From: Mixia osmundae IAM 14324
Lineage: Eukaryota; Basidiomycota; Mixiomycetes; Mixiales; Mixiaceae
Reading direction: 5' to 3'
Assembly (NCBI RefSeq): GCF_000708205.1
Contig: NW_014575547.1
Location: 88,223-152,222 of the forward strand
Length of the DNA stretch: 64,000 nucleotides
Shown in pieces: positions 1 through 64,000 of this stretch. Each line of letters begins with the position of its first letter. Position 1 is the stretch's first letter. Made by a program: the position numbers and the translations under genes. The notes under the pieces were generated by a model. It was not told the origin of the DNA. It saw only the letters and a list, made by a program, of their open reading frames with translations, and searched no databases.

Positions 1-293
1 AGACACTCAAGAGCTCGGGGGCAAAGACGGTCTATGCTATCGTCACACATGGTCCGCAACGATGTCTCATCATGAGCCTCCTTTTGCTCACATGGACGAT
101 CCTGCCGACAGGTCTCTTGTCCGAGGACGCGCTAGACATGATCATCCAGCTGCCGATCGAGAAACTTGCAGTGACGGATACGATCTGCCAGCACGAGAAG
201 ACCAAGCGAGCGCTCGACAAGCTAGACACCATGTCTGTCGCTCCTCTCATCGCAGAATCAATCAGACGGGTCAGTCTCATTCAGAACAGTTGA
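1..293 (+). CDS. PRS: Ribose-phosphate pyrophosphokinase (PRPP synthetase), 3' part
   Basis: This is the C-terminal part of a PRPP synthetase, which makes phosphoribosyl pyrophosphate from ribose 5-phosphate and ATP for nucleotide, His and Trp synthesis. The 5' end lies outside the window. Coding parts are 1-51 and 112-293; a phase-1 GT-AG intron (52-111) restores the frame. The spliced protein reads AKTVYAIVTHG then LLSEDALDMI, followed by KLAVTDTI and MSVAPLIAESIRR. These are the usual PRPP synthetase order of flag region, TNTI-like ribose-phosphate loop and ending at IRR. The short tail after IRR (to the stop at 291-293) is not conserved, and a further 3' splice cannot be excluded. Family assignment is firm; which paralogue it is cannot be told. 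Confidence 0.85.
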   Translation, partial: TLKSSGAKTVYAIVTHGPQRCLIMSLLLLTWTILPTGLLSEDALDMIIQLPIEKLAVTDTICQHEKTKRALDKLDTMSVAPLIAESIRRVSLIQNS

Positions 294-467
294 GACGGAT
301 GCTGACGAGCTCATAGACCCACAATGGAGAAAGCTTGAGCTTACTCTGGAGCGAAGGCGGGGCAGCAGCATTCTAGACCTTTTTCTTTGCTTCTCATGCA
401 TTTGTACGACCTCGGAACCAGCCGAAATTGTATCAATCCTTGCGGGACCTCTTTTGCTCGATGGGGA

Positions 468-1445
468 TCATCCAAAGTGAAAGGTGTCGCGTAAGACATG
501 CCACACTGCCCCATAGGTCTTTTCTACTTGCGTCTCTTTGACGACTTGGCCTGTCAGGCCCTCTCGTTCGACGAGTGTACAAGGTTGCTCTGTACTTGCT
601 TCCCAGAGTAGCGAAGTTCTATTGCCGTTCCGGTGGAGTATCGAAGCGACGAGCAGATTGACAAACCGTTGCTCCTTGTGCGTCGCCATGTAATGATTGG
701 CGACTTCAAAGTCGATCGGCGTCAGACTGATGGCATGCAAATGGTATGCAGGACTCCAGTAGCTCTTGCTCTCACCGTCACGTGCAGGGAAGTATCGCCA
801 GAGTGTGTAGCCCTCTGGCATGTCTGGTAATTGCTCGACATCGTGTCCCGGCAGCTTTTCCTTCTTCATGCGATACTTGTAATTGCCAGCGATGGACGAG
901 ACAGTCTCATCGGTATCGAGAGGGACTGCATAGTCGGCCGCACCTCCGCCAAAGCCGACATCGGCCAGAAAGCGCGTATCTCTTCGATCGGACACTTCGA
1001 CGAGCATGACGAAGTGTGAAAAGGGCGTCCAAGCATAGTCCAATCCCGTAGGATCTTGATGCCTGTTCAAGTATGTTCTTGCGCCTACATCTGACACTCT
1101 GAAAGGCGTTGGCCAAGAGCGCAAAAGGGCAGAAAAGAGCGTGTTGAGTACAAAGCAGAACCCGCCGCGGCGTTGTTGGACGACGCGCGTATAGCAGAAA
1201 TCGAGCTTGCTGAGGTAGCCTTCACCCTCTCTGAGGGCGATCGGTCTATCGGCATTCGATGGATCTAGCTCTGCGAGATGGATGCCTGTTGTCTCAAAGG
1301 GCACGCTCAGGAGATGAGCAGATTGGAGTGTGTTGAGCGTTGCGAGCGTCGGCGGATCGTCAATGATCGACGGAGGTAGACCTATGCGATCCAGATAGGC
1401 TACGATCTGCTCACGAGAGAGAAGGGGACGTACGCCCCAAGTCAT
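468..1445 (-). CDS. Arylamine N-acetyltransferase
   Basis: A single-exon gene of 325 aa encodes an arylamine N-acetyltransferase, which moves acetyl from acetyl-CoA to aromatic amines by a ping-pong mechanism through a cysteine. The catalytic triad is visible: Cys in RRGGFCFVLN, His in FSHFVMLV and Asp in FLADVGFGG. The N-terminal part (YLDRIGLPP, then SVPFETTGIHL) also fits the family, and length is slightly above the bacterial norm, as is usual in fungi. The start at 1445 is the first ATG of the open frame. It faces the RhoGEF gene divergently with about 130 bp between them. Its physiological substrate cannot be read from sequence; xenobiotic detoxification is the usual suggestion. Confidence 0.93.
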   Translation of the reverse strand: MTWGVRPLLSREQIVAYLDRIGLPPSIIDDPPTLATLNTLQSAHLLSVPFETTGIHLAELDPSNADRPIALREGEGYLSKLDFCYTRVVQQRRGGFCFVLNTLFSALLRSWPTPFRVSDVGARTYLNRHQDPTGLDYAWTPFSHFVMLVEVSDRRDTRFLADVGFGGGAADYAVPLDTDETVSSIAGNYKYRMKKEKLPGHDVEQLPDMPEGYTLWRYFPARDGESKSYWSPAYHLHAISLTPIDFEVANHYMATHKEQRFVNLLVASILHRNGNRTSLLWEASTEQPCTLVEREGLTGQVVKETQVEKTYGAVWHVLRDTFHFG

Positions 1446-1576
1446 CGATCGCAGTTGGCAGCGGGCAGCGCCGAGTGTGTCGTAAATAGTTTTTCAGATG
1501 GACTCGCCTGTGCCCAGAGCTGGCACCAGTGTCGCCGAGTCGAGCAACCGTTCGGAGCGGCGGATGACCTCGTACG

Positions 1577-4500
1577 ATGGCAAGCCAACGTACGCCGCCC
1601 TCGCCAGAGGATGTGCGGGTCAGACGGACGGCCTGGCGCGAGGACGACAGCGATAGCTCGAGCTCGTCGAGCGTTCGATCAACCACGCCGGCACCGTCTG
1701 CCAGTGCGAGCAGAAAGTCTTCCAGGAATGTCTTGTATGGCAGAGGGAGCTCCCCTGTCCCCGGCACATCTCCCGGCGCAGAGAACAGCTTCTCGCGACC
1801 CAAGAGGAGCGGCAGAACGCCCTTGTCTCCGTCGCAAGCTGCTACCACGACAGGCTCGCCAGATGTCAAGAAGCAAGGCAGCAGGATGTTCCCCGATACG
1901 AGCAAACCCTTGCCTCCGCTCCATCGGAGCTCGGCAGACTCACTGTCGCGAGGCAAAGATGCCCGGGTAGGCTTGGGATTAGCTCAGCCCTCTGCGACCG
2001 GCAGGCAAAGATCGGACTCGCTCTCCTCTTCCTCGAGCGATGTACCCCGCAAATCGCGAACGAGCTCCACGCCTGATCTCGGGCGCACTGTGTCTGCTCC
2101 CCGAACGAGCAAGCCAAGCTCGAAGACGGCTAGCCCGCAGCAGTTGTCGAAACGCGGGTCGGGCCTCTTTGGCGTCAGGAGTAGAGACTCTGGCTACATA
2201 CAATATGATCCAGAGAGTATAGCCATGGGGCGTACAGCCTCGGGTAGCAAACGCGAGGGAGGATCTTCCTCATCATCACTCCACTCTCGGAGCGCCCGTC
2301 GTACGTCGTCCAGCTCGAACAGGCATCAGAGCCCCGCCGAGCTAGGCTTTGTAGCTGTCTCTCAATCGCTCTCGAACGAATCCGGTAGTGCTAGCACCTC
2401 CACGACTGGTAGATCTGGCTCGAGACCTCACTCGCCTTATCAATCTGGCTCGTCCGAGTTTCCTGCGTCAGCCCAACCGCAACGCCGGATTCCGCTGGGC
2501 AGCCGCTTGTCGTACAGCAGCATAGAAGCACCCTCGCCCACTCTAAGTGATTCAAAGTCCATCTCCAGTCAGTCTGATCGCAGACGATCAGGCGCGCCTG
2601 TCAATCGAGCACGCGCGAGCTCGGCTCAGCTCTCTCCAAGAATCTGGACAACTGAGCTTGCGCAGCCTGTCGACAAAGTCAACAGCTCTGAAGGTGAGAT
2701 GGACAAGTTCTCGGAAGCCGAATCTACTACCTCTTCTCGGCGCTCGAGAAGATCGACCGAGCAGTCACTCCGACTGATCGGACGTGGTGGCATAGCGACA
2801 CCGCCAGCCGTGCGAGAAGATGCCTCCGATGGCGCATATCTAGATGTCAAAGCGAGACCTTCCTTAGATGAGCCTGACACAGCACCTCGTGTTGCTAACA
2901 GTCGCAAAGCGCCAGGTAGGCTGGCTCTGCTTCGCGCTCGGCACGAGCATTAGCTAAAGCATATTGCAGTGCCCTTACCTGCCAAATCGCCGAGACGGTC
3001 TCAGACGATTGCAATGGTGCCAGATCACCGGTCTGCCAGTTCACCAGCGCGAATCGCTTTGCCCACACTGACCGTGCAGTCTGCGAGCCCATCGCCTCGC
3101 AAGCCTCAGATACCGCTAGAAATCAATGATGAAGGAGCAGAGCAGACTCCTACCAGCGCAAGTCCGATCAGGCATGATTATGCGGGCTTTCCAGACACTG
3201 CGGCGGACACACCAGTCGATGCGGAGCCTGCAGAACCGGAAAGCGTGCCCATGCCTCGCATCAGATCTGCTGGAACAATTGCAGCAGAGCCAACCCAACG
3301 TAATTCCTGGTCGCCGCTATCCCTTGCTCTAGGCTTGCCGAATCTCGTCGGGCTCGGCACAAGCACTCTCAAAGGATTCCGACCCGCCGATCTGGCTACG
3401 CCTACTGAAGCCGAAGTGCAAGAAACGCGACTTGTCTCGCCTGATCTGCATCCCAAGGGACACAACAAGCATGATTCGATCACATCGCTTGCTAGCTCAA
3501 GAAGCGACTGGTCTGCCTACTCGGTTTATGCATCAGAATCGCCTGCATGGGAATCGCACAGTCCCACATCGCCTGCTTTCAATGCCGCTTCTTTCAATCA
3601 AATTCAAGAGGAATCGGAGGATGATGATGCAGGCGATGACTCGGAAGAGGCGCAGAGGGCACGTCAGGCTCGCAAAGCCGCAGAGGCAGATCGTCGTAAA
3701 AGGACAGCGATCATGTTCAGTCAGCAGGCAGATCGGATGGCCAACGATACTTCGCCCACAGACAGGACGCGCCCACCTCTACGCGTTGTCCCTTCGACGT
3801 CACCTCCTGCTGCTGGAAGCTATTCTCCAGGCTCCTTCACGCAGGAGGCTCTTTTCAACACAGATCCGTATCCTGGCGCTGCAATGCCTAGCAGCCCAAG
3901 ACGGGGTAACACAGAAGATGGCAGTGCACCGCGTACGCCGCCAAGAACACGTAGCAAAGCCTCAAGGGCGCCGGGTGAAGCGACTTCTATGACTCGCAGA
4001 TCTTCAAACGCTTCCCTTATCAGTCAGAATAGGGGCAATTCGCCTGATCTGCCGAGAAGACAGTCTAGCTTGTCCATTGAGAAAATGGAAGCGAAGACGA
4101 AGCGACGTGACAGGTCAGGCTCCTCGAGTCCGACTGCGTTCCGCAATTCGCCAGTTTCCACACCTGGCTTGTCAGCGTATGCCACGCCAGATGTCACGAC
4201 GCCGCCAGACGTCAATGCGTTAAACAAGGCAGACCTCATCAATCCTCGTGCGCCGCGACAGGTCTCTGGCGGGATCATGCAGGTGGCAGCGGCAGATGAG
4301 AAAGTATCCAAGCGACTCACGCAGACAGGCGACAAGCTACAGGAGCATCTGCAGGCCGAGCAAGTCGCACTCACTCATCGACAACAGCAAAGGCGAGGCT
4401 GGGCGATACAGGAGCTTCTGCGCACAGAAGCCGCTTTCGCGACTGATATGGCCATCTTGCGAGATGTCTACCTGGCTCGAGCGCGAGGCATGGATCTGCA

Positions 4501-6916
4501 CGCGATCAGCAAGCATATCAGTGAAGTCGAGTACGCTCCACCTACGCAGCCAATGGAATTTCACGAGCCAGGTCTATCGCACTCGACGGCGACAAGCGAA
4601 CGCCTTGCAAATGGTCGAATATCGAGTACAGCGTTTTCGCCTTCGGCATCGTTCACCTCATCATTCGCAACGCTCGTAGCGCCATCCACAACGTCACTCG
4701 ATGCACCGCTCAGCGCTCATGATATCAAGAAGATCTTTCTCAATCTTGAGGATGTTGCCAGCTTCTCAGAGCGGTTCTCGACGCTTCTGCATTCGGCTCA
4801 GGGGACGCTGGGTCAGCAAAGTATGGATGGGCAGTCGGCTACGATTGTAGGCGACACAATCGGCGCGACCTTTGTAGAGATGGTACGTTGCCTGCATTAG
4901 CTTGCTGAGCCAGCCTTATGCAGCGCTTTTCTCTACAGCTGCCCCGTATCCAGAGCATCTACACGCGGTACTGCTCACGACACGACGCGGCTATTCAGCG
5001 ACTGAGCGAGATGACGCCGTTCATCGGAGATTATCTTGCGGAATGTCGCGACCTATGCCGGACGATGACAAATGCTTGGGATCTCGCGAGCTTGCTCATT
5101 AAGCCCGTACAACGCGTGCTCAAGTATCCTCTGCTCATCGATGCAATCTTGAGCAACACGGCATCAGATCACCCGGACTACAATGCCCTTCGGCGTGCCA
5201 ACGAGGCAATACTCGCGGTCGCAGAAGACATCAACGAGGCCAAGCGGCGTCACGAGCTCATTGGCAAGGCCCTTGGCCGAGGCTCGGCGAAGTCTGCATC
5301 CAAAGTCGATGTCTCTACTAGCAAAGCAACCAAAAAGCGACCCGAAAACTCTCATTCTCGTGCATCGCTGAGCAGCGTCACCAAGAAGTTTGGTCGTGCC
5401 AGCCAGAAAGCCAGACAAGAGCTTGGCATGGATGCCCCGCTACAGATTGAGCAGAGCCTCACACATCTGATTGAAGAACTTGATGCAAAGGAAGCTGCAA
5501 TCCGCAACTTTCGCTCGGCTGCAAAGGCGTGGTCGCGCTCGGTCGCAGCGTATCTGGCTTCGCAGATCTCGCTCCTCGAGCAGTGGGCGTTGTGCAACGC
5601 GCGTATTGACGTCTCGGCCATGATGTCTATTGCCGACCGCGGAGAGAAGTCATTGCTCAATTCTGCGCTCACTGTCATCAGACTATCTGTCGCGGATTGG
5701 CAGAAGATGGTAAGCTGTTGCCCGTCTGCAGAGCCGGCACTGATTCCAAGTCTCTAGGACATACAACTTCGTGCTCTTCTGACGAATCGAATCGATCCTT
5801 TGCTGATCCTGCTGAAGAATCCGCGGATCGTCATTGCGAATTGTCAAGACAAGCTGCTTGATAAGGAAAGATACAAGAATGCGAAAGGCTCTGCGGATCG
5901 CGCAAAGGGACTTGAAGCGGCAACGGCCTGCGATGCTCTCACGCTGCAGCTGACGGAAGAGCTGCCTCGGCTTTGCGTGTCAATGACGCGCTATTTCGAC
6001 ATTGTCCTCGTTCAATGGGCACAGATTCAGGCGGGCTACTTTAGCAAAAGTCATGCTCACTGGGCTAGCATTCGACTACCGGCGAGCTCGACAGATGCTC
6101 CCGGGTCAAGCTTGGTCATGCAATGGTGGCTCAAGCACAAGAACGCGTCTGAAGTCTACGAGCAGCTACTGCTTTCCAATGATTCGTCAAGACGCCCTAG
6201 CCTGCGTGAGAGCACCGAGGGCGATCCTGCCGACACGATCTCTCTCGTCGAAAGTAGTAGAGGACCTTCGTTCAAGTCGGTCGGGGAAGCATCACCGAGT
6301 AGGCTTGCTGTCTTCGTAATGCCATAGGGCGCTGATGACGCGATCAGGCATGATGTCGTCGACAACCACGCCTGAAGGCTCAATTCACGCGCGACGTGCA
6401 ACGACAGATGCAGTCATCGATGCGGACACTGTCTCGATAAATGAGAGACCAGCGAGAGCGAGCCTGCCACTCAGCTCGGGTGCAGCTGCAACTGCCCGAC
6501 ATTGGCTGAGTCGACGGCGTAGCCGACCGCGCATCAATTCGGATGAAGGCGGATTGACGCCGGAGAACGAAGAAGTGCCGCCGATGCCGACTGTTCTCCC
6601 TGCGCTCGGCTTCCAGAAAGAGAGCGTCAAAGCGAGCGCGGCAACAAATTCGTCTCTGGGTACGAATGTTGGTGGCGAATCTCGTGCGTTAGAAGACAAG
6701 CCGGTACTGTATCGCGTACGAGCAGTAGACGACACCGATTCGACTTCACCAAACGGATCTGCGACGACGTATCCCATCATTTCGCAGCGTGCTGGCGATG
6801 TCTACGAGGTGCTCCACGTAGATGCGCCAGAACGACCGGATACTTGGCTGTTTGTCCGCACGGTCTACAAGTCCTACGGCTGGGTCAGCGCCGTGGGTGT
6901 CACACTTTTGCCATGA
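1577..6916 (+). CDS. Large Rho guanine-nucleotide exchange factor (DH, BAR-like, SH3-like)
   Basis: Five exons: 1577-2915, 2970-4882, 4939-5709, 5758-6275, 6328-6916 (about 1,709 aa). The first ~900 residues are Ser/Pro/Arg-rich low-complexity sequence without a recognisable fold. A Dbl-homology domain follows (about 915-1190). It opens at WAIQELLRTEAAFATDM and contains IYTRYCSRHDAAI and the hallmark LLIKPVQRVLKYPLL. A helical segment (about 1280-1450) resembles the BAR domain of Tuba-type GEFs, and the last ~70 residues (YRVRAVDD to YGWVSAVGV) look SH3-like. Such proteins activate Rho/Cdc42 GTPases in polarity and cytokinesis. The last intron (6276-6327) uses a weak GTCGGT donor and was chosen because it is the only one keeping the frame. 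The BAR and SH3 calls are less certain than DH. Confidence 0.88.
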
Positions 6917-7031
6917 GACGAACAAGATTAGCAGTTTTTCTTTAATGACGGGCAGACGGATGTTTTGTTGCGACTTGTGATGTACCTTAGTATTGCAGCA
7001 TGAGTGTGCATCGATGTACAGTCTGATGCGT

Positions 7032-7697
7032 CTATTTCAGATGCTTCTTCATCAGTACGAATTCGAGCAGCCTCGGTGGATTCTCGCTCGTTTGGCGGTT
7101 GCGGTAGCCGTAGAATTTGTAGCCTCGTCTGATGTACCACTGTTCGTTCGAGACAGCAGCCATAGGCTTGCCGTCCTTTGCTCGCTCGGCAGCAATGACA
7201 GCATCGGGCAGCGTATCTAGGAGAACAACGCTGCAACTCAGCGGTGAGGTCGCGGCGCGTGCTTCTATGGCGTCCATTGCCGAGGAGCCTAGTCTCTGAC
7301 CTTGCACTGCTGTGGAGATGTACAGTGCTGCTATCTTGACCACTCGGCCGCCTGCAGGATCATGCAGGCTCATGTCCTCATCTTCATCGATGAGATAAAG
7401 AGCAACATGACCGATCGGCAGAAAGCTGACACCGTCGGGATCCGTGAGCGTCGATGCTTGCTGAGGATATGCAGCGAGCTGTCTAGCTTCTACATTCTGC
7501 CGATGAGGGTCGTCACGAGGCAACGAGACCCAGAACATGAGCATTCTCCCTTCATCAGTCCATCGCTGCCACCGTGGTAAGCTCGCTTCTCCCCAGCCAC
7601 ATGCGAGTCGCTGAAGACGGAGGCGTTCAATATGATCATCACTGTGAGCGTCCCAGGCGTGCAGCTCCACTCGGGAGCAGGTCAAGCCGTGAGTCAT
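7032..7697 (-). CDS. GNAT-family N-acetyltransferase
   Basis: A single exon of 221 aa if the Met at 7697 is used. The frame is open up to 7805, but that longer form would run past the start of the divergent Ubc1 gene and fungal relatives begin near this Met. The core shows the GNAT fold: GHVALYLIDEDED, then KIAALYISTAVQGQRLGSSAMD with the acetyl-CoA pyrophosphate loop Q-x-x-R-L-G-S, and a C-terminal YIRRGYKFYGYR. Proteins of this group acetylate amine substrates that are mostly unknown in fungi. No signal peptide or membrane segment is seen. The gene and the neighbouring E2 gene share a promoter of less than 100 bp. Confidence 0.82.
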   Translation of the reverse strand: MTHGLTCSRVELHAWDAHSDDHIERLRLQRLACGWGEASLPRWQRWTDEGRMLMFWVSLPRDDPHRQNVEARQLAAYPQQASTLTDPDGVSFLPIGHVALYLIDEDEDMSLHDPAGGRVVKIAALYISTAVQGQRLGSSAMDAIEARAATSPLSCSVVLLDTLPDAVIAAERAKDGKPMAAVSNEQWYIRRGYKFYGYRNRQTSENPPRLLEFVLMKKHLK

Positions 7698-7792
7698 CGG
7701 GTCAGGACGAGGACGGGGCGATAGTCGACTTGACATCGCGCCAAAAGGGGATCGCAGCCAAGCCGCTGTCGCCTCCACTGACGACGGGCAGG

Positions 7793-8824
7793 ATGACAGA
7801 TGCAAGGCAGAGAAGGCTCATGAAGGAGATCAGAGACTGCGCAAGGGATGCGAGCACTTCCGGCATCACCATACGATTAGCAGGCGCAGATCTCGACGAG
7901 GATCCCGGATCCGCTTTGGCGTCGGGCGGCGACATCTCCCATCTCATCGGCGTCTTCAAAGGTCCAGAAAGCTCGCCCTATGAGGGAGGCATCTTTGAAG
8001 GCTCGTACGAAGCTGCACAGAGCAGTATCAGGCTGATCGGCGATACGTGACGAGCAGTGGATATTGTCGTGCCGCCCACTTATCCGTTCCAGTGAGCTCT
8101 GTGCGCCCTTTGCAGCTCAAGAGGATGCTGAACAGTCCTTGCGCTCGCCAGGCCACTCAAGATGAAGTTCATTACAAAGGTACATCGTCAGGCAAATGAT
8201 GATGGACATGCTCACGCGACCGGTAGACCTACCATCCCAATGTCAGCTCACAAAGCGGCGCCATCTGTCTCGACATCCTCAAAGGTCAGCCTCTGTTCGC
8301 TTGAGTGATGCCGAGCTGACGAGCAAAGGCAGATGCGTGGACGCCCGTACTGACGCTCAAAACGGCGCTTGTCTCGCTACAAAGCTTGCTATGCTCGCCG
8401 GAGCCAAACGATCCACAAGACGCCGAAGTAGCCAAAGTATTCCTCACAGATCGCAAGCAGTTCGATGACACTGCCAAATACTGGACAACCGTACGTCAAG
8501 CCTGCCCGCGTGCACGCGAAAGAGGGCGCTCACACTCGTGCAGGTTTACGCGGGGGGCGATCGAGCTGCAAAGAGCAAATTAGGGCCAGACGGCAAGCCT
8601 GTAGCGCTAGACGAGATCCAGCTCAATGGTCTCAGCCATGAGCACGTCAAGCAGTGTGTCCTCATCTGCCACTAATAAAGACTATGACCCAAGACTAGCT
8701 CAGGTTCGTCGATATGGGCTTTGAGCAAACGAGAGTCATTCAGACTCTGGCCAAGGTCAACTACCGCGGCAACAATGCGACGAACATCCCTGACGACACG
8801 ATTCTCACGGCCCTGCTCGAGTAG
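7793..8824 (+). CDS. UBC1: Ubiquitin-conjugating enzyme E2 with UBA domain (Ubc1 type)
   Basis: Seven exons (7793-8000, 8058-8091, 8152-8179, 8227-8284, 8333-8490, 8544-8653, 8704-8824) give 238 aa. The UBC fold runs from RQRRLMKEI through [13 protein letters not shown], the TYHPNVSS stretch and the active-site Cys in [10 protein letters not shown], to [16 protein letters not shown]-terminal UBA domain ([15 protein letters not shown]) marks it as the Ubc1/UBE2K subgroup, which extends ubiquitin chains. The first intron appears to be GC-AG (donor AAG|GCTCGT, 8001-8057); no GT donor keeps the conserved VDIVVP frame. Several exons are tiny (28, 34 and 58 nt). The ATG at 7793 was chosen because upstream in-frame codons overlap the divergent gene and add no conserved residues. 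Confidence 0.93.
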
Positions 8825-8869
8825 ATCTACGCAAAGTTAAATGCCATCCTTGTTGTACCAACGCGCAAT

Positions 8870-10654
8870 CTACATCGAATCTGTCTCTTCAGCAATGAGT
8901 AGAGCTGCCTTTTCGCCCAGTGCCAGTGCGACTGCTGCAGGATTGCCAGAGACGGTATCGGGCAGTATGGAGAGATCGATCACTTTCAGTCGTGCTACGC
9001 CGTGGACATTCATGCGCGTATCGACTACGCCACCCTCGCCGAGTGGCCGCATAGGCAGCGTCCCCATCGGATGAGCAGTCGTACTGATGGTCGCCCGCAC
9101 CCACTCTGCAATGATATCATCATCTTCAGAGCTATACTCGAGCATTCCTTCGGCTTTCTGAGCCGGTCCGTCCACGTCGAGCGACATGCAGCGAGCCGTC
9201 GAGTGATCTGGAAAGCGAGGATGAAAAGCGGCAGCCTCGCCACGATACGCAGGCAGTCGACGCATGATCTCGCGCGACTTCTTGTATGCCCAGATGGCCA
9301 CCTCCATATCCTGCTCGCAGCTCAGATATCCCGCATCGAACACAGCCGGCACAGCAGGATCGGTGCTTCGGATGTGAATAGAGCCAGAGCTTTGGGGGTG
9401 TAGCATGACCAAACCGGCCGTCAGGTACTTGCCCGAGGCCAAATCGCCAGTACGAGCAGCTTGCAAACCTGGCACGAACACGAGTTGGAGCAGGGGTCGA
9501 TCGACCCAGTATGCAAAGCGCTCGCGCCAGTACTGCTTGAATCCTTGTGACATGTTCATGAGTGTGTCCTTGCATGGGCGGAGCTTGCATCCGACGTCAA
9601 TGTAATTTGTCGACAGCGGTCCTGTGCCGCTTTTGAAAGATAGACGAGCTGTCGTCACTGCGTCTGACTCGGCGCAGAATAGCGCGTCAAGCGTGTTCGT
9701 GTCATTTCCAGCGCGATAGACCGTCTTGAGGTTCGGATGGTCCCGATAGGTTGCACCGATGCCGGGTACAGCGGCGAGAACAGGTATGCCGAGTGCTTTG
9801 AGGATGTTAGGACGGCCGAGTCCTGAACGCTCCAATATAGCAGGCGAGGCGAGCGCGCCTGCGCCAAGGATGACAAGCTTCCGAGCGTGACAGGTGAGCA
9901 TGGTGCGTTCCATTCTGACTGCTGTTGCCGATGGGCCGGCCGTACAACGTATAGGCTCGCGATAGATAACCACGCCCGTGGCTTCTTTATCAGCGTCGAA
10001 GAGGATTCTATCGACGCGGTGGCCCATGAGAACTTCTATATTGGTGCAGGTCGCGCGAGCAGGTGTGAGCATACAACTCGCTGGATCTTGTCGCTTGCCG
10101 TCTGCAACAAATCGAGGCCAGAACTGCACAGAGTGACCAAGCTGTCTGTCTGCGTCAAAAGGAATGCCTTGATTTTCGCAAGCTTGCACGAATTGTGTGA
10201 CCAGATCCGAAGAAGCAGTCTCGCCCACGCTGGCTTTGACTGCGCCGAGCGATCTGTCAACGAGTGGCATCATAGAGTGACAATCGAAGCCCTCGCTTCC
10301 CATTGCGTCAAAGTCGCTCGCGAGCGGCTTGGTGTATTGCAGCCAATGCATCTGAGATGAGCCGCCAAGAGCATGACCTGTAGGTACGACGACGGGTCGA
10401 CGCGCACCGAGATGTGGCGAAGGCGTGGCAATGTGATAGTCCACGGTCGCACTGTTCGGCACGAGATGACTGAGGAACAAGCCTGGCGTGGAAACAGCGG
10501 GGTTCAGCGTCTGATCCTCGCCTTTCTCGATGATGAGAATTGAGAGATCTGGCCTCAAGTGAGCAAGTCGAGTCGCAGCGACGAGTGAGGCTGTCCCTCC
10601 GCCGATGAAGAGCACATCGCATTGCTTCGCCGCTTCAGACATCTCACTCGACAT
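8870..10654 (-). CDS. GMC-family FAD oxidoreductase
   Basis: A single-exon flavoprotein of about 594 aa. It has the N-terminal dinucleotide-binding motif FIGGGTASLVAATRLA, the GMC signature region GHALGGSSQMHW and the C-terminal HPMGTLPMRP with GNPAAVALALGEKAA. The GMC family includes alcohol, aryl-alcohol and glucose oxidases and choline dehydrogenases. The catalytic His is visible in TTAHPMGT, but substrate cannot be assigned. The open frame extends to 10741 and would add a short hydrophobic N-terminus. I prefer the Met at 10654, which sits just before the Rossmann motif, because the upstream TMEM14 gene ends at 10742, directly next to the longer start. No secretion signal is clear with the chosen start. 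Confidence 0.9.
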   Translation of the reverse strand: MSSEMSEAAKQCDVLFIGGGTASLVAATRLAHLRPDLSILIIEKGEDQTLNPAVSTPGLFLSHLVPNSATVDYHIATPSPHLGARRPVVVPTGHALGGSSQMHWLQYTKPLASDFDAMGSEGFDCHSMMPLVDRSLGAVKASVGETASSDLVTQFVQACENQGIPFDADRQLGHSVQFWPRFVADGKRQDPASCMLTPARATCTNIEVLMGHRVDRILFDADKEATGVVIYREPIRCTAGPSATAVRMERTMLTCHARKLVILGAGALASPAILERSGLGRPNILKALGIPVLAAVPGIGATYRDHPNLKTVYRAGNDTNTLDALFCAESDAVTTARLSFKSGTGPLSTNYIDVGCKLRPCKDTLMNMSQGFKQYWRERFAYWVDRPLLQLVFVPGLQAARTGDLASGKYLTAGLVMLHPQSSGSIHIRSTDPAVPAVFDAGYLSCEQDMEVAIWAYKKSREIMRRLPAYRGEAAAFHPRFPDHSTARCMSLDVDGPAQKAEGMLEYSSEDDDIIAEWVRATISTTAHPMGTLPMRPLGEGGVVDTRMNVHGVARLKVIDLSILPDTVSGNPAAVALALGEKAALLIAEETDSM

Positions 10655-10741
10655 TAGGAGTTTTGTCGTAGGAGAAGGTAAGCAGGTCTGAGAGAGCAGC
10701 AGGAGAAGAGCAGGTCCATGCGGCAGATCTCGATCCGACAA

Positions 10742-11171
10742 TCAGTATCCGACTCGATCTCGGTACAGCTTATTCAGGTAGAAGCCTCCGGCCAGCAGAG
10801 AAGTGACGGCAAGGGCTTGCGGTATTGGTCCTTTCCGGAATCGAGGCACGGAAGAGGCCAAGAGCACGGCGGACGCTCCTGCTCGTGGTGCTGCATCAGT
10901 GCTCGTCGCATAGTCTGGGCTTGCAGGTCTCGCACCTGCTGCAATCTCGTGACCATAGTCTGCGCCGGTCTGAAGTCTGTAGCCTGCAAGTGCATATGCT
11001 GAGCCGACGACGAGGCCTGCGATGAGGGAAGGACGAGAGCGAGTTCGGGCAAAGCCAGCTGCGCCTCCCAGCATGCAGATCCTGCGGTTGCAATAAGAGG
11101 ATCAGTCTCATCGGTCTGCTTCTCTGGCTATCGACACACCCTGCCATAGTGTAAGCTGGATGCTGTGACAT
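10742..11171 (-). CDS. TMEM14-family small membrane protein
   Basis: Two exons (11171-11140 and 11081-10742) encode 124 aa. The frame is restored by a phase-2 GT-AG intron, giving HPAYTMAG then ICMLGGAAGFARTRSRPSLIAGL. The pattern GG-x-x-G, SxPSLIAG and a C-terminal GPIPQALAVTSLLAGGFYL with four short hydrophobic segments is that of TMEM14, an inner-membrane protein family linked in animals to porphyrin transport. Function in fungi is not settled. The gene lies 104 bp downstream of the carboxypeptidase and 87 bp upstream of the GMC gene on the same strand; this is eukaryotic packing, not evidence of an operon. Confidence 0.85.
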
Positions 11172-11275
11172 GTTGTAGAGCCCGAGACCTTGACGAGCTG
11201 TCTCTTTGCGCCAGTCGCGACGCAGCACGCACAAAATCCCAAAGCGTGCAACAATCAGAAAACGGACTACAAAGC

Positions 11276-13137
11276 TCACTGAGTCGGCGGCATCTCATCT
11301 CGCGCCATGGCGCGTTTCCGCTTGCGCTCCTCCCAGCTCTCCAGATGCCCGTCCTCTTTCTGCACGCGCACTGTTCAGCACAGTGGAACGGAAGGGATGG
11401 CAAGTGACGTACGGCAGCCACGAAAGCAGCCAGATCTAGCAGACCTGCAAGCGATTCTTGTCCGACAGTCTTGATCTCTTCCGGCGGCAGAAGGAAGCCG
11501 TAGACGCCCAGATCACGTAGTTCGGCAGCGTATGACCAGACAACGCCAGCTGCGCCATACGTCCAATCGAGTGAATCGCCAGCAGCAGTGTAAGAGATCT
11601 CACACCGGCTTCCCGTCTGCACAAATGTCAGCCTGACGCTCGAAGATGCGAGCCTACTGACCTCAAAGACTGAGCCGTGTACCGAGCGAATCGCCTTGGC
11701 AGTATCGAGCGCAGCCTCGTACAGATTCTCTGCATCGCCAGGCTGCACTTCGCAGGAATAGCTGAATGGGAACATGAGCTGCTGTCCGAACGAGTGTACA
11801 TCCAGATAGGCCGTCACATCGTTGGCCTCGTCTAAGACGTAGTCGGCGATACGCAATGATTCGACGGAGTCAAACGCCCTGTAGCCTGGGAAGACTTCGT
11901 TGCATGGGTTTGGCCGATAGGGCTGTGCCCAGTGATAGCCAAAATTACGATTGATGTCAATGCCGAAGCAGTCCTGTCCTACTGGCTGGCGAGTCTTCTT
12001 CCATAGCCTATCGTCCGTGAACGTATAGGAGTATCCGTCGGGATTGACAGTAGGCACGAATGTGATCTCAAACACATTGAGGATACGCTGCAATTTCGCC
12101 GACACTTCGGTCGAAGCAGCTTCTCGCAAGATCTCAGAGGCCATGTAGAGCACCGTCGAGGGAGCGATCCATTCGCGAGCATGGGCACCGCCGGTGACGA
12201 GGAAGCCTAGCTTGTCCGGGTAGCCGTGTCTGCCTTTCTGCCGTCGGACAGCTTTCTTACTCCATTCTCGGCGAGGATGTCGATGCCTCCTGTGGCCACC
12301 ATGTAGGTATTCCTCTGCTACTGACAGGCCGAGTCGGCTTCTGAGAGCGTAATAGAACGATCTGACTGCATGCTTTGTGTGATGCCAGTGGTGCTTGACA
12401 AAGCCAGAGCGATGATGGTGGCGATGATGCCGCTGATGATGGCGTCCGTGACCATGACTGTGGCGATGGTGGCCTCTCTTGTGGCATGGAGGTCCGCCCG
12501 AGCTGTGAGGATGATCGTGCTCGAAATTGCTAATCTTGAGGCCCAAAATGTCCCGACCCTCGTATGATTTGCCCAGATTGACGACCCTCGCAAGCGCTGG
12601 ATAGTCTGATGCTAGCATACTCAGTATCGAATTGATAGCTTCGGGTGGGTGGAAGATGGAATGAATATCGCCAGGATCGGTCTCTAAATGCGCAGTCGCG
12701 TTCTCGAATGGGTTGGTCGAAGTGCTCATTGTAAACGTGTCACGCAGAGCCTCGAGACTGTGAGGTAGATGTCGTGCTTCTGTGGATTTGCGGGGCAGTC
12801 TGACGACAAAGTGAGACTGTGAAGCTTGCAGTAGATCTGCCTCATCCTTGTGTGACACAGAGTGAGCACGACGCGGTATTGCAAGCCAGAGGACGCGTAC
12901 TTCGAGCGATGCGATGGCCTCTTGCACAGTCTGTTGACTCATGCTTGCATCTGAAGAGTCTAGTCGCAAGAAGAGGTCGTGGCTATGATCGACGAGTTGG
13001 GAGCTCGAGGGATGATGCGCAGTCGGTAGCGCGAAAGTGATCTGTTGCTCGTTCTGATTGTTCGCTACCACACTCGGCGCAGCAGATGTCACTGCGAGCT
13101 GTGCGCCCAGCAGCGCAACGCAGGCTCTGGCTTTCAT
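11276..13137 (-). CDS. Secreted zinc metallocarboxypeptidase (M14) with His-rich insertion
   Basis: Three exons (13137-11662, 11616-11413, 11359-11276) give 587 aa. A signal peptide (MKARACVALLGAQLAVTSAA) precedes a propeptide-like region and an M14 carboxypeptidase domain. Zn ligands are visible: H319 and E322 in GGAHAREW, and H448 in YLDVHSFGQ. The substrate-binding Arg lies in DINRNFG (about residue 397) and the catalytic Glu is E524 in SYAAELRD. All active-site residues are present, so it should be active, unlike fungal Ecm14. A roughly 100-residue His/Arg-rich block (about 207-308) interrupts the domain between ILGLKISNFE and LGFLVTGGAH, where relatives have only a short loop. The last exon gives a charged tail. 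Both introns were placed by frame and motif continuity. Confidence 0.92.
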
Positions 13138-13284
13138 CCTCGGCCCTCAGTCTCTGGCACACGACCTTGGCTTAACGGCTGACTGCCACGTCTACCGAAT
13201 GCGCGATTTGCCGCATTTGCCCGGCGCGACCGACAGACTTGCAACGCTTTCACGACCGTCAAAAGCGCTCTGATTGCAAGAGTA

Positions 13285-15143
13285 ATGAGCAGTCTGATTG
13301 CTCGACGAGTCGCTGGCAGCGCAAGGGTAGCATCTAGATCAGCGAGCAAGCAAGTCGCAGTCGCAAGAGTCCAGCGAGCCAGTCTTGCTTCCCTCGCGTC
13401 TGCAAGCCTTTCCGCGCCAAAATCAGCCTCAATCTCGACAAGAGCTCGCGCATTCTCTTCCAGCGCCATGCTTGCGTCAGCCGGCAGCGAATCCGCCGAG
13501 CGCGGCCAGCCTGATCAGGTACGCAGACGGCGCGCGAAGCTTAGACCGTGCTGAGACGGCTAGCGCAGGAACTGATTGATATTGCCAAGTATGTGCACGA
13601 ATTCAAGATTGACAGCGCCCTTGCCTACGATACTGCTCGGCTCTGTCTCATCGACACACTTGGCTGCGGTCTCGAGGGATTGCGGGTGTCGAAGCAATGC
13701 TCAAACCTCATGGTAAGCTTCTGCCGGCCCAGTAAAAGACCCCCAGAGCTGAACGCATCACACCTAGGGCCCGGTGGTCGAAGGCACAGTGGTGCCCAAT
13801 GGTGCTCGTGTCCCAGGCACAGACTATGTGCTCGACCCAGTACGAGCGGCATTCGATATTGGCACCCAGATCCGCTGGCTCGACTTTAACGACTGCTTCC
13901 TTGCAGCCGAATGGGGTCATCCCTCTGACAACTTGGGCGCCATCATGGCAGTCGCAGACTACCTGTCTCAAGTCAACAAGGCTTCAGGCAAGCCCGCCCT
14001 CAAGGTCAAGGACATCCTCACCGGCATGATTATGGCGCACGAGATCCAAGGCTGTCTCGCGCTCGAGAACTCCTTCAACCGCGTCGGCTTAGATCACGTC
14101 GTGCTCGTCAAGGTCGCCTCGACGGCTGTCGTCTCAAAGATGATTGGTCTGTCACTCGAGCAGACTATTGATGCCGTCTCGCATGCCTGGATCGACGGAC
14201 AATCTCTCCGGACCTACCGTCACGCGCCCAACACCGGCTCGCGCAAGTCTTGGGCTGCCGGTGACGCTTGCGCGCGCGCCGTCAACATCGCTCTGCTCGT
14301 CCAGAAGGGAGAGGTCGGCTACCCGACCGCACTCACTGTACCGACTTGGGGCTTCTACGACGTTGCATTTGGCAAGAAGCCTTTCAAGTTCCAGCGTCCG
14401 TACGGCAGCTATATCATGGTACGCTCCCCGCTCTGATCGCGGACCAAGCTGATTCTGGGTGCAGGAAAATGTGCTCTTTAAGCTCGCAGCGCCTGCAGAA
14501 TTCCACGCGCAGACAGCCGTCGAAGGATCATTGATCCTTCACAAGAAGCTGAAGGAGATGGGCAAGAGCTCAGATGACATCAAGGAGGTCAAGATCCGCA
14601 CTCAAGAAGCTGCCATCCGCATCATCGATAAGAAGGGCAAGCTGCATTCGTTCGCCGACCGAGATCACACTGTGTGTCCATATCTGATGACGTCAACGAC
14701 TGACTGACTGACTGCCTTTATTACAGATCAACTACATGACGTCTATCCCGTTGATCTTCGGTCGTCTTGAGCCAGGCGACTACCTCGACGAAGTCGCTGC
14801 TGATCCTCGCATTGATGAGCTGCGCGCAAAGACCTACTGTGTCCAAGATCAATTCTTCAGCGAGGACTACCACAACCCAGACAGCCGTTCGATCGGCAAC
14901 GCCATCACCATCACCCTCAAGGACGGCACAGTGCTTGATGAAGTCGAGATCTTGTATCCGCTCGGTCACATGCGCCGTCGCGAGGAAGCCAAGCCCGTCC
15001 TGAATGCCAAGTTCAAGCGACACATCGATCATTGGTTCCCCGCCGAGCATGTCAAGAAGATCATCGACCTCACTGCTGACCAGGCCAAGCTCGAGGCAAC
15101 GGACGCGGACGAGTTTGCTGCTCTTTGGGTCAAAAAGGCATAA
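13285..15143 (+). CDS. PDH1: 2-methylcitrate dehydratase, mitochondrial (PrpD/MmgE family)
   Basis: Five exons (13285-13518, 13569-13712, 13768-14418, 14465-14671, 14727-15143) encode about 550 aa. The Arg/Ser/Ala-rich N-terminus without acidic residues looks like a mitochondrial presequence. The body matches Prp[51 protein letters not shown] and [16 protein letters not shown]. The enzyme dehydrates 2-methylcitrate in the methylcitrate cycle, which clears propionyl-CoA. All five exons join without frame conflict. Intron 4 (14672-14726) contains a short (TGAC)n run. The downstream gene is convergent, with about 100 bp between the two stops. Confidence 0.93.
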
Positions 15144-15243
15144 TTTATGCTGAGTGAGATGTAAGCGAGGATAGAATGCATGGACAGAGTCGCTCTGCAC
15201 CTGTGTTAGCATGACGCAGCTTGCATTTTTAGGGGCGATCAGT

Positions 15244-17788
15244 TTAGAGCTCGTCATGCTCGCTAACTGGCTCCTCGGCCGGCGCTTCTTTGAGTGCGTC
15301 AGGCGTGATCTTGTCCTTCAGATCCTTCCAATCTGGCCAATTCTTCGCTTGCTCTTCGATATTGGCTTTCACGCTGTCTGCTGCATCAGAGACAGCTTCA
15401 GCAGCTTGAGTGATAGGCGACGGGTCTACTGGAGGTGCTGGCTTGACATCGACCTTAGGCTGAGCGGTTTCGCTCACGCCAAGTGATCGTCTAAGCAAGG
15501 CCTCGATGCGAGAGAAGTACAGGTTCGCGTCCTTGACGTTGTAGCCAGATTTGACGAGAGAAGTGTCCCAGAGAATGTTGGTCAGCTCGCTCAAGTCAGC
15601 AGCTGCTGTTGCGTTGTCTTCGATATCGGCAACCTTTTCGAGCAAGCCCCTGATGAGAGGATGGTGCGGGTTAATCTCGAGTATACGCTTGGATTCGCGG
15701 ATGAACTTGGTCATAAAATCTTCGCCAGTCTTGCCACTCTGTGCTGCCATGAGACGCTCCATGTTGGCAGTCCAGGCGTACGAGTCTGCGGTGACGGCAC
15801 AAGGACTGGTCGTCAATCGCGTGCTCAACACAACTGCGGCACCGTCAGCTTGCTCGCTTGCGAATGCAACGAGGCGTACCTTCGCTAACGGATGCGTCCA
15901 GCTCCTTCTTAAGGTAAGCCACAAGAGGTTCGTATTCCTCCTTGAGCTCTGCCTCTGCAGCCTTTGAGTCATCATCGTCTTCGTCGCCAAAGATGAGTCC
16001 CTTCTTGGCGACGTCCTGGAACTTCATGCCTTCGTACTCCGGCACAGAAGAAGCGATTATCTCGTCCATGGGTTCCGTCAGGTAGAGCACTTCGTATCCG
16101 CGCGCGAGAGCCGTCTCGACAAAAGGGCTCTTCTCGAGGATCTCCTTGCTCTGTCCTGCTCCCGCCATGTAGTACATCTGCGTCTGGCCCTGCTTCCTGC
16201 GAGACACGTAGTCATCGAGGGAAGTGAAATCGTCGACGCTGGTTCTGAATCGGATGAGCTTGAGCAGTCGGGGTGCGAGCTTCTTGTCCTCGGCATGTGC
16301 TAGCTTGAAGGGTGTCGCAGCATACGTATGGAACTCCTTGTACGTTGCGGGATCATTCTTGGCAGCGTTTGTGAACATCTCGATCGCTTTTCGCAGGATG
16401 GCGCTCTGAATCTGCTTGAGTGAGCGATTGTGCTGGAGTGTATCACGGCCAACATTGAGCGGCAGATCGTCGGCGTCGATGACGACTTTGACCCAGTTCA
16501 GCCACTTTGGCAAGAACTCGTCGCCCAAATCAGAGGTGATGAAGACGCGTTTGACGTAGAGACGCGCAGAATTCTGCGACTGGTAAGACTTTGTGTAGAA
16601 GTCGCCGACGATAGTCTTGGGTGCATAGATGAGTGCCTTGAAGGATGTTCTGCCTGCATCGCCGGAGAAGTGGGTCCACATGGCCGGTTCGGGCCCTTCT
16701 TCTGGAATTGGGTTGCTGTCCTTGTTGAGGACGTTCTTGTAAAAGGAGATGTACTCTTCCGAGGTGACATTCTTTGGATCTCGCATCCAGATAGGAGGAC
16801 GATCGTTGATCCTCGACCACTTTTGAACAGTCACCCGCGTGTCGGCGGCTTTCTTCTTTGGCTTCTCGATAATGTTGCCATCTTCATCAAACTCAGGCTC
16901 GGCAGCGTCATCGATGGCTGACTGGCGAGTGTCTTCGTCATCCCGTGGGATGGTACCCGTCGTCGATGTCCAGAGATAGATGGGTGCAGACGTGGCAAAT
17001 TCAGAGTGCTTTGCCACAAGTTCCTTGATCTTGTCTGTGCCGAGGTACTCTTGCGCATCATCTTTGAGGAACCTGCTCCCAGGCGTCAGAGCGAGCGCAC
17101 CATTAGCGAGTGAACATACAGAGTGATCTCTGTGCCTCTGCCGAGGGTGATGCCGCGAGGATCCTCTCTGATTTTGAACTCTGCCGCGTCTGCCTCGCTC
17201 TCAAAGACCCATTGAACGGGATCGTTGTTGGCTTTCGAGGCAACTTGCACGCGATCTGCGACGAGGAAGGAAGAGTAGAAGCCCAGGCCGAATTGACCTA
17301 GACGAGCGGATGAGCTCAAAGCAGGCCATGACGACCACTCAGCGCGTACCGATGAGGTTGGCGCCTGCGCCGGTCTTGCCCTCGCCAGACTCGAGCTTGC
17401 TCAAGAATTCTGATGTACCCGATCTAGCGATCGTTCCCAGGTTCTTCGTGAGGTCCTCCTTGCTCATACCGATGCCATAGTCGGTAATCGTGAGCGTCTT
17501 CGTGTTGGCATCCGTCTTGATGGATATATTCAGGTAAGGCGCATCCGAATCTGTCAAGATGGTACTGTCCGTGAGAGCCTGGAACCTCAGCTTCTCGAGA
17601 GCGTCGCCTGCGTTGGAGACAAGCTCTCGTAGGAAGACATCTCTGTGATGGTAGAGGTGTGACACGACCACTCGCATGAGCCGAGCTACGTCCGACTGGA
17701 ACTGCAGCGTCTCCTCCTCTGCTCGCACAGGTGTGCCTGACCATGCCAGCCAGGCTCCTAGCGCTAGCGCTGCTGATCTGACCCTCAT
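15244..17788 (-). CDS. Endoplasmic reticulum Hsp90 (endoplasmin, GRP94-like) ending in HDEL
   Basis: Four exons (17788-17350, 17297-17120, 17072-15880, 15833-15244) encode 799 aa. A signal peptide ([16 protein letters not shown], cleaved near ...PVRAEE) precedes the GHKL ATPase domain ([46 protein letters not shown]). An acidic linker, the middle domain ([11 protein letters not shown]...) and the C-terminal dimer domain ([18 protein letters not shown]) follow. The last four residues are HDEL, the ER retrieval signal. It is an ATP-dependent chaperone of the ER lumen. This is notable because ascomycete yeasts lack GRP94; several other fungi keep it. Splice sites are all GT-AG and reproduce conserved Hsp90 blocks exactly. 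The start lies about 118 bp from the divergent Mpp6 start. Confidence 0.95.
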
Positions 17789-17905
17789 CTCTGAGCGACT
17801 GCTTGTCACAAAGTTGTGGAGGCAGCGAGTCGCGAGAGAGGGCGACGACGACGTGTCGACGTGTCGACCCTTGCAGCCTTGCAGACGATCTGGCAACTGT
17901 CCAAG

Positions 17906-18715
17906 ATGCCTCCTCAGCTCTCATCGACCACGCTCGGGCTCAAGTTCATGCAGAGAGGCAATGCCAACAAATCACAAGCCACGTCTGAGCCTGCCCAGCC
18001 TAGCATCGTCCCTTCACCGAGCGCGATCGCACTTGGCAAACGTCGTGCTCCTTCGCCGCCTGTTGCTGCTCCACCTGCCGCCGTCAATGGCAAGCTTGCC
18101 ACAGTCTCGGCAAGCGCACCTGCCGCAAAGCGAGTGCGCTATGTGACGGAAACCTCTCTGCTCAGCTTTCCCTTGGCCGGCTCTTCATCTGCTGCCACGC
18201 CGTTGCAGACTGGCCGAAGAACGTATGGCATCGCCGAGCCAGCACCCGCTGAAGCGAAAGACGAGGAGGAGGCCGCAGACAGTGAGACTGAAGCAGAGAA
18301 GGAGTCACAGAGGATTCTGGCCAACCTCGCGCCTTCACTTTCCAGCGCGATATCACAGGCGCGCAGACCACAAGACAAGGCCAAACGGCAGCCGCCACTG
18401 TCAGCTCCCACGCCCGAACAGCGCGAAGCGCACCGGCAGAGGGAGGCCCGGCTCGAAGCAGAAGGGACGGAGCGTATCATTCCCGTCAAAGAGAAAGCGT
18501 CACACGCTGGCAAGTCGGCGAACGGCTTCATGAAGCCAGGCGGCTACGATGCTATCACGGCAGCCGAACCACGCACTGTCGTACCGGCAGAGCCAGAAGA
18601 TGGAGACAGCATCAAACCTCAAACGCTGGACGAGATCCGCGCGGCGCAGAAGAAAGACAAGAAAGCAAGGAGGGCGCTCAGAAAGGCTGCTGCCGCTCAG
18701 ACAGCCGGAAACTAG
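17906..18715 (+). CDS. MPP6: M-phase phosphoprotein 6 family (Mpp6, nuclear exosome cofactor)
   Basis: A single exon of 269 aa. The N-terminal LGLKFMQRGN is the diagnostic MPP6 motif (KFMKR/KFMQR) that docks this protein on the nuclear exosome, where it aids Mtr4-dependent RNA decay and 5.8S rRNA maturation. A second conserved patch, NGFMKPGGYDAI near residue 205-220, also fits the family. The rest is basic, Ala/Pro-rich and probably disordered, ending in a Lys/Arg/Ala-rich helix. The start at 17906 is chosen because the conserved segment begins within 12 residues; the open frame extends further upstream without conserved sequence. Assignment rests on the two short motifs. Confidence 0.78.
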   Translation: MPPQLSSTTLGLKFMQRGNANKSQATSEPAQPSIVPSPSAIALGKRRAPSPPVAAPPAAVNGKLATVSASAPAAKRVRYVTETSLLSFPLAGSSSAATPLQTGRRTYGIAEPAPAEAKDEEEAADSETEAEKESQRILANLAPSLSSAISQARRPQDKAKRQPPLSAPTPEQREAHRQREARLEAEGTERIIPVKEKASHAGKSANGFMKPGGYDAITAAEPRTVVPAEPEDGDSIKPQTLDEIRAAQKKDKKARRALRKAAAAQTAGN

Positions 18716-18823
18716 CACATGAAGCAATCATGCATTGTCTGTTGTCATCCTATGCAGCATATTCAGCCTGTTGTCCTCGCGGCAATGTTTGCAAACTGAC
18801 CTCTAGAGAGCGCCGCGCCGCGC

Positions 18824-19237
18824 TCAATGGTGATTCGACTTGTGATGCTTCAGATGCATCTGGTCTGAGGCCTCACCTCGTCAGCTCGGCAGAAGCGAGC
18901 CCAACAGCGGACTCACAGTGAATCGTGTAGCTGATGAGGAAGACGCCGACAATGGCGTGAACGAGCGGAGCCGCGCTAGCATTCTCTCCATCAAAGTAGC
19001 GAGCCTTGTATCTCGCCACAGGGTTCAGTCCGGGCGAGTTGTGGGGCGCAGGTCCCTTGGGCAGCTTCGAGTAAAAGTCGATGACCCTCGTCATGCGTTG
19101 TGCTGTCTTTTGCGCCCCGATAGCATTGGGTGACGCAATCTTGGGCGGTATCAGTGTGCGCAGCCTGCATCCCTCGCTGCAGATTAGCAGACATTCGGAG
19201 GACCTGCTGAGCCGAGAAGAACGCACGAGGAAGCCAT
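18824..19237 (-). CDS. ATP17: Mitochondrial F1Fo ATP synthase subunit f
   Basis: Three exons (19237-19227, 19164-18917, 18864-18824) encode 99 aa. The first coding exon is only 11 nt (MASS boundary) and the last only 41 nt. The spliced protein contains RTLIPPKIASPNAIG, RVIDFYSKLPKGPAP and ARYFDGENASAAPLVHAI. A membrane helix and a basic tail ending QMHLKHHKSNHH follow. This is the pattern of fungal Atp17, a small stator-associated subunit of the inner membrane. Without the final splice the frame would run to 18873 with a tail lacking the conserved QMHLKHHK ending; that ending is why the intron 18916-18865 is proposed. Confidence 0.88.
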
Positions 19238-19559
19238 CTTGCTGTCGCTGCTGAGTCTCGCAGCAGTCGGCAAGCGCCTTGTCCTGTTTGTTGCATTTAC
19301 TGTCTGCGCGTGTTTGCCTTTGCGCGATGCCACGCTTGCCTGGAATCTGTCTCTCATCCTTCACGGCTCCATGATTCCTTCCTCATCGTCGGCTTCTGCG
19401 CGGATATTGTCGTATTTCACAGCTACATGGTGCTGTTCCGGTCTCGAGAAGGCGAGATCTCGAAGATCGAGGCACCAGTCGCCAGCACGCATCGGTACCC
19501 AGCCTTCGTGACCTTATGTATCGCCAGCTGTCTTCGAGTGATCAGAAATTGACATACGA
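19238..19559. other. Interval without a supported gene
   Basis: Between the ATP17 start and the degenerate U2 copy there are open frames on the plus strand, one running to about 19552. They lack an ATG near their start and show no recognisable domain. I see no promoter, tRNA or repeat that I can support. Confidence 0.5.
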
Positions 19560-19728
19560 ACCGGTACGTGAGAGTGTGATACGAGTCAGCATTGCGAAAG
19601 GACCGACAGCAAGCCATCGAATCGATTGAGGCACGAAAGATCAGAAGACCTTTTGTTAGGTCGATGACCTGATTCTAGAGTTTCGTCTGCCAAGAACAGA
19701 TACTACACTTCATCAGAGTCAAAAGGCC
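19560..19728 (-). pseudogene. U2 snRNA pseudogene / degenerate copy
   Basis: Read on the minus strand, these 169 nt align without gaps to 20879-21047 on the plus strand, with about 15 differences (near 91% identity). The branch-point-pairing stretch GTGTAGTATCTGTTCTT is intact. Changes fall in places that matter: GGCT to GACT in stem I, GATCAAG to GATGAAG in the part that pairs with U6, and three changes that destroy one arm of stem IIa. Homology stops at the GGCC near the 5' end, so the first ~10 nt and the TATA box of the other copy are missing. This suggests a 5'-truncated, non-functional copy, though low-level expression of a variant cannot be excluded. Confidence 0.75.
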
Positions 19729-19941
19729 TGTTGACGAAAAAGCATTAGCAACCTGAATAGCGACCGAGCTAAAAGTGACTGGGCAGAAACGGTTTTTGGG
19801 TTGGCGCTCACATCTACCCCTTGATGTGCCTCGATACACCTCTGTCATTCCACTCAATGATAGACCTTTTAGCTATACGAAGAGTATGCTCACGTCTGAA
19901 ATAGAAGCCTCGGTGATCAGCCTCTTCAGGATCGTCTCTAA

Positions 19942-20478
19942 ATTTGCCTCACGCATTCCAGGGACTCCGTCTTATCTAAAGGAGCGGCTGAAGCCCTGCA
20001 GCTGTCAGACGTCAGACCGCGACCCATTTCACTTCCGGAACGAAACAGAGATGATGCCATCATAACGCCGCTTCCGCAAGCAACGCATGCTCGAGATCTA
20101 CTCTGTACACGTTCCATAGCGCCTTACATTGCTCGAGAGCCTTTGCCCGCTGTCGTTGACATCATACTAGACATATCAACGCTGTCGGATCTCATCGCGC
20201 ATTACGAACTCCCTGGTGACGCTTTCTCAGACTCTGCACGACGCTCTCCGTCGATGAGCTCGATCTGTCAAGATCATCATCGAGACGGTACAGAGTGGCC
20301 GCAATTCAAAGCCATCTACCATACTCTAGGCAATGGCGACGTGCCTCTAAGTCTCGGTCAGCCAACAACAGGCATGGATGCCATCTCTCGTTATCTGAAT
20401 ACAAGTGCAGTCTCATGTGCTTTTGTGAATGCTGGCTTGTCCCTCAAACGCTGGCAAGTATCGATCGCTGACTTCTGA
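19942..20478 (+). other. Long open frame between the U2 copies, status unknown
   Basis: A stop-free plus-strand frame of about 178 codons lies between the inverted U2 copies. It lacks an ATG at its 5' end, so it would need an upstream spliced exon. A plausible GTGATC...TTCCAG intron just upstream (about 19913-19961) does not join it in frame. The translation (for example EPLPAVVDIILDISTLSDLI) is protein-like in composition, but I recognise no family. It may be an orphan gene, a decayed gene or chance. The rest of 19729-20840 shows nothing I can support. Confidence 0.22.
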
Positions 20479-20840
20479 AGGCTCTCAAGCCCATGAGACA
20501 TAGATTCGGCTGCCCCGCGGGCGAATTCGGCGACGGCGAACGCAGCGTGCAATAGCTTGTGTGAGATCATGACGTGTGCTCTGCACTCGCAGCCCATGCA
20601 TAGCTGGCGTTGGGCATCTCTTTTACGTGCGAGCGAGCGTGCGCGAGTGTTTGGGCTGAGAATGTATGCAAAAGGATAGAACAACGCTCGATCTGATCTA
20701 TCGAAGTGCTTTGAAAAGGCAAATGTAAGCCTGCCGACCGTATCAAGCATCGGTATGTCCACTGCACTGAGGTCGAGTCCTGTTCTACATTGTCCAACAG
20801 CCGTTGTGCCTTGATCACACTGAATCTTCTGGAAATTAGG

Positions 20841-20849
20841 TATATATAG
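20841..20849 (+). promoter_or_regulatory. TATA box of the U2 snRNA gene
   Basis: The sequence TATATATAG starts about 27 nt before the inferred U2 5' end, the usual TATA-to-start distance for RNA polymerase II. The degenerate inverted copy has no counterpart at this position. Confidence 0.6.
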
Positions 20850-20867
20850 TTTGCGCTGACTCGCAGG

Positions 20868-21047
20868 ACACCGTTTCTGGCCTTTTGGCTTTGATCAAGT
20901 GTAGTATCTGTTCTTTCTAGACGAAACTCTAGAATTAGGTCATCGACCTAACAAAAGTTTCTCTGATCTTTCGCGCCTGAATCGATTCGATGGCTTGCTG
21001 TCGGTCCTTTCGCAATGCTGGCTCGTATCACACTTTCGCGTACCGGT
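20868..21047 (+). ncRNA. U2 spliceosomal snRNA
   Basis: The 5' half contains the near-universal U2 stretch GGCCTTTTGGCT, then GATCAAGTGTAGTATCTG (18 nt). This holds the U6-pairing segment and the GTAGTA that pairs with intron branch sites. Stem IIa can form (TTCTAG...CTAGAA), followed by a perfect 7-bp hairpin TTAGGTC/GACCTAA. The 5' end is set from the TATA distance and alignment to U2. The 3' end is uncertain; similarity to the inverted copy runs to 21047. A classical Sm site (AATTTTTGG) is not evident after the stems; GATCTTTCG, kept in both copies, is the best candidate. It is judged the functional copy because key pairing residues are intact. Confidence 0.85.
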
Positions 21048-21256
21048 GTTAAGGCATCCCCTTCTTTTTTGGCTTTTCCTTTTTCTGCTCCACCTTGCTG
21101 TACGCGTCAGCCGAAGCGGGTTGTACACCACGCATGGCTGCCACGACTGGCCTGACGACTCGGTTTTGAAATCACATCCGGCTTGCGCTCGGTCGATCGC
21201 ATAGACAAACATTATGTATGACATGCTACGGTGGGGCGTGAGAAAAGATTTTACCG

Positions 21257-21402
21257 TCTGGGATGGCCGAGCGGCAAGTCAAACTTGTGAGCCTGAGTGA
21301 CGTCGCTGATATTCTGCACTCTCAGGTTTAAGGCGGCAGTTTTGAATTCCCTAGAATTAGCTGCTGGGTTCGCCCTCCTGTGTTCAAATCACAGTTCCAG
21401 AG
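21257..21402 (+). tRNA. tRNA-Ser (anticodon UGA) with two introns
   Basis: The acceptor stem pairs TCTGGGA (21257-21263) with TTCCAGA (21395-21401), with one G-T wobble; discriminator G at 21402. The D-arm starts GCCGAGCGG. The anticodon stem GCAGT/GCTGC flanks loop TTTGAA...A with anticodon TGA at 21343-21345. A long class-II variable arm (GGG TTCG CCC) and the T-arm CTGTG TTCAAAT CACAG complete the fold. A 12-nt intron (21347-21358) sits at the canonical 37/38 position. A second insertion of 52 nt (about 21275-21326, boundaries ambiguous by 2 nt) splits the D-loop after G18-G19. Removing both leaves an 82-nt tRNA, normal for Ser. The A box (TGGCCGAGCGG) and B box (GTTCAAATC) are intact. Confidence 0.85.
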
Positions 21403-21406
21403 ATCA

Positions 21407-21412
21407 TTTTTT
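21407..21412 (+). terminator. RNA polymerase III terminator of tRNA-Ser
   Basis: A run of six T residues starts 5 nt after the discriminator base, as expected for a functional Pol III transcription unit. Confidence 0.75.
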
Positions 21413-21546
21413 GCCGCTTCCGCGCAGCTCGTCTCATTGTAGTATGCAGTTGATCAAGACACGCGCTACGTATCTTTTTGATGTAAAGATTGACCTCGCG
21501 AGCTTTTGCGCTGTGGACGCGTGCAGCTTCTCGGACCTCGAGGACG

Positions 21547-22600
21547 ATGCTGAGGCGAGTATGCAGGCAATCGCTGCCCTTTGCTACAGCCCCGAGAGCA
21601 TGCGGTCGCACTTTCGTTAGCTGCTCACCCCTCCGAGACGCTGCATCCGAGGCAAAGGCGGAAGCAAAGAGGCAAGCTCGAGAGACGCATTTTGGCTTCA
21701 AGAATGTGCCTGAGGGTCAGAAGGAGTCTTTAGGTCAGCCCACCCATTCCGTTCTCGAGTATGGAGCTGATAACAGTCTGCAGTCTCGTCGGTCTTTTCG
21801 TCCGTGGCATCGTCCTATGATGTGATGAACGATGCGATGTCGCTAGGCATCCATCGGCTCTGGAAAGATCACTACGTCAAGAAGCTCGATCCTCATGGCG
21901 GTCTCAAGTGCCTCGATGTAGCGGGCGGGACTGGCGATATAGCCATGCGAATCCTTGATCATGCCAAAGACAAGCATGCCGATCGCGAGACGTCTGTTCA
22001 TGTGCTCGACATTAACCCTGACATGCTCGCCGAGGGTCGCAAGCGATTCGCAAAGACGATGTATCACGCCGGTAAGATCGTAGCGCTTCACCCAACATTT
22101 CTCATGGAGAATGCAGGGCCTCAAGTTTCCTTCGAAGTCGGAAACGCTGAAGATCTCAAGTCGATATCATCAGACTCGCTCGATGTCTATACGATCGCAT
22201 TCGGCATCAGAAATTGCACACACGTTGACAAAGTACTGTCAGAAGCTTACCGGGTTCTCAAGCCCGGCGGAGTGTTCAGCTGTCTCGAGTTCAGCAAAGT
22301 CACTAATCCCCTACTTGCAAAGTTAGCCGTCGTCTCTCGCTTCGTCTGCATGGCACCCGCTGACTCCGAGGCAGAGCTTATGAGGCATACTCCTTCTCGG
22401 TCATACCCAACTTGGGACACATCATTGCTGCCGATCGCGACTCGTATCAATACCTCGTCGAATCGATCGTCAAGTTTCCAACGCAAGAGAGATTCGCAGA
22501 GATGATAGAAGACGCAGGTTTCACTGCGCCACAGGGGGGCCAGATCTGGGAAGACCTCACATTCGGCGTGGCGGCAATCCACACGGGTATTAAGCTTTGA
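21547..22600 (+). CDS. COQ5: 2-methoxy-6-polyprenyl-1,4-benzoquinol methylase, mitochondrial
   Basis: Three exons (21547-21733, 21784-22321, 22375-22600) encode 316 aa. The Arg-rich N-terminus is a likely mitochondrial presequence. Then come [38 protein letters not shown], the SAM-binding [15 protein letters not shown] and [20 protein letters not shown]. The ending SYQYLVESI...[12 protein letters not shown] is that of COQ5, the C-methyltransferase of ubiquinone synthesis. The second intron (22322-22374) is essential: without it the frame shifts just before [11 protein letters not shown]. The start is taken at 21547, the first ATG of the frame. The gene begins about 140 bp after the tRNA-Ser terminator. 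Confidence 0.95.
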
Positions 22601-22662
22601 TGCAGCATCGCGGAGGAACTGCAAATTGCTGTCAACAACAATGAAGTACACACAGGTATGCG

Positions 22663-24262
22663 CTAGTCGGCTACCGCGAGTCGTTCAGCGCCCGCCAAGC
22701 GTACAGAGCTGACGGGCGGGAAGCCCGCTTGTGGGCCTTTTTGCAAGACGAGCAAATTGCGCGCCTGGTGGATGTAAGCTTTGCTGTAGCCTTGCTCGTT
22801 CAGGCTAGCCGCAACGCAATGCATGTCGTCTAGATCGAGCGTCGGATCTCGCCAGGCATATTGTGCCGCAGCGAGTAGCTTGTCCAGTGGGAGCGTTGGA
22901 GGCCCTTCACTCGTTGGCCTGCCTTTGCTGAGTATCCACAGCCTACATCTCGCGATCAGCGGTGTCGGCCGAGCTAGCGGATAACGTACACTTTGCGGCA
23001 CAGATTGCGCCAGCAGATTACTTCCAACTTCTCTTTGAGGAGAACGTAAGCCCCTTTAGATCTGTGCCACTCTCGCCATCGATCGAGAGCTTGTACGCAG
23101 GCGGTATAGTCACCGAGCTATGCGCCCGTCAGCGGCGCTGAGCTGTAATGCAAAAAGTGAAGGCCTACTTTGAGCGCATCGGTCAAGGGTCCATATTGCG
23201 GTTCCAGGTCATATTGTTGCAGCAATAGCTTGCTGGGCAGTATTCCGAGGGGTAAAGAGGCAGCGATGAGGAAGATGAGCAGCATTCTGCATTGGGCGTA
23301 TGCAGCAGGAGAGCAGAGATCGAAAGCGGCTTGTAGCTCTTGTCTTGCTTGTCGCAGACGCCTTTGCGAGAGGTAGATCCGCCCGATATAGTATCGATAG
23401 GTCACTCGATCGGACTTGGGAAAGTCGACGTCGAGGAACGGTCGAGCGTGTCGCGTGTTGTTGATGATCGTATCGGTCAGGCGCAGATTGTCAAGCTTAA
23501 AGTAGATGCGCAAGCATTGATTGGCGACATAGAAAGTTGCCAGACGCTTCTGAGTCGCGCCTCTGTTGGTACATGAGCTTGGGCCTGCTCGGATGAACGA
23601 TGACCAACTTGTCCGTCGAGATGACATTCAAAGTGCGAATGAGCAAGCGGGATGCCAGACTTGCGCGGACGTTCTTGCTATCGTGCGCTGCCTCGTCCGC
23701 CTGTCATTGTGTCGATCAGCCCTGTACCGTTCATCTGACAGGACGAGCTGACTTGAAGTGCCAGCAGGGCGAGGGCGCGCGAAAAGAGCTTGAGCGTTGG
23801 CACGAGCCAATCACTATCTGGCTGCTGAAAGATACTCAGAACATCGCTGTATGCTCTTCAGCGATAGGCAAGCTCGGCGTTCGTGCGACATACGTGTAGC
23901 ATGTTTGTATGAGCTCGTAGGCAGCTGCTTTGGCCGACAAGTCTGGCGAGCCTGGCCTTGCGTCATCGAGATAGCGTAAGTAGTCGTGTACCAAGTCTCC
24001 GAGCGGTCCGTTCTCCTTGAAGAGACTGCGAATGCTGAGCATGACGCTCTGTGTGTTGCGCCGAGGCATGAGCTGAGCCGGGACCTTAGCGCACACGGCT
24101 CACATTGGTAGCCTGGAGAGCAAGAGCGAGCTGTCGAGTGGGAGAGTCATTCTGAGCGCTGAGAAACCAGAGAGGCTCGAAGCAGGCTGCAAGTGCGCGT
24201 GCATCACCGCTTTCGTATGCGAGCTTGACCCTGAGGCCGAACCGGCGCACTTCATGCTCCAT
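22663..24262 (-). CDS. CSN12: PCI-domain protein of the Csn12/Thp3/PCID2 family
   Basis: Seven exons (24262-24104, 24048-23894, 23813-23753, 23673-23609, 23562-23169, 23117-22990, 22942-22663) give 413 aa. The middle contains KRLATFYVANQCLRIYFKL and YRYYIGRIYLSQRRLRQA, then LLPSKLLL-type helices. The C-terminal winged-helix part has KEKLEVICWRNLCRKV, DDMHCVAASLNEQGYSKAYI and a KLVV-like ending. These fit the Csn12/Thp1/PCID2 family, which acts in TREX-2-like mRNA export or transcription-coupled complexes. Introns at 23893-23814 (80 nt) and 23752-23674 (79 nt) are longer than average, and their acceptors are the weakest part of the model. The gene is divergent from BIR1, with 82 bp between starts. 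Confidence 0.82.
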
Positions 24263-24344
24263 CGGACCGTCAATCTCGGCCTCGGCCTCCCAGCGAAACA
24301 ATGAGGGACGCGACTTGCTGGACTTGCCTGTACCGACAAGCCCG

Positions 24345-26074
24345 ATGGCCAGCAAAGGCAGGGCAAAGGGCAAGGCGAGAGACGTACACAAGCAACAAGA
24401 AGCACTCCTCGCTCAGCCTGCCTTTCGCATCGGCACCTTCGAGAACGGCGGGATTCCCAAGACAAACATCGCGTGGCCTCATCCCGCAGAGTATGGCATC
24501 ACACCGAGGTCGCTAGCAGAAGCGGGCTTCTACTATTCGCCGAGCGTAGGCGACGAAGACAATGCGACTTGCTTCCTCTGTGCCCGTAGCTACGGTGGCT
24601 GGTCCGAGGACGACGATGCGACGCAAGAACACTTTCGTCATCAACAGTACGCTGGAGAGTGCGCCTTTGCACACCTCCGCAAGATACACAGCGTCATGGG
24701 AGCATCCGTACAAGCCGGTCTACCGATCCCGCCTCTCGAAGATTGGATGGAGAACCCCACGAGCGAACACGAGACGAGGATGCGCTTCACTACCTTTGGC
24801 ACTTGGTGGCCCCATGACAAGCGCGGCTGGACGCCCAATGCCAAGAATGCGAGTCCACTGTTCCAGCTCACGCGATAGCTGCTGATACCGATTGAGCAGA
24901 TCGCCGAGGCGGGCTTCTTCTTCAGTCCCGATATAGATGACGGACGGATAGACACCGCGCTCTGTCCCTACTGCGGCACCGGCCTAGACGGCTGGGAGAA
25001 AGACGACATACCATTGTACGCGCTCAGCAGGTTTTTTTGGGCCCATACTGACCTCACTGCAGTGATGAGCATCACAAGCGCAAGACTCACTGCGCATTCG
25101 TTCAGGCAGAATTGGCAAGACGAGCGAAAGCCGTCGAGAGCGCGCCAAAAGCGTCAACGAGCAAGAGGAGTAATTTGGCAGCGTCGAGGAGCAAGCCGAC
25201 AAGCTCGGCGTCTATCGGCTCAAGGGCAAGTGCAGCTGACGATGTCCCGGAGCAAGCAACACGCGTCGAACCTGAAGAGGAACCTCGGCCGGCAGTACTG
25301 CCTGGCAAGCGACAGGTGTCCGGCGCAAAGCGACAGCGACAGATCAGCACAGACAGCATTGCGCGACGTCCTCCGGACCGAACAGAGACGACGGGCGTGC
25401 AAACGAGGCGCGTGACTCGTTCGGCCTCTGTTGCTTCCCTAGCCAGCTCCACGCGTTCTGCGCCGCCATCGCACGACGAAGGCATAGCGGATGGACCAGC
25501 ATCCTCTTCACCGCCTTTGCCCCAGGCGAAAAAGCCGAGGCGCAAAGCAACAAAGAGTCAGACTCGAACGGTCTCGAAGACAAGTCAGATACCGACCATC
25601 GATCTCGGCTCCACGTCATTAGATCTACCTGACGAGCCAGTCCATGCAAGCAAGATTTTACACACTGTCGAGCAAGTGTCCAGGGAGCCAGCACCGGCCC
25701 CAGGTCATCTACAGGCCCCTGCAGAAGCTACACCTCGCTCGAGCACATCTACTGCATTCCACTCGGTTGCCTCGCCCGATCATTCCTTCTCGATCATCGA
25801 GGCGCCAGAGGCGAATGAAGATGCTACACTCCGCTTGCCCGTCATCAACGGCTCCGCTGCAGCCTTGCCGAGCAGTCCGAAGCGAGTATCTGATCTGATC
25901 GCCTTACCGCCCGCAATGACCGAAGCCGAACTCGATATGACGGTGGAGGAGTACATCACCCGCGCTCTCGATAGAGATGCAGGAGAAGCCGAGAGAGCTT
26001 TGCGGCAGAAGCTCGAGGTCTTTGAGAAGCTCAGTGCGATGCACCGTCAACGGATCGAGCAAGCACTGTTGTAG
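24345..26074 (+). CDS. BIR1: Survivin-like BIR-domain protein (chromosomal passenger complex)
   Basis: Three exons (24345-24848, 24900-25015, 25063-26074) encode 543 aa. Two BIR zinc domains are seen. The first has CFLCARSYGGW with the downstream H...C in HQQYAGECAFA; the second has CPYCGTGLDGWEKDD with HHKRKTHCAF. A long basic, Ser/Pro-rich region follows, and a C-terminal helix (MTEAELDMTVEEYITRALD...) is typical of fungal Bir1. The protein acts with Aurora kinase and INCENP at centromeres and the spindle. The first intron is GC-AG (donor AAT|GCGAGT, 24849-24899); no GT donor restores IAEAGFFFSP. The coding end overlaps the convergent TPR-like gene by 44 bp. Confidence 0.9.
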
Positions 26075-27299
26075 CTTTTGCAATCTCAGCTATTCGCATC
26101 AGTAGCACCTGACGCGGCCATTCTATGTTCTCGATCTGCGGATTGGACAGCCAGACCGCGGCTGTTGGTCCATTCGGCAGCAAGATTGTCAGGGCCTGAT
26201 GGATATGATCGGATATTGACGATGTGCCCGTCTGCAACCTGTCCACGTTGGCGAGCGAAAGATGACAGTCTGCTAGGGCGAGCTTGCGCTCGTGAGTCTG
26301 TAAAGGTGGCTTGAGCGGCATTGCACCTTGCAACTTTGCCAATGCGCGACCGAAAGCATTCTGCGCGAGCTGCAGGAGGGTAGACCATTTCGCTCGATCC
26401 AAGCGCTGCTCTTCCACGACGAGCACGAAGAACTCGGCCAGGCTCGTCAGACCACTCGCGGGTAAGTCGACTGCCAAATCGTTGACGAGCTCGTCGAGTA
26501 TGGACACGAGCTGGGCGTCTGTGAATAGCGATATGTTGTGTGCCAACCTGCCGAGCTCGGCCACTCGGATGTCCTCTTGTCGATGAGACAAGGTGGCAAG
26601 GTCTACAGACGCAGAGAGCGGCTGCAGGACATGCTGGTTCGGCAGCAAACATTCGACGTCGCTCTTTGCGATGATCGTCGTGAGCACAATGTCGAGCGTA
26701 ACAATCTCGGTGATCTGGATATCGTTATCCTCGACCATCCCCAGGGATGCATCAGGAACATCGTCATCTTGCGATGCTGGTTGTAAGCGTGAGATCTGGG
26801 ATACCAGGAGCTCGTCCAGCAGACTAAGCGCTCTCTGAGGATCGTCAAGCGCGATGGGCTCATTGCCTGCAAAGTCGGTGTCCATCTCGTAACGAGTTGT
26901 CAGGGCAGCCGTCATGTTGAAGCAAGCATCGTCACGGCTGACTTCATACTGTCTAGCAGCGTCGAAGCGATCGATGGCTTGCGAGACAAGTTCTCGACAA
27001 TGAGGAAAAGGCGTGAATGTGTCGCCTAGCTTTAGCAAAACGCGCGCTCTGGACTTCTGATGAGGATGATATCAGTCCACACGACGAAGAGAAGCGCACT
27101 CGTTGTAGATGGCATCTCCGGTGAACCGAAACGTCTGAGCGAGCCGGTAGAGACGGAGAGATTCGTGATAATATCGCAATGCTTTGTCGCCGAACTGGTA
27201 GCGCTCTGCTTGTTCCTCCTGGTGTACACCTGCATCAAGGGCTTCGTCGTAGTCGATAGGCTCTTGTTTTCCCTTGGGTTTGGCTTTCTTGGGGGGCAT
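26031..27299 (-). CDS. TPR-like helical protein, uncharacterised
   Basis: Two exons (27299-27100, 27048-26031) encode 405 aa. A basic start (MPPKKAKPKGKQ) precedes helix pairs of TPR type, for example GDKALRYYHESLRLYRLA, AIYNEARVLLKLGD and AIDRFDAARQYE. The rest is alpha-helical with acidic patches. I do not recognise it with certainty; the layout recalls fungal Ett1-type translation-termination proteins, but this is only a guess. No membrane segment or signal is seen. The phase-2 intron is supported by continuity of the helical repeat. Its last 44 nt overlap the BIR1 coding end on the opposite strand. Confidence 0.72.
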
Positions 27300-27456
27300 G
27301 AGATGACACGCCGACAGTGACAGAGCGATGACTTCATCGACACAGAAGCACTGCCCCAGGCTGCGCAACGAGCTTAATTGCCAGCTCATTTCCCCGGCTT
27401 GACTCAAGGTACAGTACAGAGGACGACCTCACACAAGTCAGCAGATCAGCACAGAG

Positions 27457-28231
27457 ATGTCGACGCAACCGGGCGAGGACGTTGCACTGGACAAGTCATC
27501 TTCAATCAACTCCGTCATTGCAAGCGAAAATGCCAATGCTGTCATTGACCGCAACACTACCCAGTCAGTCGCACAGCTTCAATGTGCATCCATTGAGCTT
27601 AACAAGCCCGACTGGACAGCTACTTTGCATTCTCAGCGGCCACTTTCCTCATCCTCATCTCGATCCCAATGATATTCTTTCCGAGGCTGCTCTCTATCGC
27701 TCTGGGGGACGACCTGGCTTCAGTCGAAGGCGAAGGCGGTGTGCTACGACCGCTGAGCCAGCTCGAGTGCTTTTTTGCCCTCATCGCAGGTATCGCACAC
27801 GTTGCTCTCTCGCTCATGCTTATCATCCAAGTGAGTGCCCACGTAGCCCGTTGACAAGCGTCTCTGATGAACGTGTACAGACGGGCGCAATCCCACTCGT
27901 GACCACGCTGTCTGCAGATGAGGGGGAAGCGATGGCCAGTCCTTTCCGCAGTCCGGCCATCGCCATTGCTTCTGGCTATCTCGGGGGTCTCGCAGCCGTT
28001 TGCTGGTCACACAGTCTGCGCTTCATCGCAATCAACGCAGCCGGTCTCACTGTCTTTGGACTGTGGTCGCTCGTCTTTGGCGCAAACCTTTCGCTGAATT
28101 CGAAAGGAAAAGACAAGGTAAGCAGGCTCCTTGCTCAGTCCGGGTTTTGACTGACATGTATGCGCGACGGTTAGCATCAGAGCAGTTTCCCATTCAAGAA
28201 TGATTCTGCAGAAGATCGCAAAAAGGCATAG
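27457..28231 (+). CDS. Small integral membrane protein, uncharacterised
   Basis: Four exons (27457-27563, 27620-27830, 27881-28117, 28175-28231) encode 203 aa. The hydrophilic N-terminus (about 35 aa) is followed by four hydrophobic segments: FAFSAATFLILISIPMIFF, LECFFALIAGIAHVALSLML, AIAIASGYLGGLAAVCW and AAGLTVFGLWSLVFG. The polar tail ends DRKKA. The exon joins were chosen by phase and by strong GTGAGT/GTAAGC donors. I recognise no family. The topology (four helices, both ends probably cytosolic) would suit an ER or plasma-membrane protein. The first coding exon-intron boundary uses a modest GTCAGT donor but has a good branch site (CTTAAC). Confidence 0.75.
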
Positions 28232-28348
28232 GAGCCCTTGCCTCACATACACCCTCATGTTCATGAACTCGCGCAATCAGTGGAAATAGAAAGATGTAGC
28301 GATCAGCAATGCATACACGAACAGTTGTCACGTCACTCTGCGCGGACG

Positions 28349-29648
28349 TCATGCGATTCTCTTGGGTTGGCCGTCTGACGCGACGAGAGAGTGGTCTGCG
28401 CTTAGCACGCGCGGTCCGTCGCCTACTCGGGTATGGATAAGTCGGCTGACGCTTTCCGGCGGAAAGACAGTCGATACTTTCACGTTGAAGCCAGCAGGCA
28501 GGGAGCCTTCTTTTCTATCTTTCCCCGGAAAAAAGTGAGAGACGAGTGCGATGATCTCGGGCATGCTTTGCTCGAGTGCGTAGATGACCGCATTCGGCCC
28601 TGCGTCGAATGTGTAAGCCGCCACAAGACCTTTGCCAGCTTCTGTCGAGAGTCTGTTGAGTTCTGTGATGACTGCGATGATTGACCTTGACACGTCGTTC
28701 AGATAGAAGATAGGTGGGAAAGTGTCCATGCAGACTGCATGGAAGCTATTCGAATCCTTCATGGTGATTGTTGCAAAGGTATCAAAATCGCGTTGGTTGA
28801 TTGCCTTTGTGATCTCTGCCATTCTCTCGGGCACGACAGAATTGATGCGCTCTTGCAGCAGTGTCGAAGTCTGCACGGTCCTTTGCATGCCCGAAGTAGA
28901 AGAAGTGCCTTTCTTTGCATCCGACACCACGCAGATCAGTGCTTTCATGCCCGCCCAATGTGTCTCGGGCGCAACTTGGACAGCTAACGAGTCCTGCCCA
29001 TCCGCAGAGGCGCCCATTTCCCAAGCGACATACCCGCCAAACAGTGACCGACAGGCTGATCCTGAGCCCTGTCGTGCTATTCTCGATAGCTCAGATGCGT
29101 TCTCAGGCAGCTGGTATAGTTTTGCGAGCGTGAAGACAAGCGCTGCGAAGCCTGAAGCTGATGATGCTAGGCCGGCAGCGGTAGGGAAGTTGTTCTCTGA
29201 CACGATGTGCAAGTGACAGCTCGACAGCGCCTGCGAACCGTGCACCTTGTCATCAGCCTTCTTTGCCTCAAAGAAGAGCTTACTTTGCCGTCAATGTCTT
29301 TCTGTGAGGCTGATTGTTCGAGTTGTCGCCTGAGCTTGCGCATTTCCTCGAGACAAGTCGTCATCCTGCCTTCGCCATCTAGAGCGACGCTCGAGCCATT
29401 CAACCACAGCGCGTCTCGTGTGAAGGTTGCATCTGCACGTATGCTCGTTGTAGAGCGCAGATCATCTTGCGACAGCGTCAGAGAAAGGGACGAATTGGTT
29501 GGCAGAATGAGCGCAGTGTCCCTCTTGCCCCAATATTTGATGACTGCGATGTTGACCTGTTTTAGCACCAAAGCAAAGCATCAGCATACACATGATGTAC
29601 ATGCACTCGACTGACCGGCGCCGAGCATGTCGCCTCGACAAATGTCAT
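28349..29648 (-). CDS. MVD1: Mevalonate diphosphate decarboxylase
   Basis: Three exons (29648-29616, 29556-29284, 29230-28349) encode 395 aa. Spliced, the start reads CSAP then [13 protein letters not shown]. It continues with [34 protein letters not shown] (the GHMP-type glycine/serine loop) and [17 protein letters not shown]. The end shows [13 protein letters not shown]. These are hallmark MVD (Erg19) blocks. The enzyme makes isopentenyl diphosphate from mevalonate diphosphate using ATP, feeding sterol, ubiquinone and dolichol synthesis. All splice sites are GT-AG and phase 0. It is divergent from the MFS gene, with about 175 bp between starts. Confidence 0.96.
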
Positions 29649-29824
29649 TTCTGTGGGCTGAGCGACGTGGAAGCGTGAAACGCGGCACGCGGCATTGTTG
29701 CCTTTGCTAGTGCGCGCTAGTGCCCCGCGCTCACAACTTGAATCATCTAATTTTGGGTGTCGACTCCACGCAGTCGAGATTGTCGCCCTCCGGTATAGCC
29801 CCATCGCTCAGGCCATCGCAAGTC

Positions 29825-31416
29825 ATGAGCGATGACGAGGATGAAGACCGACAGACGCTACTGTCGCCTCCGCCGGCAAAGGCGCTAGACAAGCCCCTCA
29901 AAAGATCGCAATGGGTCATCATGGTCATCATCATGCTTTGCGAGCCCGTTTGCTTCTCCGTCATCTTCCCCTTCATCAATGCCGAGATCGCCTCGCTAGG
30001 TGTACCCACAGAGCGAGTAGGCTACTCTGCAGGCGCGGTCGAGTCTGCATTCGCCCTCGCGCAGCTATTCACTGTGCTCGCGTGGGGCCGAGCGTCAGAC
30101 AAGTTCGGTCGAAAGCCCATCATGATCTCAGGCTTGGCCGGCGTTGCGATCAGTATATGTTCCTTCGGCTTGTCGAGGACGATCCCCGGCTTGATCGTCA
30201 GCCGATCGCTCGCAGGCGGGCTGTCTGGCAATGTCGCCGTTGCCAAGAGCATGATGAGCGAGATGACGAGCCCTGGGTCCAAGCGGCGTACTAGAATGTT
30301 CTCACTCATGCCTGTCTGCTGGTCCTTCGGCTGCGTCATCGGCAGCGCACTCGGGGGCGGTCTGTCCAACGCGGCCAAACGCTATCCCACCGTCTTTGGC
30401 GATTCTGCTTTCCTACATGCGTACCCTTACGCGCTGCCTTGTCTCATCGCCGCCGTCTTTCCCTTTGTTGGCGCCGTTCTCAGCTCGATCGTGCTGGAAG
30501 AGGTGAGCCAGTAGGGTATGCTGCAGGCCACGACTGATTCGCAGCACAGACGCATCCGAATCACCAGCCAAAGTACGAGAGGATAGCAAGCTATAGCAAG
30601 ACGCTCAGGCATGAGCGCACGATCTCCGTTGCCTCGGCTTACAGTGACGATGCGCTGCTATCGCCAACGGCCGAGCGGCGGTCGAGTCAGTACGAAGATC
30701 ATGCTTTGCAGGGTCAGGATGAGCTAGAACGGGAGGCTGCATTGCACGACAAGCCAAAGCCGAGTCAGCTAAGGATGCTGCTGAGAGACCCGCAAGTTCA
30801 GATCACACTCGCCAACTTTGCGACGCGCGCCACCGTCATCACCGCCTGGACAGCTATCCTGCCGCTTTTTGCATTCACGCCAGTCAAGAGCGGCGGTCTC
30901 GGTATGTCCGAAGGTGAACTAGGCACGATGCTCAGCATCAGAGGCCTGTCAGTCACGTTCTGCCAGCTATTCCTCTTTGTTCCGCTGCACGAACGGTACG
31001 GCGGACTGAAGCTATATAGATTCTGCATGCTGCTCTATCCGACTACGTATATCTTTCCGCCTTTCATCAACCAGTTTGCACGCATGGAAGGCACACCCGC
31101 GCGCATAGCAGAATACAGCGTCTTATTCATCCATCTGGCAATCGTCAGCTTTGCCAACATCTCCTTTTCGTGCATCTCCTTGCTCGTCAACGCGCTCGCC
31201 TCAGGCTCGGACTCGCTCGGAACGCTGCATGGTCTTTCGCAGACGACAGTTTCGTTTGCAAGAGCTATCGCGCCCTGGGCAGGCACATCGCTATTTGCTT
31301 GGTCGATCACAGATGCTCCGGAAGTCTTCAATGGCTACCTCATCTGGCTGCTGATGATCCTATTAGGCCTAGTCTGCGCGTCGCTCTCCTTTGGCTTGAG
31401 CAAGGACACTCGGTGA
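29825..31416 (+). CDS. Major facilitator superfamily transporter
   Basis: Two exons (29825-30502, 30550-31416) encode 514 aa with about 12 hydrophobic segments. MFS motif A is clear in GRASDKFGRKPIMISG between helices 2 and 3. An acidic cytosolic N-terminus (MSDDEDEDRQTLL) and a central hydrophilic loop rich in Ser/Glu (about residues 230-290) separate the two six-helix halves. The layout resembles the fungal group around yeast YCR023C and plant ZIF-like transporters; substrate is unknown. The intron (30503-30549) has a GTGAGC donor and joins VLEE to THPNHQPK, a common junction in this group. Confidence 0.88.
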
Positions 31417-32424
31417 TCTGTCGATGTTGTTGTATATTGAGAGTATGCAATATGCAATGTGTTTGTAGCATACGACCAGGCTCACCTGCGGGCCGCGAGT
31501 TTGATTTCATCATTTGATCTTGCTCGACCGCGATGGATCGTGGAAGCCGGAAGAGTCACGTGAGTAGGTCATGCTGAACACTCGCAGCTGTCGTCGCCCC
31601 GCGACCTTGTAGAGCGAGGTGAACAGCTCCAAAACTCGCAGTCCATAGCCGCACGTGCGAATCGAAGTGCAGCAGCTTCACCAGTGAGGAGCACCCAGGC
31701 TCTGAGCGGCGTCCCACCACGTTAAGAACACCGACCAGAGCAGGCGCTTTCGAGCTAGAAGTGCACTCCTTCGACGCTCTGCGACTGCCTAGCAGCGCTC
31801 ATCAGCTAGGCACAGCTCTACGCCAATCCTCAATCGATACGAGCTACCAAGCGAGCTCGCAAGGACAAGACAGCACGGTCACGACATCCGCCTGACCCTT
31901 GGGCGCGCTCGCAGTTGACTGCAGGCAGCGCCGAGCAGACGGGCAGATTCACAGCGGTTTTGCTGTCTCGCTGCTGCTGTTGTGGAGGCTCGACTCGATC
32001 CGAGAAGGAAGCTAGCTGCGCTCTCAACTCGGACTTGGCTGTCGACTCCCACCGCGCCAAGTCGACTACCTCTTCGCGGCGACCTCATTCTTCGACGCTC
32101 GTAGGTGATCAGACCTCACTCTCGCTCGCTCTTGCAGATTCTTCTGGCAAGAAAGACTTCGGTGAGCAAGAACGGATTGAGCTACCTCTCTTCGGCGTTC
32201 TAGCACCAAGGCCGACTCGGCAGCCTCCCCAACCTAGGCGTCAGCGAGTGTCACCACCTTCAGCAGGCTCTCAGCAGACCCCTGGCAGTCGAGACTCGTA
32301 TCGACGCATTTTTTCGAGACACTACGGCCGACTTTCGCGTGCCGTTGAGTCGACCTCTTCCGCTGCCTCACGTGAGCACGACTGTAGCGCTCCTTCGGTA
32401 CCGGAACAACCTGATAATAGCGAC
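31417..32424. other. Long intergenic region / probable GSK3 leader
   Basis: About 1 kb separates the MFS stop from the GSK3 start. The half near GSK3 is rich in CT/GA and Ser/Arg-like codons. One frame stays open from about 31915 into the GSK3 start codon but contains no ATG, so it is best read as a long 5' untranslated leader. A TCACGTGA palindrome is noted separately. I see no RNA gene or repeat. Confidence 0.5.
31557..31564. promoter_or_regulatory. TCACGTGA palindrome (E-box / Cbf1-like site)
   Basis: A perfect 8-bp palindrome with the CACGTG core of bHLH factors lies in the MFS-GSK3 intergenic region. The same octamer occurs upstream of SUB1. Function is inferred only. Confidence 0.35.
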
Positions 32425-33995
32425 ATGGCCTCTATGGGACCTATCAACGGTCTACGCGTCGGCGTCGGTTTGTCGCCCCTTTTCATCCCTGTCTGATCGG
32501 CGCTGACGTTACGTCACAGAGGACGCCACAAAGCACATCAAAGTGTCTGCCTCTGATGGCAAGTCTGGAGCGCCAAAGGAGCTCGTCTATACCAACTGCA
32601 AAGTCGTCGGCAATGGATCCTTCGGTGTCGTCTTTCAAGCAAAGCTTGTGTCATGCACTCCGGGCGAGGGAGAAGCTTCTTCGCCCGTCGGCGAGAATGG
32701 CGAGCAGAAGCAAGGTAGTGGCATAGCCGCAGGCGAAGATGTCGCGATCAAGAAGGTCCTGCAGGACAAACGCTTCAAAGTGGGTCGCGCGTACATCACG
32801 CGTGCACGTTGCTCATTCGTACGCGCAGAACCGAGAGCTGCAAATCATGCGCCTCGTCAGCCATCCTAATGTCGTGGACTTGCGAGCATTCTTCTATTCC
32901 AACGGAGAAAAGGCGCGTCATTGCAGTGCTGCGCTATCTCTGTGTGCTGATAGCGAATCACAGAAAAAGGACGAGGTCTACCTCAACCTCGTTCTCGAAT
33001 TTGTGCCAGAGACAGTCTACCGAGCTTCGCGGCACTTTGCAAAACTGAAACAGACGATGCCGATGGCGACGATCAAGCTGTACATGTACCAGCTGCTTCG
33101 GTCGCTTGCTTATATCCACTCTCTTGGAATCTGCCATCGCGATATCAAGCCACAGAATCTCTTGCTCAATCCGATCACAGGCGTTCTGAAGCTTTGCGAT
33201 TTCGGTAGCGCGAAGATCCTGATCGCTGGCGAGCCGAATGTCAGCTATATCTGCTCGAGATATTACCGAGCTCCAGAGCTCATCTTTGGCGCGACGAATT
33301 ACACCACCAATATCGGTCGGTCCTGATATGCCCGGTGCTCTGTGGATCAAGCTGACTGGGACCTGCGAGCAGACGTGTGGTCGACAGGCTGCGTGATGGC
33401 AGAGCTCATGCTCGGGCAACCTCTTTTCCCTGGCGAGTCCGGCATCGATCAGCTGGTCGAGATCATCAAGGTACTCGGCACGCCGTCGCGCGATCAGATC
33501 AAGACGATGAACCCCAATTATATGGAGCACAAATTCCCTCAGATCAAGCCTCATCCCTTCTCAAAGGTTGGCCAATTCACATGATCGCATCATGCGGGTT
33601 TGCTTATGACCTTCACAGGTCTTCCGACCTCGAACGCCGCAAGATGCGATCGATCTGATCTCTCGCTTGCTCGAGTATACGCCCTCGTCTCGGCTGACCG
33701 CCGTGGAAGCCATGTGTCATCCGTTCTTCAACGAATTGCGCGAAGCAGACGCCAAGATGGTCAACGGCAAGGATATGCCGCCCCTCTTTGACTTTACGCT
33801 CAATGGTGCGACCCATCCTCGTCTCTTGCTTAGACTGTACTGACCTGTCGAGGTTGGTCAGAGCTGAGTGTACGACCGGATCTGAACGCTCAGCTGGTGC
33901 CGGGTCACGCGGAAGAAGCACTCAAGTCGAGGGGGATCGACGTGCACAACTTCCAGCCACTGTCTGCAGAAAGCATGCGCATCACGCTCGACTAA
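32425..33995 (+). CDS. GSK3: GSK3/shaggy protein kinase
   Basis: Seven exons (32425-32449, 32520-32779, 32829-32912, 32964-33315, 33373-33566, 33619-33805, 33862-33995) encode 411 aa. The kinase shows the Gly loop [35 protein letters not shown], the catalytic loop [18 protein letters not shown] and the activation segment [18 protein letters not shown]. That segment carries the conserved regulatory Tyr of the family. The C-terminal [12 protein letters not shown] also fits. GSK3 kinases act in many pathways (signalling, mitosis, stress). The third intron (32913-32963) is GC-AG (AAG|GCGCGT); GT alternatives break the conserved [20 protein letters not shown] stretch. A (GCTC)n run follows the stop. 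Confidence 0.96.
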
Positions 33996-34000
33996 CGACC

Positions 34001-34023
34001 CGCTCGCTCGCTCGCTCGCTCGG
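34001..34023. repeat. GCTC tetranucleotide microsatellite
   Basis: About five uninterrupted GCTC units lie just after the GSK3 stop codon, in its probable 3' untranslated region. Confidence 0.8.
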
Positions 34024-34247
34024 TGTTCTGTCATTATGTTCACGTGCATCTGGAGAGTAAGCCAGGGATCGCTTTGGCCCGGTACCACAACAACAAAGCA
34101 AGAATGCGATGAGCCTGGCTCGCGCTCGCATATGGCCACTGGCGTGTTCCTGATCGTGTCTCTCTCTGTGCTGCGCTCTGTACAACTGTAAGGCAATTGC
34201 AAACGAATTGATCGCCTCTACGTCTGTCCTGCAGGCTTGCGTTTCGC

Positions 34248-34737
34248 TCAGGCATTGACTTTTTTGGTCCTGCCGAGCTTCTTCTTGAAGCGTTGCAATC
34301 TCTTGGCGCTCATCTGCAGAGACTCGGTTCAGCATGATCACGCGAGTTGATATGTCGAGATCGACCTTTTGGGCAGCTTCGGCTATCCGCCGCTTGTCTT
34401 CTAGGATCTTTTTGCGCTCAGTATTGATGGCCTTTCGTCTGTCGATATCAGCTTGCTTGTCGTCCTTGAGCTCCTGTTCTATCTTCCTGATCGCATCACG
34501 CTTCGTCTTATCTGCCATCCTGGCCTGCCAAGCAGCAGACTGCTTCTTCGGCTTCCCTTGCACTGCACTGTCACCATCTACAGCGAGACTGTCCGGTAAG
34601 GCAGACACGGTGGCTGCATGGGCGGGCTTGCGTTGCGACCGATTGGTGGCTGTCTTGAGCTGTTTCCATGGTCGCCCCGATACATTTGATCGTAGCTTGG
34701 GCTCTGGTGCTGTGGATGTCGATGCAGTCGCTGCCAT
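34248..34737 (-). CDS. CGR1: Cgr1-family rRNA-processing protein
   Basis: Two exons (34737-34366, 34313-34248) encode 145 aa. The N-terminal VSGRPWKQLKT matches the GKxWK signature of Cgr1. A long charged coiled coil (MADKTKRDAIRKIEQELKDD...) precedes a C-terminus reading MSAKRLQRFKKKLGRTKK, which is the other conserved block and is only reached by the proposed intron (34365-34314). Cgr1 is a nucleolar protein needed for 60S subunit biogenesis. The frame without splicing would run to 33982 inside the GSK3 3' end and lose the conserved tail. The start at 34737 was preferred to one 17 codons upstream because conserved sequence begins soon after it. Confidence 0.86.
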
Positions 34738-35106
34738 GATCGTCTGACGTGTCCGCAATCGCTTTGACTGATCCCGAAATGTTGGCAAGTCAATTTATTT
34801 ATCGTGCGCCTCCTCTGGGAGTGATCGATTAATCAATCAATCGATGCGGTCATTCCAACCAAACTGCGCACAGCGACTTTGGCCAGACTGGACGCTCACA
34901 TTCTGCTTCTGCCCTGGCAGACATCTGCCCAAGCAGACACTGGACACTAGACGCTGTGCAGTGTAGCGACAGCGTGAACCAGGACAGCCATCATCGACCC
35001 CACAGAGCCAATGTACAGTGCACCCCGTCCTGAGCCCACAAGCACGCTATCGTAGAGCCACATTCGCTTCTTCATAGTCTGTCAGCACGCTCATATAGCC
35101 CACAAC
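34738..35106. other. Divergent promoter interval (CGR1 / TOK1)
   Basis: About 370 bp lie between the two divergent start codons. Short AATCAATCAATCGA-type repeats occur near 34830; I see no other feature. Confidence 0.4.
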
Positions 35107-37550
35107 ATGGCACCCCACGAGAGCAGTCAGGCTACTGCGACCAAAATGCGCGAATGCAGAGATGAGCACGCCAATGCAAGCGACAAAATGAGCAGTGAGG
35201 GCGGGAGCGATGCAACCATCTCTCCGTCCAAGGCAGCCGCAGACAAGTCGGAGAAGATGGAGGATGCTCAGGCTGAAGCCAACAAGCAAGTCGAAGCAGA
35301 GGAGGAGTTTGACAAGGCGGAAGAGATCGTCCAACATCCTCACGAGGTCATGTCGTCCTTCAGGCGAGCAGCCTTGCACCGGATCCGCCATACTTTCAGG
35401 AGAAAGAGTGCGATGCATCGCCTGAAGGAATTTGCCAAAGTTGCCCCGCTCATCTCTGCCATCCTTGCACCCCTCTCGACCCTCATGGATATCCCCGCCC
35501 TGTCCGAGCGAGTACGTCGCGTCTCGCTCTTCCTCATCATGGGCTCGAGCTCACGTCTTCTTTTGATAGTGGTACACATTCAACGGCGTGGCTTTACCGG
35601 ATCCGACTGCCTCTCTAGCTCTCAGCGCAGTCGGCCTTGCATTCAATCTGATCGCCAACGTTCTGTTGATGATCCGCTTCTCGGCCCAGAGCTCCTGGTG
35701 GAGACTCGCCACCCGGCTCTCACTGCTCGGCTGGCTCATGAAGACCATTCTGGCACTCGCCAACCTGATCTTGTTCGGCATCACCACCCGCAACGGGCCT
35801 GGCTACTCTTACGACGAAGGCTTCTGGTGCGCTGTCGTCTCTGTCTGCATATCAGGCATCATCGTCATCATGCTGGGCATTCATTACTTCCTCGAATTCA
35901 AGCACTCCGATGTCTTGGCTTCCCGAGAGATCAGGTGAGTCGAGTCTCTGCCTGTGCGAGCTGCACTGAATCACAAAGACAGGGTGACAGGAAGGCATTT
36001 CATGATGTCAACAGCAGCCATGTTCGGCCTGATCGCCATCCAAGCTCTCATCTTTTCGAGAATCGAACATTGGACCTATCTCGAGGGCATTTACTTCAGT
36101 GTCGTCGTCATGCTCACAATCGGCTACGGAGACTTCTACCCTACCCACACAGCCACACGCATCCTGCTCTTCTTCTTCTTGATTGCCAACATTGCTGCTC
36201 TGGCACAGCTCGTCAACGGAATGGTCACGTTCTTCAAACAAAGAACCGATCAGCGCAAGAAAGACTATCGCGAGACCTTGGCGAACGACAAGAAGATCCG
36301 AGCAAAGACCGGTTACCTAGAGAAGGAGGCCACCCTCGTAGATGAGATGGCGTTCCTCGAAGCCATAGAAGCTCGCGAAGAGGTGTGCTTCGTCTCATAG
36401 CGCTAGATCGATGTGCTGATGCAGCCTGATGATACAGCAAGTGGCCCAGTCGATCGAATTTGCCATGTCAATCACTGTCTTCTTGCTCTTTATGCTTCTA
36501 GGTACCTGCGTGCTGCTTACTTATATATAGTTGCTAAAATCCGTGGTAACAGGTGCATGGATCTTCAGCTCAATAGAAGGCTGGACCTACGGCGATGGCC
36601 TTTACTGGTCCTACGTCACCTACTCTACGCTCGGTCTGGGTGACTTTTCACCTATCACCCCAGGCGGCAGAGTCATCTTCATTGTGTGGTCACTCCTGGC
36701 CGTGCCAATCGTCACATCAGCCGTCGTCAGCGCAGTGTCCAATTGGATCTCTGCACTGAGTCAGCGAGAGCTCGAGAAGCGCAAGAAAAAGACGGGCACT
36801 TCTGCTGACCAGATCGAAGAAGTGCATCAGCTCGAGGCGGAGATGCGAAAGGAAGGTCGCTCTGGAAACCTCGATGAGGCCGAATTGGCCCAGAGAGTCA
36901 TGACGAAGAAGCACCAGGAACGATTCATTGAGCACAGCGCAATTGTCGATCGAGGGCTCAAGCAGCTCGACTTTGAGATCAAAGAACGAAGGGCGTCCAT
37001 GTCCGTCGAAGACGACACAGACAACAACTCGATCACGACGGCCATGACAGAAGAGGCCTCCCTCTATCTTGCCGAACGCATCCTGCGCGCAGCTCTCGAG
37101 CTCGAGATCAACGCAAGAAGTATGCTTATTGCCACGCTCGACAAGAGCAGCAAAGCTCGCACACTACTAAGAGCCGATCGTAATATACAGATCAGAGATC
37201 TGAGAATGCTACAGGAGGATAGTGAGATGGATCACCCCATGGCCGAACAAGAGCTTAATATTATCTTGCCCGGCGAGGACGACAACATGGATATGCTCAA
37301 TGATGAGCAGATCTGGGAAGGCGTTACGAAGCATCGCGAGTCGCTCGGCACGCTTCTTGCTGCCGGTGTTCGTCTGAAGCGTCTAGAAGGAGTGCACAAA
37401 CAGATGTTCGAGCGTCGTCGCCATTCGGTCACGAAACTCGATCCTGAGCAACAGGCCGATCTTGATGCAGACTTGGCAGAGCATGCGCCGGCTGTGCAAA
37501 GAACCGACTACGCTAATCACAAGCTTGATCATCGCAATCAGACAGTATGA
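35107..37550 (+). CDS. TOK1: Outward-rectifier two-pore potassium channel (TOK type)
   Basis: Five exons (35107-35511, 35570-35934, 35983-36384, 36425-36501, 36553-37550) encode 748 aa. An acidic cytosolic N-terminus (about 110 aa) precedes several hydrophobic segments and two pore loops. The filters read TIGYGDFYP (first pore) and TLGLGDFSP (second pore). Eight membrane helices with two pore domains define the fungal TOK family, which carries outward K+ current in the plasma membrane. The C-terminal ~300 residues are charged and helical. The third intron (36385-36424) is only 40 nt with a GTGCTT donor, the least certain join, but it is the only one that links the frame to MIQQVAQSIEFAMSITVFLL. 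Confidence 0.93.
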
Positions 37551-37744
37551 GCTGCTGTTTGACTCTATCTTGTTTGAAGTAAACACGTCTGTATTGCTTG
37601 CTGAATTGTAAGATGATTAAGTTGTATGACAATGTAGCAGTACTGATTCGGTTCACATATGGAAGCCTGAGCTTGGCCCGCCTCGCATGACTGCCATATC
37701 CCAGGGCCCTCGGAGCTCGCTATTGCGCAAGGTGTCAGCTACGC

Positions 37745-38851
37745 CTATGATGAGCAGCCGGAAGCGCACTTCTTGTATTGTTGAAGCCAGGTCAGCGCGG
37801 CAGGACACAGAAGCGAGGTTGTCGAGACAGCAAGCAGGTACAGGGCAGTGACGGTTGACGAAGTCATGCTGAGACAGAGCACCGTCGCGATGCCTAGCCC
37901 AAGACTGGCGCTCATTGCTCGAGATGGTGCATCGGCAGTCTGCGTGGGCTCGTTAGCTTCTCTCACTGCAACGGTGAGAAGGCTGACGGTGAATTGCTGT
38001 CGGGTGATGGGAAAGAATGCAAACCATTCGACGCTGAAGAGCAAGAGTGCAAAGACGCTCGCGTTTGACTGTAAGCGTGACGCGAGCACGACTGCGGCAG
38101 AGACGGCAGCGTTCAAGGACAACGCCGCTGGGAATCTGCTGGCACATCAGCTGCTATCTATGGCCGTACCAGAGGGCTCACTCGGCTTGTGCACTTCGGG
38201 TTCGTCTGAGGACATGATTGCCTAGGATTGAGCTGATGAGAAAGAGGACGGTGGTAAGTGCCCAGATCGAATCTGATGTTGTCGCTTCGGTGAGCGTCTT
38301 CAAGACCGGTGAAAGCAGGTAGAGCATCAGTGTCAACGCGACGAGCGACACGACGAGGCTGCGCTCTACTCTCAGAACTTGTCAGCTGGCATGGCGCGTC
38401 TATGAGGAGACTCGCCTTGACTCGCAGGCCGTGCGACGGCGATGGGGCTCATCGACCAGCTGGCATATATCGCTGCACCGAGTGCGATGTCGATCCAGAT
38501 CATCTCTGCCGCGCTCAGGATGCCTGACCCCTCTGCTCAGGCTCTGTGGCGATCGTTTGGCGGGGCGACGAACCCATGTAGATGTGTACAAAGACCGAAA
38601 TGAAGATCATGATGGCGCTGAGATGCTGGGACAGGGGCAAGGTAGCGAGTTGGAGCTCTCTGAAGGAGTGCACATGAACATTGACTGTACGCAAAGCTTA
38701 GCAAGTCGGTAGTGCTGTTGCGAGAGGTCGAACCATTTCGCTGAAGGCTGCTGAGGAAGGAGGCGTCATAGTAGTTGTCCGCATAGTCTTGCTTCTCCCA
38801 GAGAATCCTCCGCCATGGTCTGCGAGAGCCGGCAGGAGCTCTCTGGCCCAT
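37745..38851 (-). CDS. GPI2: GPI-GlcNAc transferase subunit Gpi2/PIG-C
   Basis: Five exons (38851-38734, 38684-38574, 38523-38416, 38368-38182, 38135-37745) encode 304 aa, close to human PIG-C (297 aa). Conserved blocks are PWRRILWEKQDYADNYYD, the membrane stretches IMIFISVFVHIYMG and LYLLSPVLKTLTEATTSDSIW, SLNAAVSAAVVLASRL and the ending TWLQQYKK. The protein is a subunit of the ER complex that starts GPI-anchor synthesis. The third intron is best modelled as GC-AG (CAAG|GCGAGT, 38415-38369), though a nearby weak GT donor in the same phase is possible. It starts within 100 bp of the divergent septation gene. Confidence 0.9.
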
Positions 38852-38863
38852 GCACGCTCTCAC

Positions 38864-38905
38864 AGCGCGGCAGCAGCGAGAGAGAGCGCGGCAGCAGCGA
38901 GAGAG
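38864..38905. repeat. Two perfect 21-bp tandem repeats
   Basis: Two identical 21-bp units (38864-38884 and 38885-38905) beginning AGCGCGGCAGCAGCGAG lie between the divergent GPI2 and septation-protein starts. They could hold paired factor sites or be leader sequence; no function is shown. Confidence 0.8.
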
Positions 38906-38946
38906 AAACCTGGCAAGACGCGACTTGCCTACCCCGTCGACCAGAG

Positions 38947-41382
38947 ATGTTACGCTTTCTGGGCTACAACAAGGACGAGGCTCGATCTCCGACGGCCGGA
39001 GCAAACGGACTCTCCGATAGTACGCCCTTGGCCGAAGGTACTGACCCGTTTGGCGATATCGAGCTGCCGTTTGCTTCGGCTGCCCATTACGCCAACACTG
39101 GCAATGAAGACCGTTCGTTCGCTGCTGACGACTCCATCGTATCCAATTCGACCACAGCTACGTCCGTCAACAATATCAGCATGATGGGTCACGATCCAGA
39201 CTCGCAGAACGAGCTCATGTCTGAATTGATGAGCTCTCAGATCATACTCGAGGCGAGCTCTTACCGCACCTTGTCCTTTGAGGAGCTAGAGGAGATGAAG
39301 AGGGAGTCAAAAGTGCTCAAGATCAGGCTCAAGGGGCTGCAGAAACGTATCGCGCTGGTCAGTCGGATGAGAGATGCCGCAACGCGCCTGTCGGCAACGC
39401 CATCCACTTCGGCGAGGCAAGCAGACGAAGATGATGAGCTCGATCAGGACATGCACAAACGCAAGCTTGATGAACTCAGTGATATGCTGGACGCAGTCAG
39501 AGAGCGTCAAGCCGAGATTGCGCAGAGACAACTGGAACACATGGTTGCCGTGCTCGCTTTGATCATCCGCAAGCGCGACGCCCAAGACCAGGCAAACAAG
39601 TTTCTACCCGCTGATGCATCGTTTAATCTCAACGCGTCTCTATCGTCGCTCGACACCAGTCTCGCGAAAACTCATCGATCTGCCTCTGCCCGTTTCGATG
39701 GCCCTCACTTTTTCGCGGGCCATCGGGATGCCTCGCCTGGAGGCGTACCTTCAAGAGACTTGCTGACGACCCCTCAGATGGGATCTCCGAATACGTTCTC
39801 GACATATGGTCTCAGTCCTGCGAGGCCGGCCGAGATCAGCAACGGCGGTCCATCGCGTGTCGAACAGCAAGTTCGTATCGAAGAGCTGGAGCTAGAGCTA
39901 CAACAAGCACGCTCACAGTTGACTCAGCAGCAGCAGAAGCTCGACATAGTTCAAGCAGAGCATCGTACAATCCAGAGCACGGCAGAGCAGACACGCGCAG
40001 AACTAGTGCAGGCGCGAGCAGAATCATCGCAGATGAAGGCAGAGCAATTGCCCCAGCCTACATTCGATGATGACAGACAAAAGATTGCCAGCACGTTGCA
40101 GCAAGTGTTCAGCAGGCACCAGCAAGGACGAGGAACGCTTGCTCTATCGCTGGGCGAGATACCCCCGCCTCCTGCGGGAGCCAACACGGATCAGCTCACG
40201 AGATACATCAGTGAATCTCTCGACACTCATTTCACGACTACGCACGGCCACCTCGAAAAGGTCGAGAATGATCTGGCGCTCGCGCAAGCTAGCTCGGACG
40301 GCACGCTAGCATCGCTGCGGAACGAGCTCGCTAAAGCCACGAGCGACCGAGATGCGCGGAGTCGTGAGCTTGCGGACATGCAACAGACCCACAACCAGCA
40401 AGGTCAGCGCGCACTCGATCTCGAGGCCCAATTGCGGTCTGCATATGCCGACAAAGGTACCGCTGTCTCGACTGTCGAGAAGCAGCACGAAGCGACGAAG
40501 ACCAGCCTTGCGAGCCTGACGAAGGAACGCGACTCTCTGACGACGAAGCTACAGGAATCAGAGACGAAGCTAGCAGATGCATTAGCGCGAGAGGAAAGGG
40601 CAATCAAGGCTTTGAGCGAAGTGTGGAAAGCGCTACCAGCTAGTGAAGCACGACTCAAAGTCGCCGAGTCAGACGATCTCAAGACTTTCAGAGGTGTCTT
40701 CGAGGGTCGGCGTGCGATTGGCGCATTGTTCAACGACCTCACTTCAGGCAATAAATTCTCAGTAGACAGCTTCGTCGAGCGAGTCAACAATCTCTTGGCG
40801 GACGACAAGAAGCTCGTTGAGCGCTTGCTGAAGCATGAAGCTTCGCAAGGCGAGCTCAAGGTAAACGCCGATCGTGCACAGAAGTCGCTCGGAGAAGCCT
40901 CTGCTTCCGTCGAAGCTCAGAAGGCTCAGGTGCGTTTTGATCTGAGCACAGGGGCTGCGCTGACTCGGCATGAACAGATACGCGATCTCGAAGAACGTCT
41001 CGAAGGGACCTCGGCAAAGGAAGTCGGCATGCTCGAAAAGCTCAACGATCTCCAAGCTGACCACGAGAAGATGAGACAAGACAAGCGAAGACTCGAAGCC
41101 AATGCTGCAGCTATGGCCACTGTCGCCCAAGACAAGGCGCAGCTCGAGCAAGAGCTCAAGACGCTGCGTGCACAGCCTGATCAGACCGACACAGTCAAAC
41201 GGCTCGAGCGCGAACTGGCAGAGGCCAACGACGACATTGCGAACCTGCAAGACGAAGTGGACGATCTGAAGAACAACGAGCAGAAGAATCGCGTACAGCT
41301 CCTGAACGAGCTCAGCAGTCTACAGAACGAAGCACAGACGCTGCGTTCACAGCTTCGTCAGCTCAAGCGAGCAAAGCCGTGA
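38947..41382 (+). CDS. Coiled-coil protein with Uds1 (up-regulated during septation) domain
   Basis: Probable two exons (38947-40929, 40978-41382) encode about 795 aa. The segment ILEASSYRTLSFEELEEMKRES and RIALVSRMRDAATRL (about residues 100-145) is the Uds1 domain found in fungal septation proteins. The rest is Gln/Glu-rich and predicted coiled coil in long runs. A 48-nt in-frame stretch at 40930-40977 has a GTGCGT donor, a branch-like GCTGAC and an AACAG acceptor. Its translation breaks the coiled-coil pattern, so I treat it as a stop-free intron. An upstream in-frame Met at 38815 would overlap the divergent GPI2 start; 38947 is preferred. Confidence 0.83.
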   Translation: MLRFLGYNKDEARSPTAGANGLSDSTPLAEGTDPFGDIELPFASAAHYANTGNEDRSFAADDSIVSNSTTATSVNNISMMGHDPDSQNELMSELMSSQIILEASSYRTLSFEELEEMKRESKVLKIRLKGLQKRIALVSRMRDAATRLSATPSTSARQADEDDELDQDMHKRKLDELSDMLDAVRERQAEIAQRQLEHMVAVLALIIRKRDAQDQANKFLPADASFNLNASLSSLDTSLAKTHRSASARFDGPHFFAGHRDASPGGVPSRDLLTTPQMGSPNTFSTYGLSPARPAEISNGGPSRVEQQVRIEELELELQQARSQLTQQQQKLDIVQAEHRTIQSTAEQTRAELVQARAESSQMKAEQLPQPTFDDDRQKIASTLQQVFSRHQQGRGTLALSLGEIPPPPAGANTDQLTRYISESLDTHFTTTHGHLEKVENDLALAQASSDGTLASLRNELAKATSDRDARSRELADMQQTHNQQGQRALDLEAQLRSAYADKGTAVSTVEKQHEATKTSLASLTKERDSLTTKLQESETKLADALAREERAIKALSEVWKALPASEARLKVAESDDLKTFRGVFEGRRAIGALFNDLTSGNKFSVDSFVERVNNLLADDKKLVERLLKHEASQGELKVNADRAQKSLGEASASVEAQKAQVRFDLSTGAALTRHEQIRDLEERLEGTSAKEVGMLEKLNDLQADHEKMRQDKRRLEANAAAMATVAQDKAQLEQELKTLRAQPDQTDTVKRLERELAEANDDIANLQDEVDDLKNNEQKNRVQLLNELSSLQNEAQTLRSQLRQLKRAKP

Positions 41383-41482
41383 AATTGCCTTTGTTGTATC
41401 GTGACGCGTCATAATAACGTGGTGGAGGGACGTGGTAAACAAAAGGGAGTGCGCTGTGAAGCGAGTGTCTTGCTCACGCCGC

Positions 41483-42521
41483 ATGGCAACGAGGCGCAGT
41501 CAGGCAGCATGGTATCCGCCGCCGACAAAGGAGTCCTATCGTGACTTGCTCGTGTTCGAAGAGCGGCTCAAGCAGAATCACGAAAGGCTGAAGGCACAGA
41601 AGAGGAGATATGAAGCTTTCCTGCTCGGCATGGTCTCTGCCATCTCTGTACTCTGCTACAAAGTCGTCATCGATCCGAGCCCTTATGCTGCGCTTCACTA
41701 TCTCTTTGTGGGAGCGCTCCTGATCGGCTGCACCACACTCGTCCTCTTCTTTGCTACCGGCATGTACGGAGAGAAAATAGGCTATGCACGCAAGTCAGTC
41801 GATGACTCCCGCGTCAGTCAGTGTCAGAAGCTGACGATCGATCAGGTTTGTACCGCAAGCCAACAGAGCCCTGAGATCGTTCAATATCTACCTCAACACG
41901 AGGATAGCGTCGCCCTATTCGCGATGGAGCCTATGGAGGAGATCTCCTGCCATCCAGTCATCCGTCACCTCTCCCACTACTGCCTCTCATCCCGGCGGAT
42001 CACCCAAGAGGGGGCCAGTCTCGCCACCGAGACCGAGATCGCCTTCTTCACGCACGCCCATTGCGCCCATACCGTTATCGGAGAACCCACGGGGCGAACT
42101 CATCTTCTCGAACAAAGTTTCGCCTGCGTTCAGAGAAGGCTATGAACGCTATCGGGGCGAGTGGGAGCGACGGAGGCAGAGCACAGCAAGGCCAAGCTGG
42201 ATACAACGCTTCTTGCCTCATCCTGTCTCACTCTCGCGCGGCAATACGCCTCCGCCAAATGCCGAGGCGAGCAAGGCCAGAGCGACACCTGTCGCAGACA
42301 GAGGTCGAACATTCTCTAGGAGCTCGACGCCGTCTCAGTCACGGCAGTCTTCGCCTGGGAGGATATCACCCAGATCGAGGCGAACGAGTCCTGGCCTGTC
42401 GTCTAGCAAAGGGTCTATCAGATCGAGTCCAGAGTCTTCCAGACCTGTGACGCCGGTACAAGAGGGGGCAGAGCTGTCTAGCGATGGCGAATCGAATTTC
42501 AAAGGCCGTCCGATGTGGTGA
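41483..42521 (+). CDS. SPO7: Spo7-like regulatory subunit of the Nem1-Spo7 phosphatase
   Basis: Two exons (41483-41793, 41846-42521) encode 328 aa. The conserved core is YRDLLVFEERLKQNHERLK, two membrane segments (FLLGMVSAISVLCYKV and FVGALLIGCTTLVLFFATG) and MYGEKIGYARKFVPQANRAL across the splice. This is the Spo7 pattern. With Nem1 it forms an ER/nuclear-membrane phosphatase that activates the lipin Pah1 and so controls triacylglycerol and phospholipid synthesis. The C-terminal half is Ser/Pro/Arg-rich and longer than in yeast. The start at 41483 lies 17 codons inside the open frame, just before conserved sequence. Confidence 0.9.
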
Positions 42522-42677
42522 ATATCAGTACGAATACGACGAAATGTCCTCAGCCGATATAGAAGGAGACATGGAATTTTCACGAGTCAGTAGCATGGGC
42601 TGTTGTGATCGCATTGTACAGATTCCCTGTTCGACATATCGCAACAACATCTTCCGTGTCACGAGATCATGTACTGG

Positions 42678-43427
42678 TCAGTCAGAATCAGCTGACGCGC
42701 GCGAGCTCAGCATTGACCTGTGTCCATTGTCAGTGAAGACCCGGCAAGTCGTCGGCGGACGAACTGCGCTCGTCGTGACCGGATCGGAGAGTGCAGCCCA
42801 CTACGAGCTCGTCAGTGAGAGACCATGGTCGGCGAGCGAGTTGCCTCACCTGGTCAGCATTGAGAGAGATGCCTTTCTTGCCGGGCAGTACCTTCCCATC
42901 CTTCTCGTATGTCTCCCTGATATCGATGAGCGGCTTGCCGTTATAGACGCGCACCGTCACGCGACGAGATCCTGAGAGCTAGAGATGCATCCACGGACTC
43001 AGCAAGGATGTAGTGCATGCCATGCGTTGCCACGCACCAGGACATAACCTTCGCCGTCGGTATTGCGTTGCATGGAGGAAGAACTCGCTTTCGCCGATGC
43101 ACCTTTCTTGGTCTCTTTCTTGGCTTTCGGCTCCTTTGCCTTTGCTTTCGCCTCCTTCTTTGGCTTCTTCTCTGCTACTTTTGCTTTCTTCTTCTTTGGC
43201 TTCTCTCCATCCGAATCGGTTGCAGCCTCGCTCGAGCTCTCGTCATCCTTCCGTTGAGCTTGTTCTGCTGCTTTCTGTGCTCGAATGGCCTTGAGGATAT
43301 CAGAGGAGGAGGAGCGATCGCGAGTCTCTTGCTTCACATCGTTTCGACCGTCATACGAACCATCGGACGCCTGCTCGTCGTCCACGATGAAGCCGTTCAT
43401 TGCGCAGGCGGGCGTCGTCGATGACAC
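42678..43427 (-). CDS. SUB1: Transcriptional coactivator Sub1/PC4
   Basis: Three exons (43427-43038, 42978-42850, 42800-42678) encode about 213 aa. A Lys/Glu-rich N-terminal half (KPKKKKAKVAEKKPKKEAK) precedes the PC4 ssDNA-binding domain: RRVTVRVYNGKPLIDIRE, PGKKGISLNADQ and WAALSD across the last splice. PC4/Sub1 binds single-stranded DNA at promoters and aids initiation and re-initiation by RNA polymerase II. The donor of intron 1 could be 6 nt earlier (same phase). Met at 43400 is an alternative start. The tail after WAALSD is not conserved, so the exact end is less sure. Confidence 0.88.
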
Positions 43428-43451
43428 GCCGTGCGCGCGGTACTGAATTGG

Positions 43452-43459
43452 TCACGTGA
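43452..43459. promoter_or_regulatory. TCACGTGA palindrome upstream of SUB1
   Basis: A perfect E-box palindrome lies 25 bp upstream of the SUB1 ATG and about 50 bp upstream of a TATA-like CATAAAAGG on the other strand, so it could serve a divergent promoter. Confidence 0.35.
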
Positions 43460-43504
43460 CGAGATTTGGCGCACGGCCAGCATGGCGCGCGCGCTTCGGC
43501 GGGG

Positions 43505-44102
43505 CATAAAAGGCGGCGCGGAACTGCTTTTAGACTGCGAATGCTTTGCTCATCCAAAGATCGATGCGACAGCCTGATAGCACCGTCTCTGGCAGCCATT
43601 GGGTCTGACGATAAACCTGACAAGAGAGTACAGGCTCGAACTGGCGAGCGACTGAGCCTGTCCTCCCACATGCGCTGGAAAGATGTGTCCTTCTAACCTC
43701 TCAAAATGCACGAGCTTATGTGAAGGTTGGCAGGCACTCGGGTCTATAGCGTCGCTTCCGACAGGCTGCTCTCGAGTAAAAGTACCCAACAACGATCTGA
43801 AGACGCCGACAGGCTCAAAGTCGACAGGGTGTCGAACATGCTACCGAGCAGGGCAGGCATCGAGCCAGCGGCGATCATGTCTAGCTCGAAGAATCTGCCA
43901 CAATCGTACAATGCCTTCGCAACAGAAAGTCGTCATTCCTCAACGAATCGTCGAACCCTCCTCAAGACCGCGCAACCGCTCCTCAAGATCTGATCAAAGA
44001 CAGCAGGGGCCTGCCGAGCAAGCTCCTGTTGAAACAGCTTCCCTGCTCATCTGCCTTCTGATCCTAGTCGACCAATGTATGCTTCCTATAGCCGTGTCAT
44101 AG
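43505..44102 (+). CDS. Putative small gene with TATA box and one intron, unresolved
   Basis: CATAAAAGG at 43505-43513 is a good TATA box. An ATG at 43541 opens a 48-codon frame. It is followed by a convincing 49-nt intron (43685-43733: donor GTGTCC, branch TTCTAAC, acceptor GGCAG). The joined frame would run to 44102 (about 170 aa) and end with a hydrophobic stretch (ASLLICLLILV). The translation is Cys/Arg/Ser-rich and matches no family I know. An overlapping frame (43743-43993) is also open, so further splicing is possible. Treat this as a transcribed candidate rather than a settled protein. Confidence 0.25.
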
Positions 44103-44230
44103 TGTCTTTGCTATCTCTATCTGGCTTTGCATGCTTTGAGCTTTCTTACGCGAGCGCGTCACTTCAAGCTGAGAACGGGACGTCAACGTCTTCACGTTGC
44201 CAACTCATCTCGGACTCTGCTGTGCACTGC

Positions 44231-45260
44231 ATGAGCGCAGCAAGCGGCATCAGTCTCAGCACAGAGAGCTCCCGCAGATGGACTGCGCTTCTGCAGGCGG
44301 GCGAGAGCGGACCTCGAGCAGTGCAGGTCAAGATTATCTCTGAGGTGCTTGAATTGACGCACGAACTCGCTGCGCAATCCGATGCACTCGATGACTTTGA
44401 CCTCTTGCCTGCATGGCTAGGCCAATCGAACGAGCCCGCCTATATCCTCCATCGATTAGATTCGGGCAGCTTCGTCTACATCTCCTTTGTACCTGATGAC
44501 GCTCCTGTTCGATCCAAAATGTTATACGCTTCCTCCCGAGCGACGTTGCAGCGCCAACTGGGCGATCAGCACTTCACAGACTCGCTTTTTGCTACAAGGC
44601 TCGACGAGCTCACGAGTAGTGCTTATCGAGCTCATCTACAAAGTCAATCTGCCGATGCACCTCTGACCGAACGCGAGCGAGAGTCTGCGGACATCAAGAA
44701 GATGGAGGGTAGGGAACTGACAGGGACGAGTGCAAGAGGGAGCGCAGGCAAGAAGATGCTCAGCTGGTCTGACGAGGCAATGCGGGCTCTTGAGCAATTT
44801 GCGAGCTCGGACGCGCCTACGCTTCATCTCGTGATCGAACTGAAGACGGAAGTGGTGCAAACCGCTCCTCGAGAAGGACTGTCAGCGCTGCAAGACACGC
44901 CCTCTTACATCCTGCACCGCCTGAGTAGAGCAAACGAATCGGCCATCGTCGTGTTCATCTATGTCTGCCCTACTGACTCGCCCGTTCGCTCGAGGATGAT
45001 CTACTCGTCCACTGTAGGCTTCCCTCGGCGGCTTGCGCGACAGTCACTAATGATTGGGTCTGCAGGTCGTAGGCGCAGTGACGACGGCGAATGACGCAGG
45101 ATGCAATATCGCCAAGAGGCTCGAGACTTCGGACCCCAGCGAGGTCACAGAAGCTTGGATCACTCAGGAGATGGGCTTTGGAACAGACGAGGCAAGCCAG
45201 TCTGCTCCTCCGCCGGCGTCGAAGACGATCGTGAGGCCAAAGAGGCCAGGCAAGCGATAG
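44231..45260 (+). CDS. TWF1: Twinfilin (two ADF/cofilin domains)
   Basis: Two exons (44231-45013, 45066-45260) encode 325 aa. Two ADF-homology repeats are visible. The first runs from SAASGISLSTE to PDDAPVRSKMLYASSRATL; the second has DTPSYILHRLSRANESAIVVF and CPTDSPVRSRMIYSSTV. The basic tail PKRPGKR matches the twinfilin C-terminus that binds capping protein and phosphoinositide. Twinfilin binds actin monomers and filament ends. The phase-0 intron (45014-45065) joins YSST to VVGAVTTANDAG. The frame upstream of 44231 stays open and contains another Met at 44075, but conserved sequence starts at 44231. Confidence 0.92.
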
Positions 45261-45400
45261 TTCTCTCGGCTCGGCCTGTCTCTATCTGTTGTGACAATTA
45301 CCATGCTGCACGCTCACGCTCGAGCGAAGGCCAAGGGCCATCGCTGTAAGAGTCCCTTGAGCACCCGTCAGTCGATTGACAGAGCAGACAAATCGACAAG

Positions 45401-46463
45401 ATGTCCAGCAGCGATCTGTGTCCGGTCTATGCGCCCTTCTTTGGCTCGATGGCAAGCCTGTCCCTCTGCCTCTTGCGAGCTCGATAGCTGACGCACTTTA
45501 TCTGCCTTGCAGGGCTGTACTGCCGCCATTGTCTTCACCTGTACGTACCAGACCTCCCTCGGAAGACCAATCAGCTGACAGACTGCGCTGCCTTCAGGCA
45601 TCGGAGCGAGGTCCGTGACATGATCGCCTCACCGAGCCTCGAGTGGACTCGCTCATACTCTCGTGTCTGTGTGATAGCTATGGTACATCCAAGTCAGGCG
45701 TCGGCATCTCTGCCATGGGCGTCCTACGACCTGATCTCATGATGAAGGTAAATCTGTTCAGCTCGCTATGCACGCCATCGCACTTGACTGATCGCGCGAT
45801 GATGGTCTAGTGCATCGTACCTGTCGTCATGGCCGGTATCATTGCTGTGGGTCTCCCTTTGCTCTGCATCTCATCGCACGCTGACGACTGTCTTCGTGTC
45901 ACAGATTTGTATGCCTACTGCTTCGATCCCGTACCTGGCCTGATCGCGTCACCTACAGATGGACTCGTCGTCAGCGTGCTCATTTCCGGCCAAAGTAAGC
46001 TCCCTCCGCACCTCGCAAATGCAGACAGCTGATCAGTATCACCAGTCGAATCGCCTATGGCGCTCTACACGGGCTTCATCCAGCTCGGAGCAGGCCTATC
46101 GGTCGGATTAGCCGGTCTGAGTGCCGGCTTTGCGATCGGCATCGTCGGAGATGCAGGCGTGCGAGGCACTGCTCAACAGCCAAGGCTATTCGTCGGCATG
46201 ATCCTCATTCTCAGTGCGTATCGCTGTCTTCTCCAGCTTCGCGCAGGCTCACCACACCCGTTTCACAGTTTTCGCTGAAGTTTTGGGTCTCTACGGTACA
46301 GCTCATCTTGGTCTCGCCGTGGCGCTCTGCTCACTACTGCATGTACAGGCCTCATTGTCGCGCTCATCCTCAACACACGCGCGCAAGAGCATCCTCCTGT
46401 GAGTGGCAACATCGAGTCCATCTTACTTCAAAATCCTGACCGCGTTTCCGCGTGCAGTGCTAA
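45401..46463 (+). CDS. VMA3: V-ATPase proteolipid subunit c, eleven exons with microexons
   Basis: Exons: 45401-45451, 45513-45540, 45598-45610, 45678-45747, 45811-45846, 45905-45908, 45959-45994, 46046-46213, 46269-46295, 46349-46398, 46458-46463. Spliced length is 489 nt, 162 aa, against 160 in yeast Vma3. The protein follows the family: [101 protein letters not shown], ending [13 protein letters not shown]. The Glu in FAEVLG carries protons through the membrane ring. Exon 6 is 4 nt (ATTT) and is needed for the conserved A-I-Y-G; exon 3 is 13 nt; the last exon is TGC TAA. Intron 1 is GC-AG (ATG|GCAAGC). Subunit c versus c' cannot be decided. Confidence 0.93.
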
Positions 46464-46737
46464 ACACGAATGCCGAGGCATAGAACGCGCGAAAGGCACA
46501 GATGAGCCATGTTCCAGCACGTTGCCCCCAAGGGACGAGACATAGCCTTTGTACTCTCCATCCACGTTGATTGAGCAGCCGCCCTGCCTGCAGCCTGTCT
46601 TGAGTCTCGTCGCGTCCTTGTTTGTCATCATCATCGTCGTCAGCCGGCAGCCGGCATCTTGGCTCGGCGTCACTCAGCCGTGCATCGCCCTTTCGACCGA
46701 CTCGCTGCACACTTAGAGCTCATAGACGCACAGCAAC

Positions 46738-48865
46738 ATGTCATGGAAGTTGTCCAAAAGTAGGTTGCACTCCCACCCATTATCTGGCCCGTAAGGCTCA
46801 ATCTTGGCGCGGGCACTGCAGAGCTCAAGGAGGCCAACATCCTCTCTTCAAGCAAGTCGTCAACTCACTCTGCGCCTAGTACCGCCTCGAGCTCGTCGGC
46901 CAACAAGCATGCGCCCTCTCCTGCTTCCTCAGTGAGCGGCGGACACGCTTCGCCCCTGCCTGCTGCACCACCCCAAGGCGTCTTACTCATCAGAGTGATC
47001 GAGGCGAAGAACCTCAACCTGCCCCAGGGTACAGCGCTACCTTCTGCAATAGAGACTGCGCTACAGACCCAGTCTGCTCATGTTGGCTCGCCTGGCCAAG
47101 CGACCAAAAATCGCGAAAGCGTGCAGCGAAAGTCATGCTGGTACTTGCCCTACCTCGTCCTCAGTAGGTCGGCTCGTAGATACTGTAGCTTGAGCTGATG
47201 GCGGCCGTGCAGGTTTTGACAAGAACGACATTCTCGTCGACGCCTTGGGCGGACAACTCACCGCACCCACGTGGATGTACAAAGCCCACTTGTCAGTCTT
47301 GCATGATCACAGTCAGACTCAGCATATGCTCACACATGCGCTGCAGTGATGTGTCGAGACGATCGGAGGTCGCGCTGTCTGCTTACCTCAGGACCACGCC
47401 GGCAGCGTCAGGCGACGATAGAGAGGATATGGGCAACGATATCTTCCTCGGTGGCATCTCCTTCACCCCAACTTTCGACTCAGAGGTCAGTTCGGTCGTG
47501 CGCTCAGCTTTTCATACGATTGTTGAGCGTTCGCGTGACTGATAGCACGCTACGGACGCATGGTACAATGCCACTGGCGGATCAGGGCAATTCCACCTGC
47601 AAGTCACGTTCAAGCCGACCGGTGTAAGGCTCATCGCGTCTCACTCGATCAGCTGCTTATCCGTCACGATAGAACGAGGGCTTGTCGATCGATGCGTTTG
47701 ACCTTCTCAAGGTCATCGGCAAGGGTAGCTTTGGCAAAGTCATGCAAGTGCGCAAGAAAGACACCGGACGAATATACGCGCTCAAGACGATCCGCAAAGC
47801 TCACATCGTCTCTCGGTCAGAAGTGACGCACACACTCGCAGAACGGACCGTGCTCGCTCAAGTGAACAATCCTTTCATTGTGCCACTCAAGTTCAGCTTT
47901 CAGAACCCCGAGAAGCTATACCTCGTCCTCGCTTTCGTCAATGGCGGAGAACTATTCCATCACTTGCAAAGAGAAGGTCGCTTCAACGAAGAACGGAGTC
48001 GCTTCTATGCTGCTGAGCTACTGAGCGCTCTTGAGCATCTGCACCAATTCAACGTCATTTATCGGTACGTCTTTCACCTGATTTGCATGACCAAGGCTTA
48101 CCATCGAGGGGTGCGGCAGTGACTTGAAACCGGAGAACATCTTACTCGACTATACCGGTCACATCTCGCTGTGCGACTTTGGACTCTGCAAGCTCAACAT
48201 GACTGAATCAGAGACGACAAACAGTGAGCCTCATGGTTGCATCTGGCGATGGCCGCTAATCTGCCTCTTTTCAGCCTTCTGTGGCACGCCAGAATATCTG
48301 GCTCCAGAGCTCCTGCTCGGTCATGGCTATACCAAGGTCGTCGATTGGTGGACGCTAGGCGTCTTGCTCTACGAGATGATGACTGGCCTGCCGCCGTTCT
48401 ACGATGAGGCGAGGCCGACTCGTGTCGGCGCAAAGCAAAGCTGACATAGAATCGGCCCTGCAGAATGTCAATGAGATGTACAAGAAGATCCTGCAAGACC
48501 CACTCCGCTTCCCAGAGGATATGCCGAGCGATGCGCGAACACTACTGACTGGCCTGCTCACGCGCGATCCGGCGAGGCGGCTAGGTATCAACGGATCCGA
48601 AGAGATCAAGAGGCATCCCTTCTTCGCAAAACACATCGACTGGAAGAGTCTGCTGGCCAAGAAGATCCAGCCACCCTTTAAGCCTAGTGTGGAATCCGCG
48701 ATCGACTGCAGCAACTTTGACACCGAATTCACTTCCGAGCCGCCCATGGATTCGGTCGTAGAGGACTCTCATCTGTCTCAGACGGCACAGAACCTCTTCA
48801 GCGGCTTCACGTATGTTGGCAATGAAAGCCGTATGGATAGTGTCACTGGACGTTCAGTCTACTGA
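46738..48865 (+). CDS. SCH9: AGC protein kinase Sch9 with C2-like domain
   Basis: Nine exons (46738-46759, 46822-47163, 47213-47291, 47347-47485, 47546-47623, 47673-48064, 48120-48223, 48275-48408, 48464-48865) encode 563 aa. The start MSWKLSKKLKE is typical of Sch9. A C2-like domain ([32 protein letters not shown]) precedes the kinase domain: [46 protein letters not shown] and T-loop [12 protein letters not shown]. The C-terminal turn and hydrophobic motif FSGFTYVG is a TORC1 target in yeast. Sch9 controls growth and ribosome synthesis. Intron 8 (48409-48463) is modelled as GC-AG, which restores the family's FYDE-N-x-NEMY; a GT donor 15 nt downstream in phase would insert five residues. Confidence 0.94.
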
Positions 48866-48928
48866 TTTATGTCTATAATATGCATCGTGTAACAAGCGCC
48901 GATATGCAGCCTGATTGGATGTATGGCT

Positions 48929-51900
48929 TTAGCCTGTGAAGATTCGCATCGTCTGATATGCCGCCGCGCCTGCAAACCTGACAATGCTCACTGTGTGCGT
49001 GATGAGTCCCTATCCAGACTAGCTTGGCAAGAGACATACTTATGGCAACGAGCACCAGGATGACGAGCATGAAGACACGCGTCCGTCCACCGCCGCCTCC
49101 GCCTTCAAATGTCTGTACAGGATCGCCACCTAGCACAATTGAGACGAGAAGCCCATTGGCGAGGACCCAAGCGAGCAGTACGCGTGTGCGAACAGATCTA
49201 TACCAGTCTTCCGTTTCGCGGTCGCGATCGGACTGACTGCTGACTTTTGGTATAACTGCTGGATTTGTGCGTAGGTGATGTAATGCAGTATCGTATGATC
49301 CGTCTGCAAGAAAGCGTCAGTAGGGTAGACATGCGCTCGTGTTCAACTGACCTGTGTCTAGCTGCGATTCTGGCATGGTCATCTCGACTGTGCCCGATGA
49401 GGATGTCAGGACGGCAGCGCCCAGATCCATCGTGACAGTGTGAGAGTCTTTCGTGCCCCATGAAAAGTCATGAAGATTGGAGAAAGCATAGGTGTTGAGC
49501 ACGCAAATGTACGATGGAGCCAGCAGGAGATATTGGGTCATACTCGTCACTGCGCTCGCGTCAATAAGTTTTAGCCGAGTGATAAACAAGCATACCCATA
49601 TGCCACGGGTCAAGAGCGATGAGACTGGCGAGAAACCATGACCCGTACGTGCAGATGAGCGATAGGAGCATTTGCGAGAAGATAGCTCGAGATGCCGAAC
49701 CCTCTACTGCTTTGACAATGCAGAAGACCGCGCCAACGGCCATATATAGACAGAGCACCGCGAAAATGACCATGACGGCGGTGTAAGACTTTCGCGAGCC
49801 TTGTGGACGATTGCCGAGTGCTAGCAAAAAGCAAGCGATCAGTGTGGCCTGGTATAGCTTTTGCGCAATGATGTTGACAAAGACAATGCCCTTGAGGTTG
49901 AGTGAAGGTGCTTCGAGTGCAGTCGTCAGTATGATGAAGAACAGGTAATAGAGAGATAGCGACATAAAGGCAAATACAAGCGACAAGACATTGTAGAGCG
50001 TCTCGAACATGAGCAGTAATTTGCGCATCTTGCTGTGGTCCGTCTTGAGAAGTCGTGTGAAGTGCAGGATACTGAACACAGCGCAGAAGAAAGCACCGTT
50101 GAGCCATCGCCGCCTTTGCGAGATGAATTCGGCGACATCTGTGGGCACATCGGTCTCGCCTTTTGCATTCTTGACGTACTTGAGCACCCAGGCATGACCA
50201 GGACTTGCGACGAGTTCCCAGCACAAAATGCGATCTTCGGCTAGATAGCAGTTGCTCGTAAAGGTGTCGGCGTCTTTACCTGCAAGTGTCTCACCCTTGA
50301 AGTAGGTCGCAAGCGGGCCGTGACCGAGACCGTCGTTGCGTAAAGCGACGTAACGATACGCCGAGAAGGCGCCTGGTAGAACGGAGATGTAGCCCAGAAC
50401 CGACTCGAAAGGCTTGTCGAGGATGTTTGACATCCTATCATGCGATCAGCTAGGTACTGACATGCTCGTCTTGGCGCTTACTTGTACTCATAATCCTGAG
50501 CCGCAACGAGCGGATTGAGCAGGCCTGATCGGAACTTGCCCTTCATAGTGACAATCTCGCCGCATGCGCCAGCGACATTCGAGTTGCGATCAAACGCTTT
50601 CCAGAGGTGGTAGATCGATTTTGGCCCTGGCAATGTGCCAACATCAATCAGGATCGCAATATTGGGATTTAGCTGTTTTGCCACTGCATTGAAAAGCCAG
50701 CGATGACTGTTAATCTTCTTCGCGTTGCGCTCTTTGAGCAAAAGCATGACTTGTGTTGGGCAGATGCCCTTCTCGAGTCCTTTGAACTTCATATTCGGAT
50801 CGATAGACAGTTGAGTCGTATGCTCGTAAAGGTGAGCCGTAACGATTTTTTCGCCAACAGTGTTCTTCGCGATGCCATCTTGGTAGACACCAAGCGCGCT
50901 CAGACTGAGCGAAGGTTAAGTACGTATACCACATATCTGATGAAGCCTACCAGTCCAAGACGCGAGGATGGATCTTCTGGCGACCATCTGCGACAATGCA
51001 GACTACGATTTTCTTCCAGCCGTCTTTGCCCCAGACTTTCGACTTGTCGCGCGTACATAGATGAGCGATATTCTTCATGATACCGTGCATGGTGCGACAG
51101 AAAAGCACCTCATTCTCCGAGTAGACTGTAACGCCGATGAGGATCTCGCATTCTCTCCGTATCGTTGAGGGTCGGAGATTGAAGCATTGCCTTTCGAAAT
51201 CGTCTGGATCGCAAGTGACTGCTGAATACCTGCTCTCAAATCATGAGCAGCGGGTCGATGCTGATGTTGAGGAGCATACCGAGTGAACAAGAACTCGTCG
51301 TCTTCTCGGCGCGGAAGGAAGCTTTCGAGACGCGTTGGGATTCGCAGATCCAGAACGAGATTGCCTTCTGTGAGCTTGATCTCCTTACGTTTCCTCCTGC
51401 GACCGGCTTGTAGACCCGGCGTGACGCCATGAGGGTTGCGTCGTTCTTGCGCACCGACAGGAGCTGGACCGTAGTGTCTGCCTTGGGAAGTGTGCGTATC
51501 GGCAGACGTCGTCTTCGACAGGACTGATGACATTGGGTCAAATTTGCCATCATCGTCATATAAGGAGGAAGTAGCAGTGAGTGATGAGGTGGCAGAGTCT
51601 GTCGTATTGCCACGCCTGAGCTCAGGAACAACAAGAGGTATATGGGTCAGATTAGGCGGCGGATCGTATGCAGGCGCAGGTTCACTGCCTTGCCATGCGC
51701 CGGGGTATGGGTGAGTCTCATCTTCTGTTTTGACATGTACAATGTGTGAACGAGCTTGCGGCTCAGGCTCGTGTTGTGCATACGCCGATAACCTTGACCG
51801 CGCGACCGGCACAGGAACAGAGTCGTAGCGCAGACTGTACGCTGACCGTATGCGAGCTGTAGTGGGCGAGTCAGGCGCGGGCTCATCATTCAGCAAGGAG

Positions 51901-52232
51901 GAACGTTCGGTCTCTCGCGCTGTGCCTATCCGTGCCAGAGTTGGCGTTTCAGCGCCGTACTGGTCTTCGCCCGCTTGCCGCAAGCCATCCTCCCGAGTGC
52001 TCGGCAGCGGCCGTCTCGCTCGAGAAGGCGTGCTCGGCGAATCCAGCAGAGTCGAGCGGGGCCGATCAGATGAGCTCTGACGCTGTAGGCCGTACGGATC
52101 ATTTGTGTCCAAGTCGATCATCGACGGATCGAAGCGAGTGGCCGACGGCTGCCATGCCGGAGCCAGCGCACTCGTTGGCCGCTGTCGGGCTGCTGGCGGT
52201 GGTGCGGTCTCCTCCTTACGAAAGAACGGCAT
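48929..52232 (-). CDS. Chitin synthase (class I/II type)
   Basis: Seven exons (52232-51280, 51229-50951, 50904-50482, 50434-49596, 49549-49352, 49303-49040, 48969-48929) encode 998 aa. A long low-complexity N-terminus (~330 aa) is followed by the glycosyltransferase-2 core: [58 protein letters not shown] and the product motif [11 protein letters not shown]. At least six membrane helices follow, with [19 protein letters not shown]. The layout is that of family 1 chitin synthases of the plasma membrane. The last intron (49039-48970) uses GTATGT...TTTGCAG; an alternative with a weak GTCTCT donor would give a slightly different tail before YQTMRIFTG. Confidence 0.94.
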
Positions 52233-52378
52233 GTTTGGTCGGCCTAAACGAAATCAAAAGTTACAGCGCAAGAGAGAAGTCACATGTCGCGCCTGTCACC
52301 TGATGGTAAATGTCACCATAGCTTCAAGGGCCAGAGCATCCAGCGAGCGTCGATTAGCGGTCATCAAGGAGGTTCAGC

Positions 52379-53849
52379 ATGCAGATTGACGGCGGCAACA
52401 GGCGGCACAGTCGTCCTGCATCGCGCGGACGAAGCTATTCAGATGTGGGCGACCTCATACTGGCAAACTACCGAGAAGCTGATGCGTGATGACGGACGCA
52501 GAGGAGTGAGCCGAGCAAGGGAGACAGCGACGCTCCTTGGAAGCATGACCTCTTCGATCCCCTTTCAAATCTCTATCAGCCCATACTGCACCAGAGGAGT
52601 GGCACCTTCGGCCGAGACAGGCCTGGGCCTGTCAGAAGAGGCGAGCAAGAGGAGGATCTCTTTGCTCGTCCCACTCCAAAGACCGCCAGCGCCAGCTTGA
52701 GACCGTTTGGCTCGGCTACACAGACTCCACCTGCACCTTCGCCGTATGCGCGTCCCGCGAGTGCATCGAATGACTCGCGAGCAGCGATGGACAAGAAGCG
52801 CAAGGACCTCGACCTTGCCAGACGGAAAGCAGTCGAAGAGGAGGAATATGCCGCCAATCAGGCTGCCAAGCGAGTCGCTACCGCTCAAGTACCAAGCACC
52901 GCCCAAGCACCCGGCAGTCTATCCCTGATGGCCAGAGTGCAGCAGTCACTCTTTGAGCGAATGGGCATGCAAGACCCAAACCCCAAACCGCAAAATCGAC
53001 CTGCGCGCGCTCGTGCCGAACAGGCCAACCGATCGCAAGACGTTCAAGAGGGCAACAGTATGGATGTGGACATGGTCATCTCACCTGCGCCTGTGCCCAG
53101 ATCAGCAACAACGAGCAGAAAGCCCGCACTCGGACCTGCGACCGTGTTGATAAGGCACCTCGTCGACGGAACAACGGCAGAGGACATCAAGACCGCCTTC
53201 TCAGACTATGGCACCATACTGAGCAGCAAGATACTCAATCCCGGCTCGCCGGACTTGGATGCAGAAGTCATCTTCAAGCTCAGAGTTCACGCAGAGACTG
53301 CTGCCAGCGCTCTAGAGTACGTCTTTCGATCGCATGCTCACTTGATGCTGAGTCTCTCGTCATCACAGTGGAGCGATAGCAGACGGCAAGCGGTTGAGCG
53401 TGACTGTGCAGCGACCCCCACAGCTAGCGCCCTCGCCAAAGACGCTTGCGATACAACGTCCGCAGAACGGTGCCAAACCGCAAACACCCATCGCACCTGT
53501 AATCGCTGCTCGCGAGCTTCTTTCTCAACCGCCTAGGTAGGCTTGTCTTCGTCTATCACAGGAAACGTTTCTAAGACATGTTTGTAGTCGACTACGCTCC
53601 GACGCGATACTCGCTCTCGACCCTCGCGCATCTCGTGTGACGCAGCCGATAGCTGAACCAGACCCTCAGGCAGACGACGTCATGGCGATCGAGATGGACG
53701 GTGATGACGCTGTTCGACCCGCTTCAGAAGTGCGGCGCGGGCGAGGTGGTCGCAGAGGCAGAGGAAGGGGAAGACATGAAGGCAGCTTCCACAATGACTC
53801 GGCGAACAACGTCGCTTCGAAGGATCTCAGAAGTCGACTCGGCTTCTGA
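52379..53849 (+). CDS. RRM-domain protein with RGG box, ALY/REF-like
   Basis: Four exons (52379-52444, 52502-53316, 53369-53536, 53588-53849) encode 436 aa. The N-terminal part has a PWKHDLFDP motif near residue 35. A basic helical stretch (MDKKRKDLDLARRKAVEEEE) follows. One RRM (VLIRHLVDGTTAEDIKTAF to DGKRLSVTVQRP, about residues 220-310) resembles those of ALY/REF mRNA-export factors. The C-terminus has an RGG-type run (RRGRGGRRGRGRGR) expected to bind RNA. A role in mRNP assembly or export is likely but inferred. Intron 1 (52445-52501) is 57 nt and carries in-frame stops, so it must be removed if the ATG at 52379 is right; that first exon is the least certain part. Confidence 0.8.
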
Positions 53850-54437
53850 TTGCCCGCCCTGTGGCTCCGTGTATCGGTACATGCAATCATTGGCAGCAGA
53901 TTGCAACCCTAGCGTGCACGAGCGTGTTCTGGTGGCGGCCTAGCCGATGAATCTCTGCGGTTTGGCTCATGGTATCCAATCGGAGCTGCGTCTCACGGCG
54001 CCCGCTTTGACAAGCGTCACTACTGCAGCTCATGTTAGTCACTATCGCCGAGCTAGGCAACTGCGCGTTCGATACAACAGACAGCGATCTTGCCTACTGC
54101 CGTACTGAGGCCTCTTTGAAATGGCTTCGTCCAACAAGACGGAGGACGCCCTGATGACGAGCAATCAAACAGACAGACACAGCAGAGCAATCGGTAGCTG
54201 ACAGCGACTTGCGTCTGTTCGTGGCGCAACCCCGCTTAGCTCCTGCGATCTTATCCCGTAGCGCAAAGTATTGCGGCATGAGCTTCAAAGTCTGGCGGCC
54301 GGGACATTTGCGCCTGTGTGATCGGTGTGGCCGGGCGGACTGCCCAAGCTTCGACCGGAGTGCTTCGTGCTCGATGTGTGCGTTGGCAATCCGGTTCGAC
54401 TCTGGCTCATGCATTGCGTCGCTCAGATTACACGGAC
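53850..54437. other. Convergent intergenic region without a supported gene
   Basis: About 590 bp separate the convergent stops of the RRM gene and BCS1. Open frames on both strands here (for example plus 54209-54505) run into BCS1 and show no domain. I found no tRNA fold or repeat. Confidence 0.5.
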
Positions 54438-56127
54438 TCAAGGAGGGGATGAGGCGAATTGCACTCGCTGCTGCTCTTGATCGCGTTGTCCGCTTGTCGC
54501 AATGAGGTCGCGCCAGTCTGTGAGCGCATCGAGGGGCCCGTGCCGAATGAAGTGTCCTTGCAAGGCAGCCATACTGATCTTGGCTCCGTCTGTGATGAGC
54601 TGTTCGACTTGCTCGCGCGCTCGGGTGAGATCTTCGGAGCTGACATCTGGATGATCGCGGTAGAATCGACTGTACAGCTCGCCAGCTTGGTAAGAGGTCG
54701 CATCGTCCAGCAGCTCCAGGAGGTCTACTCTGCCCGGTCGTATGAGGGCAGGGTCTAGCAGTTCGACATGATTGGTCGTCATGAACATGATACGCTGAGC
54801 CGATGAGCTTGCAACGCCGTCGAGCGCGTTCAATAGTCCAGAGAAAGTGACATTGCCTCTGAAGCCGCCTTCTGCGGTCTGATCGCGGCCGGCAAAAGCA
54901 GCATCGATATCTTCAAGTAGCAGGATGCTACGCTCAGGCGCGTTCGCAAGCAGATGGTTGAGCTTGTCGTCGGTCAAGCCTCGCTCGGACAGGTTGAGGA
55001 CGCAGATGTTATAGTCCAAACTACCGGCAAGTGCAGTAATGAAGGAGCTCTTGCCAGAGCCTGGCGGTCCATGGAGCAAGTAGCCACGCCGATACGGTAT
55101 GCCTGCGCCGCGAGTTCAGCGATATGCGGGAATTGCTGTGATGTGAAGCGCACCTCGTTCAGCATACCACGTCCCGCGAGCCATAAAGTCGGTGACGTCG
55201 TCGACGATGCGCTCTTTCGTGCCTTGATCGAGCACGACGCTGTCCAGCAACCGCCGAGCTCTAGGCTGTCCGAAAGGTCGCCACTCTGGGCCCCAAGCAG
55301 TGTAGATGACGGTCTTGCCGACTTGCGCGGCTTTTGCGAGCTCACGCGCTTCTGTGAGCATGACAGAAAACAGCGGTCGATCTCGGGACAGCGTGACGAG
55401 GGTGACTGTCTCCCAGGGCGTGCCAGAAGTGAGGTCCATCATTTTGCCATCCCTTTCGCGCTTGATCTACTGCCGGTCTCGTCATCTCTACATCATGACG
55501 GGAGAAACGAGGCTTACCTGAAACCAGGCACTTCGCCATCGCAGGTAGTGTGTGCCCGGCCCAGGCACGAGCGTGAAGCTCGTCTCTGCGCCACCGTCAC
55601 CTCTCGTCTCTTGCGAAGTCTCGACAGCAAGCTGATGACTGTTGAACCGAGTCGCTTGTGCTAGCGCGCTGGGCGAAGTTTGGGCGTCCATCCATTTGAG
55701 GAACCAGAGATACGCGGGATCTTTGGAGGAGATCTCGAGTGAGACGAGCATCCTTCGTCTTGCCATCGTCGCTGCCTGGACCATCCCTTTGCGTGCCACA
55801 GCAAGCACTGCGCCGACACCCTACGCTCTTGCGTAAGTATTCGAGGGTGCAGAGGCTTCTGGCGAGTGCTGACCATGAGTCCAAAGCCAGCAGAGAAATA
55901 GGGGCTGGCACAAAGATGCCACATCAGCATCTTGTGTCTCTCTGCTGAACACGCTGACCTGACTTTTCTGCGAGAAGACCGGCTGCCCATCCTCTGTCAC
56001 GAGCAGGAGCTCCTTCGATGATCCCTTCTGAGCCTGACGGAGACGGGGGCATGGATGCAGCTTCCGAGTGAGATGGCGGGGAAGGACTCGGCTGGGCATG
56101 TTGCGGCCGGGTGGGCAGCTTGAACAT
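54438..56127 (-). CDS. BCS1: Bcs1-type mitochondrial AAA ATPase
   Basis: Five exons (56127-55964, 55904-55874, 55820-55518, 55460-55154, 55102-54438) encode 489 aa. The N-terminal membrane/targeting segment [24 protein letters not shown] is split by two introns around a 31-nt exon. The Bcs1 domain ([50 protein letters not shown]) is followed by the AAA module. That has Walker [12 protein letters not shown], Walker [13 protein letters not shown] and the second region [24 protein letters not shown]. Bcs1 inserts the folded Rieske protein into complex III in the inner membrane. Splices are all GT-AG and recreate conserved blocks. The start lies 140 bp from the divergent USO1 start. Confidence 0.95.
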
Positions 56128-56266
56128 GCCTCCTCTGGCCGGTCCAGTGATCGACGATCGAGCGTAGCAACACAAACGGCGCGTCGTCTGCTCGCCTCGA
56201 CGTCTCGACGACGAGTTCGCTGCTCGGTAGGCGCTCAGGCAGACTGTCAGCTGTCGAGCGCCGAGC

Positions 56267-59200
56267 ATGGACAGCCTCAGTCGGTTCTATACCGGCTTGA
56301 GAGGTCCTGCAGGTCAGCCGCAGTCTGCAGAGACGACCATCGACAAGCTATGCGACCGTCTCGCCAACTCGACCGTACCTGAGGACAGGAGGGCCGCTCT
56401 GCTCGGTCTCAAGGGTCTCAGCAGGGACTGGAAGGCTGTCAGTCCTCGCTCGCTCTGCAAAAGTACAACACGCTGAGCGTCAAGTCGGTCTGACAGGAAG
56501 TAGGAACGTCTGCCATACCCATCCTACTCGACGTGCTGCAACGGGAAGCCTTTGAGGATAACGAGACAGGCAAGGCAGTCCTCGAGACGCTCAACATTCT
56601 CTGCGAGGAAGATGAGGCCGCCAACACTTCTGCTGGTCGCGTAAGCCCTGCATCGCCTGCCGACGGTGTCATCGCCATCGCTGAGACGCGTCAGACAGTA
56701 CGCAAGAGAGCATGGTCCGGGAGCGCGCAACAGCGAGCGGTTCCTCTCTGATGAGCGACCGATGCATGCTCTCATCGCTCTGCTCAGGTCACAGCATTTC
56801 TATGTTCGCTACTTCTCGCTACAGCTGTTTGGAACACTGCTGGGCAACAAGGCCGAAGCAGTACAGAAATATGTACTCACTGCGCCCGGAGGACTCGGCA
56901 GACTCGTGGAGATATTGGAAGACAAGCGGGAGATCGTACGCAATGGTGCGGCTCCATCGTGGCAGACGGGATCGCGGCTAAACACAATTCGCAGAGGGAC
57001 TGCTCCTCATCATCTCGCTTTCCTCTACGAATGCAGACATACAGAAGATCATTTCCTTCGAAGGCGCATTCGACAAGCTCTTCGCCATCATCGATAGAGA
57101 AGGCGGCATTGCTGCCGGCGGCATCGTCGTGCAAGATTGCTTGGCTGCCATCGTCGGCCTCCTGCGATACAATGTTTCTAATCAGGTCAGCAATCGCTTG
57201 CTGTCTCGCTCTGCATGCTCACATCCCCGGAGAACTACTTCCGCGAGACTTCTTGCATCCAGCTCATTGCGCCTCTGCTCCTCTTCCCGCCACCCAACGT
57301 CCTCGCAACTCCAGACTCCTCCGAAGCGCAGCAAGCGCTAGCCGCCTTTGCCATGCAGCTCTGGAGCGAGCAGAAGATCACCAATGCGCAACATGTACTC
57401 ACCCTCGTCGGCTTGCTCGTGGGAGGAGCCGGTGAAGGCCGAGCGGCCAATCAAAAAGCCATGCATCAGTCCGGTCTCACCCACTGTCTTGCTGAGCTCG
57501 CGCTGGCTTCCAATGCGCCGAGCGACATCAAAGCGCACTCTCTGCTCGCACTCGCAGATGTCATACGCAGCTCGCCACAGAATCAAGACCTCATCTCTGA
57601 GCTCTTCGTCTCACCTTTGATACCCGTTCCGCCGACGTTCATCGAGCCGGGCACAAACCCAGAATTTGCAGAGCCAGAATGGCTCAGAGCAGAGCCTGTG
57701 CTCGCCACGCTTGCCCTTGTCGCGCTTGCGATAGAAGGCGATCCCGGTCTGCCCGGCAATGCATCTCTCGGACGAGAGGGCCTCCGCGTCAGGGCAGCAG
57801 CGACATCTGCCTTTGAGGTACGAACGGCGCCCTCTGCGCCTGCAATGCGCAAGCTGACAGCGTGCCGCTCGGGTGCAGGCTTATGTATACGGAAACCCAG
57901 AGGCGCAATTAGCAGTCGCATCCGGGATGGCGCCGACACCGATGAGCAATGGCAAAGAAGTCGATCCTCCACCTGCCACAGCCGGAGCTGTTCTGCTCTC
58001 TGGCTTGCGCACCATACCCGTCGTCTCTCCCGGCATTCCCTTCGATTCTCACGGACCGGTCTTCTCAGCTCTCATCTTTGGACACCTCGTACGCAATACG
58101 GAGAGCTGCAAGCGGCTAGCTCGAGAGATTTCGTTAGGCGAAGAAGGCACGGATGACAGAGTTTCACTCATCCATCACATTGTAGGCAACCTCATGATGG
58201 CCCAGAGGGAACAATCGCAAGGCTCGACCAGTGCAGAAGGTGCTGCTCTGGCTGTGGAATGGTCCCGCGTCATGGTGGCCTACCTCGTCACGCTCTGTGT
58301 CTGGTGTTGGGAGAGTCCCAAATCAGTCAGAGAGTTCCTCGACGAAGGTGCCAACTTACAAGTGGTCAGCTGACTTGTCGTGAGCTGCGTGTATCTCGGC
58401 TTACCGAGCAATCTGCTGGCTGACAGCTCATCCAACCCATTACTCAAGCATCTGGCGTCGATCCCGTCGTACAGGGCCTCTGTGCATTTCTGCTCGGCAT
58501 CTTGTACGAGTACAACAGAGAGCCAGGCGATATCACGAGGTATAGCATCGACAGATCTCTGCTGGACTGCGAGCTAATGCAAGCATACAGAGCAAAGCTG
58601 CAGCCGATATTGAACAGCCGCGTTGGTCCAGATCAGTTCGTTAGCAGAATACTGCGTCTGCGAGAAGATCCACGCTTCAAGAACGTCGGGCCAGATGTTA
58701 TGGAGATCCGTGGCGAAGGTCTTGACGATCAATATGCGCTCGAAGAAGGCATATGGTTCGACTGGGCCTTCATCGAGTTCCTGAAGAATAATTATTGTAA
58801 GCTGTCGATCCTCGCGTCATCAGCGCACGCTGATCATTCTATAGTGCCAGTTCAAAGAGCAATACTGCAAGACCCGGGGTCTGCAGCCGGTGCACGTAAG
58901 GGACCGCGAAGCCGTATTGAATTAGCTGAATCTTTCCTCACGCAGGACCTCTAGGGGACTCTGCAGAAGCAGAAGAGATGGTCAGCAACTTACGATCTAC
59001 AATTGCGACTCAGAATAAAGATCTCGATGCGCTGCAAGACAAGCTCGCCACGACGGAAGCAGATCACGAGGAAGAGCGTAAAGCACTGGGGCGGGAGCTC
59101 ATATCGCACCGCGAACAGCTCGAGGCTGCGCGGTCACAGATAAAGGCTTTCGACGAGCATGTTGCTCAGTTGGAGGCCGCAGCGAGAGCGGTCGAAGAGG

Positions 59201-59445
59201 AAGCTGTTCAGCTGCGGGAAGAGTTAGCGCAAGCACAGAGCAAGAGTCACGCCCTCGAAGCGGATGTCAGAGACCTCACTACGGCGAAAGAGGAAGCGGA
59301 GAAGGAACAAGAGGATTTGCTCGTTCTGCTTGAGGATCTCAGCAACAAAAGGCGAGAAGACAAGGCAAGGATGCGCCAGGCGCAGCTCGAGGTGTCCGAT
59401 GACGAAGAAGAGCTCGAGCCTCAGGAGGAGCAACCGGAAAGCTAA
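56267..59445 (+). CDS. USO1: Vesicle tethering factor Uso1/p115
   Basis: Nine exons (56267-56437, 56497-56640, 56699-56945, 56995-57185, 57233-57817, 57879-58361, 58427-58796, 58845-58895, 58955-59445) encode 910 aa. The armadillo-like head shows YTGLRGPAGQPQSAETTIDKL, HFYVRYFSLQLFGTLLGN, GGIVVQDCLAAIVGLLRYN and VVQGLCAFLLGILYEYN. The FEFLKNNY-type end of the head (FIEFLKNNY) leads into a coiled coil. The acidic tail DDEEELEPQEEQ is the p115 C-terminal acidic region. It tethers ER-derived vesicles to the Golgi with Rab1/Ypt1. The intron 58797-58844 is 48 nt and stop-free, and would be read through by simple gene finders. Confidence 0.93.
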
Positions 59446-59507
59446 TGAAAGTCACGACGGCCTGATGAGCCTTGTAATCAATGGCTGTACATGATCACTG
59501 CACGCCG

Positions 59508-62147
59508 CTAATCGCTCAGCTCTTCGATGAGAGACGCATCGCCGTTGAGTGCAGCAAGTTTGGCTGCCGTCTTGGCCGGTGTGGGGAACGCTTGATCGCG
59601 CCTCTTCTGCGGTATACGACCTGTTGAAGGTACTTTGGGACGCATGGGCTTGAACCTGACGTCAGAAGCAGCATCATCGATAAGTTTGAGCTCTGTGCGT
59701 AGTCGGGCGCGGTAGACTGGCTGCATCAGACCAATCTGAAGCTCGATAGCATCTGCTGTCAGAGGCACAAATGGGACGGGTTCATCGTCCTCTTCCGCGT
59801 CACCATTGACATGCCTGAAGACAGCCAAATTTATTAGCCTGATGAGAGCAATCAGAATATACGTGACTGACTCTGCTTCTTCCTTCTTCATAATGACTGG
59901 CTTCTTCTCGCCTGTAAACAGCCTCTTGGGGATCTTGAAAGAAGACATGCCGAGCTCCTGGTCGAGTCCAAGCTCTTTGAGACCGAAGAAGTCTTCGCCG
60001 AGCTCTGCCGCGTATTGACCCATAGCGATCGCTTCGCCGTCTCCAGCAAGCATGTCTGTATCGTCCACGCATTGCTCTCTGGGCTCATTGAGCATATCGT
60101 TGCGCGCTTGCTCGAGCTTCTTCTGGAGCTCGAGCATTCGGCCGCCTTGCTTAATCAGATCTTCCGAAATATACTCTTCAAGCGCTGCACTCGATGCGAT
60201 GCCGTTCGTGCGCATAACTTGGCCAAGTATTGACTGCTTGCCTCATCAGACAGGCAGCAAATTGGAAGCGATGTGCACATACCAGTGGCGAGAGTGCACG
60301 ACCATACCGATCACAGAAGAGACGCAGCGTCCGGCCGACATTGTTCATGTACTCAATGATGACACTCATGAGCATGTCGAGTGCGCTTGCAGCGCAACCT
60401 GCTCTGCTAGTCAGACACGCCAACGTGATCCACCGCAAGCGTACCATCAAAGCCTGCATGACTGAGCATCTTGGCGCAAATCTTCCGCAGCACGGCGATG
60501 TCGATCGCTGGCGTGAGAGCGCTTTCTAAGATGTCCAAGCGCGGCACGTCATTTATATAGGCAGGCTCGTCTATTTGCATAAAGTCGTCGTCTTTTGAAT
60601 CATCGAGGCCCTCTTGATCAACCGAGCTGTGTATGGATTGCGTGACAATCTGCCGATGTAGATTTTTGACATGCTTGAGTGTGCTCAGGTTACGATCGAG
60701 ATGAGCTTCTAAGCCTGTCGTTGGCTCTACTGACCGCGTCTTCTGATGCTTCCGCGGTGAAATCTCTTCTGGCGCAATAGAGTTGACGAATGGCAGCTCG
60801 GGTATACTGGATGTCGTGAAAGCATCTGCCGCCATCTGCTCCCAGTAGAAGCGATCGACGTCTTCTGGACCGGCTGTGATGCTTTGCACTCGCGCTATCG
60901 CTTCGTTCTTCATGTCGACCGCGTAAGTATCGAGCGTGACACTGGAGGTCGACGCAGTAGGGCGCATGGCCGTGCTCGAGGCAGCCTGAGACGTCTCGAC
61001 TGCACTGGAACCGAGATAGTATGACTGGAAGCGAGACATGCTTTCTGGGGTTCGAACGACAGCAGGCTTCTCTTCAAATGGCAACTCTGCCCGGCCGAGC
61101 TTGCGCTTGTTGAGCTGTCGCAGAGAATCAGAGCAGGCTCATACATGTAGCATGAGACCGCTCACAGATTGTCTCGGCCTGTTCCTCGCATGTAGCAGAT
61201 TGTCTTGTCCACTGACGCTCGGAGTGCCGTCTCGCACTTCTGCAGGCGTACCAGTAGAAGCGGAAGCAGTCTCGAGCGTCTTTGCGCCAGTCTCGGCCTG
61301 CCCATCTGCACCTTTCCGACTGCCCAAACCTTTCCTTGTGGCAATCGTATCATCCTCGTCGCCATCTTCGGATTCACCCTCTGCATCCTCATCGACAAGT
61401 CGCGCATTGGCGGCAGGCGTATTGTCTGATATAAACTCGAGCAACTGGTTCGACTTTTGCCGCAGTAGCTGAGCAGATCTTCGGAGAGGATGAGTCTGTC
61501 ATACAGGCCGACCTCTGTGTGAGTTCGAGCCACAGAAAGGTACGACGACGGACAGGTAGTGAGTTATAGAGCAGGCAATTGTTCCATATCAGATTGAGAT
61601 CGTCGGCGAAAGCTTGCTTATCCTTGTACTGCTGTCCCTTGACCTTCTTGAGTATAGTGCCGAGGTCCATGGGCTTCTTGATGACTGCCAGCGCCCACTA
61701 AGAGCCAGCAAGCTTGTCAACGCGTCAACGCGTACCGTTGTAATAATCTGGTGCCTCTGCCTTGCGGACTCGTTGTAGGAACGGCGTGGAATGTTCCTGC
61801 CACACTGTATGAGATTGTTTGTAGATAGCAATGCCGGGCGAGCGTACAGTCCATGCTCTGAGCTCGTTGACGATGCGTTCGAGCGTCTCATAGAATTCCT
61901 GAGAGCTCGTCTTGTCATCCTGCGTGACGTTTCAGCATGGCGCGCAGAGCCGAGAGTCGGGGACGTACGACTCCATCTCTGGCTTCGGCGACGAGCTGCT
62001 TGAGCTCGTAGGCAGAACGAGCCCCCCTGCCGTGCGATCGACTATAGTTGTCGATTGCCTCGAGCAAGTACTGTTCGTCATGACGCAAGAGTCAGTGCAC
62101 TGTGCGTGAAAGTCTCGCCAGGGAGCGACAGGCGACACTACCTTCAT
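59508..62147 (-). CDS. SPT7: SAGA complex subunit Spt7 (bromodomain and histone fold)
   Basis: Ten exons: 62147-62142, 62070-61969, 61919-61848, 61796-61736, 61684-61554, 61495-61166, 61114-60445, 60398-60283, 60233-59863, 59814-59508 (about 721 aa). The bromodomain reads [42 protein letters not shown] and [15 protein letters not shown] histone-fold-like region follows: [16 protein letters not shown], then [24 protein letters not shown]. Spt7 is a scaffold of the SAGA coactivator. Two introns (61847-61797, 59862-59815) are stop-free multiples of three and were inferred from bromodomain continuity and from a strong branch site. The first coding exon (ATG AAG, 6 nt) is tentative, and the N-terminus is much shorter than in yeast. 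Confidence 0.88.
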
Positions 62148-62281
62148 CCTGAGGGCGGCAAGCCCAGCCTAGAGCCGTTCAGCAGTCGCTCGCTGGTGTG
62201 TTTCAAAAGCTTTGACGGGCTCCTTGCTATTTGTTCCTTCGCGCGTACGAAGAGGAAGCCAGGCGGCGCCGCCGAGTGTGA

Positions 62282-63892
62282 ATGCAACACTTGCGCAAGG
62301 CTGTCGATGATGGGAGACCTGACTACCGCGAAGGTATGCCGAATCTCGCGTGTGATCAGGCAAGCTGACTGGCCAGCGCAGAGGACGGTCTGCGCAAGGT
62401 AGTGCCATACGCTTACACTTTCCAAACCTACGTCAAGCAACGATGGAAAGGCCGCAAGATCCTCGAAATCTTTTCTACCGAGTTCAGAGACCGTAGTCCT
62501 GCCTACTATGCTTTCGCGCTCGAGCAAGGCGTCGTGAGAGTCAACGATGGCGTCATCGGCCCTGACTTTGTCCTCGTCGACGGACAGCTCATCAGCAATG
62601 TCATCCATCGTCACGAACCTCCCGTCGCTGCTGGGCCCATACAGATCCTCGCTCGAGATGATGTGCGAGGCATACTCGTTGTCGTCAAGCCTGGCAGCAT
62701 GCCCGTTCATCCTACAGGCCGCTACAACCACAACACGCTCCTGCATATCTTAAAGTACGAGCACGGTTTTGAAGGTGTCTACAGTACGCAACTCATTCAG
62801 AAGGAGTTCATGACAGCAATTGATGACTCCGAGCGTCTTCAGCGAACAATCGGCTCGATCGACTGACGAGCGGTGTCATGGTCTGTGGCATGACGCCTAA
62901 AGCCATGTCCAGGCTCGGCGAACTATTTGGCACAGAAGGCGCAGTTAGGAAGTACTACGTCTGTCGCGTCGTGGGCTGCTTCCCAGAGTACGCAGACCAA
63001 TTTGCGTCTCGGGTCCGAGCTGATGCGACGTGCAGGGAGCAAGTCATCAGCGAGGAGCCGCTACTTTGCATAGATCGTCAGATGCAAGCGAATATCTCAC
63101 CTGGCTTAACTGTGTCTGATTACTCCATCGCATTGCAGTGGTATCAGCGTCGTTCATCCAGAAGGTCGTCCCTCAAAGACAATCTTTCAGCGGCTCTCGT
63201 ACCACGCTGGCACTGACACCTCTGTCTTGCATTGTCAACCTGTGACCGGGCGCAGCCACCAAATTCGAGTACACTTGCAATACATGGGGTTTCCCATCGC
63301 AAACGATCCAGTCTACAATAGTACGACAGCATGGGGCAAAGGTAACGGCAAGGGCGGTGTGTTTATAGATGCTAGCAACTTGGGCAAAGCGCCTACCATG
63401 CAGACCGCTATCGAACAATCGATCGCTTCTCACAAGGATCAGCAGGAGCAAAATGGGCGCAAGACCAAGCGAGATATGCCCGGTCGACCGCCGCCCAAGG
63501 AAGGCGGCGAAGAGCCCGGTTATGGATCAGGCGTGGATCTATCGGCTGAAGCCAGGCATGCAATCATCACCTTGCGAAAGCACAAAGACATGGACGACCG
63601 GTTCGCGAGGGAGCGTGACATGACGCTTGCGCCTAGTCGAGGTTTCGTATCGAACGACAACGACCTGACAAAGGATGTGCTACACGATGCAGACGGACCG
63701 TACTGCGTACGGTGTCACCTGCCACTGCTGCCCGATCCGCGACCAGATCAGCTGTTCATTTGGCTCCACGCCTTACGCTACTCTTCCGAAGATTGGGATT
63801 ACTCGAGCGAGCTGCCCACTTGGGCTAGGGAAGACTGGCAGCCTGATGCTAACACCAGCAAACACGTGACTGGAGGCAGCCAAAATGAGTAG
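62282..63892 (+). CDS. RluA-family tRNA pseudouridine synthase (Rib2/Pus9-like)
   Basis: Five exons (62282-62333, 62382-62783, 62843-62987, 63036-63083, 63139-63892) encode 466 aa. The S4-like start ([19 protein letters not shown]) precedes [19 protein letters not shown] and the catalytic-Asp motif [23 protein letters not shown], the [16 protein letters not shown] block and [19 protein letters not shown] follow. This matches fungal Rib2/Pus8/Pus9 enzymes that make pseudouridine-32 in tRNAs; no deaminase domain is seen in this frame. Intron 4 (63084-63138) is GC-AG (AT|GCAAGC), since no GT donor rejoins the conserved VVHPEG. The start follows an in-frame stop and is the first ATG. The last 108 bp of the window hold no further gene. 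Confidence 0.9.
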
Positions 63893-64000
63893 ATGCATCG
63901 AGCCGCCAAATTGTTGTTGTCATTCTTCTGCAGATCTTCTTGGATCAGGTTCGCTTTCGCTCAGTCACTTGATAGATTCGAGGTCGTCATACTCTCTTGA

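Follow-up and report, generated by a model that had tools for sequence, protein, structure and literature searches.

Probable spliceosomal introns in tRNA genes of the basidiomycete Mixia osmundae

Introduction

How does a tRNA gene yield a mature product when, beside its ordinary anticodon-loop intron, it carries a second interruption inside the D-loop? The question is raised by the tRNA-Ser(UGA) gene at positions 21257-21402 (+) of a 64-kb stretch of DNA (the window) from Mixia osmundae, a basidiomycete of the Pucciniomycotina. A sequence-only reading had recognized the gene and both of its interruptions, and had proposed that excision of the D-loop insertion would need a relaxed tRNA endonuclease or another route. 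We examined the locus together with the tRNA genes gathered from the 13.5-Mb genome (19 contigs), in which the window forms the end of contig C17.

Judging from its sequence features, the D-loop insertion is probably a U2-type (GC-AG) spliceosomal intron in a Pol III tRNA gene; counting it, at least six tRNA genes of this species would carry such an intron.

Results

Two interruptions in tRNA-Ser(UGA)

The gene and its two interruptions are real: the arms fold, and ARAGORN calls Ser(tga) with complete arms once both introns are taken out. Exon 1 (21257-21273; bases 1-18, from the 5′ strand of the acceptor to G18, tRNA numbering by eye) is followed by the 52-nt D-loop insertion at 18/19 (21274-21325; GCAAGT...CTCAG), exon 2 (21326-21346; G19 to A37, with the anticodon TGA at 21343-21345), a 12-nt intron one base 3′ of the anticodon (21347-21358) and exon 3 (21359-21402; base 38 to the discriminator G73), all on the plus strand. 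The 12-nt intron sits at the canonical position 37/38, as had been claimed; the 52-nt insertion lies away from it. The acceptor stem is formed by TCTGGGA and TTCCAGA, the T arm has 5 bp and the variable arm is of class II. The earlier statement that no arm has a mismatch holds if G-U is counted as a pair and falls otherwise, one G-U being in the acceptor and one in the anticodon stem (by eye).

Since its edge bases repeat, the D-loop insertion can be placed in three equivalent registers that leave an identical spliced RNA. The placement after G19, given by the sequence-only reading, is one of them; another starts one base earlier, after G18, and it is this register (21274-21325) that has GC-AG ends and closes on CTCTCAG. 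Within it lies a branch-like CTGAT (21306-21310, +), whose A stands 16 nt before the 3′ splice site. The hairpins described before are also present (CAAGT, 21275-21279, with ACTTG, 21283-21287; CCTGAG, 21292-21297, with CTCAGG, 21321-21326); a spliceosomal reading does not need them.

The Pol III signals noted earlier are in place as well. An A box, TGGCCGAGCGG (21264-21274, +), and a B box, GTTCAAATC (21382-21390, +), are what we take to be the internal promoter, assuming the usual box consensus, and a terminator-like T6 run stands 3′ of the gene (21407-21412, +). The last G of the A box is the first base of the D-loop intron; because this intron begins with G, the A box is kept intact. A plain tRNA-gene scan misses the gene. 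With introns allowed, ARAGORN miscalls the unspliced sequence as Gln(ttg) with a spurious 48-nt intron, and it still returns Gln(ttg) when the 52-nt intron alone is removed.

Neighbourhood of the locus

A U2 snRNA gene (20870-21057, +; Rfam RF00004, 103 bits) ends 199 nt upstream of tRNA-Ser(UGA). An inverted U2 copy (19560-19728, -) is 91% identical to it over 169 nt; as its 5′ part differs and it is not listed above the Rfam gathering score, it is perhaps a pseudogene.

The 181 bases at 21240-21420 recur without change on contig C8, and the identity extends over all 9,901 bases compared (window 16338-26238; G000:C8:727700-737600, locus L022). We read this as overlapping or redundant contigs of the assembly, or else as a duplication of recent date; the C8 stretch is no diverged paralogue.

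Census of tRNA genes

tRNA genes were gathered with the Rfam tRNA model (19 matches), by BLAST of 20 intron-free tRNAs and by B-box and A-box patterns; four of the pattern searches (totals of 163, 180, 179 and 344) gave their first ~100 matches each, and from every pattern search a part of the matches listed was read. At least 33 different tRNA genes were found in this way (L003-L021, L024, L078, L080, L092, L100, L104, L113, L115, L121, L125, L128, L129, L133 and the window). A 37/38 intron of 9-40 nt is present in 26 of the 33, three genes are intron-free, and six carry an insertion of 48-55 nt away from 37/38, at six positions and on five contigs. tRNA-Ser(UGA) and tRNA-Pro(UGG) have a 37/38 intron too and are counted among the 26. 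The earlier surmise that this lineage handles tRNA introns unusually was right. For several of the remaining genes, the isotype and the borders of the 37/38 intron were assigned by eye.

The genes were picked by tRNA features and not by splice signals, with the exception of some A-box matches fetched partly for a GT on their 3′ side; these added only tRNA-Phe, which is without such an intron. This incomplete 33-gene census contains no gene for Val, Asn, Cys, Lys(CUU), Gly(GCC) or Ala(AGC), among others. L080 was assigned to Arg(ACG) and not to tRNA-Val, on a by-eye reading of its anticodon loop. A segment 97% identical to tRNA-Met(CAT) over 34 nt (L071:1489-1546; G000:C2:899114-899147) has no visible T arm and was left uncounted; it looks like a pseudogene. 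The loci L134-L140, fetched on A-box pattern matches, showed no tRNA by eye. TATA-like runs stand upstream of several tRNA genes (L078, L092, L100 and L104; by eye) and may be upstream Pol III promoter elements.

Genome BLAST, which addresses near-identical copies, returned no second full copy of any of the 20 tRNAs except the C8 copy of tRNA-Ser(UGA). A second intact tRNA-Ser(UGA), which the earlier reading had named as one of two marks of a pseudogene, was sought with the intron-free gene; only the window copy and its identical C8 counterpart came up, a strongly diverged gene being able to escape. Lys(UUU) and Arg(UCU), which with Ser(UGA) are the three of the six interrupted genes that this search covered, likewise had no other copy. 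That a diverged second copy could escape BLAST follows from the tRNAs of other anticodons that BLAST missed and that were found later. On these figures the tRNA set of the genome is intron-rich and low-copy.

Six insertions with splice-like ends

By-eye tRNA numbering places the insertions at 18/19 in Ser(UGA), 22/23 in Leu(UAA) (L104:433-483), 25/26 in Ser(GCU) (L100:512-562, -), 45/46 in Pro(UGG) (L128:57-104, -), 53/54 in Arg(UCU) (L018:1521-1571, -) and 60/61 in Lys(UUU) (L021:1562-1616). Before removal, ARAGORN misses three of the six genes and miscalls the other three. Once the insertions are out, it calls Arg(tct), Lys(ttt), Ser(gct), Leu(taa) and Pro(tgg), the last with its 13-nt 37/38 intron kept. 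Arms are then complete or nearly so in all six genes, the departures being an acceptor mismatch in Lys and a 31-39 mismatch in Leu. The earlier description of the window gene as functional-looking despite its ectopic second intron was correct. The A box is contiguous in all six and the B box in five, the Lys(UUU) intron splitting off the last C of the B box. TTTT occurs within the Leu(UAA) and Ser(GCU) insertions and could weaken Pol III read-through there.

For every one of the six insertions there is an equivalent register bounded by GT...AG or GC...AG. Three of them (Arg(UCU), Leu(UAA) and the window) open with GCAAGT; the 5′ hexamers of the others are GTACGT, GTGAGC and, in Pro(UGG), GTCAGT. 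When inserts are shuffled, such ends appear in 0.7-2.3% of cases for each, with a product over the six of 4.7e-12; this null preserves nothing but base composition, permutes the insert without its flanks and takes the six as independent. A branch-like CTGAT, CTGAC, TTAAC or CTAAT stands 13-16 nt from the 3′ end in five of the six, so that a stricter test joining ends and branch-like motif is passed by five. The remaining one, Pro(UGG), can be placed in seven equivalent registers and is without a branch-like motif by the pattern used. Among the 26 canonical 37/38 introns, none shows GT/GC...AG ends in an equivalent register, and that of LeuCAG does so only in a non-equivalent shift of 1. The two length classes (48-55 versus 9-40 nt) do not overlap.

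In favour of an assembly or sequencing artefact, the window copy lies on a contig whose sequence recurs on another. Against it, the six insertions all differ, are spread over five contigs and are bounded exactly by splice-like ends, and we regard this explanation as extremely unlikely.

Comparison with mRNA introns

Six mRNA introns of the window were placed by restoring the reading frame of three conserved genes against homologues. One, of 46 nt (15834-15879, -; GTACGC...CTGAC...GCAG), belongs to an Hsp90-family gene, whose protein has at most 54% identity among the 120 matches listed. Two (29557-29615, 59 nt; 29231-29283, 53 nt) lie in a mevalonate diphosphate decarboxylase gene (28349-29648, -); one of them was first placed by eye and then supported by the spliced protein, which is identical over 395/395 residues to the entry for Mixia osmundae IAM 14324. 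The other three (51230-51279, 50905-50950 and 50435-50481) are in part of a chitin synthase gene (50435-51279, -).

These introns measure 46-59 nt (n=6), a range within which all the tRNA insertions fall, and all start with GT and end with AG. Their 5′ hexamers are GTAAGC (twice), GTCAGT, GTACGC, GTATGC and GTAGGC, five of them fitting GTANGC; GTCAGT is common to one mRNA intron and the Pro(UGG) insertion. CTGAT, CTGAC or TTAAC occurs in five of the six, its A lying 11-24 nt before the 3′ end, and in three the motif is CTGAT, as in the Ser(UGA) insertion. GC-AG ends are found in three of the six tRNA insertions versus none of the six mRNA introns, a difference that weighs against the spliceosomal reading, in a comparison that covers six introns from three genes only.

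Which machinery removes the insertions?

The most direct competitor is the relaxed tRNA-splicing endonuclease that the sequence-only reading put first. The insertions would then be non-canonical introns, with tRNA ligase joining the exons, as described for archaea, nucleomorphs and Cyanidioschyzon. Four of the six positions (22/23, 25/26, 45/46 and 53/54) appear on the list of archaeal ectopic sites in PMC4090602. Furthermore, 26 of the 33 tRNA genes found have 37/38 introns, and the tRNA endonuclease machinery should therefore be active. As for the RNA shape, none of the six insertions has, in any equivalent register, the 4-bp core of a bulge-helix-bulge, but only 1 of 16 canonical controls (of the 26, 16 were given) passes this strict form; with a shift of 1, Pro(UGG) forms four bulge-helix-bulge pairs. 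With so few controls passing, the matching is uninformative either way. What a relaxed endonuclease does not predict is the occurrence of GT/GC...AG ends in all six, or a length class like that of mRNA introns, and we consider this route unlikely. Excision by the spliceosome is the likelier one because the six share a length class, GT/GC-AG ends and, in five cases, a branch-like motif. The earlier wording, a relaxed endonuclease "or another route", was thus sound in allowing for the other route and too narrow in leaving the spliceosome unnamed.

The six genes might instead be disrupted, non-functional pseudogenes. Short D- or T-arm insertions in eukaryotes mostly fall in a gene that has many synonymous counterparts and are presumed to mark pseudogenes, according to PMC4090602. 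In Mixia, for Ser(UGA), Lys(UUU) and Arg(UCU) the genome BLAST gave no other copy (apart from the identical Ser(UGA) on C8, and with diverged copies able to escape), and the arms are retained after removal. Moreover, Arg(UCU), Lys(UUU), Leu(UAA) and Ser(GCU) are the readers of AGA, AAA, UUA and AGY, and to our knowledge no other tRNA should read these codons well. A pseudogene origin appears highly improbable.

Alternatively, the GT/GC-AG ends could be genuine and the transcripts made by Pol II, the tRNA-like part not being a working tRNA. U2 snRNA belongs to a class made by Pol II in fungi, and the U2 gene lies close upstream of tRNA-Ser(UGA). Against this stand the A box, B box and T-run in tRNA-like order and the correct isotypes of all six genes after removal; we give a Pol II origin a slimmer chance still.

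Discussion

From the shared ends, lengths and branch-like motifs we infer that the spliceosome would remove the insertions from these tRNA precursors. In the pathway that we propose, Pol III would transcribe tRNA-Ser(UGA) from its A and B boxes and the spliceosome would excise the ectopic insertion. The tRNA endonuclease and ligase would take the 37/38 intron out of the same precursor, for Ser(UGA) as for Pro(UGG), while RNase P and tRNase Z would trim the ends. The introns may have originated by gain in a structured RNA, as in fungal U6 and U3, at sites mostly sparing the internal promoter boxes.

A further consequence, which we hold to be fairly likely, is that the spliceosome acts as an obligatory tRNA-processing enzyme in Mixia osmundae: every gene found for the readers of AAA, UUA, AGA and AGY, and likewise for Ser(UGA) and Pro(UGG), carries a putative spliceosomal intron, and the precursors of the last two would need both the spliceosome and the tRNA endonuclease. 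On strong sequence evidence from six loci, tRNA genes would constitute a new host class for spliceosomal introns.

If this is true, spliceosomal introns in several needed tRNA genes breach the division of labour between the spliceosome and the tRNA-splicing enzymes, and the spliceosome can process Pol III transcripts as short and folded as those of the tRNA class. Splicing would be coupled directly to decoding, with translation capacity tied to mRNA splicing. The six genes would also be natural examples of introns gained by a non-coding target whose structure is exactly known. Given how ARAGORN missed or miscalled all of them before removal, genes with such insertions escape annotation.

Within the open-licence literature, which leaves most subscription journals outside, we found no tRNA gene reported to hold a spliceosomal intron; the U6 and U3 cases were found there. 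The search for non-canonical introns set out in PMC8450103 is described for archaeal candidates. Non-canonical tRNA introns are rare in eukaryotes, with nucleomorphs and Cyanidioschyzon as the exceptions named in PMC4090602. By that account, the ectopic introns of archaea, nucleomorphs and Cyanidioschyzon resemble the Mixia insertions in occupying the D arm, T arm and variable region, some of them beside a 37/38 intron. Their excision in archaea and Cyanidioschyzon, in contrast, rests on RNA shape and the tRNA endonuclease, the nucleomorph route being called unknown there (PMC4090602). The Mixia insertions differ from all three by their GT/GC...AG ends, branch-like motifs and mRNA-intron-like 48-55 nt.

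Closer at hand, the canonical 37/38 introns of the species interrupt the same class of genes, Ser(UGA) included, but they are shorter (9-40 nt) and none has GT/GC...AG ends in an equivalent register. Its mRNA introns are like the tRNA insertions in length, in their AG ends and in their CTGAT, CTGAC and TTAAC motifs; they differ in starting uniformly with GT, mostly as GTANGC, whereas three of the tRNA insertions start with GCAAGT.

The nearest parallel comes from other small RNAs. U6 is itself a Pol III product. Spliceosomal introns occur in fungal U6 snRNA and U3 snoRNA, as set out in PMC5832005, and there too mRNA-type introns sit in small structured non-coding RNAs of fungi. The hosts in Mixia osmundae differ in being tRNAs, whose promoters lie inside the gene and which have their own route of intron removal, and two of their precursors would need both machineries.
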